DNA of 64,000 nt from Ruminococcus flavefaciens AE3010 (GTDB taxonomy: Bacteria > Bacillota > Clostridia > Oscillospirales > Ruminococcaceae). The stretch covers positions 3,454,501-3,518,500 of the forward strand of contig NZ_JAGT01000001.1 in NCBI RefSeq assembly GCF_000526795.1, read 5' to 3'. Numbering within the stretch: position 1 is the first letter of the stretch; each line of letters begins with the position of its first letter. The translations under genes were made by a program, and so were the position numbers. This document shows, piece by piece, positions 1 to 64,000 of this stretch. The notes under the pieces are model-generated. The model worked only from the letters and a program-made list of their open reading frames with translations. It made no database searches and was not told where the DNA came from.

Positions 1-308
1 GAGAGCATTTCAGCTTCAAGCTCGCTGAGGTGATCAAAAGCCTCGCGCAGAACGTCACGGATAGTCTTTCCCTTTGCAAGGGTGCTGTACTGATCCAGAT
101 AACCTACGGTGATATGCCTGCACCATTCTATCTTTCCCTCATCGGGCTGGAGCTTGCCCATGATTATATTCAGGAACGTGGATTTGCCCTCTCCGTTGGC
201 GCCCACAAGTCCCACGTGTTCACCTTTCAGCAGGCGGAAAGAGGCGTCGTTAAGTATCTGCCTCGCACCAAATCCGTGGGTAACGTGTTCAACATTAAGT
301 ATGCTCAT
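1..308 (-). CDS. ABC-F family ATP-binding protein, N-terminal part (runs off left edge)
   Basis: Only the first about 102 residues lie in the window. The reverse-strand protein begins MSILNVEHVTHGFGARQIL, and a Walker A motif (GANGEGKST) lies at residues 36-44. It continues into DEGKIEWCRHITVGYLDQYS, which is typical of the first nucleotide-binding domain of ABC-F proteins. These are soluble tandem-ATPase proteins that act on the ribosome (translation factors of the EttA/Uup type or antibiotic-protection proteins), not transporters. The ATG at 308 has a good GGAGGA ribosome site just upstream. Which ABC-F subgroup this is cannot be told from the fragment. Confidence 0.85.
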   Translation of the reverse strand, partial: MSILNVEHVTHGFGARQILNDASFRLLKGEHVGLVGANGEGKSTFLNIIMGKLQPDEGKIEWCRHITVGYLDQYSTLAKGKTIRDVLREAFDHLSELEAEML

Positions 309-443
309 ATTTATCCTCCATTTTCGTTATGAAGTAATTATACTATACTTTTACGATATAATCAAGTGCAGCTTTAAAATGACAAACGGGGCTCAGTGAG
401 CCCCGCTGTCTTTGATGATGTTTTTCCCGACATAGAGCTTTTG

Positions 444-1631
444 TCAGCCTTTCAGCATATTATAAAGCTCTTCATAGTGTTTGCCGTCGAATTGCTCCAC
501 ATTATCCACTCTCCAGTCGTTGAACTCGGGATCAAGGATAAGCTTTAATTCTACACAAATGCAGTTATTGATATCTTCGACCTGAATATACCACAAAGGT
601 ATATAAGCAGTATACGATGTATCTGTCTTATCTGCAATAATAACGGGATAAAAATCCGAAAATACGGACGGAAGTTTTCCCCAGCCTCCTACATAGGCGA
701 GCTCATATAGCTTTCCTCTGTATTCTATCCAGAATTTTGTATGCTCCTTATCTATAGTATCCATATATTCCAGATCGTCGATATCCTTTGCCATTTTGCC
801 GCCAAAGAACTGTTCATATCGGTTTTCTGACATAGTGCGTCTTGCATAGTTCTTTATCTCTTCCAGACTGCTGAATTTGCTGTCGGTAACATGGCAGTAA
901 TATGCTATATCGTGTACAGCAGGATAACTGTCGCCCTCAACGCTGTAATCAAAGCACCATATGTCAAGCTCGGGATCGGCTGCAAATTTGATGCCGTCAT
1001 GAATATCGCATTCAATACCTCCTCCCATTGGATAATAGCGGACCTCATCATCTTTCTTGAATAATTCAAGAGCTATACTGCCAAGCTCGTTATCCACGTA
1101 AAGCTTCTCAGCCGCAGGAGCTACAAAGGGTACAGTCGTGTACACTGTAGTCTCGGCAGTGGTTTCCGCAGCGGTCACAGTCTGAGTGGTGGCAGTGCTC
1201 ATCGCGGCAGTACCTGTTGCTGTACCCGCAGATGTTGCAATTGTTGAAACCGCAGCAGTTACGGAAGTGGTGGTCGCAGTTACCGCAGGCTGCTCGATGC
1301 CGCCGCCGTTGTGACCGTGCCTGTTCAGGAGCATGACGCTGCCCAGCACGACTCCTGCCGTAAGAACTATTGAAGCCGCTGTCAGCAGAGGAGCGAGCCA
1401 TGCAGGACGTCTGCTGTGCTCGACTCCGCTGACCTCATTTTCTGTCATATTTATATTGTTATCTTTCTCAGTTCCGTCTTTAGCTTTCTTTTTCGTTTTA
1501 TATTTCTTTTCTGTTGCATCAATGAGCGCGTCAAGCTCTGCGTCTGTTATCTCGGGACATTTTTCGGTAAGGAATTCCATAGTATCCTCCTCTGCATTTC
1601 CGAGAATATCCAATATATTTCTCTCTTTCAC
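444..1631 (-). CDS. Membrane-anchored protein with Thr-rich linker, probable anti-sigma or sigma-linked protein
   Basis: I place the start at the GTG at 1631 (VKERNILDILG), about 8 nt after an AAAGGGGG ribosome site and 14 nt after the sigma-factor stop. The longer reading from 1706 overlaps the sigma gene and has no such site. The 395-residue product has a cytosolic, charged N-terminus of about 80 residues and one membrane segment near residues 85-105. A linker rich in Thr, Ala and Val follows, and then an extracytoplasmic domain of about 230 residues rich in Tyr and Trp. Position directly behind an ECF sigma gene, plus the cytosol-membrane-outside layout, suggests an anti-sigma factor. There is no zinc-binding HxxxCxxC motif, so this rests on context. 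The outer domain matches no family I recognise. Confidence 0.6.
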   Translation of the reverse strand: MKERNILDILGNAEEDTMEFLTEKCPEITDAELDALIDATEKKYKTKKKAKDGTEKDNNINMTENEVSGVEHSRRPAWLAPLLTAASIVLTAGVVLGSVMLLNRHGHNGGGIEQPAVTATTTSVTAAVSTIATSAGTATGTAAMSTATTQTVTAAETTAETTVYTTVPFVAPAAEKLYVDNELGSIALELFKKDDEVRYYPMGGGIECDIHDGIKFAADPELDIWCFDYSVEGDSYPAVHDIAYYCHVTDSKFSSLEEIKNYARRTMSENRYEQFFGGKMAKDIDDLEYMDTIDKEHTKFWIEYRGKLYELAYVGGWGKLPSVFSDFYPVIIADKTDTSYTAYIPLWYIQVEDINNCICVELKLILDPEFNDWRVDNVEQFDGKHYEELYNMLKG

Positions 1632-1645
1632 AGCTGCTTCCCCCT

Positions 1646-2212
1646 TTACTCTGTAATACCTATCTCGGCAAGCTTTGTGCGGAGCTTTTCCATAGCTCTC
1701 GTACATCTCGATCTCACCGATGAGGCTGTCATGGAAACATTTTTTGCTATTTCCTCCGATTTTCGGTTATAATAGTATTTCTGTATGAGAATAGTGGAAT
1801 CGGGCTCGCCAAGCTCTTTGATCTTACTGATAAGCAGCCTGCGGAGTTCCGAACTTTCAGCGTGAGCTTCAACGCTTATATCCGCGGGGATAAGCGCCAT
1901 GTCATTCTCATCTGTATTTTCAATGTGCTTCTGAGCTGCACAAAGCCTTCTGAATCTGTCAATGGCTGTTCGCTTTGCAACTGTGCCTATCAGAGCTTTT
2001 ATATCGGTCTCTAACAGCTTATCTTCGTCAAGCTTTATGAATATATCGGCAAAAACGTCGCTGAAACACTCCTCGATATCTTCTTTAGTACCGCAGAGCC
2101 GGAGCTTATTGAAAATGATAGAATAAACGTATCTGCCGTATTCCTTTATCAGAGCCCTGTGGCAGTCTGATACCGAGGTGCTGTAAAGCGTTCTCAGCTC
2201 GCTGCTTGTCAT
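1646..2212 (-). CDS. ECF-type RNA polymerase sigma factor
   Basis: A protein of 188 residues with sigma region 2 (YGRYVYSIIFNKLRLCGTKEDIEECFSDVF is spread over roughly residues 25-55, with the -10-binding helix after it: AKRTAIDRFRR) and region 4 near residues 135-180, with a helix-turn-helix (KSEEIAKNVSMTASSVRSRC). Regions 1.1 and 3 are absent, as expected for an extracytoplasmic-function sigma factor. Two in-frame ATGs lie at 2218 and 2212. The GGGGG ribosome site is only 1-2 nt from the first but about 7 nt from the second, so I use 2212. It is followed after 14 nt by a membrane protein that is probably its partner. The signal sensed is unknown. Confidence 0.85.
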   Translation of the reverse strand: MTSSELRTLYSTSVSDCHRALIKEYGRYVYSIIFNKLRLCGTKEDIEECFSDVFADIFIKLDEDKLLETDIKALIGTVAKRTAIDRFRRLCAAQKHIENTDENDMALIPADISVEAHAESSELRRLLISKIKELGEPDSTILIQKYYYNRKSEEIAKNVSMTASSVRSRCTRAMEKLRTKLAEIGITE

Positions 2213-2623
2213 GTTCATTCCCCCTTTGATCTGTGTGATAAGATCGACCTTTCATAAACAACATTCGCATCAGGTGCGGAAAGTGCTGCAAGAAATGAGA
2301 AAAAATTTTTCGCCTCTGCATATCTGCGTGTGCTGAGGACGCATTTACTATATTTTATCATATTTTCGCAAAACTGCCAAATTTTTTCCGTTTGACAAAA
2401 GGGTACAGTTGTGAGCTCCGATTGTCTTAACGTACAAATTACGCTTTTGTTCTTTGTATGAAATGCTGATAATTTAATAAGATTTTGTGAATTTTTATAA
2501 TTTTTGTTGAATAAGCTGTGCAAATGTAGTAAAATTATATTATAGTATAAAGTGGATTATCTATGCAATATTGTATCGGCATATATCAATGCCCGATCAT
2601 TTTACATAAAAGGAGGTATTCTT

Positions 2624-4045
2624 ATGGATCTTCGATCTTGGCTTGAAGGGGTAGACGGACTTGCAAGCTTATATTCCTTTGATATTCTCCCTGACGGAAG
2701 CTTCAGCGAGATAAGGCTCATGGGTGTAAATAAACAAAACGAAGGTATGCTTCACTTTCGTCCCGATACGCCTGAATTCTATCCCGGTATCCCTTACCGC
2801 AATTACTGGATGGATCTGAATTTTGAAAGCTTCCTTTACAGGAGCGGAAGTGAAAGAAAGTCGCTGTATTCATATGTGAACGCCCGAGGCTACTGGCTCA
2901 AGGGCTTTTATATCCCAATCGCAAATCCTGACGAAGCTCCCGCAGAGAACGGTACCAAAACCGTTTACTGTCTCTACATACTCGAATATGCCGACGACCT
3001 CGAGACCGAGTCCTTGTTACAGCATTCTGCCGATGTTGCGGATGCGGTCACAAATCTGAGCATAAAGCTTCATGAAGTGCAGGATTTTTATCAGGCAATG
3101 GCAGCAGCTGCTGCTGAGATACAGAGTGTATGCAGTGCGGAATTATGTTCTATATATCCCGTCAATATGATCACTCAGAAATGTGCCTTTATAAACAGTG
3201 ACGGCGTTCAGGACAAGGCACTGGAGTATCTTGCCGACGAGATGCAGTGTACTCCTTTTGAAGTAGCTATGCGCTGGGAGAATATCCTTGCTATGAGCGA
3301 TTGCCTTCTCCTTGAAGACCTTGATATCATTAGGGAGCGCGACCCTGTGTGGTACAGCTCTCTCTGCAAGCATCAGATAAGGAATATCGTCCTTTATGAG
3401 ATACGATTCAAGCAGACTCTGGTAGGCTTTATATGGGCTGCCAATTATGACTCGTCAAAAATGATGCACATCAAAAAGATACTGGAGCTGTCATCGTTCC
3501 TGCTTGCGGCTGTAATCCGCAATCATCATCTGGTCTCACAGCTTGAACTGAAAAGTACTATCGACGGACTGACACAGCTGTTCAACCGCAATTCAATGAA
3601 TGAACGTGTTGATAAGCTTGTATCCGATACGTCAGATAAGCCAAAGGAAATGGGAGTAGTTCTGGCTGATCTGAACGGACTGAAAACTGTTAATGATGAT
3701 GAGGGACATGATGCAGGCGACAAGCTGCTGATGAGAGCAGCGGCTCTTCTGAAGCTTGCTTTCGGCGACTATGAGATATACCGTGCAGGCGGCGATGAGT
3801 TCTTTATCTTCTGTCCTGATGTTTCCGAGGAGGAACTGGCTCAGCAGGTGAAACAGCTCCGTACACTTGCCGACAGTACGCCTGATGTGAGCTTTGCAGT
3901 TGGTGCTGTCCATGTCACAGGTGAATATGATATCCGACAGGCGATGCATACGGCTGACGGGCGTATGTACAGGGACAAGCAGGAATACTACATGACGCAC
4001 CCCGAAAAGGACAGACGCAGACAGAAGCGTACAGACAGCGAATGA
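2624..4045 (+). CDS. GGDEF-domain protein, probable diguanylate cyclase
   Basis: The protein has 473 residues with no membrane segment. The first 300 residues form a sensory region (an N-terminal domain and a GAF-like domain). A GGDEF domain follows from about residue 305, starting STIDGLTQLFNRNSMNERV and carrying AGGDEFFIF near residue 388. The catalytic GGDEF is intact, so it probably makes cyclic di-GMP from two GTP. No RxxD inhibitory site is obvious just before GGDEF. The start at 2624 follows AGGAGG with good spacing; 24 more upstream codons are open but lack a ribosome site. The sensory region is paralogous to the broken gene at 5685-7615 (shared CLYI(L/V)E and ERxPxW motifs). Confidence 0.85.
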   Translation: MDLRSWLEGVDGLASLYSFDILPDGSFSEIRLMGVNKQNEGMLHFRPDTPEFYPGIPYRNYWMDLNFESFLYRSGSERKSLYSYVNARGYWLKGFYIPIANPDEAPAENGTKTVYCLYILEYADDLETESLLQHSADVADAVTNLSIKLHEVQDFYQAMAAAAAEIQSVCSAELCSIYPVNMITQKCAFINSDGVQDKALEYLADEMQCTPFEVAMRWENILAMSDCLLLEDLDIIRERDPVWYSSLCKHQIRNIVLYEIRFKQTLVGFIWAANYDSSKMMHIKKILELSSFLLAAVIRNHHLVSQLELKSTIDGLTQLFNRNSMNERVDKLVSDTSDKPKEMGVVLADLNGLKTVNDDEGHDAGDKLLMRAAALLKLAFGDYEIYRAGGDEFFIFCPDVSEEELAQQVKQLRTLADSTPDVSFAVGAVHVTGEYDIRQAMHTADGRMYRDKQEYYMTHPEKDRRRQKRTDSE

Positions 4046-4152
4046 AAAAACAGTATAAAAAACGCCCTCAGATTGCGTGCTATCCTTAACGGAACTTTAT
4101 TAAATTCATATGTAACCCGAGGGCATAAGACAGATACCTATACAGAAGTTTT

Positions 4153-4182
4153 GCCCCTGAGTGTTACAAAGCACTCAGGGGC
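4153..4182. terminator. Perfect 11-bp inverted repeat, possible terminator
   Basis: GCCCCTGAGTG at 4153-4163 pairs exactly with CACTCAGGGGC at 4172-4182 around an 8-nt loop. It lies between the GGDEF gene and the broken metallopeptidase. There is no T tract directly after it on either strand, so a terminator role is only likely. Confidence 0.45.
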
Positions 4183-4218
4183 ATTGTGCATATTTATGTT
4201 GCTAAGCTAAATCAGAAT

Positions 4219-4978
4219 TTATTTGAAATAAGCGGTATCAAACTCCTCGCCGTTGTTCAGCTTATCCAGTAATTCAAGCAATCCTTTCTGACCATGAATC
4301 TCCATCCATTCGCTGACTTCATGTTTCGCATTCAGATAACGGAAACGCCTGTCCTAAACCGTTCCTGCATAGAATTCAGGACCTGTATCCATATCTTCAA
4401 GAGGTAGCGCGTTTTTTTCCGTTATCAGTCTGTTCAATCCATGCATCCAGCCCATATTGCTCACGATAATCATTTTGCGTGGCAAGTCCCTCATCAAACC
4501 ATGTGGGAATCCCTTTCAGAGTATTTGTATTCAGGCGGGTATGCAGCTCCGCATGAGTGAGTTCATGTGCTAAAATGTCAATATTAAGGTATTCATCTGA
4601 AACAGAAATGTAGTTTTTCTTCGGATCAAATATTGAGGTTTTCGTATCATGATCTCCGCCGAGCTTTGAAAGGAGCTTATCATCATCGCAGATAATTATG
4701 ATCGTTGTATTTGTTTCGGTGCATTGTAATTCTCCGAAAAATGCTCTGTCCCGTTCCAATGCTTCTTCCGTGAGCAGAATCGCATCTTTGATATTACCGG
4801 AATAGTTTTTATTCACATAGATATGATCTGCTGCTTTTTCAAAGGAACTGCGGTACGGAACTGACATTCGATAGCCTAAATCCGTAAATTGAAAAAAACA
4901 GACAGCCGCCAGCAACACCAGCAGTATCAAAGAAATACAACAGCATATTATGATTTTCTTCTTTGATTTCACTTTCAT
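4219..4978 (-). pseudogene. Broken membrane-anchored zinc metallopeptidase (one frameshift, one stop)
   Basis: The intact 5' part (reverse strand from the ATG at 4978, which suits the AGGAG site better than the ATG at 4984) encodes an N-terminal membrane anchor and a domain with AHELTHAELH, an HExxH zinc site of the gluzincin type. Reading stops shortly after WIEQTDNGKK. In the next frame the homologous-looking text continues (EKNALPLEDMDTGPEFYAGTV), then an in-frame TAG at 4354-4356, then DRRFRYLNAKHEVSEWMEIH to a final stop at 4219. The frame change falls in a run of seven A (T on the + strand, about 4412-4418). Two separate lesions make sequencing error an unlikely full explanation. An intact version would be about 250 residues. 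Confidence 0.75.
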
Positions 4979-5051
4979 GTTCATTTCTCCTGTAAATTCC
5001 GATTTTTGTCAGTAACAATTATAGCACATCATCTCTGTACTGTCAATAGAA

Positions 5052-5094
5052 ACGCCATAGTACTTCTGACCTTACATCAGAAATACTATGGCGT
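5052..5094. repeat. Long inverted repeat (18-bp arms, one mismatch)
   Basis: ACGCCATAGTACTTCTGA at 5052-5069 pairs with TCAGAAATACTATGGCGT at 5077-5094, with a single C/A mismatch and a 7-nt loop. It separates the broken metallopeptidase from the recombinase remnant. It could be a bidirectional terminator, or the end or scar of a mobile element. Confidence 0.7.
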
Positions 5095-5142
5095 AAAACT
5101 TCTTTATGCGTACCGTTCTTAACGTCCTCGGGTTTCTTTATT

Positions 5143-5440
5143 TTAGCAAGCTGCCTGTGCAAATGTCTTGTTTTCGGACGGCTTTAGAATCGGCGCAGGC
5201 TCATGAATTGTCTGGAAGGTGTAGCGTATCAGTATGGTGTTACCGCAAGTCCGCGAATATTTCTCAGGCTTCTCATAGACTTCAATGCGAGATATGAAAG
5301 CCCTGAGAAGTTCGGGAGTAACCTCTTTCAGTTCGATGTTAGCCTTCGCCTTTTCAATGAAGTCAAGCACGTACTTCTCCTGTAAACTTACAGTGTCAAG
5401 CTGATCAGAGAGCTCAGCAAGTTCAGTTTTCAGTTGAACA
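5143..5440 (-). pseudogene. C-terminal remnant of a large serine recombinase
   Basis: The reverse-strand peptide contains ELKEVTPELLRAFISRIEVY followed by EKPEKYSRTCGNTILIRYTF. This is the usual tail of large serine site-specific recombinases of integrative elements in Firmicutes, including the leucine-rich coiled region before it (LAELSDQLDTVSLQEKYVLD). The catalytic N-terminal resolvase domain and the zinc-ribbon region are absent. Upstream the frame passes directly into a piece of an LRR gene near 5438-5450. This is a fragment left by insertion, deletion or recombination and cannot be an active recombinase. Confidence 0.75.
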
Positions 5441-5665
5441 CTTGTTGAACAGCCAGCTTGGTATATTCTTTGCGCCGTCTGCAAAGGATGCCTTTTCAAC
5501 ACTGCTGTTCTCAAAGGGATAAACAGCTTCTCTAAGAGTTGTTGGGAGAGTTACCTCAGTAATGCCTGTGCCTGAGAATGCATAGCTGCCGAGATATTCA
5601 AATCCCTCGTTGAAGCTTACGCTTGTAAGGTTTGCACAGTGAGCGAAAGCAGAGCCCGCAAGATT
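5438..5665 (-). pseudogene. Fragment of a BspA-type leucine-rich repeat gene
   Basis: About 76 codons (for example YLGSYAFSGTGITEVTLPTTL and ASFADGAKNIPSWLFNKC) closely match the repeat block of the large LRR protein at 15991-20199 (YAFSGTALTEVSLPTTL, SFAEGTEKVPSWIFRNC). There is no signal peptide or C-terminus. It is joined at one end to the recombinase remnant and at the other to the truncated GGDEF-EAL gene, which lies in the opposite orientation. Most likely it is a dispersed copy carried there by recombination. Confidence 0.75.
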
Positions 5666-5684
5666 TGATGTGTGGTTCAATATG

Positions 5685-7615
5685 TCGTTCATACCGCTGT
5701 CCCATGAAAAGGATAATTTATGCTACTGTCTGTATATAGTCGAGGTCACCCTGAAGGCTGATGCCAAAAGGCTTTCCACGGTGTCGGCTGACATAGCGTC
5801 GTATGTTCTCGAGACCTGTATCAAGCTCCAGAATCCCGATGACTTTAAGGAAGCCATGAAGGAGGTCTGCGCGGACGTCCGCGACCTTTGTGATTCGGAG
5901 CACTGCTGTATCCTGCTTATGGATACCGAAAAACGCAAATGCTCGGTGCTTTGTGAGGCTTTTTCCAAGGATACGAAGCTTCTTCCCATGGATAAATATG
6001 TGGACGACGCTTTTTACGATATTGCCTATTCGTGGCTGGATACCATAGGCGGAAGCAACTGCCTTATAGTAAAGAACGAGCAGGATATGGAACTGATAAA
6101 GGAGCGCAATCCCATATGGCATGATTCCATTACAAGTGCAGGCGGCAAGACTATCGTGCTCTTTCCGCTGGAGTTCAAGGACGAGCTGCTGGGCTTTATG
6201 TGGGCGATAAATTTCAGCGATGACAAAGCCCTTACCATTAAGGAGACCCTTGAGCTTACATCGTTTATCCTTGCGTCCGAGCTCTACAGCTACAAAATGA
6301 TCGAACATCTCAGGTACATGAGCTATACCGACGCACTGACAAAGCTGCCCAACCGTTTTGCAAGCTCTGATTATCTTGCCGATCTCATTAAGCGCAATGA
6401 GAAGTTTACAGCTGTATCCATCGACCTCAACAACTTCAAGAGTGTAAACGATGCTCTTGGCTTCAAGGCGGGAAATCAGGTGCTTATTGAGATAGCAAGG
6501 CGCTGGAGGGCTGTTTCCGACGGTCAGTGCTCAGGCTCAAAGGCTTATATCACACGTATAAACGGCGATGAGTTTTTGCTTATCATCTACGGCTACGAAA
6601 CCGATGAGGAGTTCAGGAGCATTATTGCGTCATATGTGGACGTACTTGCGGACAGTCTTACTGTGGACGGCTGCGACCTGTACATAACGGCAAGCTTCGG
6701 ATATGCCGAGTTTCCAGCGGACGCAGCCACGGGAGATTCACTTATATCCTATGCCAATCTGGCGATGAATGAGATAAAAAAGGCAAGGAGCAGCGATCAT
6801 ATCCTGAAATTTACACCCAATCTCCTCAAAAACGAGCATAAGCTGGAGATCGAGAACATAGTGAGAAAGGCTCTGAAAAAGGATACCATATACTTCAATC
6901 TCCAGCCTCAGTATGATATGGAGCATAAGCTCCGCGGCTTTGAAGCCCTTGCCCGTATGAAGGATCCCGAGGGGAACTTCGTTTCTCCCGCTGACTTTAT
7001 ACCTATTGCGGAAAAGGTAGGTCTTATTGACAAGGTGGACAGTACGGTCTTCAAAAAAGCAACTGCTTTTTTCAGCCGTCTCATCAAAAAACAGGGCTTG
7101 ACCTTACCCTTAGCCTCAATGTTTCGGCAAGACATCTGATGAAAAATGATTTTGTTGAAGAGATGCGCTCACTTATTGAAAGCAGCGGTATTGCTCCCGA
7201 GCAGTTTGAGATCGAGATCACAGAGTCTATCCTGATAGATTCGGCAGACAAGGCGCTGCAGTGCATAAATGAGCTGAGAGCTATGGGCGTCAAATTTGCC
7301 ATAGACGATTTCGGTACAGGATATTCCTCACTCAGCTACCTTAACAGGATACCTGCAAATCTCCTGAAAATAGACAAGTCCTTTATTGACAAGATAAATG
7401 TGAACGAGTCGTCAAAGCAGTATGTTGCCGCCATAATCTCCATGGGGCATATTATGGGACTTGACGTTATCTCAGAGGGTGTTGAGGAAGACGCGCAGCT
7501 TGATGCGCTCCGCAGTATTGGCTGCGATTATGTTCAGGGCTATATCTGGGGACGTCCCATGTCCGCAGATGATGCCGAAAAGCTTGTAACCGGCATTGTG
7601 GAACAGACAACTTGA
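5685..7615 (+). pseudogene. Truncated and frameshifted GAF-GGDEF-EAL protein
   Basis: The remaining 5' part aligns with the sensory region of the protein at 2624-4045 but lacks the first about 115 residues. Homology begins at about FIPLSHEKDN, right at the junction with the LRR fragment. A GGDEF domain with INGDEFLLI and an EAL domain with FEALARMKD follow. Reading ends at 7139, but in the next frame the EAL domain continues without a gap (SLNVSARHLMKND, then ITESILID, AIDDFGTGYSS, ISEGVEE) to 7615. Frame is restored by adding one A to the six-A run at 7086-7091. With both the 5' loss and the frameshift, full function is unlikely. The EAL half is most like the one in the protein at 22326-24065. 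Confidence 0.8.
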
Positions 7616-7620
7616 TACTG

Positions 7621-7651
7621 AAAAAAAAGAGCCGTTTATGGCTCTTTTTTT
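7621..7651. terminator. Bidirectional Rho-independent terminator
   Basis: AAAAAAAAGAGCC, GTTTAT loop, GGCTCTTTTTTT: a stem with A and T tracts on both sides. It lies between the converging EAL remnant (+) and the ABC permease (-), whose TAA is at 7650-7652. Confidence 0.85.
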
Positions 7652-10217
7652 ATTCTGCATTTTTAAGTGCAAGCACCTTTGGTATCCTGCGTATGCGTAT
7701 GAAATCCAGCACTGTTATGACAAGATATGCAGCTGTAACAAGCACAAACTCCTTGACAAAGCCGCTTGGCTTCATTATGAATGCGAAATATCCGCCGAGA
7801 GTCTGCAGCATTATCTCCCACATTATCTTCATTGCCAGATAGCCCAGTACGATCCCTGCAAGCTCCGTAACTATGACAATGAACGCAGTTGATATGAGAT
7901 ACAGCCTTGCGATCTCGCCGTCCTCATAGCCCAGTATCTTCACCATTGCAATAGGGCGCTCGTTCTTTTCGATGATGATCTTTGTGAGCAGATACAGGAT
8001 AATTGCCGCAATGATCATGCAGACGTACTGGAAATAGACCATATAGCTGCCCATTGAGTGATCGAGCTGATTGGCGATCTTTATCATGTCGTCTGAGGTG
8101 ATGCGCTTGACGATCTGCTTTTCGGGAATGTCGGTGATCGTTTTGTCGGAAAGATAACCGCTGAATGAGTCCGCGTCACGCTCAAACACCTGATTGAACC
8201 TGTCATTTGGCATGAACACGGCAAGAGCTGCATCATATCCGTAAATTCCTGCGACTGTCCATGTATACTGCTTGTTTTCGTATTTCTCATGCATGGTAAA
8301 GCTGTCGCCCGTATTGAGGTGATACTTGTCTGCAAAAGCAGTTGATATCCACATGCTGTCGGCATTTTTCGTGGGGGCAATATCTACATATGAGCTGTTT
8401 TCAACAATGCCGAAAACGGAGATCTCCTCGTTGTATTTGTCGGTCCTGTACTCCAGTGCGCCGATGGAAAAGGGCTCTGCACCCTCTGTATCCGTAATGA
8501 TGTCATTGCCGTCCTCGTCCTTGCAGTCGGTCAGAATGACCTGTTCCTTTGCAAACATCATGTCGGGCATCTTCTCCTGATAGTATTCGAGAGTGGAGGG
8601 CATGCCCACTGCCATGGAAAGCAGCAGCATGACAAAGGTTACACCCACAAACAGCATAAGGTAATTGGGGATATTCTGGAGCAGCACACGAAGACGGAAG
8701 CGTCGGAAAAAGCTCCAGCGGGGCAGGCGTATGGCTTTGCTGCGGCGTGTGCGTTTCAGGTCGTGTCTCAGGAAACGCAGGGGAGAGAGCCTCAGCATGC
8801 GAACTATGACGATAAAATTGATTATCAGCATCAGCACAAAGGGTATTGCGGTAGTGCGGATAAATGCCTCGGGAGTCCAGAGAGTCTCATACGTGGGGAG
8901 ACTGTATGAGTTGTAATACATATCCACCACCACGTTCTTGAACAGGGTGTATCCCAGAAGATTTCCGACTATGGCAGCAAGTATCACCACCACCAGCGGT
9001 GCACTCATATAGTATCGCAGCAGTTCGCCCTTGGTATATCCCGATGCACGGAGAGTGCCTATGACGGAGGCTTCCTTTTCGAGCATACTGCTTATGCTGA
9101 CTGCGAAAATAAACGCCAGAACTACTGTAAGGACATACAGCAGCACTCCGCCCATGGACATATCCGAGCCCATATCCTCCGCAGCGAAGGTGATTGCGTG
9201 ATTTGCGTAGGCAGGCACGTAGTCCCTGATCTCCACCTCGTTTTCAGAAACGGCGGTCTGTGTGATAAGCGCTTTCAGGAAGTGATCCGACAGCGTTTTT
9301 TCTTCGTACAGGTCGGAGGGAGCGTTTTTATATGTAAAGGCATAATTTGCGTGGAGGGGAGCGCTTATGCGTTCAAAGCCCTCATCTGTCACCATGCCCA
9401 CGTCAAAGGTCAGGGCGTCGAACATGGTATCGTTGTTGTTCTCGTACAGCGTGATATAATCCGTAAAGGACACAAGTCCCACCACTTCAAATTCAGCGCC
9501 GTCTGCTTTTATCATGTCGCCGAGCTTTATTTCGGCGTTGTCAGCGTGCATGCGGTCAATGACTATCTCATTCTCATTCTGCGGAGCTCTGCCTGATAGG
9601 ATATCATACAGATCGACCTCGTTCCTTTCACTGTAAACACGAATTTTTCCGCTGTATCCTGCGTTTTTGATGATGCACTCATCGGTATTCTTGAAGAACA
9701 GTTCGTAAACATTCACAGGCACAGGGTCAAAGGTCTGATCCAGCTCATAGCGCTCTGCAATGTCTGTATATTCATCGTCGATCTTGTCGTCAATTTCCTT
9801 GTGGGCTTTATCCTCGGCTTCGCTCAGCGCATTTTTATATATATCGGAATCCCATATTTCTTCGGGGATAGCTTCACGCACCGCTTTTTCTATCTCGGGC
9901 TCTGCTTCCTTGTATGCGCGGTCACGGAAGATGCTTTTCATATCAGCCTTCTCACCGCTTTCGATAGCCGATATTATCTCGGGCTCAGCTATACGGGACA
10001 GCTCAAAGTGTCCGTCCTCGCGGTGAAACTTTTCCGCATTGCCCTCCAGCGAGGTCATCATGCTGTGGTTGGCTACGTACATTCCCGACACAAAGCCGAT
10101 AGTCACCACAAGCATCGCAAATATCATGAGATAGCGCTTCCAGTCGCGGAACAGATCACGCAGCACACGTCTGCGCAGGGGATTTTTCGGGCGCTTTCCT
10201 GACTTGATGTTCTGCAT
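7650..10217 (-). CDS. FtsX-like ABC transporter permease (MacB/LolE type)
   Basis: An 855-residue membrane protein. One N-terminal membrane helix (about residues 29-50) is followed by a large extracytoplasmic domain rich in acidic residues and helices (about 55-360). Three or four helices form the first FtsX domain, ending in a basic loop (FRRFRLRV). A second helix, another extracytoplasmic domain and a C-terminal FtsX domain of three helices complete it. This is the usual layout for permeases that, with a MacB/LolD-like ATPase, export or extract lipids, peptides or drugs. The start at 10217 follows GGGGGG. The gene lies 13 nt behind its ATPase and is therefore co-transcribed under the riboswitch at 11090-11171. 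The substrate is unknown. Confidence 0.88.
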   Translation of the reverse strand: MQNIKSGKRPKNPLRRRVLRDLFRDWKRYLMIFAMLVVTIGFVSGMYVANHSMMTSLEGNAEKFHREDGHFELSRIAEPEIISAIESGEKADMKSIFRDRAYKEAEPEIEKAVREAIPEEIWDSDIYKNALSEAEDKAHKEIDDKIDDEYTDIAERYELDQTFDPVPVNVYELFFKNTDECIIKNAGYSGKIRVYSERNEVDLYDILSGRAPQNENEIVIDRMHADNAEIKLGDMIKADGAEFEVVGLVSFTDYITLYENNNDTMFDALTFDVGMVTDEGFERISAPLHANYAFTYKNAPSDLYEEKTLSDHFLKALITQTAVSENEVEIRDYVPAYANHAITFAAEDMGSDMSMGGVLLYVLTVVLAFIFAVSISSMLEKEASVIGTLRASGYTKGELLRYYMSAPLVVVILAAIVGNLLGYTLFKNVVVDMYYNSYSLPTYETLWTPEAFIRTTAIPFVLMLIINFIVIVRMLRLSPLRFLRHDLKRTRRSKAIRLPRWSFFRRFRLRVLLQNIPNYLMLFVGVTFVMLLLSMAVGMPSTLEYYQEKMPDMMFAKEQVILTDCKDEDGNDIITDTEGAEPFSIGALEYRTDKYNEEISVFGIVENSSYVDIAPTKNADSMWISTAFADKYHLNTGDSFTMHEKYENKQYTWTVAGIYGYDAALAVFMPNDRFNQVFERDADSFSGYLSDKTITDIPEKQIVKRITSDDMIKIANQLDHSMGSYMVYFQYVCMIIAAIILYLLTKIIIEKNERPIAMVKILGYEDGEIARLYLISTAFIVIVTELAGIVLGYLAMKIMWEIMLQTLGGYFAFIMKPSGFVKEFVLVTAAYLVITVLDFIRIRRIPKVLALKNAE

Positions 10218-10230
10218 TATGCCGCCCCCC

Positions 10231-10947
10231 TTACCATTCCAGCTCTGCGGCTGTGATCTTCTCAGTGTTGCGGTCGTCGTGACGTATCTTGCCGTCGCGG
10301 AGCTTTATCACATGGTCTGCCATGCGCTTGATAGCCTCGTTGTGGGTGACCATAATGACTGTATTCCCGTACTTCTGATTGACCTCCTCGATGAGCTGCA
10401 ATATCTCTTTCGATGTGGTGTAATCAAGTGCTCCCGTCGGCTCGTCACAGAGCAGGATATCGGGATTCTTGACTATGGCGCGTCCTATGGACACACGCTG
10501 CTGCTGACCGCCCGAAAGCTGATTCGGCAGCTTATAGCGGTGGTCAAACAGGCCGAGTATTTTCAGCAGCTCGTCAATATCCAGCGGGTCATCCGAAAGA
10601 TATGCCCCTGATTCGATGTTCTCCTTGACATTTAGATTGGGTATAAGGTTGTAGGACTGGAACACATATCCCAGATGCTTGCGGCGGTAGCGTGTGAGAT
10701 TTTTCTCGTTCATGTCCTCCAGCTTGTCGCCGTTTATGAGTATCTCTCCCTCGTCTGCGCTGTCAATGCCGCCGAGTATGTTCAGAAGTGTGGATTTGCC
10801 CGAGCCCGACGGTCCCAGCAGCACACAGAACTCACCCTTGCTGACCGTAAGGTCCAGTCCCCGAAGTACGTCCTGCTTTGTATCGCCGCTTCCGAAGCTC
10901 TTTTTCAGGCCGTGTACCTCTAAGAATTTTTTCTCTGCTTCGCTCAT
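10231..10947 (-). CDS. ABC transporter ATP-binding protein (MacB/LolD type)
   Basis: The protein has 238 residues with all ATPase motifs: Walker A GPSGSGKST near residue 45, signature LSGGQQQR near 145, Walker B LLCDEPTGALD near 165 and the switch histidine in VTHNEA. The DEPTGALD and GYVFQSYNL elements are typical of the MacB/LolD/FtsE group that pairs with FtsX-like permeases, and such a permease follows after 13 nt. Transcription starts far upstream and passes through a metal riboswitch and terminator, so the exporter pair is likely expressed when that terminator is disarmed. Confidence 0.92.
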   Translation of the reverse strand: MSEAEKKFLEVHGLKKSFGSGDTKQDVLRGLDLTVSKGEFCVLLGPSGSGKSTLLNILGGIDSADEGEILINGDKLEDMNEKNLTRYRRKHLGYVFQSYNLIPNLNVKENIESGAYLSDDPLDIDELLKILGLFDHRYKLPNQLSGGQQQRVSIGRAIVKNPDILLCDEPTGALDYTTSKEILQLIEEVNQKYGNTVIMVTHNEAIKRMADHVIKLRDGKIRHDDRNTEKITAAELEW

Positions 10948-10991
10948 ATTCAGATACCTCTCTTTTTTTAATACGGATATAGCTTTTCGGC

Positions 10992-11027
10992 AAAAACAAA
11001 ACGGACACAGCCAGAAGCTATGTCCGT
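10992..11027 (-). terminator. Riboswitch-controlled intrinsic terminator
   Basis: On the reverse strand ACGGACATAGC, a TTCTG loop and GCTGTGTCCGT are followed by TTTGTTTTT. It lies between the riboswitch aptamer and the ABC ATPase start. Its 5' arm contains CATAGCTTC (11014-11022), the exact complement of GAAGCTATG at 11053-11061, which gives a ready antiterminator. Confidence 0.85.
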
Positions 11028-11089
11028 AAAAGTCGCATTATCAGACTCCATGCATAGCTTCAGGCTATAATTTGCCGTAAAAGTTACAC

Positions 11090-11171
11090 ATGAGTCTCGC
11101 AAATTAAAACAAGCCAGACCCTAAGGTCGGTATGTTGGCTTGTTACTCAAAAGAGCTTGCTACTCCCTCAT
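11090..11171 (-). ncRNA. yybP-ykoY-type (manganese) riboswitch aptamer
   Basis: On the reverse strand the leader opens with ATGAGGGAGTAGC and closes with GCGAGACTCAT. ATGAG and CTCAT form the P1 stem, and GGGAGTAGC with GCGAGAC are the conserved loop sequences of the yybP-ykoY class, which senses Mn(II). Between them AACAAGCC pairs with GGCTTGTT to form an inner stem. Just 3' of it CATGGAGTCT (11043-11052) can pair with the P1 3' arm AGACTCATG, giving an alternative fold. A terminator follows at 10992-11027. The control target is the ABC exporter pair. I could not run a covariance search, so the class call is by motif. Confidence 0.75.
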
Positions 11172-11181
11172 TCCGTATATA

Positions 11182-11210
11182 ATTTTAGTACATACTAACT
11201 TATTTGTCAA
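11182..11210 (-). promoter_or_regulatory. Sigma-A type promoter of the riboswitch-ABC operon
   Basis: Reverse strand TTGACA (11205-11210), 17-nt spacer, TAAAAT (11182-11187), ending about 10 nt before the riboswitch P1 stem. The near-consensus spacing fits a start just ahead of the aptamer. Confidence 0.8.
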
Positions 11211-11342
11211 GGGTTAAGGCTGTTATCCGCTTCAAAATCCCGAATTCAGACAAAACATTATGGGGAAGGTTGTTGAGGATTTGCAGTATTATACAATTCT
11301 TATCTATGGCTGAGTCTGCTCACTCAGGGGAGCTTTGACGAT

Positions 11343-12416
11343 TCAGAGGCTTATGATGTCTTCCATAACGCTTTCGTCGATTGGATACGGACACTGTGCT
11401 ATCTTTGCTTTATTGCTCAGGACCGCCTTGGCTGACCTTTCCAGAAGCTCACGCGGTACGTATACAGGAGCAAGCTCCGCTATGTATTCGCCCAGCTCCT
11501 CTGTGTTCCTGAAGCCAAGAGCGCCGAGTATGGCGGCTTGTCTTTTCAGATCCGTATATTTCAGGTATCTGCTCTGGAATGCTCCCACAGCTGCGCCGTG
11601 AGGGATACCTGCTTCATAAGTGAGCATATAGCTTAGGGCATGGGGGATAGTGGTACCTGTCTGAGCAATGGAAATACCTGCAAGAGTTGAGGCGTTCATC
11701 AGCTTTTGAGCAGCATTTACGTCAAGCTCTTCATTCCCATCGATGTAAGGACGGCATTCTGCCCATTCTCTGAGGCCTGCAAAGATGCTCATATCGCAGT
11801 ATGTATCTCTGATATTATTGGCACCGCTCTCGATAAGATGTGCAAGGGCGTCCACGGCGGTATTGACGATTATCTTTCGGGGAGCTGTCATAAGGTATTT
11901 TCCGTCGATAAGGGCAATAGCAGGGAACACCTTGTGCTTCATTGAGACCTTGGTCTTGAGGTCGTGTCGGGTGAGGACGGCAACTCCCGTTACCTCCGAG
12001 CCTGTGCCGCAGGTTGTGGGAACAGCGGCAACAGGAAGTGCTGATTCAGGTTGGAGCATATACATCAGATCCCATGAGGAGTCAGAGTTCTTTATCATCA
12101 GTGCAGCCGCCTTTGCAGCGTCCAGTGCAGAACCGCCGCCAATACCGATAACGAAGTCCGCATTGCGGCTGACGCCGAGCTCTCTTGCAGCCATTACTGT
12201 TTCCACGGAGGGATTTTCTTCCACCTCATCGAAGATCGTATATGCGGTGAGGTGCTGTTTCAATGCTGTTATAACGTCATCGAGAGCACCGTTAGCCTTT
12301 GAGGAGCTTCTTCCTGTGACGATAAGCGCGTGAGAGCCGAGAGCCGCAAGCTCGGAACCGTGATCCTGTACGCAGTTGTTTTCGCTGTATATTTTTGTTG
12401 GCAAATAAAATTTCAT
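11343..12416 (-). CDS. Iron-containing alcohol dehydrogenase family protein
   Basis: The protein has 357 residues. Family features are the nucleotide-binding GIGGGSALDAAKAA near residue 80, PTTCGTGSEVTG near 125 and a metal-binding C-terminal helical domain with Asp and His ligands (NTAVDALAHLIE and MLTYEAGIPHGAAVG). Members are NAD(P)H-dependent dehydrogenases of alcohols, aldehydes or glycerol-like substrates, and the exact substrate cannot be read from the sequence. The start at 12416 (MKFYLPTKIY) follows GAGGTG. It lies one base after the stop of the MATE gene, so the two are translationally coupled. A longer upstream reading would overlap the MATE gene and is rejected. Confidence 0.85.
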   Translation of the reverse strand: MKFYLPTKIYSENNCVQDHGSELAALGSHALIVTGRSSSKANGALDDVITALKQHLTAYTIFDEVEENPSVETVMAARELGVSRNADFVIGIGGGSALDAAKAAALMIKNSDSSWDLMYMLQPESALPVAAVPTTCGTGSEVTGVAVLTRHDLKTKVSMKHKVFPAIALIDGKYLMTAPRKIIVNTAVDALAHLIESGANNIRDTYCDMSIFAGLREWAECRPYIDGNEELDVNAAQKLMNASTLAGISIAQTGTTIPHALSYMLTYEAGIPHGAAVGAFQSRYLKYTDLKRQAAILGALGFRNTEELGEYIAELAPVYVPRELLERSAKAVLSNKAKIAQCPYPIDESVMEDIISL

Positions 12417-12417
12417 A

Positions 12418-13779
12418 TCACACCTCGTTTCTTGTCTGTACATTGTCCTGACTGTATTTTTTATTGAAGTAATAATAAGCGGCAAAGCACATGATTATCT
12501 GCAATACTGTGGAGCAGGGAATGGACATTCCTATGAGGAACAGGGAGCCGCCGCCTATTTTCTGCATAAGGAATGCAACGGGAATCCTTACGAGGAAGGC
12601 TCCGCATATGCCCTGGAGCATGACGAATTTGGTCTTTTCAATGCCGTTGTAATAGCCGATGAAGCAGAACAGGAAGCAGGTGTTCAGACAGTCTATGGCG
12701 TAGGCTTTAAGGTAGTCCCACGCTGCTTTCACGGTGTCTGCGTCGTTTGAGAATACTCCCGCCAGCAGATCGCCGCGGAAGAAGGTCAGCAGGAACATTG
12801 CAACGCCAAAGGCAAAGGATACCGCAATGCCTGTTTTGAGAGCCTTCTGTGCTCTTTGCAGCTGTCCTGCGCCGTAGTTCTGAGCCACAAAGGCAGTCAT
12901 GGACTGCATGAACGCCAGCGGTACCAGCATTATGAACACGCATACCTTTTCAGCAACTCCCACGCCTGCGGAAGCAGTAACGCCGAGACGGTTCACGATA
13001 GCCATGATGATAAGGAAGGACAGTCCCACAAGGAAGTCCTGCAAGCCAATTGGAGTTCCTATACGCAGGATAATGGCGGCATAATTCTTTTTCAGCTTCA
13101 TATTGCTTCTGTGGAACTCAAAGGGCAGCTTTGCGCGGCGTATCATAATAAATGATATGACAACGCTGATAAGCTGCGCCATGACTGTGGCAAGAGCTGC
13201 TCCCGAAGCTCCAAGGTGGAAGACCGCAACGAATAAAAGGTCGCCGATTATATTGAACAGACAGGCGATACCCACTGCGATGAGGGGAGTTTTTGAGTCG
13301 CCCAGTCCGCGGAATATGCTGCCAAGCAGGTTATATGCCGTGATAACGAGAAATCCGCCGCCGCATATCTTTATGTAGTTGGAGGTAAGATAAAAGGCTG
13401 ATTTGGGAGCCTGCATTATCCGTGCAAGGTGAACAGAGCCTGCAAAGCATATGAGCGTCAGAGCAGCGCCGATAATGCCGAAGATAATAAGTCCCGTGCC
13501 TATGGTCTGTGCGGCTTCGTCGGGACGCTTCTGACCGATACGCTGTCCCACGGCAACTGTTATGCCCATTGAGAAGCTAACCAGTATATTGGTGAGAGTC
13601 ATTATTATCTGGGAGCCTGTTGATACTGCCGAAACATCGGCGGTTGTGCCGAACTGTCCCACCACCAGCAAGTCTACCGCGCCGTACATCGCCTGCAAAA
13701 ACATTGCCAGCAGAACAGGCAGCATGAATTTCAGCAGCTTAGGAAGTATGGCACCGCTTGTGAAGTCATTGTTTTTCAT
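12418..13779 (-). CDS. MATE family multidrug/Na+ antiporter
   Basis: A 453-residue protein with about twelve membrane helices in two related halves. It starts MKNNDFTSGAILPKLLKF, with the MATE-typical LPVLLAMFLQAMYGAVDLLV in the first helix pair and an equivalent motif in the second half (MAFVAQNYGAG-like segment TAFVAQNYGAGQ). MATE proteins export cationic drugs or metabolites in exchange for Na+ or H+. I choose the ATG at 13779 because GGAG lies 6 nt upstream; 19 additional codons are open upstream but contain an inverted repeat. It is directly followed by, and coupled to, the alcohol dehydrogenase gene. Confidence 0.9.
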   Translation of the reverse strand: MKNNDFTSGAILPKLLKFMLPVLLAMFLQAMYGAVDLLVVGQFGTTADVSAVSTGSQIIMTLTNILVSFSMGITVAVGQRIGQKRPDEAAQTIGTGLIIFGIIGAALTLICFAGSVHLARIMQAPKSAFYLTSNYIKICGGGFLVITAYNLLGSIFRGLGDSKTPLIAVGIACLFNIIGDLLFVAVFHLGASGAALATVMAQLISVVISFIMIRRAKLPFEFHRSNMKLKKNYAAIILRIGTPIGLQDFLVGLSFLIIMAIVNRLGVTASAGVGVAEKVCVFIMLVPLAFMQSMTAFVAQNYGAGQLQRAQKALKTGIAVSFAFGVAMFLLTFFRGDLLAGVFSNDADTVKAAWDYLKAYAIDCLNTCFLFCFIGYYNGIEKTKFVMLQGICGAFLVRIPVAFLMQKIGGGSLFLIGMSIPCSTVLQIIMCFAAYYYFNKKYSQDNVQTRNEV

Positions 13780-13803
13780 TTTTATCTCCATGTTTTCATA
13801 GTT

Positions 13804-13827
13804 AAGACCGCCCCGAAGGACGGTCTT
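13804..13827. terminator. Inverted repeat between MORN and MATE genes
   Basis: AAGACCG at 13804-13810 pairs with CGGTCTT at 13821-13827, extended by CCCC/GGA with G-T pairing around a GAA loop. The T tract (TTTTT) is on the + strand side. On the minus strand, where the genes lie, only TT follows, so any termination there would be weak. Confidence 0.4.
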
Positions 13828-13847
13828 TTTATACATATTCGGGAGGA

Positions 13848-14975
13848 TCAGATAAGCTCCTCGCTTATGAGCTTTTCGTTATCCCATTTCTGACGCACCC
13901 TGCGTCCGTCGGCAAGAGTGACAATGCCGGTTCCGCAGCGCATATCGTTCAGCCATTCGCCCTCGAAAACGTCGCCGCTTTTGGAGTAGAACACGCCGTG
14001 ACCGTTCTTTAAGCTGCCGAGGAATTCTCCCTCGAAGCGGTCGCCGCTGCTGTAATAGAAAATGCCGTGGCCGTTTTTCAGGTTGTCCTTCCACTCGCCG
14101 TCGTACTTGTTGCCGTTCTGGCTGGTGTACACACCGTAGCCGTTGCGCAGGTCGTTTTCAAATTCACCGTCGTAAACGTCGCCGTTAGCCCATGTGAAAA
14201 CACCGCTGCCGTCCTTGACGCCCTCCTTGAAGTGACCCTCGTACTTATTGCCGTTGGTGTAGGTGAATACGCCCTTGCCGTGCATTTTGCCCGTAAAGTC
14301 TACCTCGCCCTTGTAAATGCCCGTATCGAATTTCAGTGTTCTTGTGGCGTCGGGAGATGGCTTGGGAGTTCCGCTGATAAGCTTTTCGCTTATCATGTCG
14401 CCCTCCTTGTAGGTGCGCTTGTATACGCAGTTGTCGCGGTCGGTGAGGGTAGCTTCTCCCTCAAGTCTGCCGTCTATCCATTCACCCTCGATTATACTGC
14501 CGTTCTTGCAGAGAAAGACTCCTTTTCCGTGGTATCTGCTTCTGTTCCATGTACCTCTGAACTTTTCCCTGCCGTTTTCGTAGTATTCTATGCCTTCGCC
14601 GCACTTCCAGCCCTCAAGCCAGTCGCCGTCGTAGATTATCTTGCCTGTCTGACTGTATTCCTTGCCCTTGCCGTGAAACTTGTCATTCCAGAAATTTCCC
14701 GCATAAACAAGGGATTTGCTTGCCTCGTCATCGTCGCCGCCGCGGACGAAATCATAGTAGCCCTTGGCGTATTTCTTGCCGAAGCCGCAGAGCCTGCCCT
14801 TAGCCCATTCGCCCTCATATTCTATATCAAGGCTGTTGACGAACACTCCATGGCCGTTGGGCTTCCTTGACGAATCCACATGCCCCGAGTAAGTGCCCTC
14901 GCCGAGACTTTTGCTGACGAAGTGGATATTGTTTGCGATACCTTTGCTGACTTTTAGAAAATCCATCATTCCCAT
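13848..14975 (-). CDS. MORN-repeat protein
   Basis: The protein has 375 residues and is almost wholly made of about twelve MORN repeats, for example YEGEWAKGRLCGFGKKY, YDGEFENDLRNGYGVYT and FEGEFLGSLKNGHGVFY. They form two blocks around a short break at residues 190-215. There is no signal peptide or membrane helix. MORN repeats fold into elongated beta-hairpin sheets and in other proteins serve as scaffolds or lipid-binding surfaces. In bacteria the function is mostly unknown. The start at 14975 follows GGAG at 8 nt. No neighbour suggests a partner. Confidence 0.85.
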   Translation of the reverse strand: MGMMDFLKVSKGIANNIHFVSKSLGEGTYSGHVDSSRKPNGHGVFVNSLDIEYEGEWAKGRLCGFGKKYAKGYYDFVRGGDDDEASKSLVYAGNFWNDKFHGKGKEYSQTGKIIYDGDWLEGWKCGEGIEYYENGREKFRGTWNRSRYHGKGVFLCKNGSIIEGEWIDGRLEGEATLTDRDNCVYKRTYKEGDMISEKLISGTPKPSPDATRTLKFDTGIYKGEVDFTGKMHGKGVFTYTNGNKYEGHFKEGVKDGSGVFTWANGDVYDGEFENDLRNGYGVYTSQNGNKYDGEWKDNLKNGHGIFYYSSGDRFEGEFLGSLKNGHGVFYSKSGDVFEGEWLNDMRCGTGIVTLADGRRVRQKWDNEKLISEELI

Positions 14976-15105
14976 AATAACTTCTCCTTATCGTATCTAT
15001 CTTGTTCAAATGGAGAATTTGCCGAGATAAAATGTCATGCTTTGATAAAAGCGAAATAAATCAAATACATTGTAACATATTCCGTGAATAAAGTCAATGT
15101 TAACG

Positions 15106-15131
15106 AAACATAAAGACCGCCAAAGGCGGTC
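15106..15131 (-). terminator. Terminator of the lipoprotein gene
   Basis: Reverse strand GACCGCC, TTT loop, GGCGGTC (15115-15131), followed by TTTATGTTT. It lies 12 nt after the lipoprotein stop. Confidence 0.7.
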
Positions 15132-15142
15132 ATATGCATATA

Positions 15143-15772
15143 TTACTGTTTGATAAACAAGAAGCTGCTGCCTGCGTCCTCCTTGTCGTCAGACCAGACG
15201 AGACCTGTTTTGGTGCCCTCTTCCGATATACGGACATAGCCTGTGCCGTCGGAGTATTCCTGCTCGCTTGAAACAGAGCCGTCCTCAGCCACAGTCATCA
15301 GGCTCTTGATGCAGCTATCATAGCTAAGCACCTGTCTGCCGTTGAATTCGCCTGTGAAGTACCACTCCTCGGTCTCAGTGTCAGATATTTTGCGCGAAAC
15401 GCTTATCTTATAGAGCTTATCGTTTGTGCAGTCTATTGAAAGGGCAGCACTGCTGTTCTCATCAAGGTAATAGCCTGCGAAGAGGTCATTGTATACAGCG
15501 TCTGTCAGGCTTTCGATGACTGTAACGGATGTATCCTCGTAAGTGGCAGTTACAGTTGTAGCTGCTGCATTTTCATCTTCTGTATTTGCAGCTGAAGCAG
15601 TTGTTGTCGCAGGCTCGGCGGAAGCCGTTTCGGTAGTGGTGCTTTCAGCTGATGTGGTAACGGCTGTGGTAGTCTTTTCGGAAACTGTATCAGCCTTCTG
15701 CTCGTCAGAAGTTTCCCCGCAGCCGCAGAGAAGCATAGTAAAAGCCAGTGCAGCTATCATTTTTCTTTTCAT
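15143..15772 (-). CDS. Secreted lipoprotein of unknown function
   Basis: The protein has 209 residues. It begins MKRKMIAALAFTMLLCGCGE, a lipoprotein signal peptide with lipobox LCGC, so it should be lipid-anchored on the outer face of the membrane. A linker of about 60 residues rich in Thr, Ala, Ser and Glu follows, then a domain of about 110 residues with paired beta-strand patterns (YKISVSRKISDTETEEWYFT). The start at 15772 follows AGGAGA; the 24 codons upstream are not preceded by a ribosome site. Single-gene unit with its own terminator. The folded domain is not recognised. Confidence 0.75.
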   Translation of the reverse strand: MKRKMIAALAFTMLLCGCGETSDEQKADTVSEKTTTAVTTSAESTTTETASAEPATTTASAANTEDENAAATTVTATYEDTSVTVIESLTDAVYNDLFAGYYLDENSSAALSIDCTNDKLYKISVSRKISDTETEEWYFTGEFNGRQVLSYDSCIKSLMTVAEDGSVSSEQEYSDGTGYVRISEEGTKTGLVWSDDKEDAGSSFLFIKQ

Positions 15773-15944
15773 GTTTATCTCTCCTGTGATAGGTATATCT
15801 GAGCGGTCAGAGCCTGTTGCCTGACCTGTTATAATATAGCACAATCACGTAGCCATTTCAACTACAAATCGGTAACATCAGAAAATTCAGCGTATTGACT
15901 ACTTTTGACAAACATGGGTTTGCATATTTTAAGCGCTTTCCGAG

Positions 15945-15976
15945 AAAAAATCCCCGAACTGTTGAAGTTCGGGGAT
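15945..15976 (-). terminator. Terminator of the LRR-dockerin gene
   Basis: Reverse strand ATCCCCGAACT, loop TCAAC, AGTTCGGGGAT, then a run of T. Perfect 11-bp stem, 14 nt after the stop codon at 15991. Confidence 0.9.
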
Positions 15977-15990
15977 AAAATATGCTCATA

Positions 15991-18900
15991 TCAGAGAGCT
16001 TTGCCGAGGTATTCCTCTAAGCTTATTTTCTCCTTGGTAGACCAGTATGCATAGTATGAAAGGATATACGAAGCGTCTACGGCGTTCATTTTGCCGTCCT
16101 TGTTTATGTCTCCCAGCTTTATCTGCTCGGCAGTTGCTTCCTTGTGGTTAGTGGAGTTCTCAGCATAAGCAGCAAGTATGTAGGAGGCATCAACAGCATT
16201 TACAGCTCCGTCGCCGTTGTAATCGCCGAATGTTTTCTTTGGCTCAGGCGGCTGTGTTGTGGTGGTTATTGGTGCAGTCGTTGTAACAGTTGTAGTAGTT
16301 ACAGCAGAGGTCGTGGAAGTTGAAGTAGTTACTGGCTTTGTGGTAGTCGAGGTAGTTGCAGGATTTGTAGTAGTTGAAGTGGTAACAGGCTTTGTAGTAG
16401 TTGAAGTAGTTACGGGCTTTGTAGTAGTTGAAGTAGTTACAGCAGAGGTCGTGGAAGTTGAAGTAGTTACTGGCTTTGTGGTAGTCGAGGTAGTTGCAGG
16501 ATTTGTAGTAGTTGAAGTGGTAACAGGTTTTGTGGTAGTCGAGGTAGTTGCGGGCTTTGTGGTAGTCGAGGTAGTTGCGGGATTTGTGGTAGTTGAAGTA
16601 GATACAGGTTTTGTGGTAGTCGAGGTAGTTGCGGGCTTTGTGGTAGTCGAGGTAGTTGCAGGTTTTGTGGTAGTTGAAGTAGATACAGGTTTTGTGGTAG
16701 TCGAGGTAGTTGCGGGCTGTGTAGTAGTTGATGTAGTAGCTGGATTTGCAGTAGTCGTGGCAGTAAGGTGAGTAGTGGTGGTAGTTGAAGATGTGGTGGT
16801 GGTAGTCGTTGCGGCGGCATCTATATGCACTGACTTGCTTGTGGGCTCGGCTTCAGTGCCTGCATAGCTTAAACAGCCGTTTCTGACTTCGACTTTGACG
16901 TCGGTATCTGCATTAAAGTCACCGCTCATATAGAAGGTATCGGTGACATCTTCGTTTGTCTCGTGGAGAACAGGTATTATCTTGATGTCATTGCCCGAGT
17001 CGAGGGATACTGTAATCAGGTTGATAGTATCGGGGAGCATATACTTGCTGAACTTGAGGACTATATCAGTTCCGTTGTAGGAAATATCCGTAATCTTTGG
17101 AGCTCCGCTGCTGACGAGCGAGAAGTCGATGCTGGTTTCCGAGGAGGGGAATGTTATCCATTCACTCTCCATAACGTCATAGCCCTCAGCCTTGCAGAGG
17201 ATCTTCCAGTTGCCCTCGGGGATATCCCATGTGTAAGCTCCGAGATCATCTGTATAGAGCGGATTCTGCTGGTCAGAGTTCTTGCTGTCCCATGCGGCAG
17301 CCTTGCCGTCCTCACCCATATGGTAAAGAGTCATCTCAGCGCCGCTGACAGCGTTAGACGGAGCTCCCTCATATACGCGACCTGTGGGTGCAAGAGTGAA
17401 TCTGATATTTCCCGAACGTGAGAAGTATCCCTTGGTAAAGTCGACCTCAGCCTTGGCAGCCTGTATTTTCTCATATTCGGACTTTGTCACCACAACAACG
17501 TTGAGTTCGCCCGGAGTATAGCTCTTGCTGTTGTCGAAATAGCCCTTAGCTGTCCATAAGCCTGTGTCCTTGTTGTATTCAGCTTCAAGCATTGCGGTCT
17601 TATCCTGCTTTGTGCTTGTGAAGCAGACCTTTTCAACAAGGTCGCTGTTGCTTATATCAGCTGTGAATGTTACGGCTTTGCTGGGGATATAGTACATTAC
17701 AGGAGATTTGCACATGGTGAATACATCGGTAATGTCCGTATCGGCGTCCTTGCCGTTGATGCCAAGCTTTATGCTGTTTACGGCAGGCTGCTCCTTTGAG
17801 TATAAAACAGTGAAGTCTGAGGTAACTGTATCGCTGAACTTTGCTTTGAGCACATACTTTGAACCGTCTGCTCCGTCAGGCAGCTCTGCCGGTAAGGTGT
17901 ATCTGCCTGTTACAGCGTCGGCAACAGGACTTCCGATGAGCTTGTCATCGAGGTATACCTCAATGGCTTTTCCCTTGGGACCTGTACCGTTTACGGTTAT
18001 CTTAGTGCTGTTTGTTGTACTCGGAACGGAAAGACTGAGCACATCTGCTGTGAATCTTACTGAGTGTATCGGCTCAACTCTTTCGACCCTTTCGTTCTTG
18101 AAAATAAGGTCTGCGTCAATATCAAATGTACCTGACTCGGTCGCCATAGCAGAGAATGTGAGTTTGCCCTTTGGTGCCGAGAAAGTGATCTTTTTCGTTT
18201 CGGCTTCCTCAGCTGAAACAGGACCGTCCGCTGTTTTGAACGAATCGGGGATAAGTGTCACGCCGTCGGGGACCGTAAGGGCAATGGTAAAGCTGCTGTC
18301 CTCGTTGTAGTGTCCCGAGAGAGCTTCAAAGTCCACTGTGAGATCAACGATACCGCTTACAGCAGTATTCTCGGTTGTGATAGTCATGGTGGATGTCGGA
18401 CGGTCAAGGTATATCAGGTCCATATCCTTCAGGGCGTAGCATTTTGAAAATGAAAGCCTGTCAAAGGTGAGGTCTGTATTTGAGTAGTCCACCTCTTTGA
18501 GACTGCGGCAGTTCAGAAAAGCATTTGCAAGCAGTTTGAGCTTGGGAGAGGTAAAAGTTACCTTTTCAAGTGAAGTACAGTTTGAAAAGGTACTTGTGTA
18601 GATAGTCGATATTCCAGAACCTAAAGTAACGGTTTTCAGATTTTTGCAGTTTGAAAAAATACTTGATGAGAGGTTCTTTACGCTGTCGGGGATAACAATG
18701 CCGGTGATACCCGAGTTCTTGAAGCAGGAGCCCTCAAGCTTTTCGACAGATGATGGCAGCTCGATCGAAGTGAGACTTGTGCAGTTTTCAAATGCAGATG
18801 AGTTTATCGCCTTTAATGAGTCGGGCAGTACGACTTCTTTGAGCATGCTGCAGTTTGTGAGGGCGTTGGACGGGATAGCCGTTATTCCGTTGGTAAATGT

Positions 18901-20199
18901 TACCTTTTCCAGCTTGCAGCCTGTGAAAGCAAAGCTTGCTGTCTTCAAAGTCGAGGGGAGAGTTATCTCGGTGATGGCTGTACCCGAAAAGGCGTTGCTG
19001 CCGATAGTTTCAAGTCCCTCGCTGAAGCTTATCTTTTCCAGTGACTTACAGTCATTGAAAGCGTGGATACCGATGTTCTTTATAGTCTTTGGCAGAGTTA
19101 CATCAGTAAGGCTGTTGCAGTTCTTGAATATCCATGTAGGTACTTTTACGGCGCCCTCCGCAAAAGAAGCCTTTGTAATGCCGCAGCCGTTGAAGGGGTA
19201 TACAGCGTCATTAAGAGTGGTAGGGAGAGCTACTTCTGTGAGAGCTGTGCCAGAGAAAGCGTAGTTTCCGAGAGTGGTGAGACCCTCATGGAATGTGAAC
19301 TCTTTAAGTGACGAGCAGCTGTTGAAAGCGTGGCTTCCTATATTTGTGACTGTCTTGGGCAGAGTTACGTCTGTCAGCTTGGGGCAGTTCCTGAATATCC
19401 AGCTCGGTACCTTTTCGGTGCCCTCCGCGAAAGAAGCCTTTGTAATACCGCAGCCGTTGAAAGGGTAAACGGTATCGCTGAGAGTTGTGGGGAGACTTAC
19501 CTCTGTAAGGGCTGTGCCCGAGAAAGAATAGTTTCCGAGAGTGGTGAGACCCTCATGGAATGTGAACTCTTTAAGCGAAGAACAGCCGTTGAAAGCATAG
19601 CTTCCGATATTTGTGACTGTTTCGGGCAGAGTTACATCTGTCAGCTTGGAGCAGTTTCTGAATATCCAGTTCGGTACCCTTACAGTTCCCTCTTCAAAGG
19701 AAGCCTTGGTGATACCGCAGCCGTTGAACGGATAAACTGTATCGGTGAGGGTCGTGGGGAGACTAACTTCTGTAAGGGCTGTGCCCGAGAAAGCGTAGCT
19801 TCCCATTGATTCGAGTCCCTCGTTGAAGGTAACGCTTTTAAGAGCCTTGCAGCTGTTGAAAGCACTGTCTCCGATCTTTTTGAGGCTGTCGGGGAATGTT
19901 ACGGAGATTATGCTGTCGTTCTTCTGAAAAGCATACTCACTGATGGCATATACCTTGTTTCCGTCCAGCTCGGCAGGGACTTTGACCTCTGCTGCGGTTC
20001 CTGTGTATTTCTTGATAACAGCGCCTTTATCATCTGTGCAGTACTGATAATCGCCGCTTACGAGAGTGTCGGCAGCACTTGCTTCCATTACATTTATTGG
20101 AAGACTTACTCCCATATTTGCAAGGGGAGTGCAGCACACAGCGCTTATAGCTGCTGCGGCTGTAAGTGAAGCCAGAAATCTTGTTGCTTTTTTCTTCAT
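15991..20199 (-). CDS. Secreted BspA-type leucine-rich repeat protein with Thr-rich linker and C-terminal dockerin
   Basis: The protein has 1402 residues. A signal peptide (MKKKATRFLASLTAAAAIS) is followed by a long array of BspA/TpLRR-type repeats to about residue 600 (pattern AFSGTALTEVSLPTTL, CSKLTDVTLPETVTNIG). Several beta-rich domains come next, with a likely Ig-like and a carboxypeptidase-regulatory-like fold (VYEGAPSNAVSGAEMTLYHM, then the sequence around WKILCKAEGY). A linker of about 180 residues made of TTSTTTKPV-like repeats follows (residues about 1136-1318). The protein ends in a type I dockerin with two calcium loops (DYNGDGAVNAVDASYIL and DINKDGKMNAVDASYIL). The dockerin should bind a cohesin of the cellulosome or cell wall, and the LRR region probably binds proteins or surfaces. 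The start at 20199 follows GGTGG; an upstream reading from 20247 lacks a site. Confidence 0.9.
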   Translation of the reverse strand: MKKKATRFLASLTAAAAISAVCCTPLANMGVSLPINVMEASAADTLVSGDYQYCTDDKGAVIKKYTGTAAEVKVPAELDGNKVYAISEYAFQKNDSIISVTFPDSLKKIGDSAFNSCKALKSVTFNEGLESMGSYAFSGTALTEVSLPTTLTDTVYPFNGCGITKASFEEGTVRVPNWIFRNCSKLTDVTLPETVTNIGSYAFNGCSSLKEFTFHEGLTTLGNYSFSGTALTEVSLPTTLSDTVYPFNGCGITKASFAEGTEKVPSWIFRNCPKLTDVTLPKTVTNIGSHAFNSCSSLKEFTFHEGLTTLGNYAFSGTALTEVALPTTLNDAVYPFNGCGITKASFAEGAVKVPTWIFKNCNSLTDVTLPKTIKNIGIHAFNDCKSLEKISFSEGLETIGSNAFSGTAITEITLPSTLKTASFAFTGCKLEKVTFTNGITAIPSNALTNCSMLKEVVLPDSLKAINSSAFENCTSLTSIELPSSVEKLEGSCFKNSGITGIVIPDSVKNLSSSIFSNCKNLKTVTLGSGISTIYTSTFSNCTSLEKVTFTSPKLKLLANAFLNCRSLKEVDYSNTDLTFDRLSFSKCYALKDMDLIYLDRPTSTMTITTENTAVSGIVDLTVDFEALSGHYNEDSSFTIALTVPDGVTLIPDSFKTADGPVSAEEAETKKITFSAPKGKLTFSAMATESGTFDIDADLIFKNERVERVEPIHSVRFTADVLSLSVPSTTNSTKITVNGTGPKGKAIEVYLDDKLIGSPVADAVTGRYTLPAELPDGADGSKYVLKAKFSDTVTSDFTVLYSKEQPAVNSIKLGINGKDADTDITDVFTMCKSPVMYYIPSKAVTFTADISNSDLVEKVCFTSTKQDKTAMLEAEYNKDTGLWTAKGYFDNSKSYTPGELNVVVVTKSEYEKIQAAKAEVDFTKGYFSRSGNIRFTLAPTGRVYEGAPSNAVSGAEMTLYHMGEDGKAAAWDSKNSDQQNPLYTDDLGAYTWDIPEGNWKILCKAEGYDVMESEWITFPSSETSIDFSLVSSGAPKITDISYNGTDIVLKFSKYMLPDTINLITVSLDSGNDIKIIPVLHETNEDVTDTFYMSGDFNADTDVKVEVRNGCLSYAGTEAEPTSKSVHIDAAATTTTTTSSTTTTTHLTATTTANPATTSTTTQPATTSTTTKPVSTSTTTKPATTSTTTKPATTSTTTKPVSTSTTTNPATTSTTTKPATTSTTTKPVTTSTTTNPATTSTTTKPVTTSTSTTSAVTTSTTTKPVTTSTTTKPVTTSTTTNPATTSTTTKPVTTSTSTTSAVTTTTVTTTAPITTTTQPPEPKKTFGDYNGDGAVNAVDASYILAAYAENSTNHKEATAEQIKLGDINKDGKMNAVDASYILSYYAYWSTKEKISLEEYLGKAL
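16259..16790. repeat. Tandem repeats coding the Thr-rich linker
   Basis: About twenty copies of a 24-30 bp unit (on the + strand TTTGTGGTAGTCGAGGTAGT and variants) encode TTSTTTKP-like octa- to decapeptides on the reverse strand. Near-identical copies in tandem are prone to copy-number change. The repeats lie fully in frame inside the LRR-dockerin gene. Confidence 0.9.
19034..19870. repeat. 267-bp tandem repeats within the LRR gene
   Basis: Three to four copies with a period of 89 codons (267 bp). For example, the GTTTCCGAGAGTGGTGAGAC segment recurs exactly one period apart in the copies near 19265 and 19532, with a variant near 19800. Each copy encodes FHEGLTTLGNY, FSGTALTEV, SFAEGTEKVPSW and LTDVTLPKTVTNIG. 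The same block reappears, degenerate, at 5438-5665. Confidence 0.85.
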
Positions 20200-20372
20200 C
20201 GATTTTCCACCGTCCTGTAATATTTGTGGTTTTATACCAATATACATTATATAATATTTACCCGAAAAATGGAATGTTTTTCCTGAAATTTGTGTGATGT
20301 TTTAATTCTTGACATTAATAATATGCCGTGTTTATGCATTTTTTTACGTATGCTCAGCAGCTGAGCAGATAT

Positions 20373-20413
20373 AAAAAAACAAGGCCGCGGGAGTTTTTGT
20401 TCCCGTGACCTTT
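20373..20413 (-). terminator. Terminator of the GGDAF-EAL gene
   Basis: Reverse strand AAGGTCACGGGA, loop ACAAAAAC, TCCCGCGGCCTT, then GTTTTTTT. It lies about 40 nt beyond the stop at 20453. A separate short palindrome (TGCTCAGC A GCTGAGCA, 20351-20367) follows. Confidence 0.8.
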
Positions 20414-20452
20414 GTCAGTCTGTATACTATGTACTGCCGTATCTGAGGCAGA

Positions 20453-22138
20453 TCATATAGGATATTTTTTTGCGTCCAGTCTTTTTTCAAATTCATCCAG
20501 AGGCAGGGGCTTGTCGAAGAGATAGCCCTGTGCCAGCTCGCAGTTGTTGCTGCGGAGAAGCTCAAGCTGTGCGGGAGTTTCAACGCCCTCCACGATACAT
20601 TCGAGACCCAGCTCCTTTGCCATTGCCACAACATACTTGAACATGACGCTTCTTGTGCTCTCTGTGGACTCACCGTCCAGAGGCAGGAAGATCTTGTCAA
20701 CTTTAAGAACGTTCCACGGAACGACTCTGATGAGGTTAAGTGAGGAGTAGCCCATGCCGAAGTCGTCAACAGATGTGCATATCTTCTGCTGCTGAAGTCC
20801 TTCAACAACACGGCGGAGATCTCTGAACTCAACGTCGGTGGTGGTCTCTGTAAGCTCTATCTCTATGTACTCATGTGGGATCCGGTACTTGTCTATGATG
20901 CCGATGATAGTTTCAAGAAGCTCGGGATTTGTCATATGACGCCTTGAAAGGTTTACTGACACGCGGACAACATTCCTGCCCTCGTCCATCCACTTGCGGA
21001 TATGCTCGCAGACGCGGGTGAGCATATAGAAATCCAGCTTGCATATCTCGCTTGTCTCCTCAAGGACGGGGATAAACTCGATGGGCGGCATTATCTGACC
21101 CTTGTGGAACCAGCGGCAGAGCGCCTCTGCGCCGCATATCTCTCCTGTGACGATGTTGACCTTGGGCTGGTAGAACACCTTAAATTCGTTTTTGCTGAGA
21201 GCTATTGGAAACATATTGAGGATACGGCTTGAACGCTCCTTGTCCGACATGAGCGTTTCCGAGAAAAACACGATATTTCCCTGTTTATTGGCTCTTGCTA
21301 TCTGATATGCGTGCATTATCTTTCCCATAATATCATTGGGAACTCTTATCTCGTATCCGTCGGGGATATAGAATACGCCTGCATATGATGAAAGCCTTGC
21401 AGTCCTGCCCTCATCGTCTATGACGACGATGGCTTCATTGAGGTAGTCCAGAAGATCGGGGAGATCCCGCTGGTCGCATATGCACACAAAAGCGTCTCCG
21501 CCGAGACGTGCCACCATGCCGTTCTCGCCTATGAGGTTCTCGATATATCTGTAGTGGTTGGTAAGGGCTGTATCGCCGCATTTTCTGCCGAATTTCTCAT
21601 TGATGAGGGAGAAGTGGCGGAGATTGTAGTTTAAGGCAGCCTTGCCGTTGAATTTGCCGGGAGTATTTCCCCACATCATGTACTTGAAGAAGCTGCGGAT
21701 ATTGCGGAAGCCCATATCATCGAAGAAAGCCAGCTCTTCAGCTATGTACTGGAGACGGTTTCGGCTTATAAAGGCTACGGCAGTCCTCATGGTAAGGTCT
21801 ACCTTGAACATCTCGTCATCTGTCAGGGGCTCTTCGTCCTCTGACATATAAACGGTCATAGTAGTTATGGACATGAGCCTTGTTACGAAGCGCACCGTAT
21901 GTACAGGCTTGCCCTCCTTGCCCGTGTCATAGCTGCACATGATTTCGCCGCGGTCCAGCTGTTCATCTGCGGGACTGCGGAAAAAACGGGTAACGCCTTT
22001 TGAAAGGCGAAACATTGCTGCTATTTCATTAAGGATTGCTTCTATCTGCTCGGTAGCAGGTTTCTGGGTGACGGTCTGTGTCAGAGAAGAAAGCTGTGAA
22101 TACAAATGATAGAATCTAAGCTCAAGCTCATTATTCAT
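20453..22138 (-). CDS. Degenerate GGDEF plus EAL protein, probable c-di-GMP phosphodiesterase
   Basis: The protein has 561 residues and no membrane segment. About 165 N-terminal residues of unknown sensory type precede a GGDEF-like domain whose motif reads LGGDAF (near residue 213). The catalytic Glu is lost, so cyclase activity is unlikely. The EAL domain (residues about 305-555) keeps the key motifs: GAEALCRW, SVNLSRRHM, ELTETTTD, SVDDFGMGYSS, KVDKIFL and IVEGVETPAQ. This points to an active phosphodiesterase, with the GGDAF part perhaps sensing GTP. The start at 22138 follows GGAGG. It is transcribed alone. Confidence 0.88.
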   Translation of the reverse strand: MNNELELRFYHLYSQLSSLTQTVTQKPATEQIEAILNEIAAMFRLSKGVTRFFRSPADEQLDRGEIMCSYDTGKEGKPVHTVRFVTRLMSITTMTVYMSEDEEPLTDDEMFKVDLTMRTAVAFISRNRLQYIAEELAFFDDMGFRNIRSFFKYMMWGNTPGKFNGKAALNYNLRHFSLINEKFGRKCGDTALTNHYRYIENLIGENGMVARLGGDAFVCICDQRDLPDLLDYLNEAIVVIDDEGRTARLSSYAGVFYIPDGYEIRVPNDIMGKIMHAYQIARANKQGNIVFFSETLMSDKERSSRILNMFPIALSKNEFKVFYQPKVNIVTGEICGAEALCRWFHKGQIMPPIEFIPVLEETSEICKLDFYMLTRVCEHIRKWMDEGRNVVRVSVNLSRRHMTNPELLETIIGIIDKYRIPHEYIEIELTETTTDVEFRDLRRVVEGLQQQKICTSVDDFGMGYSSLNLIRVVPWNVLKVDKIFLPLDGESTESTRSVMFKYVVAMAKELGLECIVEGVETPAQLELLRSNNCELAQGYLFDKPLPLDEFEKRLDAKKYPI

Positions 22139-22262
22139 TTACAGCTACCTCCAATCTGTCGTAATAAACATATGAATTCTATAGTTATAAATATTATACT
22201 ATTTTTTGGACTATATTTCAAGAGGAAAATTGTAAATTCTGTAAAAACACAAGCTTATTGAC

Positions 22263-22314
22263 AAAAAATGCCTGAACAGCTTTATTTTACGTGTCTGAGT
22301 AAAGCTGTTCAGGC
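22263..22314 (-). terminator. Terminator of the membrane GGDEF-EAL gene
   Basis: GCCTGAACAGCTTTA (22270-22284) pairs perfectly with TAAAGCTGTTCAGGC (22300-22314). On the reverse strand TTTTTTG follows. 12 nt beyond the stop at 22326. Confidence 0.88.
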
Positions 22315-22325
22315 GCATTTGTTTT

Positions 22326-24065
22326 TTAAGCGTTCAGTTCTGCCATTACTAAATCCTCTGCGTCCTCGGGAAGCATGGGGCGTCCCCATATGTAGCCCTG
22401 AATGAAGTCACAGCCGATATCATTGAGTGCTTCCAGCTGTTCGGGATCTTCGACTCCCTCGGAGATGACCTCAAAGCCGATGATATGTCCGAGGGAAATG
22501 ATACCCTCAACGTACTGCTTTGAGGAGGTACCCGAATTTATCTTGTCGATAAAGGATTTGTCTATTTTCAGCAGATTAGCGGGGAAGCTGCTCAGGTAGC
22601 TCAGAGACGAATAGCCTGTGCCGAAGTCGTCGATAGCCAGTTTTACGCCCATGCTGCGCAGTTCCTTTATGCACTGGATGGCTTTTTCGGGCGAATCGAT
22701 CATAATGGACTCGGTAATCTCGATCTCCAGCTGCTCGGCGGGGAGACCGCTTTTTTGCAGTATATCACAGACCTCGCTGATGAAGTCGTTTTTCATCAGA
22801 TGCCTCACGGAAGCGTTCATGCTGAGTATGATATCCGTGCCGGTCTTTTTGCGGAGCTCGCCGAAGAAATTGGCGGCTTTTCTGAAAACAGCGCCGTCAA
22901 CCTTGTCGATAAGACCCACCTTTTCGGCAACGGGAATGAAATCTGACGGGTAGATCATCTCGCCGTCGGCGTCCCTCATACGTGCCAGAGCCTCAAAGCC
23001 GCGGAGCTTATGGGACATATTGAACTGTGGCTGCAGATAGAAGAAGATAGTATCTTTTTCAAGAGCGTCCCTGATCTTGCTCTCTATCTCGATGATACGG
23101 TCGATACTGAGCAGCTCGGGAGTGAAATGCATGATATGGTTGCTGTTCTTCAGGCGCTTTACCTCGTTCATGGCAGCGTCCGCATAGGAGAACAGTGAGT
23201 CTGCGCTCTTTGCGTCAGAGGGGTATTCCGCATATCCGAAGCTTGCTGTTATGAACAGATCGCAGCCGTCGATAGTCAGGCGGTCAGCCAGTGCGGAATC
23301 GTATTTGGAGATGGTCTTTGCTATCTCGGTCTTGGAGTGGTAACCGCGGATAATAAGGACAAATTCATCACCGCTGATGCGGGCAGCGAAGTCAAGAGTG
23401 CCCGAGCTTCCCGTATCGGCAATATTCTTGAAGCGCTGGGCTATCTCAATGAGCACCTGATTGCCTGTTTCGTAGCCCATGGTGCTGTTGAAGCCCTTGA
23501 AGCCGTTGATATCCGCATGGACAAGAGCAAACTTCTCGCCCCGCCTGATGAGCTCGTTGATAAGCTCGGAGCAGGCGAATCTGTTGGGAAGTCCCGTAAG
23601 TCTGTCCGTAACAGCCTGATCGCGCATTCGCGTCTGGTATTCGTTCACCTTGGTGTTCTTGAAGTAGATGATGATAATGGCGATGATTATGAGGATATTG
23701 CCGAAAACACCCGGGATATTGGTGAATGCGTGATGCTTTATGATAGCCGACAGCACCAGCGGAAACTGGAGCAGCAGTATGAACAGGGAAGTGAAGAATC
23801 CGGGCTTCCCGAAAAATACCACCAGCATGATTATACAGATATTTGCCAGCGACGTCAGAGCTCCCGTAAATGTGCCCCATGGGATAGCATGTCCTGACAG
23901 CATTATGGGCGGCAGGTCGGCTTTGAGAGATATATGACGTGCAATTATAGAAACGACTATATAAAGCAGAAGCAGCGCAGCAAACCCGACCTTGGAATGC
24001 TTCTGAGCCGAAAGGAGACTGTCCAGAGTTTTCTGGATATTTTTTTTATCATTTTTGCTTTTCAA
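22326..24065 (-). CDS. Membrane-anchored GGDEF-EAL protein
   Basis: The protein has 579 residues. About five membrane helices in the first 140 residues act as sensor or anchor. A GGDEF domain with RISGDEFVLI near residue 233 follows (SGDEF variant, still compatible with cyclase activity), then an EAL domain with GFEALARM, SMNASVRHL, EITESIMID, AIDDFGTGYSS and ISEGVEDPEQ. Both making and breaking c-di-GMP are possible. The start codon is a TTG at 24065 with GGGGG about 8 nt upstream; no better ATG is near. The catalytic half is closely related to the broken gene at 5685-7615. Confidence 0.88.
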   Translation of the reverse strand: MKSKNDKKNIQKTLDSLLSAQKHSKVGFAALLLLYIVVSIIARHISLKADLPPIMLSGHAIPWGTFTGALTSLANICIIMLVVFFGKPGFFTSLFILLLQFPLVLSAIIKHHAFTNIPGVFGNILIIIAIIIIYFKNTKVNEYQTRMRDQAVTDRLTGLPNRFACSELINELIRRGEKFALVHADINGFKGFNSTMGYETGNQVLIEIAQRFKNIADTGSSGTLDFAARISGDEFVLIIRGYHSKTEIAKTISKYDSALADRLTIDGCDLFITASFGYAEYPSDAKSADSLFSYADAAMNEVKRLKNSNHIMHFTPELLSIDRIIEIESKIRDALEKDTIFFYLQPQFNMSHKLRGFEALARMRDADGEMIYPSDFIPVAEKVGLIDKVDGAVFRKAANFFGELRKKTGTDIILSMNASVRHLMKNDFISEVCDILQKSGLPAEQLEIEITESIMIDSPEKAIQCIKELRSMGVKLAIDDFGTGYSSLSYLSSFPANLLKIDKSFIDKINSGTSSKQYVEGIISLGHIIGFEVISEGVEDPEQLEALNDIGCDFIQGYIWGRPMLPEDAEDLVMAELNA

Positions 24066-24233
24066 TTAATATTCCCCCTATATTTTTCGGAAATATTCAT
24101 GATGTATTGAAAGAATGAAATAAAAAGTGCATATTTACATTATTATACAATTATACTATACACTAAAATGGAATGAAAAGCAATAGATAAAATGTAAAAT
24201 TCTGCATTTTTATGCAAAATAATGATATTACTG

Positions 24234-24261
24234 TGGAAAACGGGCTGCCGAGGCAGCCCGT
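24234..24261 (-). terminator. Terminator of the two-gene PAS-GGDEF / EAL operon
   Basis: Reverse strand ACGGGCTGCC, TC loop, GGCAGCCCGT, then TTTTCC. 11 nt after the stop at 24273. Confidence 0.75.
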
Positions 24262-24272
24262 ATCGGATATGT

Positions 24273-26570
24273 TTATTTTGTTCTGTTATCGGCAAGCTTA
24301 TCGTAAAAGTCCTCAAAGTCGCTGACTGGCATGGGCTTTGCGAAGTAGTAACCCTGGAACAGGTTGCAGCCCATCTGCTCAAGTACTTCGTACTGTTCCT
24401 GAGTCTCAACGCCCTCTGTCAGTGAGATTATGCCCAGCTCCTTTGTGAGGTTGATGATATTCTTGACGATGGTCCTTGCCTTTTGCTTTTCACTGGTCTT
24501 GCCCAGGAATTTCATGTCTATCTTTACCACGTCAACAGGCATGTCCTTCAGCATATTCAGCGATGAATAGCCGCTTCCGAAGTCGTCCATCTCAACGATG
24601 AAGCCTGATTTCCTGAATTCGTCCAGAAGCTTCATGCGGTTCTCGGCGTCGTTCATCATGACTGTTTCGGTTATCTCGATGCGGAGCTTTGACGGCTCCA
24701 GACTGTATTCCTCCACCAGCTTCTTTATCTCAGCCACAACATCTACGAAGTAGAAGTCCTTGGGGGAGATGTTCACCGAGATGAAAAGGTCGATGTTTTC
24801 TTTCTGCCAGCGTGAAAGTATCTCGCAGGCGCAGCGCCACATATGCTTGTCTACCTCCACTATCATGCCGTTTTTCTCGAAAACAGGGATAAAGGAGATA
24901 GGCGAGAGGAAGCCCTTGTCGGGGTGTATCCACCTTACCAGCGCCTCGGCACCCACTATCCTGCCCGATTTGTCAGCTATGGGCTGGAGATATGGGCGGA
25001 GCTGATCTGTTGATATAGCGTTGTAGACCTGTGAGGATATCTCCTGGTTCCACAGGAGCTTTTCGCGTATCTCGTTATCGTAGTAAGCGATATGGGTGTT
25101 GTATTCGTCGCGGATATTTGACAGTGCAAGGTGTGCGCGGTCGAACATCACTGATATGTCTTTGGTATCGTCCGTATCTGTGGCGTAAACGCCAAGGTGT
25201 ATCAGCAGATGATAGCCGTTCTCGGCAAGCTCGCTCTTTATGGTGAAGTGGGAGAGCTTGTCCTCGAGAAACTCGGCGTTGAACTGGGATTTGGGCATAC
25301 AAACGCCGAAGGTGTCACCTGCAAGTCTGCCGTAGCAGCAGTAAGCAGTGACGTTTTTGCGTATCCAGTTGGCTATGTACATTATAGCATCGTCGCCGAA
25401 TTTTGTTCCGAAGATCTCATTGACCACCTTGAAGTTCTTCACGTCAACGTAGATTATGTAGTATTCTGTGTCGGGATTTGCGGACATAGTCTCGTAAATG
25501 CGCTGATACAGGTATTCGCGGGTATAGAGCCCCGTCATAAGATCGTGAGTGGCGTCATACATCTCACGCTTCAGTCTCTGCTGTTCCTCGGTATTATCGC
25601 GTACTATCAGGTATGTTCCGGAAAGCTTCTGATTGTCAATGGCACGGCGTTCCTCGAGGGTATAGTATCTTGCATCGAGACCGCTGCCTATGACGCGCTG
25701 ATTGCTGCCTGATTCTACATAGGAATCGGGATTTCCGAACATTGCTTTGAGCTTGTCTGTTATATCATCAAGCTTTAAAGTATCATTACCTACAAGGGCA
25801 TAGCCGTTCTTGTTTGCCCATATACAGCTTCCCGAGGCGTCGAACATGAATACCGCGTCTGATATTTCCGAGACGAGGCCCGAAAGCATGCGGTCGAGAA
25901 GCTTCATCGGTCTGTAGTACAGTGAGAAGTAGAAAAAGAGTATGCCTAAAACTCCGAAGCCCAGCATTGAAGTGTCTATAGGAGTTCTGGACATGATGTA
26001 GAATGTCTGCCATATGCCCTCACCTATGAGAGAGAGCAGTATTATCAGGTACTTTTCGGAATAGATACGGGGAGTGTTTTTGATCGCCAGAATGAATATG
26101 AGAAGAACTGCCCCGAAAATGCCGTAGTCCACTATGCGGTGGAAGCTCTGTCCGATAAGCGGGATAAAGCGGTAGTAATCCATACCATCGACCATTATCC
26201 TTTCAAGCTTGAAGGCGTGACCGAAGAGGGGATTGAGCAGCAGCTGTACCGCGTCTATGACAAGCAGTGCATATATGAACTTAGGCGGCTTCTGACCTTT
26301 TCCTACGCCCTTGCAGTACTTCATGGTAAAATTGATGAGTGCGAACATTACCATATCGAAGCCGAGGAAAAACAGATAACAGCCAATGAATGACACAGTT
26401 CTGCTGACTGAGCTAATAATGAGCAGATTTCCCAGAACAGGGGGGATAAAGGCTGCTTCAAACAGTGCTACTGTCCTGCCCATTGGCTTCTGAGTACGCC
26501 TTGCAATGTAGGTACATATCATCAGCGCAATAATGAGCACAGCAAATATAACAGAAAAAATATTTCTCAC
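24273..26570 (-). CDS. 7TM-sensor protein with PAS-like, degenerate GGDEF and EAL domains
   Basis: The protein has 765 residues. The first about 230 residues hold seven or so membrane helices, like the N-terminal 7TM sensor of some histidine kinases. A PAS-like stretch (AVFMFDASGSCIWANKNGYA) follows, then a GGDEF-like domain where the motif is LAGDTFGVC (near residue 419), so cyclase activity is doubtful. The EAL domain has AEALVRWI, SVNISPKDF, EITETVMM, EMDDFGSGYSS, KIDMKFL and LTEGVETQEQ, consistent with phosphodiesterase activity. The start is a GTG at 26570 with GGCGGTGAGG upstream. It lies 43 nt behind the PAS-GGDEF gene at 26614-28353, so one operon encodes a likely cyclase and a likely phosphodiesterase. 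Confidence 0.87.
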   Translation of the reverse strand: MRNIFSVIFAVLIIALMICTYIARRTQKPMGRTVALFEAAFIPPVLGNLLIISSVSRTVSFIGCYLFFLGFDMVMFALINFTMKYCKGVGKGQKPPKFIYALLVIDAVQLLLNPLFGHAFKLERIMVDGMDYYRFIPLIGQSFHRIVDYGIFGAVLLIFILAIKNTPRIYSEKYLIILLSLIGEGIWQTFYIMSRTPIDTSMLGFGVLGILFFYFSLYYRPMKLLDRMLSGLVSEISDAVFMFDASGSCIWANKNGYALVGNDTLKLDDITDKLKAMFGNPDSYVESGSNQRVIGSGLDARYYTLEERRAIDNQKLSGTYLIVRDNTEEQQRLKREMYDATHDLMTGLYTREYLYQRIYETMSANPDTEYYIIYVDVKNFKVVNEIFGTKFGDDAIMYIANWIRKNVTAYCCYGRLAGDTFGVCMPKSQFNAEFLEDKLSHFTIKSELAENGYHLLIHLGVYATDTDDTKDISVMFDRAHLALSNIRDEYNTHIAYYDNEIREKLLWNQEISSQVYNAISTDQLRPYLQPIADKSGRIVGAEALVRWIHPDKGFLSPISFIPVFEKNGMIVEVDKHMWRCACEILSRWQKENIDLFISVNISPKDFYFVDVVAEIKKLVEEYSLEPSKLRIEITETVMMNDAENRMKLLDEFRKSGFIVEMDDFGSGYSSLNMLKDMPVDVVKIDMKFLGKTSEKQKARTIVKNIINLTKELGIISLTEGVETQEQYEVLEQMGCNLFQGYYFAKPMPVSDFEDFYDKLADNRTK

Positions 26571-26613
26571 AGCCTCACCGCCTCTCGTTTAAGAATGATC
26601 AAGTATTTTCGTA

Positions 26614-28353
26614 TCAGCTTTCACGCATGACCTTGCATTGCTTTTTATTATCGTACATAAGATTGTCGGCGCGTTCAAAAACGTCCTGTACACGCATATC
26701 CGTATCTGGCTCGTACTCGGACATTCCTGCCGCCATAACCACCATTCCGTTATGTTTATTCTCTTCAAGGAGCTCATACAGCTCCTTCAGGAGATATTGG
26801 CGTCTGACGTAGTCCCAGCCTTTCAGTATAACAGCGAATTCATCGCCGCCGATGCGAAAAACCGGACTGCGCTTGAAGATATTGCATATTATGGAGCAGG
26901 AATCCTTTATATATTCATCTCCTGCCTTGTGACCCTGTGTATCGTTTACCAGTTTAAGACCGTTCAGATCGCATACAACTATGGCAAAATCAAACTGTTC
27001 GTTTTTTGAGATAAGATCGTCCAGCTCAGCCTCTGCCTGAACGTATGCACGCTTATTCTTTACGCCTGTGAGCTCGTCACGGGTAGCCATAGCAGCGGCG
27101 TTCTTTGCTCTGTCAAGAGCGTCGTTATAGTCCAGCTCCATGCGCTTTACGGCGTCGATATTTGCCACGGCAACGATGATATGCTCGGAGTCCTCCTGGG
27201 GACGTACAGCGTACAGGGCTACATACTGCGGTATGCCGTCAAGTATGAGCCTGTAGGTGAGCATGACCTTTCCGTATGTGGAGAGATTGTTCAGCAGGTT
27301 TTCCTTTTTCATGGAAAGAGCCATCATGGGAAGATCATCAGGGTAGATATCCCGCTTCATGTTCTCCTGCGTCTCTGCGAAGAAGTCCTCTCCCGTAGTA
27401 CCTACTTTCAGGCGGGTATACTTGTCGCTTGCACTGTACTCGGCATACTCGTTGGTAACGATATTGACATGGTAAATTACCTCGTAGCGCTTTGCCAGAG
27501 CCAGAGAGATGTCGCTGAATGTACGGCTTTCGGATTCACGCTTCTTTTCCGCGTCGATATTGCGGACGCCCACAACGAGGTGCTCCTTGTCGGAGCTCTG
27601 TATGAAAGCAAGCAGGTTCATGTACTGGTATTCGTCGTCTACAAGCTGTCTGTATGTCAGTGAGACAGTACCCGTCTTATGGAGATTATCTAACAGAGTA
27701 TCCCGCTCCAGCTCGTGGATTATCCTTTCGCGGTCATCAGGGTGGAGCACTCGCTTTGTGTCTGCTATTGCACGTGAGAAGAAGTCATCACCGTTTCTGC
27801 CGAAGCCCAGCTTAGAGAATATCTCACTGGAACTGTACTCCGTATATGCGCTTGTTTCAATATCTATATGATAGATTATCTCGAAAAGGCTTGCCAGTGA
27901 CTTGGCTATCTCGGAGTAGGCGATGCTGTTCTTTTCAGCTTCCAGCTCCTTGATCTTTTCCTCATGTATATCGCGGACGCCGATGATGATGCTGCGGTCG
28001 TCGGAGCGTATGGACTTCAGGAAATAATACCGCGGCTCACCGTTGAAATCAAGTCGGTAGGTCAGAGAAAACGAGCGCCCGTTTTCAAGAGCCTGTGTGA
28101 AAGTGCTTTTCTTGAAGGCGTTGAGGAAAAACTCCTGATCCTCCTCCCAGACCAGCTCGCGCACGTTCTGCGGGACGTCCTCAAAGAATCTTTCGCCGCT
28201 GGATACCTGTATGAGCTCCTTATCGGCTCCGTTGGGAGAATATTCCACATAGCTGTCGGTCTCGGCATCTATGACATAGATGCTGAGATAATCGTTGGCA
28301 AGGGCAAGAGCAAGGCTTGCAAATGATATAGGAGACTTGTCATTCGTTCTCAT
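26614..28353 (-). CDS. Triple PAS-like plus GGDEF protein, probable diguanylate cyclase
   Basis: The protein has 579 residues and no membrane helix. Three tandem sensor domains of about 130 residues share the elements (V/Y)HI(D/N)IxTxxYxEYS, a GEDFF-like motif, a TYR core and a closing VGVRNIDAEK. These look like PAS folds (about residues 10-140, 145-275, 280-405). A GGDEF domain ends the protein, with VCDLNGLKLVNDTQGHKAGD and an intact IGGDEFAVI near residue 502. The start at 28353 follows AGGAGC. First gene of an operon with the EAL gene behind it. Confidence 0.87.
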   Translation of the reverse strand: MRTNDKSPISFASLALALANDYLSIYVIDAETDSYVEYSPNGADKELIQVSSGERFFEDVPQNVRELVWEEDQEFFLNAFKKSTFTQALENGRSFSLTYRLDFNGEPRYYFLKSIRSDDRSIIIGVRDIHEEKIKELEAEKNSIAYSEIAKSLASLFEIIYHIDIETSAYTEYSSSEIFSKLGFGRNGDDFFSRAIADTKRVLHPDDRERIIHELERDTLLDNLHKTGTVSLTYRQLVDDEYQYMNLLAFIQSSDKEHLVVGVRNIDAEKKRESESRTFSDISLALAKRYEVIYHVNIVTNEYAEYSASDKYTRLKVGTTGEDFFAETQENMKRDIYPDDLPMMALSMKKENLLNNLSTYGKVMLTYRLILDGIPQYVALYAVRPQEDSEHIIVAVANIDAVKRMELDYNDALDRAKNAAAMATRDELTGVKNKRAYVQAEAELDDLISKNEQFDFAIVVCDLNGLKLVNDTQGHKAGDEYIKDSCSIICNIFKRSPVFRIGGDEFAVILKGWDYVRRQYLLKELYELLEENKHNGMVVMAAGMSEYEPDTDMRVQDVFERADNLMYDNKKQCKVMRES

Positions 28354-28510
28354 ATCTTCAGCTCCTTTGATTGGGATCAATAATATGATAATAAAACTTT
28401 ATGTTGATATCAAAATATTTTTGTTTAATTATAACATAGAAGTCTGATTATTTCAATACTAAACCTGCATATGTTTACATATAATTAACAAATCAAAAGG
28501 TGATCTTTCC

Positions 28511-28539
28511 TTGCTTTTTTTCATAAAATGTGGTATACT
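28511..28539 (+). promoter_or_regulatory. Promoter of the VanZ-like gene
   Basis: TTGCTT (28511-28516), 17-nt spacer, TATACT (28534-28539), 35 nt before the start codon at 28575. Confidence 0.6.
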
Positions 28540-28574
28540 ACTTATAAATTACGAAAGCGGGGGGCTGAGCAACG

Positions 28575-29045
28575 ATGTTAAAACTTATAAACAAAATAAA
28601 AGGGCTCAGCCGCAGAGAACTTGTCATCAAGGGGCTGTGCCTGTTCGCAATTCTCATATATGTGTACTGTGTTCTCAGCATTACTCTTATCGACAGGACC
28701 GCAGGTATGCGCCGCCATGTGCTGAGACCTATGTGGGAGCTTAGTACCATGCTGCAAAGCGGCGATTACAGCTACTGGTCGGGACAGATAGGCGGCAACC
28801 TCATAATGCTGCTGCCCCTGGGATTTCTTCTGCCCATAATGTCCGACAGATTCGGAAATATAAAGGCGGCTGCCGCGGCAGGTCTTGTGTTCTCGCTGTT
28901 CATTGAGTTTTCTCAGTATTACACGGGCAGGGGACTGTTCGAGGTGGACGATATCATCCACAACACCATGGGTGCCTGCATAGGCTGTATCATCTATGTT
29001 TTTATGATCGAGAAGCTCATAGGCAGAGAGTCGGATATGGAATAA
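28575..29045 (+). CDS. VanZ-like membrane protein
   Basis: A protein of 156 residues with about four membrane helices and the VanZ-family core: N(L/I)xxLLPLGFLLP, then IEFSQYYTGRGLFEVDDIIHN and a final GxxIGxxIY helix. VanZ of the vancomycin operon gives low-level teicoplanin resistance, but most VanZ-like proteins are chromosomal and of unknown function, so no resistance role is implied. The start follows GGGGG. A strong terminator ends the unit at 29061-29096. Confidence 0.85.
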   Translation: MLKLINKIKGLSRRELVIKGLCLFAILIYVYCVLSITLIDRTAGMRRHVLRPMWELSTMLQSGDYSYWSGQIGGNLIMLLPLGFLLPIMSDRFGNIKAAAAAGLVFSLFIEFSQYYTGRGLFEVDDIIHNTMGACIGCIIYVFMIEKLIGRESDME

Positions 29046-29060
29046 ATACTGTAAAGCTGT

Positions 29061-29096
29061 CCCGAAACGGCATATATTGTGCCGTTTCGGGGCTTT
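29061..29096 (+). terminator. Terminator after the VanZ-like gene
   Basis: CCCGAAACGGCA, 7-nt loop, TGCCGTTTCGGG (perfect 12-bp stem), then GCTTTT. Confidence 0.88.
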
Positions 29097-29120
29097 TCGC
29101 TGCCCTATGGGCTGTAAATA

Positions 29121-29150
29121 TTGACAATGTGCTTGAAAATAGTATATAAT
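29121..29150 (+). promoter_or_regulatory. Promoter of the heptose cassette
   Basis: TTGACA (29121-29126), 18-nt spacer, TATAAT (29145-29150): near-consensus. A short inverted repeat TGAGCCT / AGGCTCA (29160-29193) lies in the leader before the ribosome site AAAGGAG. Confidence 0.75.
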
Positions 29151-29222
29151 AAGTCTGTATGAGCCTCTGCACTCTGATTATATGACAGGCTCATATATGG
29201 TCAATTAAAGGAGAAAACATAC

Positions 29223-30230
29223 ATGATAATTACAAAAACACCGTTCCGTATGTCGTTTTTCGGCGGCGGAACTGATATGGAAAGCTTTTTCAGCGAAAAC
29301 GGCGGAGCAGTCCTGTCAACCACCTTTGACAAGTACTGCTATGTGAATGTGAGACATCTGCCCCGATTTTTCGACTATACCACGGAGCTTTCCTACTCAA
29401 AGACGGAGCGCGTGAACAATGTTGAAGATATAATGCACCCCCTTATCCGCAATGCCATGAAAATGCTGGATATGCATGAGATAAGGCTTACCTACGAGGC
29501 TGATCTGCCTGCCCGCTCGGGACTTGGCACAAGCTCCTCATTTGCGGTAGGTCTGCTGAACGCATTCTACGCATTAAAGGGCAAATACGCCGACAAGAAG
29601 CGCCTTGCCGAGGAGGCTATCCACCTTGAAAGAGTGCTCTGCAATGAGGCAGGGGGCTGGCAGGATCAGATAGCGGCTTCATACGGCGGTTTCAACCGCA
29701 TAAACTTTAGTGACGACGGCTTTGAGGTGCTCCCTGTTATCATAAGTCCTGAGAGAAAGCATCAGCTAAACAATAACCTGATGATGTTCTTCACGGGCTT
29801 TACCCGTTTCTCTGCTGAGGTGCAGCAGGCAAACAAGCTGGATGCGGCTGGGAAAAAGGCTCAGCTCAAGGAAATGTACAGCCTTGTGGACGATGCGGAG
29901 CGTGTTCTCACGGATAAGACTATTGACCTTGACGAGTTCGGCAGGCTTCTTGACCACACATGGAGACTGAAAAGACAGGTGGGCGCAGCAGTCAGCACCA
30001 ACAGCATAGACGCCCTATATCAGAAAGGTCTTGACGCGGGAGCTCTCGGCGGAAAGCTTCTCGGAGCAGGCGGCGGCGGATTCCTTGTGTTCTACGTTCA
30101 GCCCGAAAAGCAGGAGAGCGTCAGAAAGGCTATGAAAGACCTTATGTACATTCCATTTGAGTTTGAAAACGGCGGTACACAGGTGATACACTATACTCCC
30201 GAGATATACGTGCCAAAGGAAGAGGAGTAA
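29223..30230 (+). CDS. hddA: D-glycero-alpha-D-manno-heptose 7-phosphate kinase
   Basis: The protein has 335 residues of the GHMP kinase family. The N-terminus PFRMSFFGGGTDMESFF is diagnostic of HddA-type sugar kinases. The ATP loop DLPARSGLGTSSSFAVGLL lies near residues 95-115, and the C-terminal GHMP motif KLLGAGGGGFLVFY near 275-290. The enzyme phosphorylates heptose 7-phosphate at C1 to the alpha-1,7-bisphosphate. That step feeds GDP-D-glycero-alpha-D-manno-heptose for S-layer or capsule glycans. The next two genes encode the other enzymes of the route, and only one base separates the stop from the next start. Confidence 0.88.
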   Translation: MIITKTPFRMSFFGGGTDMESFFSENGGAVLSTTFDKYCYVNVRHLPRFFDYTTELSYSKTERVNNVEDIMHPLIRNAMKMLDMHEIRLTYEADLPARSGLGTSSSFAVGLLNAFYALKGKYADKKRLAEEAIHLERVLCNEAGGWQDQIAASYGGFNRINFSDDGFEVLPVIISPERKHQLNNNLMMFFTGFTRFSAEVQQANKLDAAGKKAQLKEMYSLVDDAERVLTDKTIDLDEFGRLLDHTWRLKRQVGAAVSTNSIDALYQKGLDAGALGGKLLGAGGGGFLVFYVQPEKQESVRKAMKDLMYIPFEFENGGTQVIHYTPEIYVPKEEE

Positions 30231-30231
30231 G

Positions 30232-31536
30232 ATGAAAACAGTTATAATGGCAGGCGGAAAGGGCACGAGGATATCCTCTGTGGCTTCCGACATACCAAAG
30301 CCAATGATAAAAATAGAGGGCGTCCCCGTCCTTGAAAGGGAGATATGCTGTCTCAGGGAGCAGGGCTTCACCGATATGATACTGACCGTGTCTCATATGT
30401 CAGAGCAGATAATGGACTATTTCGGTGACGGCAGCCGTCTCGGCGTAAATATCGAGTATTTCGTTGAGGAGCAGCCCCTTGGCAATGCGGGTGCCCTTTT
30501 TAAGCTCCGTGACAAGCTCACCGAGGACTTTCTGCTGCTCAATGCAGACGCGGTATTCGATATCGACTTCAACCGCTTTGTGGACTACCACAGGCAAAAG
30601 GGCGGACTGGTCACACTGTTCACTCATCCCAACAGCCACCCCTACGACAGCGGTCTGCTCATTGCAGGCAGTGACGGCACGGTGGAGAAATGGCTTGCCA
30701 AGGAGGACGACCGTCCTCAGTGGTACAGGAACAGAGTCAATGCAGGACTTCACGTAATATCGCCTAAAGCACTTGATATGTGCGGGATCGATGCTGATAT
30801 CATAGGTGCTGAGCGTGACGGTAAAACTGTAAAGGTCGATCTTGACCGACAGATACTGAAGCCTCTTTGCGGTACGGGAAAGATGTTCTGCTACGACAGT
30901 CCCGAATACGTAAAGGACATGGGAACTCCCGACAGATACGAGGCGGTGTGCGCAGATTTTGCAAACGGCGTAGTTCAGGCGAAAAATCTCCGCAGCAGGC
31001 AGAGAGCCATTTTCCTCGACAGGGACGGCACACTCAATAAATATGTGGGATTTCTGCGCAATATAGACGAATTCGAGCTTGCAGACGATGCGGCAGAGTC
31101 TGTTAAGCTCATAAACGCATCGGGCTGCCTTGCCATAGTTGCCACAAATCAGCCCGTTATCGCAAGAGGCGAGGTCACATTCGATGAACTTGCCGAGATA
31201 CACAACAAAATGGAGACTCTCCTCGGTCATGAGGGAGCCTACCTTGACGGCATATACTTCTGTCCTCACCACCCTCACAAGGGCTATGAGGGAGAGGTGC
31301 CCGAGCTTAAATTCGACTGCGAATGCCGCAAGCCCAAGGCAGGAATGCTCTTCAAAGCCGCCGAGGACTTCAACATAGACCTGTCACAGTCATGGATGAT
31401 AGGCGACGGCGAGAACGATATCCTTGCAGGAAAAGCGGCAGGGTGCAGGACTGCCCTCATAGGAAACGAAAGCTTCGGACAGGACATTACCGCTGATACT
31501 TTAAGCGAAGCGGTAAAGCTCATAATGAAGCAGTAA
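30232..31536 (+). CDS. Fused heptose-1-phosphate guanylyltransferase (HddC-like) and heptose-1,7-bisphosphate 7-phosphatase (GmhB)
   Basis: A 434-residue fusion. Residues 1 to about 235 form a sugar-nucleotide transferase: MAGGKGTRI, then PKPMIKIEGVPVLE and LLLNADAVFDIDF. Residues about 258-434 form a HAD phosphatase of the GmhB type: IFLDRDGTLNK with the catalytic Asp pair, TNQPVIARG, the zinc-binding CPHHPHKG...CECRKPKAGM loop and MIGDGENDILAG. Together they would remove the 7-phosphate from the bisphosphate and then add GMP to C1. HddC and GmhB are often separate genes, so the fusion places consecutive steps in one chain. The start ATG follows the hddA stop by one base. The transferase could use another sugar phosphate, but the context favours heptose. 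Confidence 0.85.
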   Translation: MKTVIMAGGKGTRISSVASDIPKPMIKIEGVPVLEREICCLREQGFTDMILTVSHMSEQIMDYFGDGSRLGVNIEYFVEEQPLGNAGALFKLRDKLTEDFLLLNADAVFDIDFNRFVDYHRQKGGLVTLFTHPNSHPYDSGLLIAGSDGTVEKWLAKEDDRPQWYRNRVNAGLHVISPKALDMCGIDADIIGAERDGKTVKVDLDRQILKPLCGTGKMFCYDSPEYVKDMGTPDRYEAVCADFANGVVQAKNLRSRQRAIFLDRDGTLNKYVGFLRNIDEFELADDAAESVKLINASGCLAIVATNQPVIARGEVTFDELAEIHNKMETLLGHEGAYLDGIYFCPHHPHKGYEGEVPELKFDCECRKPKAGMLFKAAEDFNIDLSQSWMIGDGENDILAGKAAGCRTALIGNESFGQDITADTLSEAVKLIMKQ

Positions 31537-31552
31537 GAAAAGGGGAATATTA

Positions 31553-32209
31553 ATGTTAGAGCCTCGGCTTGAAAAACACGTTGATTTTTTGATCGAGAGA
31601 TATCCTGTGCTTGAAAAGTGCAGAGAGGATATCATTAAGGCTTATCTTGTCATGGAGGAGTGCTATCTCCGCGACGGTAAGCTGATGATAGCAGGAAACG
31701 GCGGTTCAGCTGCCGACAGCGAGCACATCGCGGGCGAGCTCATGAAGCGCTTCAAGATAGCCCGTACAGTTCCTGCGGAGTTCGCTGAAAAGCTGAAAAG
31801 CGTAGACCCTGTCCGCGGTAAGAATCTTGCGGAGAACCTTGAGCGCGGACTTATGGCGATACCGCTGGTAGCCCACGAAGCCCTTACCACAGCCTATATC
31901 AACGACGTGGACGGTCTGGGAGTATTTGCTCAGCAGCTCTACGGCTTCGGAAGAGAGGGCGATGTGTTCCTCGGTATATCCACATCGGGAAACAGCCGCA
32001 ACGTCATGTCCGCAACAGTAGTTGCAAGAGCTCTCGGCATAAAGGTCATAGGACTTACAGGAGAAAAGGGCGGCGAGCTTGCACAGGTGGCAGACGTAGC
32101 TGTAAGAGTTCCCTCGTCGGAGACCTACATGATACAGGAGCTCCATCTGCCCGTGTATCACTGCTGGTGCCTTATGCTGGAGGACAAGTTCTTCGGAAAG
32201 GCTGATTAA
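31553..32209 (+). CDS. gmhA: Sedoheptulose 7-phosphate isomerase
   Basis: The protein has 218 residues with a SIS fold. Motifs are AGNGGSAADSEHIAGELMKR near residue 45, where GmhA proteins bind the phosphate and place catalytic residues, ISTSGNSRNV near 145 and the C-terminal IQELHLPVYHCWC. It converts sedoheptulose 7-phosphate to D-glycero-D-manno-heptose 7-phosphate, the first step of the pathway encoded by the two genes before it. Ribosome site AAAAGGGG, 16 nt after the fusion gene. A strong terminator closes the operon. Confidence 0.93.
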   Translation: MLEPRLEKHVDFLIERYPVLEKCREDIIKAYLVMEECYLRDGKLMIAGNGGSAADSEHIAGELMKRFKIARTVPAEFAEKLKSVDPVRGKNLAENLERGLMAIPLVAHEALTTAYINDVDGLGVFAQQLYGFGREGDVFLGISTSGNSRNVMSATVVARALGIKVIGLTGEKGGELAQVADVAVRVPSSETYMIQELHLPVYHCWCLMLEDKFFGKAD

Positions 32210-32237
32210 CAGCCATTAGTTCTTAATAAAAGAAACA

Positions 32238-32272
32238 AGCCCGAAAGCTTTGAGCTTTCGGGCTGTTTTTAT
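32238..32272 (+). terminator. Terminator of the heptose operon
   Basis: AGCCCGAAAGCT, TTG loop, AGCTTTCGGGCT (perfect 12 bp), then GTTTTTATT. Convergent with the secreted-protein gene ending at 32288. Confidence 0.92.
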
Positions 32273-32287
32273 TCCCCTGAAAAGGCT

Positions 32288-33826
32288 TTATTCTATTCCA
32301 AGCAGTCTGTTCTGCATAGCCTGTGCGTCCATGAGTGTTATTCCGTCGCCTGTATCGTGGATATCGGCGTTGAATCTTCCGATAGCGGACAGCTTATACT
32401 TGTTGGGATTGGCCATTGCCTGCATTATGAATACCACATCAGCCATATCCCTGCTGCCGTCTGCATTTGAATCGCCTGTGCGCTCGATATCATTGCTGAG
32501 AGCAACGGGAGAGGAGTACTTCTCGGGACTGTACTTCACGGCAGGTATACCTCTTTCATTTGAAAGCCTGCCGATGTAGGTCTTCAGCTTTTCGCTGTAG
32601 TTGTCGTACATATCCATTAGCTCCTCATCTTCCATTCTGTCGATGATGAAGAGGTCAAGTATACTGAGGTCGTGGGCGTCTCCGCTGAGACCGTTTTCGT
32701 TGATGTCGCAGTCCTCCGCAAAGAATGTCCATACATCTTCGGGAAGTACTGTAGTCTCGGCATCTGCTCCCGAATGGAGGTCCTCCAGATAGATGCATAT
32801 ATTGAAGGTGTCGCAGATATCGAGGACTCCGTCACCGTTGGTGTCGGGGAGATACGACGCATCGTCTTCCTTTTCCTTTACAAATCTGAGGTACTGCCTG
32901 TTGAAGAGGGCACCGTTGAAGCTCAGGTACTCGTTCTTGTTGAGCCATTCCTCATAGCACTGCTGAGCGTACTGTCCGAATTTGTACTTTCCCGAGCCCG
33001 GGAAGATGTTCTCGTAATACTCATTGGTGAAGTATTCGGGCTTGACCTCGTAATTCTCGAAGCAGTACATAAGAGCGTACTCCCATATCCACGTCATGCC
33101 CAAGTCGTCGTGGAGCTGTTCGTATATCAGCTGGCAGGGATAGTAGGCATTCCCCGGAGGATATGCGGCTTCTGCCATGGTAAAGTCCATGTACTGGCAG
33201 TTGTTCTTGTTTTTGTTGTATACCCACATGTAGTTTACATCGTCGAAGAACACCTTGCCGTCGCCGTCGATATCGTAATTCACCTCACCGCTTTCAAGCA
33301 TATCGAGGAAAACGGGGTAGCCTGCCATGAGGTAATCCGTCTGACGCAGGAGCTCATCTGTGAATGCCCTGGCGTGAGACAGGTCGTAGGAGTAGCCCGA
33401 CAGAGCTCCGCTGCCGCCTGCATTTGAGGAATACAGCTTGTTGACGCTGCTGTAGTATGCAAGCTTGGTAGTGCTGCGGGACAGGCGGTTATTGACGATA
33501 TAGTACCTGATAAGGTGCTCAGCGTCCTTTTCATCAACAGTACCGCTGCCGTTGTAGTCGGCTGCCGAATCGGCGTAAGCTGCAAAAGACTTATCGGTTT
33601 CAAATCCGTGTGTATAGCCGTACAGTGTATAGCAGTCCGTGAGGGTGAAGCTGCCGTCTCCGTCGATATCGGTCACGGCAGAGCCGCTGTCCATGGCGTC
33701 GAAGATCTCGAATTCCTCATCCCATATTCGTGTAGACGGGATATTTTCAAACATTGCTCCTGCGGATACAGCGGTACTGCTCAGGACAGTCGCCATTGCC
33801 GCAGCAATGGATATGATCTTTTTCAT
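32288..33826 (-). CDS. Secreted protein with many dockerin-like calcium loops
   Basis: The protein has 512 residues. A signal peptide (MKKIISIAAAMATVLSSTAVSA) precedes a chain with at least six EF-hand/dockerin-type loops spread along its length: DIDGDGSFTLTD, DYNGSGTVDEKD, DIDGDGKVFFDD, DTNGDGVLDICD, DINENGLSGDAHD and DSNADGSRDMAD, plus a looser final one (NADIHDTGDGITLMDAQ). The last two make a C-terminal dockerin-like pair. The intervening segment (about residues 210-330) is rich in Tyr, Trp and Asn and unknown. Ca-dependent cohesin binding or scaffold roles are possible. The start at 33826 follows AAAGGAG. Confidence 0.82.
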   Translation of the reverse strand: MKKIISIAAAMATVLSSTAVSAGAMFENIPSTRIWDEEFEIFDAMDSGSAVTDIDGDGSFTLTDCYTLYGYTHGFETDKSFAAYADSAADYNGSGTVDEKDAEHLIRYYIVNNRLSRSTTKLAYYSSVNKLYSSNAGGSGALSGYSYDLSHARAFTDELLRQTDYLMAGYPVFLDMLESGEVNYDIDGDGKVFFDDVNYMWVYNKNKNNCQYMDFTMAEAAYPPGNAYYPCQLIYEQLHDDLGMTWIWEYALMYCFENYEVKPEYFTNEYYENIFPGSGKYKFGQYAQQCYEEWLNKNEYLSFNGALFNRQYLRFVKEKEDDASYLPDTNGDGVLDICDTFNICIYLEDLHSGADAETTVLPEDVWTFFAEDCDINENGLSGDAHDLSILDLFIIDRMEDEELMDMYDNYSEKLKTYIGRLSNERGIPAVKYSPEKYSSPVALSNDIERTGDSNADGSRDMADVVFIMQAMANPNKYKLSAIGRFNADIHDTGDGITLMDAQAMQNRLLGIE

Positions 33827-33892
33827 AGAGATACTCCTTTCAGTATAGAATGTGAACGAAAAGGATAATACTTCCACGATTATATTATACAC

Positions 33893-34042
33893 TTTTTATT
33901 GTATAAAATCAATAATTATATGCAAATTAAATAAAAAATAAGCTAATTTCACAATGAAACTAAGGGGTCATTGTTTATGTTGTATACTGAGCAAAAGCTG
34001 TCAAAGCACAAATCAATACTGATAGTATTATCGCCCTCTGAT
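33893..34042. other. AT-rich intergenic region without a gene
   Basis: Between the divergent secreted-protein gene (-) and the exonuclease gene (+) I see no open frame, RNA gene or clear hairpin, apart from the exonuclease promoter at its right end (34043-34071). Confidence 0.6.
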
Positions 34043-34071
34043 TTGACATTTTTCACTGTATATATTATAAT
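34043..34071 (+). promoter_or_regulatory. Promoter of the exonuclease gene
   Basis: TTGACA (34043-34048), 17-nt spacer, TATAAT (34066-34071), about 35 nt ahead of the ATG at 34107. Full consensus in both boxes. Confidence 0.85.
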
Positions 34072-34106
34072 GTACTGGATATGAGTTTTTCGGAAAGGAG
34101 CTTACA

Positions 34107-34676
34107 ATGAGCAGCACGATACGCAGAAAGGGCAAGAGCAGGATAGCCTTTCCCGAGGACTACTGTGTGGTGGATATTGAAACTACGGGACTTTCCCCCG
34201 AGGAGTGCGAGATAATCGAAATAGCGGCTGTACGCTACAGAAACGGCGAGAAATCAGACGTTTTCACCACGCTTATCAAGCCCGACAGGGCTATAAGTCC
34301 CTTTATCACCGAGCTTACGGGCATAACCAATGAAATGGTGGCTGACGCACCTGATATTTCCCAAGCTGTAATGGAGTTCTATAAATTCGCGGGAAACGAT
34401 ATGCTCATGGGCTACAACGTAAACTTCGATATCAATTTCCTTTACGATAATCTGCTGCGCTGTCACGGTATCTACCTTGAAAACGATTTTGTGGACGTGC
34501 TGCGCTTTGCGCGGAAGGTGCTCCCCCTTATGCCCGACCGCAAGCAGACCTCCGTTGCCGACCACTACGGCATTTCCATAACGGGAGCTCACCGTGCGGA
34601 AAAGGACTGCGAGATATGCAACGCCTGCTACAAGTGTCTCCGCGATGAGATGCGCAGACAGGACGCGGAGAGCTGA
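34107..34676 (+). CDS. DEDDh 3'-5' exonuclease (DnaQ/PolC-epsilon type)
   Basis: The protein has 189 residues. The exonuclease motifs are present: CVVDIETTGLSPEECEIIEI (Exo I, Asp and Glu), GYNVNFDINFLYDNL (Exo II) and AHRAEKDCEICNACY (Exo III epsilon with His and Asp). It has no polymerase or helicase part, so it is a stand-alone proofreading-like or DNA/RNA-trimming exonuclease. The start follows GGAAAGGAG. The next gene starts one base after the stop and has GGAG inside this gene's end, so they are coupled. Confidence 0.88.
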   Translation: MSSTIRRKGKSRIAFPEDYCVVDIETTGLSPEECEIIEIAAVRYRNGEKSDVFTTLIKPDRAISPFITELTGITNEMVADAPDISQAVMEFYKFAGNDMLMGYNVNFDINFLYDNLLRCHGIYLENDFVDVLRFARKVLPLMPDRKQTSVADHYGISITGAHRAEKDCEICNACYKCLRDEMRRQDAES

Positions 34677-34677
34677 T

Positions 34678-35067
34678 ATGGCACCAAAGACCATGCGTGA
34701 AAAGCTGTTTGAGTACGCCGCCGAGCGCTACGGAGCTCAGCCAGAGTATCTGTGGGAAAGGACACCTCAGCACGGAGTGCTCCGCCGCAGGGACAATGAG
34801 AAGTGGTTCGCGGTGATAATGCTGGTGGACGGCTCGAAAATAGGACGTGAAAAGGGCGTAATATACGATATCGTCAATATAAAGTGCAGTCCGCTGATGA
34901 CGGGCTCGCTGCTTGCGATGAAAGGGATAGTTCCCGCTTATCACATGAATAAGGAGAACTGGGTATCAGTGCTGCTGGACGGCTCCGTGGACGATGCTCA
35001 GGTAATGTCTCTCCTTGATATGAGCTATGAGTTGGCAGGACAGAGCGGTAAAGCTGTTCGCCGTTAG
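34678..35067 (+). CDS. MmcQ/YjbR family protein
   Basis: The protein has 129 residues. It matches the YjbR/CyaY-like fold: TMREKLFEYAAERYGAQPEY, then the WFAVIMLVDG strand pair, VNIKCSPLMTG and the closing KENWVSVLLDGSVDDAQV with a final SYEL helix. YjbR proteins have a DNA-binding-like double-wing fold but no fixed function. The ATG at 34678 lies one base after the exonuclease stop with GGAG 8 nt upstream. The longer frame starting inside the exonuclease gene is not supported. Confidence 0.85.
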   Translation: MAPKTMREKLFEYAAERYGAQPEYLWERTPQHGVLRRRDNEKWFAVIMLVDGSKIGREKGVIYDIVNIKCSPLMTGSLLAMKGIVPAYHMNKENWVSVLLDGSVDDAQVMSLLDMSYELAGQSGKAVRR

Positions 35068-35098
35068 CCTTTAGCCGCTAGCTGTAAAAACTGCTCAT

Positions 35099-35127
35099 TT
35101 GCATTTTACTTGAAAATATGCTATAAT
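35099..35127 (+). promoter_or_regulatory. Promoter of the alpha/beta hydrolase gene
   Basis: TTGCAT (35099-35104), 17-nt spacer, TATAAT (35122-35127), about 48 nt before the start at 35175. Confidence 0.6.
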
Positions 35128-35174
35128 AAATATTACACTTGATATTTCCCCGATATTTTGACAGGAGGAACTTT

Positions 35175-36185
35175 ATGCTTAATGCTGATCTGAAGGAATT
35201 CCAATTTGCTTCTGATTTTGACGAGCTTGTGATCTCGGCTGTGCTGGCAGTGCCCTCGGGCGACATTAACGGCATTGTACAGATAGTTCACGGCATGAAC
35301 GAGCACAAGGAACGGTACTACCCGTTTATGGATTATCTTGCGGAGCAGGGCTTCATCACCGTTATCCACGATAACCGCGGACACGGAAAAAGTATCGTTG
35401 AGCCCGACGACCTTGGCTATATGTTCAGAAAGGGCGGAGAGGGCTTCATAAGCGATATAGCTCAGCTCAACGCAAAGATAAGAGCTGCTTATCCAAATGT
35501 GCCCATATTTATGGCGGCAAGCGGTCTGGGAGCAGCAGGCGCAAGGTGCTTCCTGAAAGAACACGACGGCGATATAAACGGACTTGTTCTTCTCGGTACT
35601 ATATGCCACTGTCCGTTCTCGCCCGGGGCAAGGGCAATAAGCTCTGTGGCTTCAAAGCGCCCCGGCAGCCGTTTCAGAAGCGAGAAGATATTCGAAACTA
35701 TAGACGACAGCTTTGGAAAATTCTTCGAGTCTCCCATAAACTCATGGCGTTGCAGCGACGAGGACACAGTTCTTGCGTACAACGAGGATCCGCTGTGCAA
35801 CTTCAAGCTCACCCTCAACGGCTATATGGAGCTTGTATGGCTGGTAAGGCAGTCCGAATCGGGACGGGGCTGGAAGGTGACTCAGCCCTCACTGCCCATA
35901 AGATTCGTTTCGGGCAAGGAGGACTCGGCTATGGTCTCGGAGAAGCGCTTCATGCGCTCCGTGAAAAAGCTGGAAAAGCTGGGCTATGAGAGCATATCCC
36001 ACCGACTTTTCGAGGGCATGCGCCATGACGTTCTCATGGAAAAGGGCTCCGTAAACGTATATAAGGACATTGCCAAGACCCTGTTTTCGTGGCTCGACCG
36101 CTGGAACGACAAACGTGCGGAGGAAATGCCTGCCGAGCCCGCAGCGGCTGAAACAGCGGCAGAAACAGCCGAAACTGAGGAATAA
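35175..36185 (+). CDS. Alpha/beta hydrolase (lysophospholipase/S33-like) with altered nucleophile elbow
   Basis: The protein has 336 residues. The fold is clear: IVQIVHGMNEHKERYYPF (oxyanion region), VIHDNRGHGKSI, SGKEDSAMVSEK (acid Asp) and FEGMRHDVLMEKG (catalytic His). Where relatives carry GHSMGS with the nucleophile Ser, this protein reads AASGLGAAGAR: the nucleophile position (about residue 117) is Gly, with a Ser one residue earlier. It may be inactive, or use a shifted nucleophile. The C-terminal 20 residues are Ala/Glu/Thr-rich. The ATG at 35175 follows ACAGGAGG. Confidence 0.83.
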   Translation: MLNADLKEFQFASDFDELVISAVLAVPSGDINGIVQIVHGMNEHKERYYPFMDYLAEQGFITVIHDNRGHGKSIVEPDDLGYMFRKGGEGFISDIAQLNAKIRAAYPNVPIFMAASGLGAAGARCFLKEHDGDINGLVLLGTICHCPFSPGARAISSVASKRPGSRFRSEKIFETIDDSFGKFFESPINSWRCSDEDTVLAYNEDPLCNFKLTLNGYMELVWLVRQSESGRGWKVTQPSLPIRFVSGKEDSAMVSEKRFMRSVKKLEKLGYESISHRLFEGMRHDVLMEKGSVNVYKDIAKTLFSWLDRWNDKRAEEMPAEPAAAETAAETAETEE

Positions 36186-36257
36186 TTACATTATATACAG
36201 CGAACGGGAGCGCGGCATAGTCTACGCTCTCTGTATCGTTTAATGAAAGGAAATACT

Positions 36258-38540
36258 ATGGATATCAACAAGGAACTTGCAAAAGAATTCGGACTTAAAC
36301 AGGAACAGGTGGATAATACCGTAGCTCTTATCGACGACGACAAGACTATCCCTTTTATCGCCCGTTACCGTAAGGAGCTCACAGGCTCCCTCGACGACCA
36401 GATACTCCGTGAGCTCTACGACAGGCTCATGTATCTCCGCAACCTTGAAAAGCGCAAGGAGGAGGTAACTGCCGCTATTACAGAGCAGGAGAAGATGACT
36501 CCCGAGATAGAGGCTGCTATCAGCGCCGCTGTTACTCTCGTTGAGGTAGAGGACATCTACCGTCCCTTCAAGCCAAAGCGCCGTACCCGTGCAAGCATTG
36601 CCCGTGAGAACGGTCTCGAGCCCCTTGCAGTCATGCTCATGGCTCAGGAGAACTCCACAGACCCCGAAAAGGAAGCAGAGGCTTTCATCGACGAGGAGAA
36701 AAAGATCACCGACGCTCAGACTGCATTGCAGGGCGCTATGGATATCATCGCGGAGGATATCTCCGACGACGCGGATATCAGAAAGAAGCTCCGTACCCTT
36801 GCAGGCGAAAAGGGCGAGCTTGTATCCAAGGCTTCAGACCCCGAGGCTGAGAGCGTATACATGAACTACTATGAGTACTCAGAGGCTATCCCAAAGGTTG
36901 CCAACCACCGTGTTCTCGCCCTTGACAGAGGCGAGAAGGAGGGCTTCCTCAAAGTGGCTGTAACTCTCGACGAGACCATGGCTACAGACGTTATCTTCGG
37001 CAAGTACATCAAGGCTAACAATGCCTGCGGCGAGCTTGTGAGAGCAGCTGCGGCTGACAGCTACAAGAGACTTATATTCCCCTCTATCGAGCGTGAGATA
37101 CGCTCCGAGATGAGCGCAAAGGCTGCTGAGGAGTCCATAAAGGTATTCGCAGCAAATCTCCGCCAGATGCTTCTCCAGCCCCCGCTCAAAAGCAGCGTTA
37201 TCCTCGGACTTGACCCCGGATACGCACACGGCTGCAAGACTGCTGTTATCGACGGCACAGGCAAGGTGCTTGACACAGCTATCATTTACCCCGTTGGCTC
37301 TGCAGGAGCAGTTGAAGCTGCAAAGCGCAAGGTCAAGGAGTTTATCCAGAAATACAACGTAAATGTAATATCTATCGGAAACGGCACAGCTTCCCGTGAG
37401 ACTGAGAGCTTTGCTGCCGAGATTACCAAGGAAGTGCCCCAGGACGTAAGCTACATGGTAGTCAGCGAAGCAGGAGCTTCCGTATACTCGGCTTCAAAGG
37501 TTGCAGCAGAGGAGTTCCCCGAGTACGACGTATCTATCAGAGGAGCTATCTCCATTGCGCGCCGTTTGCAGGATCCCCTTGCAGAGCTTGTAAAGATAGA
37601 CCCCAAGGCTATCGGCGTTGGACAGTATCAGCATGATATGCCTCAGGCACGTATGAGTGAAGCTCTGGGCGGCGTTGTTGAGGACTGTGTTAACTCTGTC
37701 GGTGTTGACCTTAATACAGCATCACATTCACTTCTCTCATATATCGCAGGCATAAACGCCACAGTTGCAAAGAATATCGTTACCTATCGTGAGGAAAACG
37801 GCAGATTCAACGACCGCAAGGAGCTTCTCAAGGTGCCGAAGCTGGGCAAAAAGGCTTTCGAGCAGTGCGCAGGCTTCCTGAGAGTCCGTGACGGCAAGAA
37901 TCCTCTTGACAATACAGCAGTTCACCCCGAGAGCTATGAGGCAGCTTCCTCACTTCTCAGTGAGTGCGGCTTCACCATTGCCGATATTGCAGGCAGCGGA
38001 GCTGAGGGCATCACCGAAAAGGCAGACAGCATAGGTCTGGAGAACATAAGCAAGTCTCTCGGCATAGGCGTTCCCACTCTCACCGACATCATCGGCGAGC
38101 TTAAAAAGCCGGGACGCGACCTCCGTGACGAGCTCCCCGCACCTCTTCTCAGAAGCGGTGACGTTATGGAGATAAAGGACTTGAAGCCGGGCATGGAGCT
38201 TGTGGGTACAGTCCGCAACATCATCGACTTCGGCTGCTTCGTTGATATCGGTGTTCACGAGGACGGACTTGTTCATATCTCCCAGATATGCAGCAAATAC
38301 ATCAAGCACCCTCTCGAAGCCGTAAAGGTGGGTGAGGTCGTAAAGGTAAGAGTTCTTGACGTTGACCTGAAGAGAAACCGTATATCCCTTACAATGCGCC
38401 TTAACGACGAGGAAGAGAAGAAGCAGCAGAGGTCCGAGCGCAGACCAAACAATAACAACAGAAAGCGCGAGGAGCGCAAGCCCAAGGGCTTTGACGCATC
38501 ACAGCTCCACAACAGCAGCTTCCGTATAAAGCAGAAATAA
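36258..38540 (+). CDS. tex: Tex family S1 RNA-binding protein
   Basis: The protein has 760 residues, as usual for Tex. It runs from an N-terminal helical region (MDINKELAKEFGL, VALIDDDKTIPFIARYRKEL) to a YqgF/RNase H-like domain (ILGLDPGYAHGCKTAVIDG, near residue 320). Helix-hairpin-helix repeats follow (NTASHSLLSYIAGINATVAK, KLGKKAFEQCAGFLRV), and the S1 domain near 645-720 reads GTVRNIIDFGCFVDIGVHED. The tail is rich in Arg, Asn and Lys. Tex binds nucleic acids and is linked to transcription and mRNA handling. I choose the ATG at 36258 after GAAAGG. The next gene starts 10 nt after the stop. Confidence 0.95.
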   Translation: MDINKELAKEFGLKQEQVDNTVALIDDDKTIPFIARYRKELTGSLDDQILRELYDRLMYLRNLEKRKEEVTAAITEQEKMTPEIEAAISAAVTLVEVEDIYRPFKPKRRTRASIARENGLEPLAVMLMAQENSTDPEKEAEAFIDEEKKITDAQTALQGAMDIIAEDISDDADIRKKLRTLAGEKGELVSKASDPEAESVYMNYYEYSEAIPKVANHRVLALDRGEKEGFLKVAVTLDETMATDVIFGKYIKANNACGELVRAAAADSYKRLIFPSIEREIRSEMSAKAAEESIKVFAANLRQMLLQPPLKSSVILGLDPGYAHGCKTAVIDGTGKVLDTAIIYPVGSAGAVEAAKRKVKEFIQKYNVNVISIGNGTASRETESFAAEITKEVPQDVSYMVVSEAGASVYSASKVAAEEFPEYDVSIRGAISIARRLQDPLAELVKIDPKAIGVGQYQHDMPQARMSEALGGVVEDCVNSVGVDLNTASHSLLSYIAGINATVAKNIVTYREENGRFNDRKELLKVPKLGKKAFEQCAGFLRVRDGKNPLDNTAVHPESYEAASSLLSECGFTIADIAGSGAEGITEKADSIGLENISKSLGIGVPTLTDIIGELKKPGRDLRDELPAPLLRSGDVMEIKDLKPGMELVGTVRNIIDFGCFVDIGVHEDGLVHISQICSKYIKHPLEAVKVGEVVKVRVLDVDLKRNRISLTMRLNDEEEKKQQRSERRPNNNNRKREERKPKGFDASQLHNSSFRIKQK

Positions 38541-38550
38541 GGAGTAGACA

Positions 38551-39192
38551 ATGATATTCAGAACTGAGGAAAAAGAGTTCAAGTGCGCAGTATGCGGCGA
38601 GACATCTGTCCATGAGGTCATAGCCGAGCAGGAGAGACCCACAGGAGCTCCCGACCTTGACATGAGACCTGACGAGCCTGTGCGCTCGGGCATAAAGTAC
38701 TGGGTAAGCAAATGCCCCAACTGCGGATACTGCAATTCTTCCATAGCAATACCCGTGAAGTTCACTAAGGAGTACCTTGACAGCGACAATTACAACAAGT
38801 CGGGGGACGACCTTGCAGGCAGGTTCATGAAGAAGTCCCTTGCCTGCGAGAAGAACAAGGAGTTTGAGGAAGCCCTCAAAAGCTGTATGTACGCCGCATG
38901 GGCATGCGACGACGAGGGCGACGGTGAAAGAGCTGTGGAGTGCCGCAGAGCAGCCGTCAGGATATACGATACCCACGGCGCAGCGTTCAAGGACAATGCG
39001 GATATAAAGCTCCTTGTAGCCGACCTCCTCAGACGCAGCGGTGCTTATGACAGAGTTATCCGCGATTATAAGGACGCCCGCTATGGTTCTGAGCTTATTA
39101 TGACCATAAATGCTTTTCAGGTAAGTCTTGCAGAGCAGGGCGACTCAGCCTGTCATAAGGCTACGGAAGTCCCGGGAGTAAGGGCAAAATAA
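38551..39192 (+). CDS. DUF2225 family protein with zinc-binding cysteine pairs
   Basis: The protein has 213 residues. Two CxxC pairs (EFKCAVCGETS near residue 12 and SKCPNCGYCNSS near residue 54) fit a zinc ribbon. The rest is helical, with TPR-like repeats (FEEALKSCMYAAWACDDEGD, ERAVECRRAAVRIYDTHG). DUF2225 proteins are common in clostridia and their role is not established. It lies 10 nt behind tex and is probably in the same transcript, closed by the hairpin at 39239-39275. Confidence 0.8.
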   Translation: MIFRTEEKEFKCAVCGETSVHEVIAEQERPTGAPDLDMRPDEPVRSGIKYWVSKCPNCGYCNSSIAIPVKFTKEYLDSDNYNKSGDDLAGRFMKKSLACEKNKEFEEALKSCMYAAWACDDEGDGERAVECRRAAVRIYDTHGAAFKDNADIKLLVADLLRRSGAYDRVIRDYKDARYGSELIMTINAFQVSLAEQGDSACHKATEVPGVRAK

Positions 39193-39238
39193 TACATCAT
39201 GCGGCAGAGCTTAGTCAGCTTTCATTAACGAAAAATGG

Positions 39239-39275
39239 ATTACCGAGCCTGAATTATGGGCTCGGTAATTTTATA
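39239..39275 (+). terminator. Terminator of the tex-DUF2225 unit
   Basis: ATTACCGAGCC, 9-nt loop, GGCTCGGTAAT, then TTTATA (perfect 11-bp stem). A second hairpin with TTTTTAT follows at 39284-39317 (TCGGCGGAGGG / CCCTCTGCCGA). Confidence 0.85.
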
Positions 39276-39283
39276 CTGCGATC

Positions 39284-39317
39284 TCGGCGGAGGGGACTTC
39301 CCTCTGCCGATTTTTAT
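39284..39317 (+). terminator. Second hairpin in tandem
   Basis: TCGGCGGAGGG, short loop, CCCTCTGCCGA with one G-T pair, then TTTTTAT. Likely a back-up terminator. Confidence 0.6.
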
Positions 39318-39415
39318 AGCCGTCTGATGAAGTGCAATAGAGCTTTTTCGTCAGTGACGTTTTTTATGCAAACCGCTGAAAAATGTGCATATTAGACTAA
39401 AATCAATAGTTTTGC

Positions 39416-39445
39416 TTGACATAAAAAGGAAATATGTGTTAAAAT
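39416..39445 (+). promoter_or_regulatory. Promoter of the first zinc-ribbon membrane gene
   Basis: TTGACA (39416-39421), 18-nt spacer, TAAAAT (39440-39445). The boxes and the segment ATGTG(T/C)TAAAAT recur in front of the paralogue at 40570-40598. Confidence 0.7.
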
Positions 39446-39481
39446 ATTATCTGTAATATTATTTGTTATGGAGGTTTTTTT

Positions 39482-40528
39482 ATGGCATTTTGTAAATTCT
39501 GCGGAAAGCAGCTCCCTGATGGCGGAGCCTGTGACTGCGAAGCATCCAAGAAAGCTGCCGAGACTGCCGAAAAGACTGAGAATGCAGCTGAGACTGTAAA
39601 GGAAGAGGCTGCAAATGCTGTTGAAACAGTCAAGGAAGAAGCAGCAAAGGCTGTAGAAAAGGTGGAAGAGAAGGCTTCCGAGACAGTTGAAAAGGCTGAG
39701 CAGAAGGCTGAGCAGGTCGTTAACGAAGCAAGAAGCGACGCAGCAGAGGCTGCACAGAACGTTCAGCAGGGCGCTGAAAATGCAGCACAGCAGGCAAGCG
39801 GCGGCTTCAAGCAGCTCAGCGGAGCTGACATCGCCAAGAAGGTAGAGGGTATCACAAACAGCATCAATGAAAAGCTGCCCGAGAACGTAAAGAAGAACAA
39901 GAGCCTTGTTTACGTAGCAGCATGTGCATGTGCCGCTCTTCTTCTTTTGCTTATCGTTTGCGTATGTTCACTTGGCGGCGGTGCAAAGGGCACAGCAAAG
40001 AAATACATCAATAATACTTATAGTAAGAATGGCGGAAAGACCTTCTATTCACTCATGCTTCCGAAGGCTGCTATCAAGGAGCTCAAGGACGAGGATGAGT
40101 TTGATGATCTTGTAGATGACTACAACGACAAGATCGAAGATCTTATAGACGATCTGGACGGAAAGGCTACTGTGCCTAAGTTTGAGAAGATCACACGCAA
40201 GGAAAAGATGAAGAAGTCCGAGATCAACAAGGCAGAGGACTACTTTGAGAGCATCTGCGAATTGTTTGACGCAGACGATGACGATATAAAGATCACTCAG
40301 GGCTATGAGCTCAAGGTCAAGACAAGAAGCAAGGACGAGGACGGCGATGTACAGCACGACAAGGATACCATCTGCGTTGTCAAGGTAAAGGGCGACGGCT
40401 GGAAGGTCATCCCTGCACCCGCAGACAGCATATCATCATCTTCAAGCCTGCTGCGCAGCATACTGGGCTCAAGCTTCTTCAAGAGCAAGAGCGACGACAC
40501 TATCGATTTCAGCGATCTTTTTGATTGA
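39482..40528 (+). CDS. Zinc-ribbon, coiled-coil, single-TM protein with outer domain (paralogue A)
   Basis: The protein has 348 residues. An N-terminal zinc ribbon (MAFCKFCGKQLPDGGACDC) leads into about 85 residues of Ala/Glu/Lys heptad repeats (a helical rod with ETVKEEAA-type repeats). A short region and one membrane helix near residues 140-165 follow. The outer domain of about 180 residues begins GTAKKYINNTYSKNGGKTFY and has DLVDDYNDKIEDL and YELKVKTRSK, ending in a Ser-rich tail. The zinc ribbon should be cytosolic. The same outer domain and zinc ribbon recur in the next gene. The function is unknown. Own promoter and terminator. Confidence 0.75.
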   Translation: MAFCKFCGKQLPDGGACDCEASKKAAETAEKTENAAETVKEEAANAVETVKEEAAKAVEKVEEKASETVEKAEQKAEQVVNEARSDAAEAAQNVQQGAENAAQQASGGFKQLSGADIAKKVEGITNSINEKLPENVKKNKSLVYVAACACAALLLLLIVCVCSLGGGAKGTAKKYINNTYSKNGGKTFYSLMLPKAAIKELKDEDEFDDLVDDYNDKIEDLIDDLDGKATVPKFEKITRKEKMKKSEINKAEDYFESICELFDADDDDIKITQGYELKVKTRSKDEDGDVQHDKDTICVVKVKGDGWKVIPAPADSISSSSSLLRSILGSSFFKSKSDDTIDFSDLFD

Positions 40529-40535
40529 TGATCAG

Positions 40536-40568
40536 GATCCGAAGCAGAAATGCTTCGGATCTTTTTTT
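40536..40568 (+). terminator. Terminator of paralogue A
   Basis: GATCCGAAGCA, GAAA loop, TGCTTCGGATC, then TTTTTTT. Perfect 11-bp stem. Confidence 0.93.
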
Positions 40569-40569
40569 G

Positions 40570-40598
40570 TTGACTAAAAGACATTTATGTGCTAAAAT
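40570..40598 (+). promoter_or_regulatory. Promoter of paralogue B
   Basis: TTGACT (40570-40575), 17-nt spacer, TAAAAT (40593-40598), directly after the T tract of the previous terminator. Confidence 0.7.
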
Positions 40599-40631
40599 GA
40601 GTGTATTGTATTATGTTTTGGAGGTCATATA

Positions 40632-41258
40632 ATGTCATATTGTAAGAACTGCGGCAAAAAGGTACCGCTTTTTAAAAAGTGTGACTGCACAGTCACTGAA
40701 AAGACTGCAAATAATGGCTTAAAGCGCGGATTTGCTCTTATCGTCTTTCTGGTGTTCTTTATTATCGGTCTGATACTTGGATTGAATCTTGCAGGCTTTG
40801 GCACTAAGGGCACCGTCAAAAAGTACGTCAAGGCAGCTTCAAACAAAAAGGGCGGAAAGGAATTCTACTCCCTCACTATGCCTGATGAAGCTATAAAGGC
40901 GCTGAAGGACATGGATAAGTACGACGACAAGGTGGACGCATACAATGACATGATCAAGGATATGATCAAGGATATGGAGAAAAAGGAGACCGTTCCGAAG
41001 TTCGATAAGATCCTGAGAGAAAAAAAGCTCAAGAACGTCGATCTCAGAAATGCTGAGGATTATCTTGAGAAAATAGCCGAAAAGTACGGCGCAGAGAGTC
41101 CTGAGATCAAGGTGTCAAGGGGTACTGAGGTAAGGTTCAGGACAAAGAAAAAGGACGAGTACGGCGACTATAAGCACGAAAAGATAACGGTATGCGTTGT
41201 AAATGTAAAAGGCGAGGGGCGGAAGATAATCCCTATGGGTGCAGATGCTCTTGGATAA
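40632..41258 (+). CDS. Zinc-ribbon, single-TM protein with outer domain (paralogue B)
   Basis: The protein has 208 residues. A zinc ribbon (MSYCKNCGKKVPLFKKCDC) is followed by a short linker, one membrane helix near residues 33-55 (RGFALIVFLVFFIIGLILGL) and an outer domain that aligns with paralogue A throughout: GTVKKYVKAASNKKGGKEFY, DDKVDAYNDMIKDMIKDM and NAEDYLEKIAEKYG. The Ala/Glu coiled rod of paralogue A is missing. The pair looks like a tandem duplication with its promoter. The function is unknown. Confidence 0.75.
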   Translation: MSYCKNCGKKVPLFKKCDCTVTEKTANNGLKRGFALIVFLVFFIIGLILGLNLAGFGTKGTVKKYVKAASNKKGGKEFYSLTMPDEAIKALKDMDKYDDKVDAYNDMIKDMIKDMEKKETVPKFDKILREKKLKNVDLRNAEDYLEKIAEKYGAESPEIKVSRGTEVRFRTKKKDEYGDYKHEKITVCVVNVKGEGRKIIPMGADALG

Positions 41259-41268
41259 TATTACTGAA

Positions 41269-41300
41269 AATCCGAAGTAAAAGGCTTCGGATTTTTTATT
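41269..41300 (+). terminator. Terminator of paralogue B
   Basis: AATCCGAAG, TAAAAGG loop, CTTCGGATT, then TTTTATT. Resembles the terminator of paralogue A (shared TCCGAAG / CTTCGGA). Confidence 0.88.
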
Positions 41301-41327
41301 GACTATTTCCGCGATATATGGTAAAAT
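41299..41327 (+). promoter_or_regulatory. Promoter of the AEC transporter gene
   Basis: TTGACT (41299-41304), 17-nt spacer, TAAAAT (41322-41327). Same arrangement as ahead of the two zinc-ribbon genes. Confidence 0.65.
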
Positions 41328-41388
41328 GATTTGGTTACTGCAATGGCAGCAGCCGAGAGATCATGCATTTTGAAAGCGGAGAGAGATA

Positions 41389-42318
41389 ATGGCATCAACA
41401 ATATTGTATAAAACGGTGATAATGCTCATTCTTATCGGAGCGGGCGTAATATGTGCCAAAACAAAGCTTATAAGCGAGGCTTCCAACAAGGACCTGTCGA
41501 AATTCGTGTTGCAGGTGGTGAATCCTGCTGTAATATTCATGTCCTATCAGACGGAATACCGCGTGGAGCTGGTGAAAAATCTGCTGCTGACCTTTGTTAT
41601 ATCTGCTGCAGTCCTTGGAGCGGTGATACTGCTGTCCTACGGCTTGGTTCGGAAAAAGCAGGGCAGGGAAACGGAGATAGAGCGGTTTTCATCAGTGTAT
41701 TCCAACTGCGGATTCATGGGTATCCCACTTGTGGACGCCATCTACCATGAGGAGGGCGTTTTCTACCTGACAGCCTTTATAACTGTGTTCAACCTGATAG
41801 TCTGGACTCACGGAGTTATCCTTATATCGGGCAAAAAGGACTTCAGGCAGGTGGTAAAGGTGTTCTATTCGCCGACTATCATAGCCATACTCCTCGGACT
41901 TGTGACCTTTTTCCTGCAAATAAAGCTGCCTGTGGTATTAGCGGACTCACTCGGCTTCATCAAGGAGATAAATACCCCTATGGCGATGATAGTATCGGGA
42001 GTCACCATAGCAGGCACAAATATCCCGAAAATGCTGAAAAACTTCAGGATATACTACGTATGTCTGCTGAAGCTGCTGGTGATACCCGTGCTTATAGCGG
42101 TCCCGCTGGTGCTTATGGGCGGCATAGACGAAAAGGTGCGCATGACTATCCTCATCGCATCGGCAGCTCCTCCTGCGGCAATGTGTACCCTCCTCAGCAT
42201 CAGATACGGACGAAATTCTGTGTACGCTTCCGAGATTTTTACGGCAGGAACTATACTCTCTGTTGTCACTTTACCCCTTGTAGTTAAAGCTACGGAATAT
42301 TTAACAAAAATACTATAA
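41389..42318 (+). CDS. AEC family transporter (auxin-efflux-carrier-like)
   Basis: The protein has 309 residues with about ten membrane helices in two five-helix halves. Typical AEC elements are a first helix ending GAGVICAKTKLIS, then SKFVLQVVNPAVIFMSY, the central NCGFMGIPLVDAIYHEEGVFY and the C-terminal ASAAPPAAMCTLLSIRYG. Relatives carry malate, malonate or other organic acids, but the substrate cannot be told here. The start follows GGAGAGAG. The transcript has no strong terminator before the ROK-like gene, which has its own promoter. Confidence 0.87.
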   Translation: MASTILYKTVIMLILIGAGVICAKTKLISEASNKDLSKFVLQVVNPAVIFMSYQTEYRVELVKNLLLTFVISAAVLGAVILLSYGLVRKKQGRETEIERFSSVYSNCGFMGIPLVDAIYHEEGVFYLTAFITVFNLIVWTHGVILISGKKDFRQVVKVFYSPTIIAILLGLVTFFLQIKLPVVLADSLGFIKEINTPMAMIVSGVTIAGTNIPKMLKNFRIYYVCLLKLLVIPVLIAVPLVLMGGIDEKVRMTILIASAAPPAAMCTLLSIRYGRNSVYASEIFTAGTILSVVTLPLVVKATEYLTKIL

Positions 42319-42365
42319 GTACTTTGGCAAAAACGCTGATTTTATAAAATTTTGCCCTAAAATGT

Positions 42366-42393
42366 TTGAAATTTAATAATAGTGTGTTATAAT
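42366..42393 (+). promoter_or_regulatory. Promoter of the ROK-like regulator gene
   Basis: TTGAAA (42366-42371), 16-nt spacer, TATAAT (42388-42393). A long leader of about 150 nt precedes the start at 42555. Confidence 0.6.
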
Positions 42394-42554
42394 ATAATTA
42401 CGTTAAAAGAGATTGACTTTACAATAAAAAGAAAAAATTATACGGGCAGTTATAATAAATTTCAACGCCCAAAATACCTGCGGGGATATGCAGTTTGTAC
42501 ATAGTGGACTTCGTTCCAAACACTGAAATTTTGAAGAAATGGAGTTGTTGTTGT

Positions 42555-43775
42555 ATGGAAAAAAGAGGAATCAGTAAACTTGACCTGAAAAGACGCAACA
42601 GGATGCAGATACTCAGAGTCATCAGAGAATCAGGCCCTATTTCCCGTGTTGATGTGGCAAGTGCTCTCGAGATAACAAGAGCAGCTGTTACTATAATCAC
42701 AAACGAAATGATTGAAGAGGGCGTTCTCGTTGAGATAGGTGAGGCTCCTGTAAATACCGAAAAGCTCCAGAAAGGCAGAAGAAAAATTCTCATCGATATC
42801 AACGTAAACAGCCGTTTTGCTCTTGGTGCAACAGTTGATGAAAAGGAAGTAAGCATCGGTCTTACGAACCTCAATTCCGAAGTTCTCGACAAGGCAAGCA
42901 TGGTGATCGACGACAGAACTACCAGCAAGGATATCATCAACTATATCATCAAGACCAGCAATGAAATGGTTGAGAACAGCGCACTTACCAAGGATAAGAT
43001 ACTGGGTCTGGGCGTTGGCGTTGTGCCTTCAATGTGGGGCAAGCTGAAAATATTCTATAAGGACGGAATCCTTGATTTTACAAACTTCATAGATAAGCTG
43101 TCGGGCGGACTTAATTTTGAGATACACTGCGGAAATGCCATTGGACTTATGGCGCTTGCAAGCAATGATTTCAGGACCCTTAACGGCTATCAGACCAATC
43201 AGGCATTTATCCATAACGGCAATCAGGTAAATCTTGCTATCATCAACAAGAATGAGCTTTCTGCCGATTATGTATCCTATACCTCCACTATCGAGAGATA
43301 CATCGTTTGTCCTAACGGAAAGTCCTATGAGGGCTATCCCAACGGCTCCGTAAAGGCTGAGCTCTCAAGAACAGCTATGCTCAATGCCTTCTACGAGATA
43401 TATTCCAAGGACAAGACACCTGTGCTCTACGAGCTCACAGAGGGCGACAAGAATGCTATCAACACAGATAATGTATTCATGGCTCTTATGAGAGGTGAGG
43501 AGGCAGTTAAGAACGTAGTTGACGATATCATCGCCAAGTACACAGTGCTCATAAACAATCTGGCTATAAGCCACTTCGCAAAGAAGATAGTTCTGCATAA
43601 TTTCAAGCTCAACGAGAAGCAGTTCGACTACTGCAAGCGTGAGATGATACGCCTTGTAAGCGAGGAGATCGCTGACAGAGTAGTACTCAGCAGACTTGAC
43701 GGAAAGAACAATTTCCTTGGCGGCTGTGCTCTTATCATACAGGATAACTTCTATGTAAGAGGCGGTATGCAGTAA
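42555..43775 (+). CDS. ROK-like transcriptional regulator lacking the family zinc and ATP motifs
   Basis: The protein has 406 residues. An N-terminal winged helix-turn-helix (RMQILRVIRESGPISRVDVA, ALEITRAAVTIITNEMIEEG) precedes an ASKHA-fold region (ALGATVDEKEVSIGLTNLNS, KILGLGVGVVPSMWG). In ROK repressors this region carries a GHxxxxxxCxCGxxGC zinc motif. Here the corresponding stretch reads IVCPNGKSYEGYPNGSVK, and the zinc motif is absent. The C-terminal GGCALIIQDNFY strand matches ROK ends. It is probably a repressor or sensor of a sugar-like ligand with changed chemistry. The start at 42555 has GGAG about 10 nt upstream. Confidence 0.72.
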   Translation: MEKRGISKLDLKRRNRMQILRVIRESGPISRVDVASALEITRAAVTIITNEMIEEGVLVEIGEAPVNTEKLQKGRRKILIDINVNSRFALGATVDEKEVSIGLTNLNSEVLDKASMVIDDRTTSKDIINYIIKTSNEMVENSALTKDKILGLGVGVVPSMWGKLKIFYKDGILDFTNFIDKLSGGLNFEIHCGNAIGLMALASNDFRTLNGYQTNQAFIHNGNQVNLAIINKNELSADYVSYTSTIERYIVCPNGKSYEGYPNGSVKAELSRTAMLNAFYEIYSKDKTPVLYELTEGDKNAINTDNVFMALMRGEEAVKNVVDDIIAKYTVLINNLAISHFAKKIVLHNFKLNEKQFDYCKREMIRLVSEEIADRVVLSRLDGKNNFLGGCALIIQDNFYVRGGMQ

Positions 43776-43780
43776 ATCAA

Positions 43781-43818
43781 AGCCCGTAAGAAGCTTAGCT
43801 TCTTACGGGCTTCTTAGT
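43781..43818 (+). terminator. Terminator of the ROK-like gene
   Basis: AGCCCGTAAGAAGC, TTA loop, GCTTCTTACGGGCT (perfect 14 bp), then TCTTAGTT. Confidence 0.85.
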
Positions 43819-43826
43819 TATTAGTG

Positions 43827-44041
43827 AGCAGAGAGTAGAAAGTAGAGAGTAGTAGGGGGGATGCCCACATCGCCCCGTCAATAGCGCAATAAATATCATG
43901 AATGCACTGTAGGGGCTGCCTTTGGCAGTCCGAGTCGTTAGCCATTAGCCGTTAGCTTGTAGGGACGGATACTATCCGCCAGAAAAAAAACGGACGCCCA
44001 ATGGGCGTCCTTACTACTTTCTACTCACTACTCTCTGCTTA
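43827..44041. repeat. Hairpin-rich intergenic repeat with inverted ends
   Basis: The ends are imperfect inverted copies (GAGCAGAGAGTAGAAAGTAG at the left; on the reverse strand AGCAGAGAGTAGTGAGTAGA at the right). Between them are hairpin units opened by GTAGGG: GGGGCTGCC/GGCAGTCC (43911-43931), CGGAT/ATCCG (about 43964-43978) and GGACGCCC/GGGCGTCC (43992-44010). CACTGTAGGGG and TTAGCCGTTAGCTTGTAGGG occur, with small changes, also at 52380-52450. The right end supplies the last codons of the VanZ-like gene. Confidence 0.7.
43982..44010 (-). terminator. Terminator of the second VanZ-like gene
   Basis: Reverse strand GGACGCCCA, T, TGGGCGTCC (43992-44010), then GTTTTTTTT. Part of the intergenic repeat. 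Confidence 0.8.
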
Positions 44042-44538
44042 TTCGACCGCTTGCGGACGATATGAGCTATTATGCCAATAAGTGCCAGCGATATTACTAT
44101 ACCACAAGTGACTCCGCAGGTATCTATCATCATATCTCTGAACTCGCAGGAGCGCCCCGGGACGAAGCTCTGGTGGATCTCGTCGGACATGGCATAACAA
44201 AAGCCGAAGATAATAACGCCCAGACTTTTCAGCGTAAAGAGCCTGCGCTTTCCCACGGTGAGCGACGCGCAGAAGCCAAGAGCAGAATAAATGGTGAAAT
44301 GTGCGATCTTCCTCACTATGAATTCAGTCTTTTCCCATAATTCCTGCTGTATCTCAGGGAACTCGTTTTTGTAATTGCTGTGGAATATCTTCATAGCCAG
44401 CGTTGTGAGGAAGCTGCTTGTCTGACCTGATTCGTTTCTGTTCTCATTTGAAAGACAAAAGATCGTACACATCAGCGCCAGTGTGAGTATCAGGAACAGT
44501 ATCTGTATCCTGTTGAGCTTTGGGAGTTTTTTTGCCAT
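44014..44538 (-). CDS. VanZ-like membrane protein (second copy)
   Basis: The protein has 174 residues with about four membrane helices. VanZ-family elements are FIVRKIAHFTIYSALGF, then FCYAMSDEIHQSFVPGRSCE and FRDMMIDTCGVTCGI. It differs from the copy at 28575 and belongs to the larger VanZ group with the DEIHQ motif. No glycopeptide-resistance genes are nearby. The last residues (QRVVSRK) come from the inverted end of the intergenic repeat, so its true C-terminus may have been altered. The start follows AAAGGAT. Confidence 0.82.
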   Translation of the reverse strand: MAKKLPKLNRIQILFLILTLALMCTIFCLSNENRNESGQTSSFLTTLAMKIFHSNYKNEFPEIQQELWEKTEFIVRKIAHFTIYSALGFCASLTVGKRRLFTLKSLGVIIFGFCYAMSDEIHQSFVPGRSCEFRDMMIDTCGVTCGIVISLALIGIIAHIVRKRSNKQRVVSRK

Positions 44539-44637
44539 TTTTACTATCCTTTCAGATCTTGCTTTACTATAATATTATACATTTTTTGCGGACTTTTGTA
44601 AAGCATAAGTTTTTTCGGAAAAAATTTCAAAAAAACC

Positions 44638-44666
44638 TTGTAAAATCGGAATGGAAATGCTATAAT
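44638..44666 (+). promoter_or_regulatory. Promoter of the membrane protein gene at 44722
   Basis: TTGTAA (44638-44643), 17-nt spacer, TATAAT (44661-44666), 56 nt before the start. Confidence 0.7.
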
Positions 44667-44721
44667 ATACTGTGTGCGACTTTTGCACACTTTATATATA
44701 GATCATATTTCGGAGGCAACA

Positions 44722-46032
44722 ATGAGTAAATTTTTTGCAAATGTCTGGACAAAGCGAGTAGTAGCCTTGCTCAGCATCGTCTATATGCTGTTTGTATGCA
44801 GGCTCTGCTATTTTTCAATATTCTACGATATGCAGATAAATGACCGCGTTTCCACATGCCTTGCGGTTTCGGGAGTATCCCTCGCAGCGTTGATAGTCAT
44901 GCTCTATACACGCCGTCAGATACTGACGCGAATAGCCAGCTTTATCATTCTTCCCGCCATGCTGCCCGTTGTACTGCTGTATTTCGGCGAGTGGGGACTT
45001 ATAATACCGATAATAGTAGTGGGTATCGTCATACTTCTGCTCTCGGGCGCAGGAGAGGGCGTAAAGACAGCTCTTGCGACTATAATACTCCTTTTGTATA
45101 TATTCGGAGCACTTGGCTACTTCCTGTTCACTACGTTCTTCGTATCGGCAGTTAAGGAACAGGTGGTAGAAACGGGCGTTTCTCCCTCGGGTACATACCG
45201 CTACAGGGTAGTCAATACCGAGGACACCTCCAACGGAAGCACAGCTGTTTACGTGGAGCCCAACTACGCCGATGTTAAGAACGATTTCGCAGTATTCACC
45301 CTGAAAAATCAGGAGCACGTAGTATACATGGAGCGTCCTGTTCAGAGCAAGGTAGAGATAAAGTGGGATACCAAGACAAGACAGGAGATAACCGATTATC
45401 TCAATTCCATATCCGATGAGATAGAGGTGACACTGACAGACGCAGAGCTGAAAGCTCTGGGCTATACCTATGATAATAAGCTCATGCTCACAACTCTCTC
45501 TGCAAGCCGTAAGTTTGCTTTAGGCCTTACAGCGTCAGACGTTGATCCTGTTCCGATAGACACCCTTACTCCCGAACAGCTGGACTTCTTCGGCATCGGC
45601 AAGGAGCCCGACGGCAGATACTATATCCTTGATCCCGATCCTTCGGTCGTTGAGAAGAACGGCAGCGAGCCCGGAGCAAGAATATACTTTGACGAGATTA
45701 AGCCCAAGGCACTGAAGCTCTATAACAGCCTGAACGTTGACCCGCCTACGGGCATAACCTACTTCAAGGTCGCAAAGAGCCATACAGTTCTGCTGAATAC
45801 TCTTACGGACGCACAGCTTGCTGATCTGGGAGTGTCTGACAGCGGTGATGTAATGATCCTTTCCGCTTCACAAATGGTAGTTCCCGAAGAGGATAAGGAC
45901 AAGGAGGACGCAGAGGCTACTGAGGAAATAGTCACTTCCGATAATAAGGTGGTGTTCCGCTACTATGTTGCGGAGCTTGAGGACTACTACGACGTTGATT
46001 CAAGACGTCTGTCACTTGATCTTCTGAACTGA
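44722..46032 (+). CDS. Membrane protein with outer domain, unknown function
   Basis: The protein has 436 residues. About five membrane helices occupy the first 140 residues (VVALLSIVYMLFVCRLCYF, LIIPIIVVGIVILLLSGAGE). A predicted outer domain with beta strands follows: SPSGTYRYRVVNTEDTSNGS, then KVEIKWDTKTRQEITDYLN and two related segments (LTDAELKALGYTYDNKLMLT and LTDAQLADLGVSDSGDVMIL). The SPSGTYRYRVV segment resembles a DUF5412-like pattern, but I do not assign it. The acidic stretch DKDKEDAEATEE lies near the end. The start at 44722 follows CGGAGG. Confidence 0.7.
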   Translation: MSKFFANVWTKRVVALLSIVYMLFVCRLCYFSIFYDMQINDRVSTCLAVSGVSLAALIVMLYTRRQILTRIASFIILPAMLPVVLLYFGEWGLIIPIIVVGIVILLLSGAGEGVKTALATIILLLYIFGALGYFLFTTFFVSAVKEQVVETGVSPSGTYRYRVVNTEDTSNGSTAVYVEPNYADVKNDFAVFTLKNQEHVVYMERPVQSKVEIKWDTKTRQEITDYLNSISDEIEVTLTDAELKALGYTYDNKLMLTTLSASRKFALGLTASDVDPVPIDTLTPEQLDFFGIGKEPDGRYYILDPDPSVVEKNGSEPGARIYFDEIKPKALKLYNSLNVDPPTGITYFKVAKSHTVLLNTLTDAQLADLGVSDSGDVMILSASQMVVPEEDKDKEDAEATEEIVTSDNKVVFRYYVAELEDYYDVDSRRLSLDLLN

Positions 46033-46044
46033 AAATGATATAAG

Positions 46045-46096
46045 GGCGCTGTGAGCGGTCATTCGTATATTGATAGCTCTCAGTGCCGTTCTTTTT
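46045..46096 (+). terminator. Terminator of the membrane protein gene
   Basis: GGCGCTGTGAGC pairs with GCTCTCAGTGCC (one mismatch and one G-T pair), loop about 19 nt, then TTCTTTTTAT. Confidence 0.65.
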
Positions 46097-46158
46097 ATAT
46101 TGATATGCACAAGTCCGCAAAAGAAGCGCAGTATGTAAAAAAATGAGCAAAAAAGGTC

Positions 46159-46187
46159 TTGCAAAAATTGCTGAATTAAGATATTAT
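46159..46187 (+). promoter_or_regulatory. Promoter of xylB
   Basis: TTGCAA (46159-46164), 17-nt spacer, TATTAT (46182-46187), 63 nt before the start at 46251. Confidence 0.55.
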
Positions 46188-46250
46188 AAAAATACAGAAT
46201 AACAATTACAGGTAAGGAACCTGCAATATAATAAAAAGGAGTTGTAAATT

Positions 46251-47774
46251 ATGGCATATTTAATAGGCGTGGACTGTGGTACAAGCGGTACAAAGACAGT
46301 TCTTTTTGACGAAAAGGGGAGCGTTATCGCTTCAAAAACAATCGAATATCCAATGTATCAGCCCAAGAACGGCTATGCAGAGCAGGAGCCCGCTGACTGG
46401 GCAAATGCAATGATAGAGACTATCAAGGCTGTAATGGCTAAGAGCGGCGTCAAGAAAGAGGACGTAAAGGGTATCGGTATCTCGGGACAGATGCACGGTC
46501 TGGTAATGCTGGACAAGGACAACAACGTGCTTCGCCGTTCTATCATCTGGTGCGACCAGAGAACAGCTGCCGAGGTAGAGGAAATGAACCGCATCGTGGG
46601 CAGAGACAAGCTTGTTGAGATAACAGCTAACCCTGCACTTACAGGCTGGACAGCTGCAAAGATACTCTGGGTCAAGAACAACGAGCCTGACGTATACTCA
46701 AAGGTTGCTCATATCCTGCTTCCCAAGGACTACCTGAGACTTATCCTCACAGGCGAGTACGCAACAGAGGTATCCGACGCTTCGGGTATGCAGCTCCTTG
46801 ATGTTCCAAACCGCAAGTGGTCTGACGAGCTCCTCAGCGCATTTGAGATAGACAAGAGCTGGCTGGGCAAGGTTCACGAGAGCTGTGAGGTAACAGGTAC
46901 TCTCACAAAGAAAATGGCTGAGACACTTGGTCTCTGCGAGGGTACTATCGTTGTGGGCGGCGCAGGCGACAACGCAGCAGCTGCTGTTGGTACAGGCGTT
47001 GTTGAGGACGGCAAGGCTTTCACAACTATCGGTACATCGGGCGTTGTATTCGCTCACACATCTAATATTTCTATCGACAAGAAGGGCAGAGTTCACACCT
47101 GCTGTGCTGCTGTTCCGAATACATGGCACGTAATGGGCGTTACACAGGGCGCAGGTCTTTCATTGAAGTGGTTCAGAGACAACTTCTGCATGACTGAGAA
47201 GGAAACTGCAAAGCTCATGGGCGTTGACGAGTACTACCTCATGGACAAGCAGGCTGAGACTGTTCCCGTAGGCGCAAACAGACTTCTCTATCTCCCATAC
47301 CTCATGGGCGAGAGAACTCCTCACCTTGACCCTGATGCAAGAGGCGTATTCTTCGGACTTTCGGCTATCCACACCAGAAAGGATATGCTCCGCGCTGTTA
47401 TGGAGGGCGTTACATATTCTCTCCGCGACTGCGTTGAGGTATTCCGTGAGATGAACGTAAACGTAAGCGACATGATGGCTTGCGGCGGCGGCGGTTCTTC
47501 ACCGCTTTGGAGAAGCATGCTTGCTGACCTCTACAACTGCAACGTTAAGACTGTTGCTTCCAAGGAAGGTCCCGCACTTGGCGTTGCTATCCTTGCAAGC
47601 GTAGGCGCTGGCATCTACAGCAGTGTATCCGAGGCTTGCGGCGCTATCATCAAGACCGACAAGGTACAGGCTCCAAAGGCTGAGAACGTTCCAGAGTATG
47701 AGAAGTACTACCAGCTCTACAGGGAGATCTATCCTGCACTGAAGGCTCAGTACGCAAAGCTTGCAACACTGTGA
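46251..47774 (+). CDS. xylB: Xylulokinase
   Basis: The protein has 507 residues of the FGGY carbohydrate kinase family. The N-terminal phosphate loop GVDCGTSGTKTVLFDE, the XylB-typical GISGQMHGLVMLD and IIWCDQRTAAEVEEM, the middle TTIGTSGVVFAHT and the C-terminal MACGGGGSSPLWRSMLADL are present. It phosphorylates D-xylulose to xylulose 5-phosphate, so it links xylose release from hemicellulose to the pentose phosphate pathway. The start follows AAGGAG. No xylose isomerase gene is in the window. The acetyltransferase start overlaps its stop (GTGA), so the two are coupled. Confidence 0.93.
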   Translation: MAYLIGVDCGTSGTKTVLFDEKGSVIASKTIEYPMYQPKNGYAEQEPADWANAMIETIKAVMAKSGVKKEDVKGIGISGQMHGLVMLDKDNNVLRRSIIWCDQRTAAEVEEMNRIVGRDKLVEITANPALTGWTAAKILWVKNNEPDVYSKVAHILLPKDYLRLILTGEYATEVSDASGMQLLDVPNRKWSDELLSAFEIDKSWLGKVHESCEVTGTLTKKMAETLGLCEGTIVVGGAGDNAAAAVGTGVVEDGKAFTTIGTSGVVFAHTSNISIDKKGRVHTCCAAVPNTWHVMGVTQGAGLSLKWFRDNFCMTEKETAKLMGVDEYYLMDKQAETVPVGANRLLYLPYLMGERTPHLDPDARGVFFGLSAIHTRKDMLRAVMEGVTYSLRDCVEVFREMNVNVSDMMACGGGGSSPLWRSMLADLYNCNVKTVASKEGPALGVAILASVGAGIYSSVSEACGAIIKTDKVQAPKAENVPEYEKYYQLYREIYPALKAQYAKLATL

Positions 47775-48271
47775 TAGATACTAAAAGACTGATTATCCGA
47801 CCATTTTTGCTGACCGACGCTGAGGACGTTTTTGAATGGCGCTCCGATGCGGAGGTGAACAAATTCATGCCTTACCCCTGCGATGAAAGCGTCGGGGAGG
47901 TTCGGCAGAGGTTAGAGGAATGGATAGCGGATAATGACAAGTATGCTATAGAGCTGAAAGAGAACGGCAAAGTCATCGGCGATATCACTCTTGAATGGTC
48001 CGAGGAGGACAATGCCCACGAGATAGGGTACAATATAAACCGCAGCTTCTGGCGCAATGGCTATGCCACAGAAGCTGTTCGCGGACTTCTTGACTGGGCT
48101 CGCAGGGAACTTGGAGTACATGATTTTACGGCATTTTATGCCAAGGATAACGGTGCTTCGGGCAGAGTTCTTGAAAAATGCGGCTTTGTAATTGAGCATA
48201 CAGGTCAGTATTCGCGGTTTGACGGCAGCGAGTTTTTTGAAGCCGTCTACGTAAGACTTCATATTGAATAG
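47771..48271 (+). CDS. GNAT family N-acetyltransferase (RimJ/RimL-like)
   Basis: The protein has 166 residues. The pattern of ribosomal-protein acetyltransferase relatives is clear: TKRLIIRPFLLTDAEDVFEW, then GDITLEWSEEDNAHEIGYNI with the acetyl-CoA loop region SFWRNGYATEAVRGLLDWA and SGRVLEKCGFVIE. The substrate is not known. The start codon is GTG at 47771, sharing GTGA with the xylB stop. Its expression depends on xylB translation. Confidence 0.85.
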   Translation: MIDTKRLIIRPFLLTDAEDVFEWRSDAEVNKFMPYPCDESVGEVRQRLEEWIADNDKYAIELKENGKVIGDITLEWSEEDNAHEIGYNINRSFWRNGYATEAVRGLLDWARRELGVHDFTAFYAKDNGASGRVLEKCGFVIEHTGQYSRFDGSEFFEAVYVRLHIE

Positions 48272-48317
48272 CTAAGGGCGGACGTATGTCCGCCTTTGGA
48301 AATTGTGGGGTGAGGAT

Positions 48318-50378
48318 TTGGAGAATTCACAGCTGAAAAAATATGCCGCAAGACAGCGAGAGCTGCTGCTTGCCGACAACGACGAGGAAACGGCGTACTT
48401 CGGCTTTATGCGGCTGTGTGCAGCGTTTGCTGCCGACTATGACAGCATTGCAGATATGGTGTCAAAGCCCTCGGAGCGCCCCTGCGCACTTTTCAAGGAA
48501 AAGTGCAGGCAGCTCGCGGCAAGATATGGCGGTATATTCAGTCTCCATGCCGAGCTGCCCGTTCCGCCGCAGCTTTTCGCTGAGGGCGGAACTGCAGGGG
48601 CGCTCCGAGGGCTGCCGCGTGAGATATGGAGTGAGCCTGATATTCTCGGACGTATGCACCAGTACTTCAACGAGCCCTACAGAAGTGAGATAGCGGTGGG
48701 CTTGAAGCGGAGCAAACGTCTTGATTCGGACAAAATTGCGGCAGCAACTCAGCTCTTCACCCCATGGTGGGTGGTTAAGTACATGGTGCAGAACACCCTC
48801 GGCAGATATCTCCGCGAGCATGGCTTCAAGCTTGATAAAGGAGAGCTTGAATTTGCTGAAATAAAGGCAGGCACGCAGGATATTGCTCCCGAGGAGATAA
48901 CATTTATCGACCCATGTATGGGCAGCGGAAATGTGCTGCTCTATGCTTTTGATATGTTCATGGAGTTTTACCGCAGTCTTGGCTTTTCGGACCATATTGC
49001 AGCGGAGAAGATACTCCGCCATAATCTGTACGGTTTGGAGCTTGATGAACGCGCCTGTGCTGCGGCGGAGACCGCCCTGCGGCTGAAAGCCGCAAAATAC
49101 GGCGCCCTTGTTAAGCCGCAGGTCTATGATTTTTCGGGAGTCAACGAAGTTGCAGGATCACTTATAAATGGTTCTGAGCTTGATGCGGCAGAACCAAGGA
49201 CAGCAAAAATCGGTCAGCTTTTAGAGAAGAAGTATACCATTATTGTTACAAATCCTCCCTATCTTGGCAAAGCAGCTATGAACACAGAATTATCGGGATT
49301 TGTGCTGGAGCGCTTTGCAGATTACAGCGCTGACCTGTTTTCAGTGTTTGTGGCACGGTGTCTGGACATGGCGGACGATAACGGCTATCTTGGCTTCCTT
49401 ACGCCAACTACGTGGCTGTTTCTTCAGTCCTATGAAAAGCTGAGACGGCGCATCTACAGTGAGTGTGATCTTCAAACCCTGATACATTTTGAGTACTCCG
49501 CCTTTGAGGACGCCACAGTACCTCTGTGCGCCTTTACAATGCAGCGCGGACAAGAAAAAGAAAAGGGAGTCTATATCAGGCTTACCGATTTTAAGGGAGA
49601 TATGGACTATCAGAGGCAAAAGGTAAGGGAAGCGCTTGCAGACAAGAACTGCTCCTACCTATATAGAGCCTCCGCGGCTGATTTTGGCAGAATACCCTCT
49701 GCTCCTGTGGCGTACTGGCTGGGAGAGGCTATGTTTCAGGCGTTTGACGGTGTAACTCTCGGAGAGCTGGTGCCTGTGCGTGAGGGAGTGATAACGGGAG
49801 ATAATGACCGATTCCTGCGGCGGTGGTATGAAGTTTCAGCTGACAAAACAGTATTTTCGGTCAGCCATAAGCGTAAGTGGTACCTGCTCAACAAGGGCGG
49901 CGACTACCGCAAGTGGTACGGCAACCGTGAGTTCGTCATCAACTGGGAGAACGACGGCGCCGAGATAAAAAGCTTCCGCGACGAAAAGGGGAAGCTTCGC
50001 TCCCGCCCACAGGGACTTGCCTATAATTTTCGTCCGTCGGTAAGCTGGTCCCAGATAACCAGCGGCGCCCTTTCGGTACGGTATTTCGACGAAAACTTCA
50101 TGTTCAACGTTGCAGGCACAAGCGCATTTCCGCAGGACGAGCGGCTGCTCACACTGCTTCTGGGGCTGTTGAACAGCAAGGCTGCCGAGGCGTTTGCGAG
50201 AGTTCTGAACCCCACCATGAACATGAACCCGGGTGATCTTGCACGCCTGCCTGTGCCTGAATTTCCCCACGATACCGAGGAATATGAGCTCCTAATAAAA
50301 GAGAATACGGACATCTGCCGTGAGGACTGGGACAGCTTCGAGACCTCATACGACTTTCGCCGACACCCACTGATTTAG
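48318..50378 (+). CDS. Short PglX-like N6-adenine DNA methyltransferase
   Basis: The protein has 686 residues. The methyltransferase core has the AdoMet motif DPCMGSGNVLLYAFD (near residue 198) and the catalytic NPPYLG (near 312). Flanking text is typical of PglX, the BREX adenine methyltransferase: QLFTPWWVVKYMVQNTLGRY, then SYEKLRRRIYSECDLQTLIH, and YNKGG-like (LLNKGGDYRKWYGN) with FVINWENDG in the C-terminal specificity half. PglX is usually about 1200 residues, so this is a compact form. No PglZ, BrxC or BrxL gene is near, so it is an orphan. Both possible starts (48303 and 48318) are TTG; the one at 48318 has GGGGTGAGG upstream. Confidence 0.78.
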   Translation: MENSQLKKYAARQRELLLADNDEETAYFGFMRLCAAFAADYDSIADMVSKPSERPCALFKEKCRQLAARYGGIFSLHAELPVPPQLFAEGGTAGALRGLPREIWSEPDILGRMHQYFNEPYRSEIAVGLKRSKRLDSDKIAAATQLFTPWWVVKYMVQNTLGRYLREHGFKLDKGELEFAEIKAGTQDIAPEEITFIDPCMGSGNVLLYAFDMFMEFYRSLGFSDHIAAEKILRHNLYGLELDERACAAAETALRLKAAKYGALVKPQVYDFSGVNEVAGSLINGSELDAAEPRTAKIGQLLEKKYTIIVTNPPYLGKAAMNTELSGFVLERFADYSADLFSVFVARCLDMADDNGYLGFLTPTTWLFLQSYEKLRRRIYSECDLQTLIHFEYSAFEDATVPLCAFTMQRGQEKEKGVYIRLTDFKGDMDYQRQKVREALADKNCSYLYRASAADFGRIPSAPVAYWLGEAMFQAFDGVTLGELVPVREGVITGDNDRFLRRWYEVSADKTVFSVSHKRKWYLLNKGGDYRKWYGNREFVINWENDGAEIKSFRDEKGKLRSRPQGLAYNFRPSVSWSQITSGALSVRYFDENFMFNVAGTSAFPQDERLLTLLLGLLNSKAAEAFARVLNPTMNMNPGDLARLPVPEFPHDTEEYELLIKENTDICREDWDSFETSYDFRRHPLI

Positions 50379-50381
50379 TAC

Positions 50382-50410
50382 TTGACATGACCTGCCTGAT
50401 GTGCTATAAT
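50382..50410 (+). promoter_or_regulatory. Promoter of the flavin reductase gene
   Basis: TTGACA (50382-50387), 17-nt spacer, TATAAT (50405-50410): full consensus, beginning 3 nt after the methyltransferase stop and 31 nt before the ATG at 50441. Confidence 0.85.
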
Positions 50411-50440
50411 GGTGCTTATTATTACATCGGAGGTTTTGAT

Positions 50441-50995
50441 ATGAATGTGCTTGTGGTAAATTGCAGTCCCGTGAGAAACGGCGCTACTGCGGAGATAGTT
50501 CACATTGTAGCTGAGCAGCTTTCGGATAGCTTTACTGTGAAGTCTGTCTGCATTGACGACTATAATTTCAGCTTTTGCAGGGGCTGTCGAAGCTGCCATG
50601 CCACTGCAAAATGTGTTCAGCATGACGATATAGACCTTATTATGGACGAGTTTGAACGGGCAGACGTTATTGTCTGTGTTGCGCCCTCATACTGGGCGGA
50701 TATCCCGGGGCAGTTCAAAGCCTTCATCGACAGGTGCACTCCATGGTGCAATACTCATGAGCCTCACGCCAGCCTGAGCAGCGGCAAGAAAGGCTACGCC
50801 ATAGCTTTGCGGACAGGTCCAAGCATGGGGGAGTGTCAGCGTATCATCGGCAGCATCGAGCATTTCTACGGACATCTTGAAATAGAGTGCTGCGGCAGTC
50901 TCGGACTGTGCTCCATTGAATACAAAGAAGCCCTTGAGCCGCATATGAATGAACTCAAGGACTTCTGCACAAAAATAAAAAGCCCAAGGAAATGA
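50441..50995 (+). CDS. NADPH-dependent FMN reductase / flavodoxin-like protein
   Basis: The protein has 184 residues. A flavodoxin-type phosphate loop is at the start (VVNCSPVRNGATAEIV, residues about 4-19), followed by CRGCRSCHATAKCVQHDDI (a Cys-rich loop of the iron-sulphur flavoprotein group) and APSYWADIPGQFKAFIDRC, the FMN-ring region. The four cysteines (about 46-57) may bind a metal cluster or be redox-active. Likely an FMN-dependent reductase. The ATG at 50441 follows CGGAGG. Confidence 0.83.
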   Translation: MNVLVVNCSPVRNGATAEIVHIVAEQLSDSFTVKSVCIDDYNFSFCRGCRSCHATAKCVQHDDIDLIMDEFERADVIVCVAPSYWADIPGQFKAFIDRCTPWCNTHEPHASLSSGKKGYAIALRTGPSMGECQRIIGSIEHFYGHLEIECCGSLGLCSIEYKEALEPHMNELKDFCTKIKSPRK

Positions 50996-51015
50996 ATCCT
51001 CGGGCAATTTTTTTA
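50981..51015. terminator. Bidirectional terminator at convergent gene ends
   Basis: AGCCCAAGGA pairs with TCCTCGGGC (one A-C mismatch), then ATTTTTTTA on the + strand. On the reverse strand GCCCGAGGA/TCCTTGGGC is followed by TTTTTATTTTT. It covers the end of the flavin reductase gene and the stop of the small gene at 51013. Confidence 0.75.
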
Positions 51016-51342
51016 TCTTTGTGGGAGAAATGTATTCAGGGTCTCTATGAATTTATACACGTTTTTCTGGTTTCTTGACTTTGCGGTAATTTCCGTGCCA
51101 AGATTTGAAACACTTGCAATATTGATGCCTGTTCTGCCGTCAGGGAGCACACCCAGAGCGATATGTATCTTTTCGCCCCATGTAGTCAGTGATATGCCGT
51201 TGCTGAAAATAACTCTGTAGGCATTTCTGTCTGCGGCTTTGACGTTAAGCTTTAACTGCGCACCTGTACGCATAACAGCGTCGAGGCAGGCGTTTATATC
51301 GTAGTTGTAAACGTAATTTTGTTCAAATCTACCCCATGACAT
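51013..51342 (-). CDS. Hypothetical protein
   Basis: The protein has 109 residues and no signal or membrane segment. Its pattern of alternating strands (AYRVIFSNGISLTTWGEKIH, IHIALGVLPDGRTGINIASV) and a terminal helix suggests a small alpha/beta domain. I do not recognise the family. It lies 19 nt after the aldolase stop, so it is probably co-transcribed with fba, and it ends at the shared terminator. The start follows GAGGA. Confidence 0.6.
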   Translation of the reverse strand: MSWGRFEQNYVYNYDINACLDAVMRTGAQLKLNVKAADRNAYRVIFSNGISLTTWGEKIHIALGVLPDGRTGINIASVSNLGTEITAKSRNQKNVYKFIETLNTFLPQR

Positions 51343-51361
51343 AATAGTATTCCTCTTTAGA

Positions 51362-52225
51362 TCAAGCCTTGTTTACGCTTCCGAAGAGCTCCATCTTCTC
51401 CTTGACCTTAGCCTTGATAGCATCAACACCGGGAGCGAGAAGCTTTCTTGGGTCGAAGCCCTTGCCCTGCTTGTCCTTACCTGCTTCAACGTAGCCTCTT
51501 GTTGCCTCAGCAAATACGAGCTGGCACTCAGTATTTACGTTGATCTTAGCAACGCCGAGAGAGATAGCCTTTGTGATCATATCATCAGGGATACCTGTAC
51601 CGCCGTGGAGAACGAGAGGCATATCGCCAACAGTCTTGTTGATAGCCTCGAGAGTCTCAAAGCTGAGACCTTCCCAGTTTGCAGGATATACGCCGTGGAT
51701 GTTACCGATACCTGCTGCAAGGAAGTCAACGCCGAGATCAGCGATCATCTTGCACTCAGCAGGATCAGCGCACTCGCCCTTACCGATAACGCCGTCCTCT
51801 TCACCGCCGATAGCGCCTACTTCAGCCTCGATTGAGAGACCAAGATTGTGAGCAGCGTTTACGAGCTCAGTTGTCTTAGCAACGTTCTCGTCGATGGGGA
51901 AGTGTGAACCGTCAAACATAATAGATGTGAAACCGGCCTTGATGCACTTGTAGCAAGCACCGTATGAGCCGTGGTCGAGGTGAAGTGCAACAGGAACTGT
52001 GATGCCGAGAGACTTGTCCATAGCTGCAACCATAGCTGCAACAGTCTCGAAACCGCACATATACTTGCCTGCGCCCTCAGAAACACCGAGGATAACAGGA
52101 GAATTGCACTCCTGAGCTGTCTGAAGGATAGCCTTAGTCCACTCAAGGTTGTTGATATTGAACTGACCTACTGCGTATTTGCCTGCTCTTGCTTTCTGGA
52201 GCATTTCTGTAGCTGAAGTTAACAT
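51362..52225 (-). CDS. fba: Class II fructose-bisphosphate aldolase
   Basis: The protein has 287 residues. Class II motifs are VALHLDHGSYGACYKCIKAG (zinc-binding His and catalytic Asp, near residue 85), MFDGSHFPIDENV, EAEVGAIGGEEDGV (Glu ligand region), GNIHGVYP and LVLHGGTGIPDDMI (third zinc His, near 207), then KINVNTECQ. It splits fructose 1,6-bisphosphate into glyceraldehyde 3-phosphate and dihydroxyacetone phosphate. The start follows AGGAGG. Its promoter is at 52280-52308. Confidence 0.95.
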   Translation of the reverse strand: MLTSATEMLQKARAGKYAVGQFNINNLEWTKAILQTAQECNSPVILGVSEGAGKYMCGFETVAAMVAAMDKSLGITVPVALHLDHGSYGACYKCIKAGFTSIMFDGSHFPIDENVAKTTELVNAAHNLGLSIEAEVGAIGGEEDGVIGKGECADPAECKMIADLGVDFLAAGIGNIHGVYPANWEGLSFETLEAINKTVGDMPLVLHGGTGIPDDMITKAISLGVAKINVNTECQLVFAEATRGYVEAGKDKQGKGFDPRKLLAPGVDAIKAKVKEKMELFGSVNKA

Positions 52226-52279
52226 AAAAATAATTCCTCCTGAGAATTCATTTACGGGGATCTTGACCCCATCGTTAAT

Positions 52280-52308
52280 ATTATATCATAGCTTGCTGTG
52301 AATTGCAA
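52280..52308 (-). promoter_or_regulatory. Promoter of fba
   Basis: Reverse strand TTGCAA (52303-52308), 17-nt spacer, TATAAT (52280-52285), about 55 nt before the aldolase start. Confidence 0.75.
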
Positions 52309-52335
52309 GAGTTTCCTTAAAATTTAGCAATAAAA

Positions 52336-52564
52336 GCCCAGAGCGGGCGGATTTTATCCGCCCGCGAGCCCTTAGCCGTCAGCTTGTAGTGGCGGCGTCC
52401 CGCCGCCCGCATCTTATGAATGAATTTCAAATGACACACTGTAGGGGACGGCGTCCTCGACGTCCCGCGAGTGAGTAGTGTAGGGAACGGCGCCCTCGCC
52501 GTTCCGCGCCTTACAATACAACTAACATGAAACAAAACGTAGGGGCGGATATTATCCGCCCGTA
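52336..52564. repeat. Hairpin-rich intergenic repeat block
   Basis: Between fba and the small membrane gene no open frame of note is seen. Five hairpins occur: GCGGGCGGAT/ATCCGCCCGC (52343-52365), GGCGGC/GCCGCC (near 52391), GGGACG/CGTCCC (near 52447), GGAACGGCG/CGCCGTTCC (near 52484) and GGGCGGAT/ATCCGCCC (near 52544-52562). Most are preceded by GTAG(G/T)G. The unit is shared with 43827-44041 and 52987-53036 and is probably a dispersed palindromic family. Confidence 0.7.
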
Positions 52565-52573
52565 AATTGATCA

Positions 52574-52909
52574 TTATTCTTCAATAGGATTTGTTTCTTT
52601 GTTGTCAGTGTCGTCATCAGCTTTATCACCTGGGTCTTCCTCAGCCAAGTCAGGAAAGCGTTTTTCCATCACGGTGGTTACTGTGTACATATTTGAACGC
52701 AGCAGATCAATATTCTCACACAGGTCTCCAAAGGCGTACAACACTAAGCTTGTGACCCAAGCCGAAACTATTGCAATGGGTATCATCAATAAACCATATG
52801 CATTTGATTGAGAAGCGATATAAATGCCATTGATGGTGCCGAACACAGCTATGACCCAGAAAAGTGCTTTTGCTGTGATCTTTATTTTTTCTCCTGCATT
52901 TTTAAACAT
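52574..52909 (-). CDS. Small two-helix membrane protein
   Basis: The protein has 111 residues. Two membrane helices (ITAKALFWVIAVFGTINGIY and LLMIPIAIVSAWVTSLVLYA) with a short outer loop are followed by a cytosolic helix (FGDLCENIDLLRSN) and an acidic tail (DPGDKADDDTDNKE). This layout is common in Ruminococcaceae small membrane proteins of unknown role. The start follows CGGAGGT. It stands alone between repeat blocks. Confidence 0.65.
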   Translation of the reverse strand: MFKNAGEKIKITAKALFWVIAVFGTINGIYIASQSNAYGLLMIPIAIVSAWVTSLVLYAFGDLCENIDLLRSNMYTVTTVMEKRFPDLAEEDPGDKADDDTDNKETNPIEE

Positions 52910-52986
52910 AAATAGTACCTCCGATGTTATTAGTAATAGTATAGTTGGATAAATGCTGAAAAAGGAAGTTGTGCAGTTATTGAAAA

Positions 52987-53036
52987 GGGCGGATAGTATC
53001 CGCCCCTACTTAGTTCTTAGCTCTTAGTTCTTAGTT
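52987..53036. repeat. Short repeat copy at the end of murD
   Basis: GGGCGGAT AGT ATCCGCCC (about 52988-53006) plus TTAGTTCTTAGCTCTTAG simple repeats. On the reverse strand the hairpin is followed by TTTTC and may stop murD transcription. The last codons of MurD (ELRTKN) lie inside the AGAACTAAG repeats. Confidence 0.65.
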
Positions 53037-54376
53037 CTAAGCTCGGCAACCAGCTTCTTGAAGGCGTCGCCGCGCTCCTCAAAGTTCTTGAAGATACCGT
53101 AGCTTGCTGCCGCAGGGGACATAACGCAGCTCATACCCTCGGGAGTTATGTCCGCAGCAAGCTTGACAGCTCCTTCAAGGTGGTCAGCGTAGTGAACGCG
53201 CTCCTTTTTCTTGAAGCCGTCACTGGCAAGTATCATATCGTAGACCCTCTTGCCCGAAGCTTCCATGCATATGACGCGGATATCGAAGCCTGCAAGGAAG
53301 TCAACAAGGGGAGCATAGTCTATACCTCTGTCCATACCGCCGATGAGGACAGTACCTGCATCGGGAACGCTCTGCACAGCTGAAATAGCCGTAGCGCAGG
53401 CGGTTGAGATAGAGTCGTCATACCAGCGTATACCCCGTACCGTGTCCACATATTCCAGTCTGTGAGCCAGCGGAGAGAATGTACACAGCGCCTTTGTGAA
53501 GTCCTCCTCACGAATGAAGAGGGTGGTGATATAGTAAGCCACAGCGATGTTGTAGTGGTTGTGAACGCCCAGGAGCTTTACCTTATCGGTGGGGATAACG
53601 TAGGGCTCGACGCAGTGCACCGTGCCATTGCTGACATAAACGTCGGCGTCGCAGTCCTTATCCGAGATAGTATAAGTGTTCCATGAGATAGGCTCACCGG
53701 GAGCGATATCCGAATTTATCAGCAGAACATCGTTCTCCTGCTGGTGGAGGTAAATGTTCTTCTTGGCGTTGTAGTAGTTCTCCATAGTGCCGTAGTGGTC
53801 CAGGTGCTCCTCGTAGAGATTGAGGAATACAGCGTATTTGGGAGATACGGTCATATATTCAAGCTGGTGGCAGGAGAGCTCGCAGACCACGATAGTCTCC
53901 TCTTTCATGTCGTCGGCGATATCGAAAACAGGGATACCGATATTGCCTGCGATACGGCAGTCCACGCCGCTTTCGCTGAGAACATGGTAAATAAGGGAAG
54001 TGACTGTGCTTTTGCCCTTTGTACCCGTGATACCGATAATCTGCTCGCGGAAGCACTCAAAGAACACCTGAGTTTCGCAGGTTATCATGCATTTCAGCTC
54101 AGAAGCGGGCTTTTCAAGAACGATGCCGGGACTCTTGAACACCATATCGAATCGGTCAAGGCAGTCCTGATAGTCCTTTCCGCAGATAAGCTCAACATTT
54201 TCGGGAAGCTCGTTTGCTTTACGGTCAACGGGATTGAGGTCAGCAATGGCTACAGCCTTTGGCGAGCAGTACTTTTGCAGCATTTTATATGTGGACTTGC
54301 CCTCTCTGCCGAAGCCGAGAATGCATACAGTCTTGTTTTCAGTGTATGTTTTTAAATATTCACCGAATGACATCAT
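53024..54376 (-). CDS. murD: UDP-MurNAc-L-Ala:glutamate ligase, probable MurD2-type
   Basis: The protein has 450 residues of the Mur ligase family. It has ILGFGREGKSTYKML (N-terminal UDP-MurNAc domain), IIGITGTKGKSTVTSLIYHV (ATP loop, near residue 115), CELSCHQLEYM and LNLYEEHLDHYGTM in the central domain, and YDDSISTACATAISAVQSV in the C-terminal domain. MurD normally adds D-Glu. Here the gene overlaps by 4 nt (ATGA) the stop of a MurL-type gene. In Xanthomonas that pair (MurD2 plus MurL) adds L-Glu and then epimerises it, so L-Glu specificity is inferred from context. The start at 54376 has GGAG 8 nt upstream. The C-terminus enters an intergenic repeat. Confidence 0.85.
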   Translation of the reverse strand: MMSFGEYLKTYTENKTVCILGFGREGKSTYKMLQKYCSPKAVAIADLNPVDRKANELPENVELICGKDYQDCLDRFDMVFKSPGIVLEKPASELKCMITCETQVFFECFREQIIGITGTKGKSTVTSLIYHVLSESGVDCRIAGNIGIPVFDIADDMKEETIVVCELSCHQLEYMTVSPKYAVFLNLYEEHLDHYGTMENYYNAKKNIYLHQQENDVLLINSDIAPGEPISWNTYTISDKDCDADVYVSNGTVHCVEPYVIPTDKVKLLGVHNHYNIAVAYYITTLFIREEDFTKALCTFSPLAHRLEYVDTVRGIRWYDDSISTACATAISAVQSVPDAGTVLIGGMDRGIDYAPLVDFLAGFDIRVICMEASGKRVYDMILASDGFKKKERVHYADHLEGAVKLAADITPEGMSCVMSPAAASYGIFKNFEERGDAFKKLVAELRTKN

Positions 54377-55755
54377 AAAAGGTTCTCCATTTCTTTTCTG
54401 AGTATGGCTTTGAATTCGTCGGGAAGCAGATTCTGCTCGTTGAACGAGCTGCAGCACTCATTGTTGAGGGCGTCGATAGATTCGGGATAGTAAAGTCCGC
54501 GTTCCTTGTATTCTCTGAACAGGAGAGGGAGCTCCTCACCGTTCTGCTCAAGCCTTCTTATAGCCAGAGATACAGCCAGATTCACTTCGTCGATACTGCC
54601 CACGCACTCAAATGGCTTGTGCTCGGACTGTCCTATGAGCTCGATGAAGTACTCCATCATTTTGCTGTCATTGAGCATATCCCTGCCGAATATCTTTATG
54701 AGCTCCTCCATAGTGAGGAATGGGGAGAGTATCAGGCACACGAACAGGCACTTGGGGCATTCGCCGCACCATATATCGGGAGATACCTTGCTGCCCAGGT
54801 TACAGCTCCTGAATACGGGAAGATACTTGCGGTGGGATACGAACATCTTTGCTATCTGGAACTCTGCAAGAGGGCGCAGGAAGCTGAAATAGTACTGACC
54901 CGTGCGGAGGTATTTCTCCTCATAATCATGGAAGTCCTGCTCAAACTCGAAGCTCTTGGAGTACTGATGATTGACGTCCTGACCGACAACAGTGCTCTCA
55001 TTGGCACTGGATTCGTTGGAGAGAACGATGTATTTCAGCTCGTTGAGGTAGGCTGTTATCTCTGCTGAGAAAGCAACTATAGCCGAAAAGGGCGTATGGC
55101 CGTTGATAAAGCCCTTGTCGTTGAGAGCCACCAGCGAGCGGTCAAAGTGGCGCTGAGCTATGATAAGGGCATCGTCGTCAAGACCTGCCTTTCTGACGGT
55201 CTCGGTTATGGAACGGCGCTTGTTTATGGAGTAGCACAGGCACTTCATGCCTGATTTTACCAGTGTCTCCAGCGTAAGTGCCGAGTCCTTTCCGCCGCCT
55301 ATAGGCACAAGACAGCCTCTTGGCTGACGTGCTGTCTCCGTTAGGGAGCTGTTGTAGCTGCCTGCCGAAACTATATTCACAAAGGTATCGGGATCGGCTG
55401 ATATGCCGTTTACGAAAAAGAGCTCGCCCAGTCCCATGAACCACAGCTTCTTCCACCATTGCTTCTGCTCCTCATTTAGCTCGCCGCACTCTGCGCGGAA
55501 CTGGGGAGAGCAGGTGGCTTTCCAGTAGCTTACAGCCTCAGCCATACCCAGTGAGAAAGCAAGTCTCTCAAAGGTGAGATCTCCCTTTACGGAGAAGTTC
55601 TCGGGCTTGCGGAAGCTCCAGCTGGGGCGGAACTCCGCCAGATCCGTAATGGAAAACTCGTAGCCGATCTCAACAGTGTTTTTTGTTTCATTCACATGAT
55701 ATGCTTTATATACGAAAGAGGGGTATTTCTCTCGGTATTCTTCATATTTACCCAT
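54373..55755 (-). CDS. murL: Probable UDP-MurNAc-L-Ala-L-Glu epimerase
   Basis: The protein has 460 residues, about the length of Xanthomonas MurL. It has an ATP-pyrophosphatase-like loop (VPIGGGKDSALTLETL, near residue 150), the conserved INGHTPFSAIVAFSAEITAY, then LSNESSANESTVVGQDVNHQ and the cysteine cluster WCGECPKCLFVCLILSPF near residue 328. Known MurL converts the terminal L-Glu of the nucleotide precursor to D-Glu, using ATP and Mg. Overlap with the MurD ligase gene and location in a cell-wall region support this. The same family is sometimes annotated only as a hypothetical or PP-loop protein. The start at 55755 follows GGAG. It lies 23 nt behind the DtxR-type regulator. Confidence 0.75.
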   Translation of the reverse strand: MGKYEEYREKYPSFVYKAYHVNETKNTVEIGYEFSITDLAEFRPSWSFRKPENFSVKGDLTFERLAFSLGMAEAVSYWKATCSPQFRAECGELNEEQKQWWKKLWFMGLGELFFVNGISADPDTFVNIVSAGSYNSSLTETARQPRGCLVPIGGGKDSALTLETLVKSGMKCLCYSINKRRSITETVRKAGLDDDALIIAQRHFDRSLVALNDKGFINGHTPFSAIVAFSAEITAYLNELKYIVLSNESSANESTVVGQDVNHQYSKSFEFEQDFHDYEEKYLRTGQYYFSFLRPLAEFQIAKMFVSHRKYLPVFRSCNLGSKVSPDIWCGECPKCLFVCLILSPFLTMEELIKIFGRDMLNDSKMMEYFIELIGQSEHKPFECVGSIDEVNLAVSLAIRRLEQNGEELPLLFREYKERGLYYPESIDALNNECCSSFNEQNLLPDEFKAILRKEMENLL

Positions 55756-55778
55756 AGTTCATCTCCGTAGCTTCTGTA

Positions 55779-56156
55779 TTATTTTTTCTCTGAAAGCTTT
55801 CTGTAATGTGATTTGAGCATAGCAAAGGTCTCGTCGGATATGTCGTGCTCCACCTTGCAGGCGTCCTCGGAAGCAACATCGCGGCTTACGCCGAGAAGAA
55901 TGAACAGCTCGGTGAGAACATTATGTCTGTCGTAGATGCGTTCTGCAACATGTCTGCCTGCGTCGGTGAGACGAATGTGGTTATCGTCGTCAACTGTGAC
56001 AAGTCCCTCGTCCTTCATCTTTTTAAGTATTATAGACACAGTAGGACGGGAATATCCCAGATAAGAGCAGATATCTATAGCATGGACATCGGGCTGTTTC
56101 TGTGAGAGGATAAGTATAGTTTCAAGGTAATTTTCAACTGCTTCTGTAATAGCCAT
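55779..56156 (-). CDS. DtxR/MntR family metal-dependent transcriptional regulator
   Basis: The protein has 125 residues: an N-terminal winged helix (AITEAVENYLETILILSQ, then ICSYLGYSRPTVSIILKKM) and the dimerisation/metal domain (RHNVLTELFILLGVSRDVAS, EDACKVEHDIS). Ligand-like residues His (in DRHNV), Glu and His (in KVEHD) are conserved. The residue corresponding to B. subtilis MntR Asp8 appears to be Asn9. There is no C-terminal SH3 domain, so MntR-like. It likely represses metal (Mn or Fe) uptake. It may also be co-transcribed with the murL and murD genes directly downstream. Confidence 0.85.
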   Translation of the reverse strand: MAITEAVENYLETILILSQKQPDVHAIDICSYLGYSRPTVSIILKKMKDEGLVTVDDDNHIRLTDAGRHVAERIYDRHNVLTELFILLGVSRDVASEDACKVEHDISDETFAMLKSHYRKLSEKK

Positions 56157-56179
56157 TTTAAGTCTCCTTTACAAGAAAA

Positions 56180-56225
56180 ATAGAAACCGTAAACAAATAT
56201 ATATACTATATTATATCATAAAAGA
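56180..56225 (-). promoter_or_regulatory. Probable promoter of the regulator-murL-murD operon
   Basis: Reverse strand shows TATAAT about 50 nt ahead of the start (near 56210) with TTGCTA about 17 nt upstream. AT-rich surroundings make the exact boxes uncertain. Confidence 0.5.
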
Positions 56226-56302
56226 GGGAAAATAGCAACACTAACGGAAATAATTTACCGTGATTATTATCTCAGCCGCCATAAAGGCGGCGCGGCTCCG
56301 CG

Positions 56303-56336
56303 CAAAAAAACACTTCCGCAGCTGATCGGAAGTGTT
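56303..56336 (-). terminator. Terminator of the M23 peptidase gene
   Basis: Reverse strand AACACTTCCG, ATCAGCTG loop, CGGAAGTGTT, then TTTTTT. 14 nt beyond the stop at 56351. Confidence 0.88.
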
Positions 56337-56350
56337 GTCAGAGTATAATA

Positions 56351-57127
56351 TCATTTGAAAACTGTCATTGGATCGACAAAGGCTCCGTTGTGAGTTATCT
56401 CTATATGCAGATGAGGAGCTTCCGCGCTTTCGATATCGGCAGTCTGTCCTACAGCTCCGATGATATCTCCGCGGCTTACTGTATCGCCCTGCTGTACGGC
56501 GAGGTCGGCTCCAAGACCGCAGTATCTGGTGAAGAAGCCGTTTTTGTGGTCGAGGACTACTGTCACGCCCCACAGGGGATCGTTGGTCACAGAGGAAATC
56601 TCTCCATTTTCAACTGCCATGACGTCGCTCCCGACCTCAGCTGCGATATCCGTGCCGTTATGGGTCTGCCATGTGCCTGTGGTGGCGTTTTTCACAAGCT
56701 CACCGCTGCTGAAGGGCTCAATTACACCCGATATATCGCTCAGCGGAGCGCAGGCGTTGTCCAGTCCCTTTGCAGCCGCCGCAGGCTGTACCTTTTCCGT
56801 GAAGCTGTCCGCCACCTCGAATGGAGCGTCAACGGTTATCTCCGCGGCAGGGATAGTCTCCATAATGGGCGGAGCTGTCACGATAGCCGAGGTTATGCTG
56901 TAGGCGGGGGAAGTTGCCTTTGGTATGTCGGTGACGCGCCTGCCCACGGGAGTCTCCGCAGCTATGGGAGTTTTGACGGCAGATGTTTTGACATTGGGTA
57001 TAGCGTCACCCTGCTTATGGGCGAAAAGGCAGGCGGCAGCTACCATGACGGCACTTATGCCGAGAGCTGCATAAAAGCCTTTAGAGCCTTTTCCGTAATG
57101 CTTGTCGGTCAGTTCGTTTTTTTTCAA
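56351..57127 (-). CDS. Membrane-anchored M23 (LytM-like) peptidase-domain protein
   Basis: The protein has 258 residues. An N-terminal membrane helix (FYAALGISAVMVAAACLFAH) precedes a Pro/Ala/Thr-rich linker and the M23 domain. Zinc motifs are TWQTHNGTDIAAEVGSDVMA (HxxxD) and PHLHIEITHNGAFVDPM (HxH), both intact. The layout resembles SpoIIQ-type or elongation-associated endopeptidases that cut peptidoglycan cross-links. The best start is a TTG at 57127, 8 nt after GGAGG; GTG codons at 57130 and 57136 are too close to the site. Its place between MurD/MurL and PBP2/MreBCD fits a wall-remodelling role. Confidence 0.85.
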   Translation of the reverse strand: MKKNELTDKHYGKGSKGFYAALGISAVMVAAACLFAHKQGDAIPNVKTSAVKTPIAAETPVGRRVTDIPKATSPAYSITSAIVTAPPIMETIPAAEITVDAPFEVADSFTEKVQPAAAAKGLDNACAPLSDISGVIEPFSSGELVKNATTGTWQTHNGTDIAAEVGSDVMAVENGEISSVTNDPLWGVTVVLDHKNGFFTRYCGLGADLAVQQGDTVSRGDIIGAVGQTADIESAEAPHLHIEITHNGAFVDPMTVFK

Positions 57128-57244
57128 CACTAACACCTCCGACCATATTATTGACAGGCAAACGGAAAATATACATTTTTTTCAATTATCAGTGCAGGAG
57201 AGTCTGCAAAAAATAAAGGGACATTTTTATGTCCCTTTAAATAT

Positions 57245-59521
57245 TCAGTATGTCACAGGCTCCTGCTGCGGCTCCGTAGCGTATGCATTGGGGTCAAACG
57301 GGGGAGTAGCAGGCTCTGTGGGTATTACGGCAGAATAATCCGTCCACGGCTCTGTGGGCTGAGTCCACGGCTCATAGGGAGCTTCTGTTACTGGCTCGGT
57401 ATATGGCTCTGTGACGTTCTCTGCCATTGTCACTGTGGATACAGTAGTAGTTGTTGTGGTCGTTGTTGTTGTAGCTGTTGTGGTGAGCTCGGGGCGGTAT
57501 TCCTCGGGGAGCTTCTGCTTGGTGGGCTTAACGCCGTTAAGTCCGTAGCACTCCTGATAAGCGAGTATAAGGTCGCGTATCATATATTTGGAGTATTCAC
57601 CGCTCTCGATAACGCCTGCAAAGGCTATCTCGGGGTCATTTGCGGGAGCAAAGCCGATGAAGAAGGAGTTCTGCTCGTTAAGGTTGCGTCCTGTCTGAGG
57701 AGTACCTGTCTTGATAGCCACATCAAAGCCAAGGTCGCTGAGAGAGTATCTGGCAGGCATATTTCTTGAAGCGTCTATCATACCGCCTACGATATAGTCG
57801 TAGAGGTCGGGAGTTTTTATCTCTATCTTGTTTGCGATAACGGGCTCGGTCTTTTTGATAAGGCTTCCCGAGCCGTAGGAGTAGTAGCTGTCAACAAGGT
57901 AGGGCTGGTATCTTACGCCGCGGTTGCCGATAGTATTGGCAACTACCGCCATTTGCAGGGGAGTCATGCCGCAGTCCTGGTTACCGATACCTGCCTGTAT
58001 AACATAACCGATATACCATTCCTGACCGTGCTCCTTGAAGGTCTCGGGGTTACAGAGGTATCCCTCTGCGTCGCCTGTTTCGATGCCTGTATGAGAGCCC
58101 AGACCGTACATCTTGGAGTACTCGGTTATCTTGTCGATACCCAGCATACGGGACAGCTCATAGAAGTATGAGTTACATGATACCTCGATAGCGTGTCTTA
58201 CGGTGATATTGCCGTGAAGTCCCGTACAGGAGTAATGCGTGCCGTAGAATTCGTAGCCCATGTTGCAGACAAGGGGAGTGCCGCCTGTTACAACGCCCTC
58301 GTTGAGACCTGCCGTAGCGGTAATGGTCTTGAATGTGGAGCCCGGTCTGTAAAGACCGTATGAGCAGCGGTTTACAAGGGGAGTATCCTTTGCTTCAAGG
58401 AAGTATTCGTAGTTCTCAACGTAGTCCTTGAGGTTATAGGTGGGGGCTGTAGCCATACCCTTTACAGCGCCTGTTTTAGCATCAAGAACGCATATAGCGC
58501 CGCAGTTTCCCTTTAGCACACCTGGGTTTGGATTTATTCCGGGGAAGGTGTAGTTGAGGAAGTTGTCGAGTATATTCTGGAGCTTTATCTGGTAAGCGCC
58601 GTTGACGGTGAGCTTAACAGTTTCGCCCGAGGTAGCCTCGGTGATAGTCTTTACGTCGCGGACAACGCCGTCCTTGACGGCTATCTGCTCCTCACCGTTG
58701 ACACCGCGGAGGGGAGTTTCCATAGCGGCTTCGATACCGCTTTTTCCGAGGATGTCGTTGTAGCTGTAGCCCTTGGATTTCAGCTCGTCGTACTCCTCCG
58801 CATATATAGGACCTACCGTGCCTATCTCATGGGGGAGTATATCGCCGCGGACTATTTTTCTTTCTGAGGCGTCAACAGCCTCGATGCCGCGGTAGAAGTT
58901 GCCAAGCTCCTTCATGTCGATGACGGTCTGCTCGTCAACGCCCTTTGCAAGGAGCAGGTCATTGCTGTATGAGAAGTCCTTGTCTATCATCTGATAGCGC
59001 ATACCTGCGATGATACGCTTTTCCTCGTCGGTATACTTCTCGTCTATCTCATAGTCCGAGATGAGCTTGTCTATGCAGTTTTCAGCAGTAGCGTACACAT
59101 TGAGGTTAAGGTCGGAGATGAGCTCAGAGGTATCGTTTGATATGAAGCTGTAGGGCTTGCTGAACGATACGGGGATACTCTCCTTGAATTTGTACCCGTG
59201 CTTTTCAAGCTCTCTGTATATGCCCAGCAGAGCTTTGTTTCCCTCCTGCAAGTCAGTGGGGAAGAAAGCCATCTGGAGCACAAGGTCTGTACGTGAATCA
59301 TTGGTGACGATAACGTTGTCGTCGTAGTCGATTATTTCTCCGCGGGTAGCCTTGATGCCCTTTTTGTATGTGAGGGTACCGGGCTCATAGAGCTGCGGAG
59401 TGCCTATATCCTTATCGCCGACTACCTGTATCTTCATAAGTCTTAACGAGCTGAGCAGAGCTAAAAGCACTACCAGCAGAATGATAATGATAGATTTCAG
59501 GTTTTCTGCAAATCCTTTCAA
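57245..59521 (-). CDS. mrdA: Penicillin-binding protein 2 (elongation transpeptidase)
   Basis: The protein has 758 residues. An N-terminal membrane anchor (SIIIILLVVLLALLSSLRLM) precedes the PBP dimerisation domain (GIKATRGEIIDYDDNVIVTN) and the transpeptidase domain: YRPGSTFKTITATAGL (catalytic Ser, near residue 394), EVSCNSYFYELSRMLG (SxN, near 450) and AIKTGTPQTGRN (KTG, near 604). It cross-links wall peptides during elongation. The C-terminal 90 residues carry a Thr run and many Pro/Glu/Thr repeats, unlike many PBP2 proteins. The start is a TTG at 59521 with GGAGG 8 nt upstream. It follows mreD. Confidence 0.92.
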   Translation of the reverse strand: MKGFAENLKSIIIILLVVLLALLSSLRLMKIQVVGDKDIGTPQLYEPGTLTYKKGIKATRGEIIDYDDNVIVTNDSRTDLVLQMAFFPTDLQEGNKALLGIYRELEKHGYKFKESIPVSFSKPYSFISNDTSELISDLNLNVYATAENCIDKLISDYEIDEKYTDEEKRIIAGMRYQMIDKDFSYSNDLLLAKGVDEQTVIDMKELGNFYRGIEAVDASERKIVRGDILPHEIGTVGPIYAEEYDELKSKGYSYNDILGKSGIEAAMETPLRGVNGEEQIAVKDGVVRDVKTITEATSGETVKLTVNGAYQIKLQNILDNFLNYTFPGINPNPGVLKGNCGAICVLDAKTGAVKGMATAPTYNLKDYVENYEYFLEAKDTPLVNRCSYGLYRPGSTFKTITATAGLNEGVVTGGTPLVCNMGYEFYGTHYSCTGLHGNITVRHAIEVSCNSYFYELSRMLGIDKITEYSKMYGLGSHTGIETGDAEGYLCNPETFKEHGQEWYIGYVIQAGIGNQDCGMTPLQMAVVANTIGNRGVRYQPYLVDSYYSYGSGSLIKKTEPVIANKIEIKTPDLYDYIVGGMIDASRNMPARYSLSDLGFDVAIKTGTPQTGRNLNEQNSFFIGFAPANDPEIAFAGVIESGEYSKYMIRDLILAYQECYGLNGVKPTKQKLPEEYRPELTTTATTTTTTTTTTVSTVTMAENVTEPYTEPVTEAPYEPWTQPTEPWTDYSAVIPTEPATPPFDPNAYATEPQQEPVTY

Positions 59522-59575
59522 AAAGACTGCCTCCTTTAATATTATGACCGCACTTTTCGGGTGCGGTCGGTAAGG

Positions 59576-60154
59576 TCATTGTCTGTTTTCTGACTGAATA
59601 TTGGTGTTTATGGCTTCTTCGATAGTGAGATGTTCCCTCGGCATGAGGAAGCGGTTCACAAGCTTCAGCACAAGATACACAAAGACCGCTGATATTACAG
59701 TGTATACCCAGACTCTCAGCGAAACTCTCACAAAGATGCGTCCCACGTTTTCGTACTCCCATATCTGGTAGTAGAATTTATAGTCCAGCCAGCACTGTAT
59801 GTATGACACTGCGGTAGTGATTATCATGTAATTGATGAATCTGTCCTTTAGATAGAGTTCAAAGAGCAGATTTGCAACGATACAGAAGAATGTGAGCACC
59901 ACGGCGTTGTAGCCGAAGAGCTTTCCGCAGCATATGTCGGTAAGAAAGCCGCATACAGCTCCCGTGACAGCCGAGCCGTACATATTGTTGTTGACGGCAA
60001 TGCCTATACTCAGGGGAACGAGTATTATGGGCTTATACAGAGTACCCGAGGTCATGATGATGAAGCTTACAAAAATGAGCAGATAGTACAGTATCCAGCG
60101 CAGAGTGGTCTTGAAGCGCAGGATATGCTGCTCACGGGTAGTTCTAATCCTCAT
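59576..60154 (-). CDS. mreD: Rod shape-determining protein MreD
   Basis: The protein has 192 residues. It begins MRIRTTREQHILRFKTTLRW and has five or so membrane helices, including MSSG-like (IIMTSGTLYKPIILVPLSIG) and CGFLTDICCGKLFGYNAVVL, the position where MreD proteins carry their D-x-x-x-G motif. MreD is a membrane part of the rod-elongation complex. Its start overlaps the end of mreC by 11 nt (ATGAGG inside the last codons, after GGAGG), so translation is coupled. The longer frame from 60268 is antiparallel noise. Confidence 0.85.
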   Translation of the reverse strand: MRIRTTREQHILRFKTTLRWILYYLLIFVSFIIMTSGTLYKPIILVPLSIGIAVNNNMYGSAVTGAVCGFLTDICCGKLFGYNAVVLTFFCIVANLLFELYLKDRFINYMIITTAVSYIQCWLDYKFYYQIWEYENVGRIFVRVSLRVWVYTVISAVFVYLVLKLVNRFLMPREHLTIEEAINTNIQSENRQ

Positions 60155-61010
60155 TATCGTCGTCCTCCTTCTTGCCGCTGAAATCGGTGATAACGATGAC
60201 AGAGGTAAGACGGTTAACGTCCACACATGGCTGTATATCGGCACATACGGAGAGGCCGTTTGAATCAAAGCCTATTTCGAGGATAGTGCCTATGGGGTAA
60301 TCCTTTGGGAAGAGACCGCTGTTTCCTGCGGTTATCATAAGGTCGCCCCGTTTGAGCTTGTTCTTCTTGGGGACGTGAATGAGCTTGGTCTGTCCGCTCT
60401 CGGAGGAGAGCACATTTCCCTCGATTATGCCCTGATCGGCATTTGACGAGGAAGCCACAGCGGCTACGGAAAGGTCGGGGGAGAGTATGGTCCTCACGGT
60501 GGATACGTGGTCGGAGACCTCAACTGTGATACCCACGAGTCCCTCGGAGGTAACAACGGGACAGTTCACAAGTATGCCGTCCTTGGAGCCCTTGTCGATA
60601 GTGAAGGACTTGAAGGGGTCGTTGGTCACATAGCCCAGTACCTTGCAGGGCTGAGAGAGCATATAGTCCTCATGCTCTTCCTTTATGGAAACGAACTTGC
60701 GGAGCTCCTCCACTTCTGCCTTTATGGCGTCGTATTCGGTGAGCTGGGCATTGAGTTCGCCTATCTGCTTTTTGAGCCTTTCGTTTTCTTCAAGGTACTT
60801 ATCCGCATTGGCAAGCTTATCCACGGTATGCTCCATTTTACGGCTAATGCTGTTGGAGGCTGCGCGGAATGGCTTTGTCAGTGTATTGATGAAAGAAGCT
60901 CCCGAAACGGAATAGCCGCCTCTTGTGACGGCATATATCATCATGCCCACAAGAAACGCAAGAAGCCCGAGCATGACCTTAAATCTGGTGCTTTTCAAAA
61001 AATCACGCAT
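60144..61010 (-). CDS. mreC: Rod shape-determining protein MreC
   Basis: The protein has 288 residues. It has an N-terminal membrane helix (KVMLGLLAFLVGMMIYAV), a coiled coil (LANADKYLEENERLKKQIGE and LNAQLTEYDAIKAEVEEL) and the MreC beta domain (GILVNCPVVTSEGLVGITVE, DLMITAGNSGLFPKDYPIG). The tail is acidic (KKEDDDNED). MreC links MreB to the outer wall synthases. It lies 11 nt after mreB and overlaps mreD. The start follows AGGAGAGG. Confidence 0.92.
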   Translation of the reverse strand: MRDFLKSTRFKVMLGLLAFLVGMMIYAVTRGGYSVSGASFINTLTKPFRAASNSISRKMEHTVDKLANADKYLEENERLKKQIGELNAQLTEYDAIKAEVEELRKFVSIKEEHEDYMLSQPCKVLGYVTNDPFKSFTIDKGSKDGILVNCPVVTSEGLVGITVEVSDHVSTVRTILSPDLSVAAVASSSNADQGIIEGNVLSSESGQTKLIHVPKKNKLKRGDLMITAGNSGLFPKDYPIGTILEIGFDSNGLSVCADIQPCVDVNRLTSVIVITDFSGKKEDDDNED

Positions 61011-61021
61011 GGAGCCTCTCC

Positions 61022-62038
61022 TTAATAGTACTTGACGTTTTCAGTGAGAGCGTCCTGATAATCGCTGATATTCTCCAGTATCTTGCCCGTGCCCTCGGCA
61101 ACGCAGTCGAGGGGATATTCCGCGATATACACAGGCATACCTGTTTCGCGGTTTATGAGCTTGTCAAGACCGCGGAGCAGAGCGCCGCCGCCTGCAAGAG
61201 TTATGCCGTGGTCGATGATGTCTGCGGAAAGCTCGGGAGGAGTTTCCTCAAGAGTGGACTTTATGGCGTCGATTACTCTTGAAAGAGGCTCAACGAGAGC
61301 GTCGCGTATCTCCGCAGAGGTAACGGTTATATTCTCGGGGAGACCGTTGAGAAGATTTCTTCCCTTTATCTCCTGAGACTCCTCCTTTTCGCTTGGGAAA
61401 GCAGAGCCGATATCAAGCTTGATATTTTCGGCAGTGCGCTCTCCTATAAGGAGGTTGTACTTTTTCTTGATATAATTGATGATAGCAGCGTCGAATTCGT
61501 CGCCTGCACATCTTACCGAGCGTGAAGCAACGATGCCGCCCATAGATATAACGGCTACTTCACTGGTACCGCCGCCGATGTCAACTATCATGCTGCCTGC
61601 GGGATCGTTTGTGGGGAGACCTGCGCCGATAGCGGCAGCCATAGGCTCTTCTATAATGAGGACGTTGTTTGCGCCTGCCTTTTTGCAGGATTCGCGTACA
61701 GCACGTCTTTCAACGGCAGTAACGCCCGACGGTATGCATATAATGACATTTGCCTTGGTAAGAAAAGTACCCTTCAGAGCTTTTCTTATGAATTCCTGAA
61801 GCATTGTGGTGGCAATGTCAAAATCGGCTATAACGCCGTCCTTCAGCGGTCTTACGGCAACTATAGAGCCCGGGGTACGACCGATGACGTCCTTTGCCTC
61901 TTTACCTACATAGCGGCATTTATCTGTTCTGGTATTTACTGCAACTACTGAGGGCTCTCTTATTATTATACCCTTTCCCCTCATATATACGAGGGTATTA
62001 GCAGTGCCGAGATCAATGCCAATATCTTTTGTAAACAT
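61022..62038 (-). CDS. mreB: Rod shape-determining actin-like protein MreB
   Basis: The protein has 338 residues, a full-length MreB. It has [20 protein letters not shown] (phosphate loop 1), [58 protein letters not shown] (phosphate loop 2) and [20 protein letters not shown]. It forms membrane-bound filaments that guide wall synthesis during elongation. The gene order mreB-mreC-mreD-PBP2 is conserved. Promoter at 62099-62127. Confidence 0.96.
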
Positions 62039-62098
62039 TTTGCAGCTCCTTAATCTTTTGCATTATTTCTTTAATACACTTATTTACATTCAAAGTAT

Positions 62099-62127
62099 AT
62101 TATATCACCAACGGGAAATATGTACAA
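62099..62127 (-). promoter_or_regulatory. Promoter of mreBCD-mrdA
   Basis: Reverse strand TTGTAC (62122-62127), 17-nt spacer, TATAAT (62099-62104), about 60 nt before the mreB start. Confidence 0.75.
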
Positions 62128-62232
62128 GATTTTTTTGTCTGTAAATCCCCGAATTCGCCGTTTTTAGTGTAATACGGAAACATAAGCGGGACGAGGTGAT
62201 AAAAAACTGTCGAAAAGGACGATAAACAGCGA

Positions 62233-62496
62233 TTATTTATCCGGGACTACCTTTGGAGCAGTTTTGATATAAGCATAGATAGCTATAGCTATGAAGATGA
62301 CCTGTGCAACGCTGATGCTCATTGATACGCCGAATGTGAGTACAAGGATATCGGTGTCGATGAACTTGTCAAGGTTGAGTGCGAAGCTTCTTGAATAGCC
62401 CAGCCATGCGAATGAGCCTGAGGCAACATTGCCGAGGACTCCGCCGAGAACACAGGCGCAGATGAGAAGAAGCAAAAAGTAGAGTGTCTTTTTCAT
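62233..62496 (-). CDS. Small membrane protein (DUF4321-like)
   Basis: The protein has 87 residues and two or three membrane helices: YFLLLLICACVLGGVLGNVA at the start and ISVAQVIFIAIAIYAYI at the end, with LTFGVSMSISV between. The LTFGxSxxI pattern and the short length fit DUF4321 proteins, often near mre genes in Firmicutes. The role is unknown. The start follows ATGGAG. It shares direction with the dut and U32 genes upstream. Confidence 0.7.
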   Translation of the reverse strand: MKKTLYFLLLLICACVLGGVLGNVASGSFAWLGYSRSFALNLDKFIDTDILVLTFGVSMSISVAQVIFIAIAIYAYIKTAPKVVPDK

Positions 62497-62527
62497 AATA
62501 ATATCTCCATTCTTTTGTTATTCATAT

Positions 62528-62965
62528 TCAAATGCCTGACGAGCCGAAGCCGCCTGCACCGCGCTCTGTTTCCGAGAGCTGGTCGCTGACTTCGATCTCA
62601 GGCATCAATATACTTGTTGGTATCAGCTGAGCGATACGCATACCGTGCTCGACTGTAAATGGCTCTTTCCCGTGGTTTATGAGGGGCACGAACCATGCTC
62701 CGCGGTAGTCGCTGTCCACCACGCCCACGCAGTTTGCAAGGGAAACGCCGTATTTTGACGAAAGTCCCGAGCGCGGGTAGATAAGCAGGGCAATGTCCTC
62801 ACGGTCGGGCTCTGCGGTGATACCGAGGGGGATCATTTTTATCTCTCCTGCTTCGATAGTCACGGGAGCGTCCAGACAGGCGCAAAGGTCAAGACCTGCA
62901 CTGCCGCTTGTTGCCCGAGATGGGATAACAGCCTTTGGGTCAAGCTTTTTGAAGGTAAGTTTCAT
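62528..62965 (-). CDS. dut: dUTP diphosphatase
   Basis: The protein has 145 residues. All trimeric dUTPase motifs are present: SAGLDLCA (I), YPRSGLSSKYGVSLANCVGV (II with III: VVDSDYRG), INHGKEPFTVEHGMRIAQLI (IV) and RGAGGFGSSG (V). It hydrolyses dUTP to dUMP and keeps uracil out of DNA. Its ATG overlaps the TAA of the upstream U32 gene (TAATG), and no clear ribosome site is present, so it relies on coupling. Confidence 0.95.
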   Translation of the reverse strand: MKLTFKKLDPKAVIPSRATSGSAGLDLCACLDAPVTIEAGEIKMIPLGITAEPDREDIALLIYPRSGLSSKYGVSLANCVGVVDSDYRGAWFVPLINHGKEPFTVEHGMRIAQLIPTSILMPEIEVSDQLSETERGAGGFGSSGI

Positions 62966-64000
62966 TATTGTATACCTCTGTAGTATAGTCCGCGGGTGAT
63001 AGTTCCCTGCGGCTTGCGTCCGCTGAGTGCGGCGCGTATCTCGTCGTCGGTCTCGTCCGAAAGATAAACGACGCCGAAGCTTATATTGCGAAGCTCGTCA
63101 GACCTGTCGGTCATGCAGAGCTTATCTGCGTTGAGCACCTCTGCGTAGTCCTTTGTACAGACAACGGGGAGCTCTCTGCCTGTGCGGTCAATGAGCTTTT
63201 TTGTACATTTTCCGCAGCCTACTTCATTTTTTATTGGGCAGTTCCTTGTGAGCATAAGGGGAAGTCTGCCGTAAACTACAGCTCCCAGCGGCAGTTCGGT
63301 ACGAACAGCGGATATCTGCGGGAGAGTAGCCTCCACCGAGAAAATGCAGTCCTCAAGTCCGAGACCGCGGAGATATTCCGCACTGAAGGAGTTGAAAACA
63401 TTGAGAGTAAAGCTGCCGTGGAGCTTGAATCCCAGCTCCTTTCCAATAGCGATACAGTCGGGAGTGTGGCAGTAAAGCCTGCTTATTCCCATGGTTTTCA
63501 GCTGTGTCAGTCTGTCTTTCAGCCCGTCCTCGTCAGTCATGAAGCGTGGCGGCGCGATGATTATCTTGTCACTATCCACGCTGCCGAGCATTTCCTCATT
63601 GATGATATTTTCGGGCACTATTATGAACTCCGACATATCCCCAGCGACAAGCGCCTGCTGACGGGTACGGCAGTAGGTCCTCAGGGGCAGCTTCTCTTTT
63701 TCAGAGAGTGCCGCTGCCGCAAGCTTTGGAACATAGTCGGAAATAGTATATTTCGGGGTATTCTTTTTGATAATCAGCTCCGTGAGCTTTTCGGTAACAG
63801 TTCTGCGGAGCTCGTTGAGCTTTCCTGCGGGGACAATAAGTCCATCGTCCATATCAGCGGTCAGCTTTCCGAAGCTGAACACCGTATCCCCAAGCTTTGA
63901 GAGCTGCTTGGCGAGAGTGTCACAGTCAGTGGGGCGGTTAAGCGCCTTTTCGGGGATAGCTCCCTGAGCAGAAGCCGAAACACCGCCGCATACAGCGGTT
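62965..64000 (-). CDS. U32 family peptidase (DUF3656-containing), C-terminal part running off right edge
   Basis: Reading stays open from the right edge to the TAA at 62965, giving at least 345 residues. The apparent start at 63882 is an internal GTG: in-frame text continues upstream as PEKALNRPTDCDTLAKQLSK, followed by LGDTVFSFG. That matches the middle of U32 peptidases with the DUF3656 insert. It ends with a Cys-rich patch (RNCPIKNEVGCGKCTKKLID) and KPQGTITRGLYYR. U32 members include collagenase-like peptidases and tRNA/RNA-modifying enzymes; the activity of this one is not clear. The N-terminal half lies outside the window. Confidence 0.82.
   Translation of the reverse strand, partial: TAVCGGVSASAQGAIPEKALNRPTDCDTLAKQLSKLGDTVFSFGKLTADMDDGLIVPAGKLNELRRTVTEKLTELIIKKNTPKYTISDYVPKLAAAALSEKEKLPLRTYCRTRQQALVAGDMSEFIIVPENIINEEMLGSVDSDKIIIAPPRFMTDEDGLKDRLTQLKTMGISRLYCHTPDCIAIGKELGFKLHGSFTLNVFNSFSAEYLRGLGLEDCIFSVEATLPQISAVRTELPLGAVVYGRLPLMLTRNCPIKNEVGCGKCTKKLIDRTGRELPVVCTKDYAEVLNADKLCMTDRSDELRNISFGVVYLSDETDDEIRAALSGRKPQGTITRGLYYRGIQ

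Follow-up and report, generated by a model that had tools for sequence, protein, structure and literature searches.

A route through L-Glu is probably the sole early peptidoglycan path to the D-Glu at position 2 in Ruminococcus flavefaciens AE3010. A MurD2-type ligase would add L-Glu and MurL would then epimerise it, replacing the D-Glu made by MurI; the reactions themselves are assigned by analogy with the enzymes of Xanthomonas, Micromonospora, and Salinispora. Both genes lie in the window, the whole stretch of 64,000 nucleotides. The route is considered very probable because matches to MurI and D-amino-acid transaminase (Dat) are absent, the MurD carries the residues of MurD2 and groups with the X. 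sacchari enzyme, MurL and MurI exclude each other among genomes, and murL is linked or even fused to murD. An established pathway would thereby extend to a branch new for it, the Bacillota. The closest known system is the MurD2 (XOO_1320)/MurL (XOO_1319) pair of Xanthomonas oryzae with its Micromonospora and Salinispora counterparts (PMC8788868; PMC5808125, both in excerpts), with which the window MurD shares the equivalents of Glu197 and Arg358 and the genome the lack of a MurI or Dat match. D-Glu synthesis via L-Glu by MurD2 and MurL instead of MurI had been proposed in a preliminary description and finds support in both the searches across genomes and the residue comparison. The same description had stressed the occurrence in a G+ bacterium: the pair is indeed present, its presence in G+ bacteria is not new as such, as Micromonospora and Salinispora pairs have been confirmed in vitro (PMC8788868, in excerpts).

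Organization of the dtxR-murL-murD locus

Three genes follow each other on the minus strand (Table 1). They look like one transcription unit because a promoter-like site and a preceding hairpin lie upstream of dtxR, the spacing between dtxR and murL is only 23 nt, and the murL stop and murD start codons overlap. The 4-nt overlap and the position of the pair 23 nt behind a DtxR/MntR-type regulator, both recorded in the preliminary description, are borne out by the ATGA motif, the ORF coordinates, and the Pfam matches of the regulator. The murD ORF spans 53024-54457, with the ATG at 54376 as the likely start. Six promoter-like matches were found vs. 5.5 in shuffled sequences, so that their count alone is uninformative; in an alignment of 21 rows (window plus 20 loci) the -35, -10, and ribosome site upstream of dtxR stand out by eye. 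The terminator-like hairpin behind murD was read from the sequence and is absent from the list of the terminator scan. Farther upstream on the same strand, an M23 peptidase gene (Pfam) is found, as are genes whose ORF translations read as PBP2, mreD, mreC, and mreB. PADLOC returned nothing.

In Xanthomonas (X. sacchari), murL is likewise followed by an overlapping murD2, with an annotated overlap of 20 nt. Unlike there, the window pair resides in a member of the Bacillota and behind a dtxR gene, and in some relatives MurL is fused to MurD.

Table 1. Features of the dtxR-murL-murD locus, in positions of the window.
Feature	Position	Strand	Evidence or remark
Terminator-like hairpin GGGCGGATA-TATCCGCCC, then TTTTC, behind murD	52987..53005	-	read from sequence
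murD2-type ligase gene (putative L-Glu addition), 450 aa from ATG 54376	53024..54376	-	TIGR01087, 312.5 bits (cut-off 211.95 bits)
MurD R350 (K348 in E. coli, R358 in X. oryzae MurD2)	53327..53329	-	
MurD E190 (D182 in E. coli, E197 in X. oryzae MurD2)	53807..53809	-	
4-nt overlap (ATGA) between the murL stop and murD start codons	54373..54376	-	
MurL-type gene, 460 aa	54373..55755	-	NF041275, E 7.2e-70
MurL C318-x11-C330-x2-C333-x2-C336, QueC-like four-cysteine site	54748..54804	-	four Cys invariant in both MurL alignments, aligned with QueC cysteines
MurL residues 153-158, GGGKDS, PP-loop-like ATP site	55282..55299	-	invariant in both MurL alignments; aligns with TtuA and QueC
dtxR-type regulator gene, encoding 125 aa and opening the putative transcription unit	55779..56156	-	PF02742 and PF01325 above cut-off
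Promoter-like TTGCTA-17-TATAAT with preceding TG, upstream of dtxR	56210..56238	-	10/12 bases, best of 6 matches
Terminator-like hairpin after the preceding M23 peptidase gene	56309..56336	-	hairpin scan

MurD residues and the absence of MurI

Two residues of X. oryzae MurD2, Glu197 and Arg358 (corresponding to Asp182 and Lys348 of Escherichia coli), are described as important for the use of L-Glu, and the enzyme became a D-Glu ligase when both were changed (PMC8788868, in excerpts). In a comparison with MurD2 and ordinary MurD, as suggested in the preliminary description, the window MurD matches the MurD2 pair, with Glu at position 182 and Arg at position 348 (E. coli numbering). The underlying alignment comprises 99 MurL-paired MurDs (the window, X. 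sacchari MurD2, and 97 loci, two of which repeat another locus), 70 MurDs from MurL-negative genomes of the window's order, and E. coli MurD. Sixty-one of the 70 stem from genomes with MurI above the cut-off, and G239, whose 20.2-bit match to MurL with one internal stop was not counted as MurL, is included among the 70. Position 348 separates the groups completely, being Arg in 99/99 MurL-paired MurDs and Lys in 70/70 from MurL-negative genomes. Position 182 is occupied by Glu (84) or Asp (15) in the former and by Asn (65), Glu (4), or Asp (1) in the latter; Glu182 alone was hence rejected as a marker. The same applies to K319, reported to be important in E. coli, which is replaced by Ile in 98/99 and 69/70 sequences, respectively. 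A FastTree phylogeny separates the two groups with a support of 1.0 and places the one Xanthomonas sequence included, X. sacchari MurD2, on the MurL-paired side. Three MurDs encoded away from MurL in MurL-containing genomes (L226-L228) all possess Glu182 and Arg348. Compared with the canonical MurI and MurD of Clostridia, the genome is devoid of MurI, and its MurD, a member of a separate clade, shows Arg instead of Lys at 348 and Glu at 182, a position usually taken by Asn, while the equivalents of H183, K198, and S415 are present in both. It differs from Xanthomonas MurD2 by Ala and Tyr at the positions of Pro433 and Phe435.

The genome harboring the window (3.7 Mb, 3 contigs, 98.89% complete) was searched for other sources of D-Glu. 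It yielded no match to TIGR00067 (MurI) and none to the racemase family PF01177, matches to which were obtained in 10 of 14 control genomes. Its sole class-IV aminotransferase (Aminotran_4) is IlvE, with 492.9 bits to NF009897 and 422.1 bits to TIGR01123; as a D-amino-acid transaminase this protein reaches 47.5 bits at best (cut-off 320), and no such enzyme was detected in the genome. One MurD lies above the cut-off; five weaker matches to the MurD model are located at four other places, two of them, near the window, reading as MurC and MurE. The search for murI, a D-amino-acid transaminase, and a second murD, likewise suggested beforehand, produced nothing above the cut-offs. The predicted gene content is that of a genome with the alternative pathway: neither MurI nor a D-amino-acid transaminase.

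In the order sample, MurL and MurI above the cut-off are mutually exclusive. Full-length MurL occurs in 24 of 247 genomes of the order sample, the 20-bit fragment of G239 being left out. MurI above the cut-off was found in 0/24 of these vs. 197/223 of the others (Fisher p = 9e-20), and by genus in 0/10 vs. 108/124 (p = 1.5e-8). Racemase-like matches below the MurI cut-off are present in 5/24 MurL genomes. As 26/223 MurL-negative genomes are also without MurI above the cut-off, a lack of MurI alone is no proof of the L-Glu route. For the 80 named MurL loci, the best 80 of at least 581 stretches, 50 genomes were tested and a single one contains MurI above the cut-off. Some racemase-like match was obtained in 14 of the 50, in 13 of them below the MurI cut-off; G272 encodes a divergent racemase-like protein with 108 bits, and the remaining sub-cut-off matches score below 45 bits. 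The contig with the one MurI is probably a contamination of the metagenome-assembled genome (MAG) by an organism with an outer membrane, because MurI is accompanied there by proteins of the POTRA (one) and OmpH-like (two) kinds.

MurL identity, linkage to MurD and likeness to QueC

The window MurL scores 235.7 bits against NF041275 (residues 56-401), far below the cut-off of 700 bits, and is not a member of this equivalog of Xanthomonadales MurL, whereas X. sacchari MurL reaches 836.5 bits. It has no Pfam match at E 0.001. Both proteins are 29% identical and share the GGGKDS, NHQ-SK, cysteine, and KPFxCVG motifs, and 60 of the 83 near-invariant columns in an alignment of the window MurL with those of 103 related loci (104 rows) are retained in X. 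sacchari MurL. By its full-length similarity, the shared invariant residues, and the MurD2-type linkage, the window protein is a putative MurL epimerase in the wide sense.

Downstream of murL, a murD gene in the same orientation is present in 97 of the 103 loci, two repeat loci counted, on account of which a chance neighborhood of both genes was rejected. The distance between the genes ranges from -37 to 174 nt, except for L115 with its interrupted MurL frame. Of the six loci without a MurD behind MurL, two end within 700 nt; for the other four, three genomes (L226-L228) encode MurD elsewhere, and the fourth, G248, yielded no MurD above the cut-off. In three lineages, represented by L049, L056, and L256 (the latter of another order), MurL and MurD form a single reading frame, each fusion lying above the MurD cut-off and scoring 240-251 bits against the MurL model.

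These data also bear on the alternative of a conventional MurD that ligates D-Glu and a MurL with a different substrate, D-Glu originating from the environment or from an unrecognized racemase, e.g. a bifunctional DapF, as reportedly found in Chlamydia according to the title of a paper. This is very unlikely: the MurL-negative genomes without MurI above the cut-off may have such another source, but the window MurD has the MurD2 residues Glu182/Arg348 and clusters with the X. sacchari enzyme, nearly all related loci show MurL next to MurD or fused with it, and neither MurI nor Dat is matched in the genome. Counting against the favored L-Glu route are the low MurL identity and sub-cut-off NF041275 score, Asp182 in 15 MurL-paired MurDs, the sub-cut-off racemase-like matches (5/24 and 13/50), and the missing MurD of G248.

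MurL is described as an enzyme without a known conserved domain that requires ATP and Mg2+ and produces AMP, a substrate adenylation being possible (PMC8788868; PMC5808125, in excerpts). DUF6395 is matched by 49/52 MurL members (best E 1.2e-4), the window MurL attaining 12 bits (cut-off 25), and QueC by 3/52 (best E 0.01). The MurL profile also matches the PP-loop enzyme TtuA (PH0300) with E 6.3e-4 over 44 positions. Compared with a profile of nine QueC proteins, MurL is colinear over 170-176 columns, from the PP-loop through the cysteines; this comparison is weak, with P 1.1e-4 or 3.1e-3 and a probability of 57% or 10%, depending on the direction, vs. P 0.54 (MurL-MurD) and 0.084 (MurD-QueC) in the controls. 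The cysteine pattern searched for is present in six of the nine QueC proteins. In contrast to QueC, a 7-cyano-7-deazaguanine synthase and PP-loop ATPase, MurL possesses an extra N-terminal part of ~145 residues and would act on a different substrate. A QueC-like adenylating domain in MurL is therefore best termed probable but unproven; the published hypothesis of an adenylation step would fit such a PP-loop domain. The fusions and the QueC-like motif ease an approach to the unexplained chemistry of MurL.

Regulator, distribution and significance

The regulator is predicted to be a DNA-binding metal sensor of the DtxR/MntR type, as it comprises both domains and ligand-like positions. The latter, N9, E12, H78, C100, E103, and H104, presumably correspond to the metal ligands of MntR/DtxR and are conserved in every covering row (20 or 21 of 21). 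In each of the 20 named loci L069-L088, as well as in L046 (which repeats L078), a dtxR-like gene directly precedes murL. MurL is 66-83% identical in L069-L088, where the other neighbors of the window are mostly absent or on the opposite strand. A dtxR-like ORF (phmmer, E 1e-5) is absent from 82/103 loci, four of which offer less than 300 nt upstream, among them L115 (MurL 68% identical) with 2 nt available.

The DtxR-type protein might sense Fe or Mn and control murL-murD2, thereby linking precursor synthesis to metal supply. The three-gene order, kept in the clade despite changing neighbors, the conserved ligand-like residues, and the conserved promoter-like site are consistent with this. 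However, the dtxR-like ORF is missing from most loci, inspection by eye of up to 230 nt ahead of dtxR (21-row alignment) revealed neither a conserved palindrome nor a conserved operator, a second PF01325 gene exists elsewhere in the genome, and the Mg2+ requirement of the enzymes does not demand an Fe/Mn regulator, so that this role appears rather unlikely. It is somewhat more probable than not that dtxR simply shares a transcript with the pair while its product acts on distant genes, the linkage being historical: dtxR-murL was encountered in a single clade and an operator is not visible, although the order has persisted in 20 genomes of that clade. Metal-linked control of precursor synthesis, as advanced in the preliminary description, did not gain ground beyond the gene order of one clade and is possible but unsupported.

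MurL shows a patchy distribution, mostly within the window's class, among scattered gut and rumen Clostridia: it was detected in 17/393 genomes of the class sample (own genome included), and the single positive among 398 genomes of the phylum sample is the genome of the window itself. A scan of one genome per species delivered at least 581 stretches encoding a MurL relative among at least 589 pattern matches, where one locus may count repeatedly. The best 80 of these at least 581 stretches belong to Ruminococcus, Lachnospiraceae including Pseudobutyrivibrio xylanivorans, MAGs labelled Erysipelotrichales and Bacilli, and others, the closest among them being R. flavefaciens and Ruminococcus MAGs (66-83% MurL identity). 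A quick tree hints at two MurL clades in the window's MurL family, a split that would imply multiple acquisitions.

An overall reading would combine these observations: MurL-MurD2 would be the exclusive source of D-Glu in many species of Bacillota, having taken the place of MurI repeatedly; MurL would be a PP-loop enzyme related to QueC that binds a metal at its cysteine site and adenylates the α-carboxylate of Glu; fusions would channel the intermediate in several lineages; and a DtxR-type sensor would tie the step to metal supply in the R. flavefaciens clade. In its entirety, this is unlikely to hold.

In the excerpts of PMC8788868 and PMC5808125, Bacillota are not among the named holders of the pathway, and no report of MurL-MurD2 in Bacillota was found in the open-licence literature. 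The pathway has been described as restricted to a rather small number of genera and as a target for narrow-spectrum drugs (PMC8788868, in excerpts). As it is the likely source of D-Glu in this Ruminococcus and in scattered gut and rumen Clostridia, its inhibitors may also hit such commensals, which MurI inhibitors would not. In Roseburia intestinalis murI is apparently missing, for which exogenous D-glutamate or an altered cell wall was proposed (PMC7478625, in excerpts); the L-Glu route would offer a checkable answer to this absence.

Genomes without full-length MurL or MurI above cut-off, and MurI-type genes in MurL genomes

Full-length MurL and MurI above the cut-off of TIGR00067 are both absent from 26 of the 247 genomes of the order sample (e.g. 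G008, G023, G051, G103, G163, and G199). All nine aligned MurDs from such genomes carry Lys348 (E. coli numbering). In the Ruminococcus MAG locus L267, a MurI gene adjoins POTRA and OmpH genes, and this stretch is therefore probably a contamination of the MAG. The divergent MurI-like gene of L268, located directly 3' of a gene reading as D-Ala-D-Ala ligase, may be decaying or serve another role.

Coordinates of the features discussed
Feature	Location	Remark
MurI, POTRA, and OmpH genes	L267:2638-8162	Ruminococcus MAG
Divergent MurI-like gene	L268:4451-5296	MurL-positive genome
Second DtxR-like gene	L254:1273-1659	own genome
Repeats at murD end, hairpins around the 111-aa ORF	window 52987-53040 and 52543-52561	
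MurL-like gene	L180:4962-6362	Pseudonocardia plasmid
MurL gene	L181:3893-5248	unverified 8.9-kb 'Bacteriophage sp.' faecal scaffold
MurL-MurD fusion	L256:1975-5031	about 956 aa
MurL-MurD fusion	L049:5979-8534	about 851 aa
MurL-MurD fusion	L056:1524-4226	about 900 aa

Surroundings of murD and the second DtxR-like gene

CTAAGAACTAAG-like repeats are found at the murD end in the window, and a 111-aa ORF of the window lies between two near-identical GGGCGGATA hairpins. The ORF adjoining the second DtxR-like gene reads as CDP-alcohol phosphatidyltransferase.

MurL relatives and fusions

The plasmid-borne MurL-like gene, with no annotated murD adjoining, differs at 15 positions common to the 104 MurL rows (window and 103 related loci) and the X. 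sacchari MurL. The MurL of the phage-labelled scaffold matches the query at 41%, with 99% of the query covered; this scaffold may be mislabelled bacterial DNA. In three lineages, MurL and MurD are fused in one reading frame.
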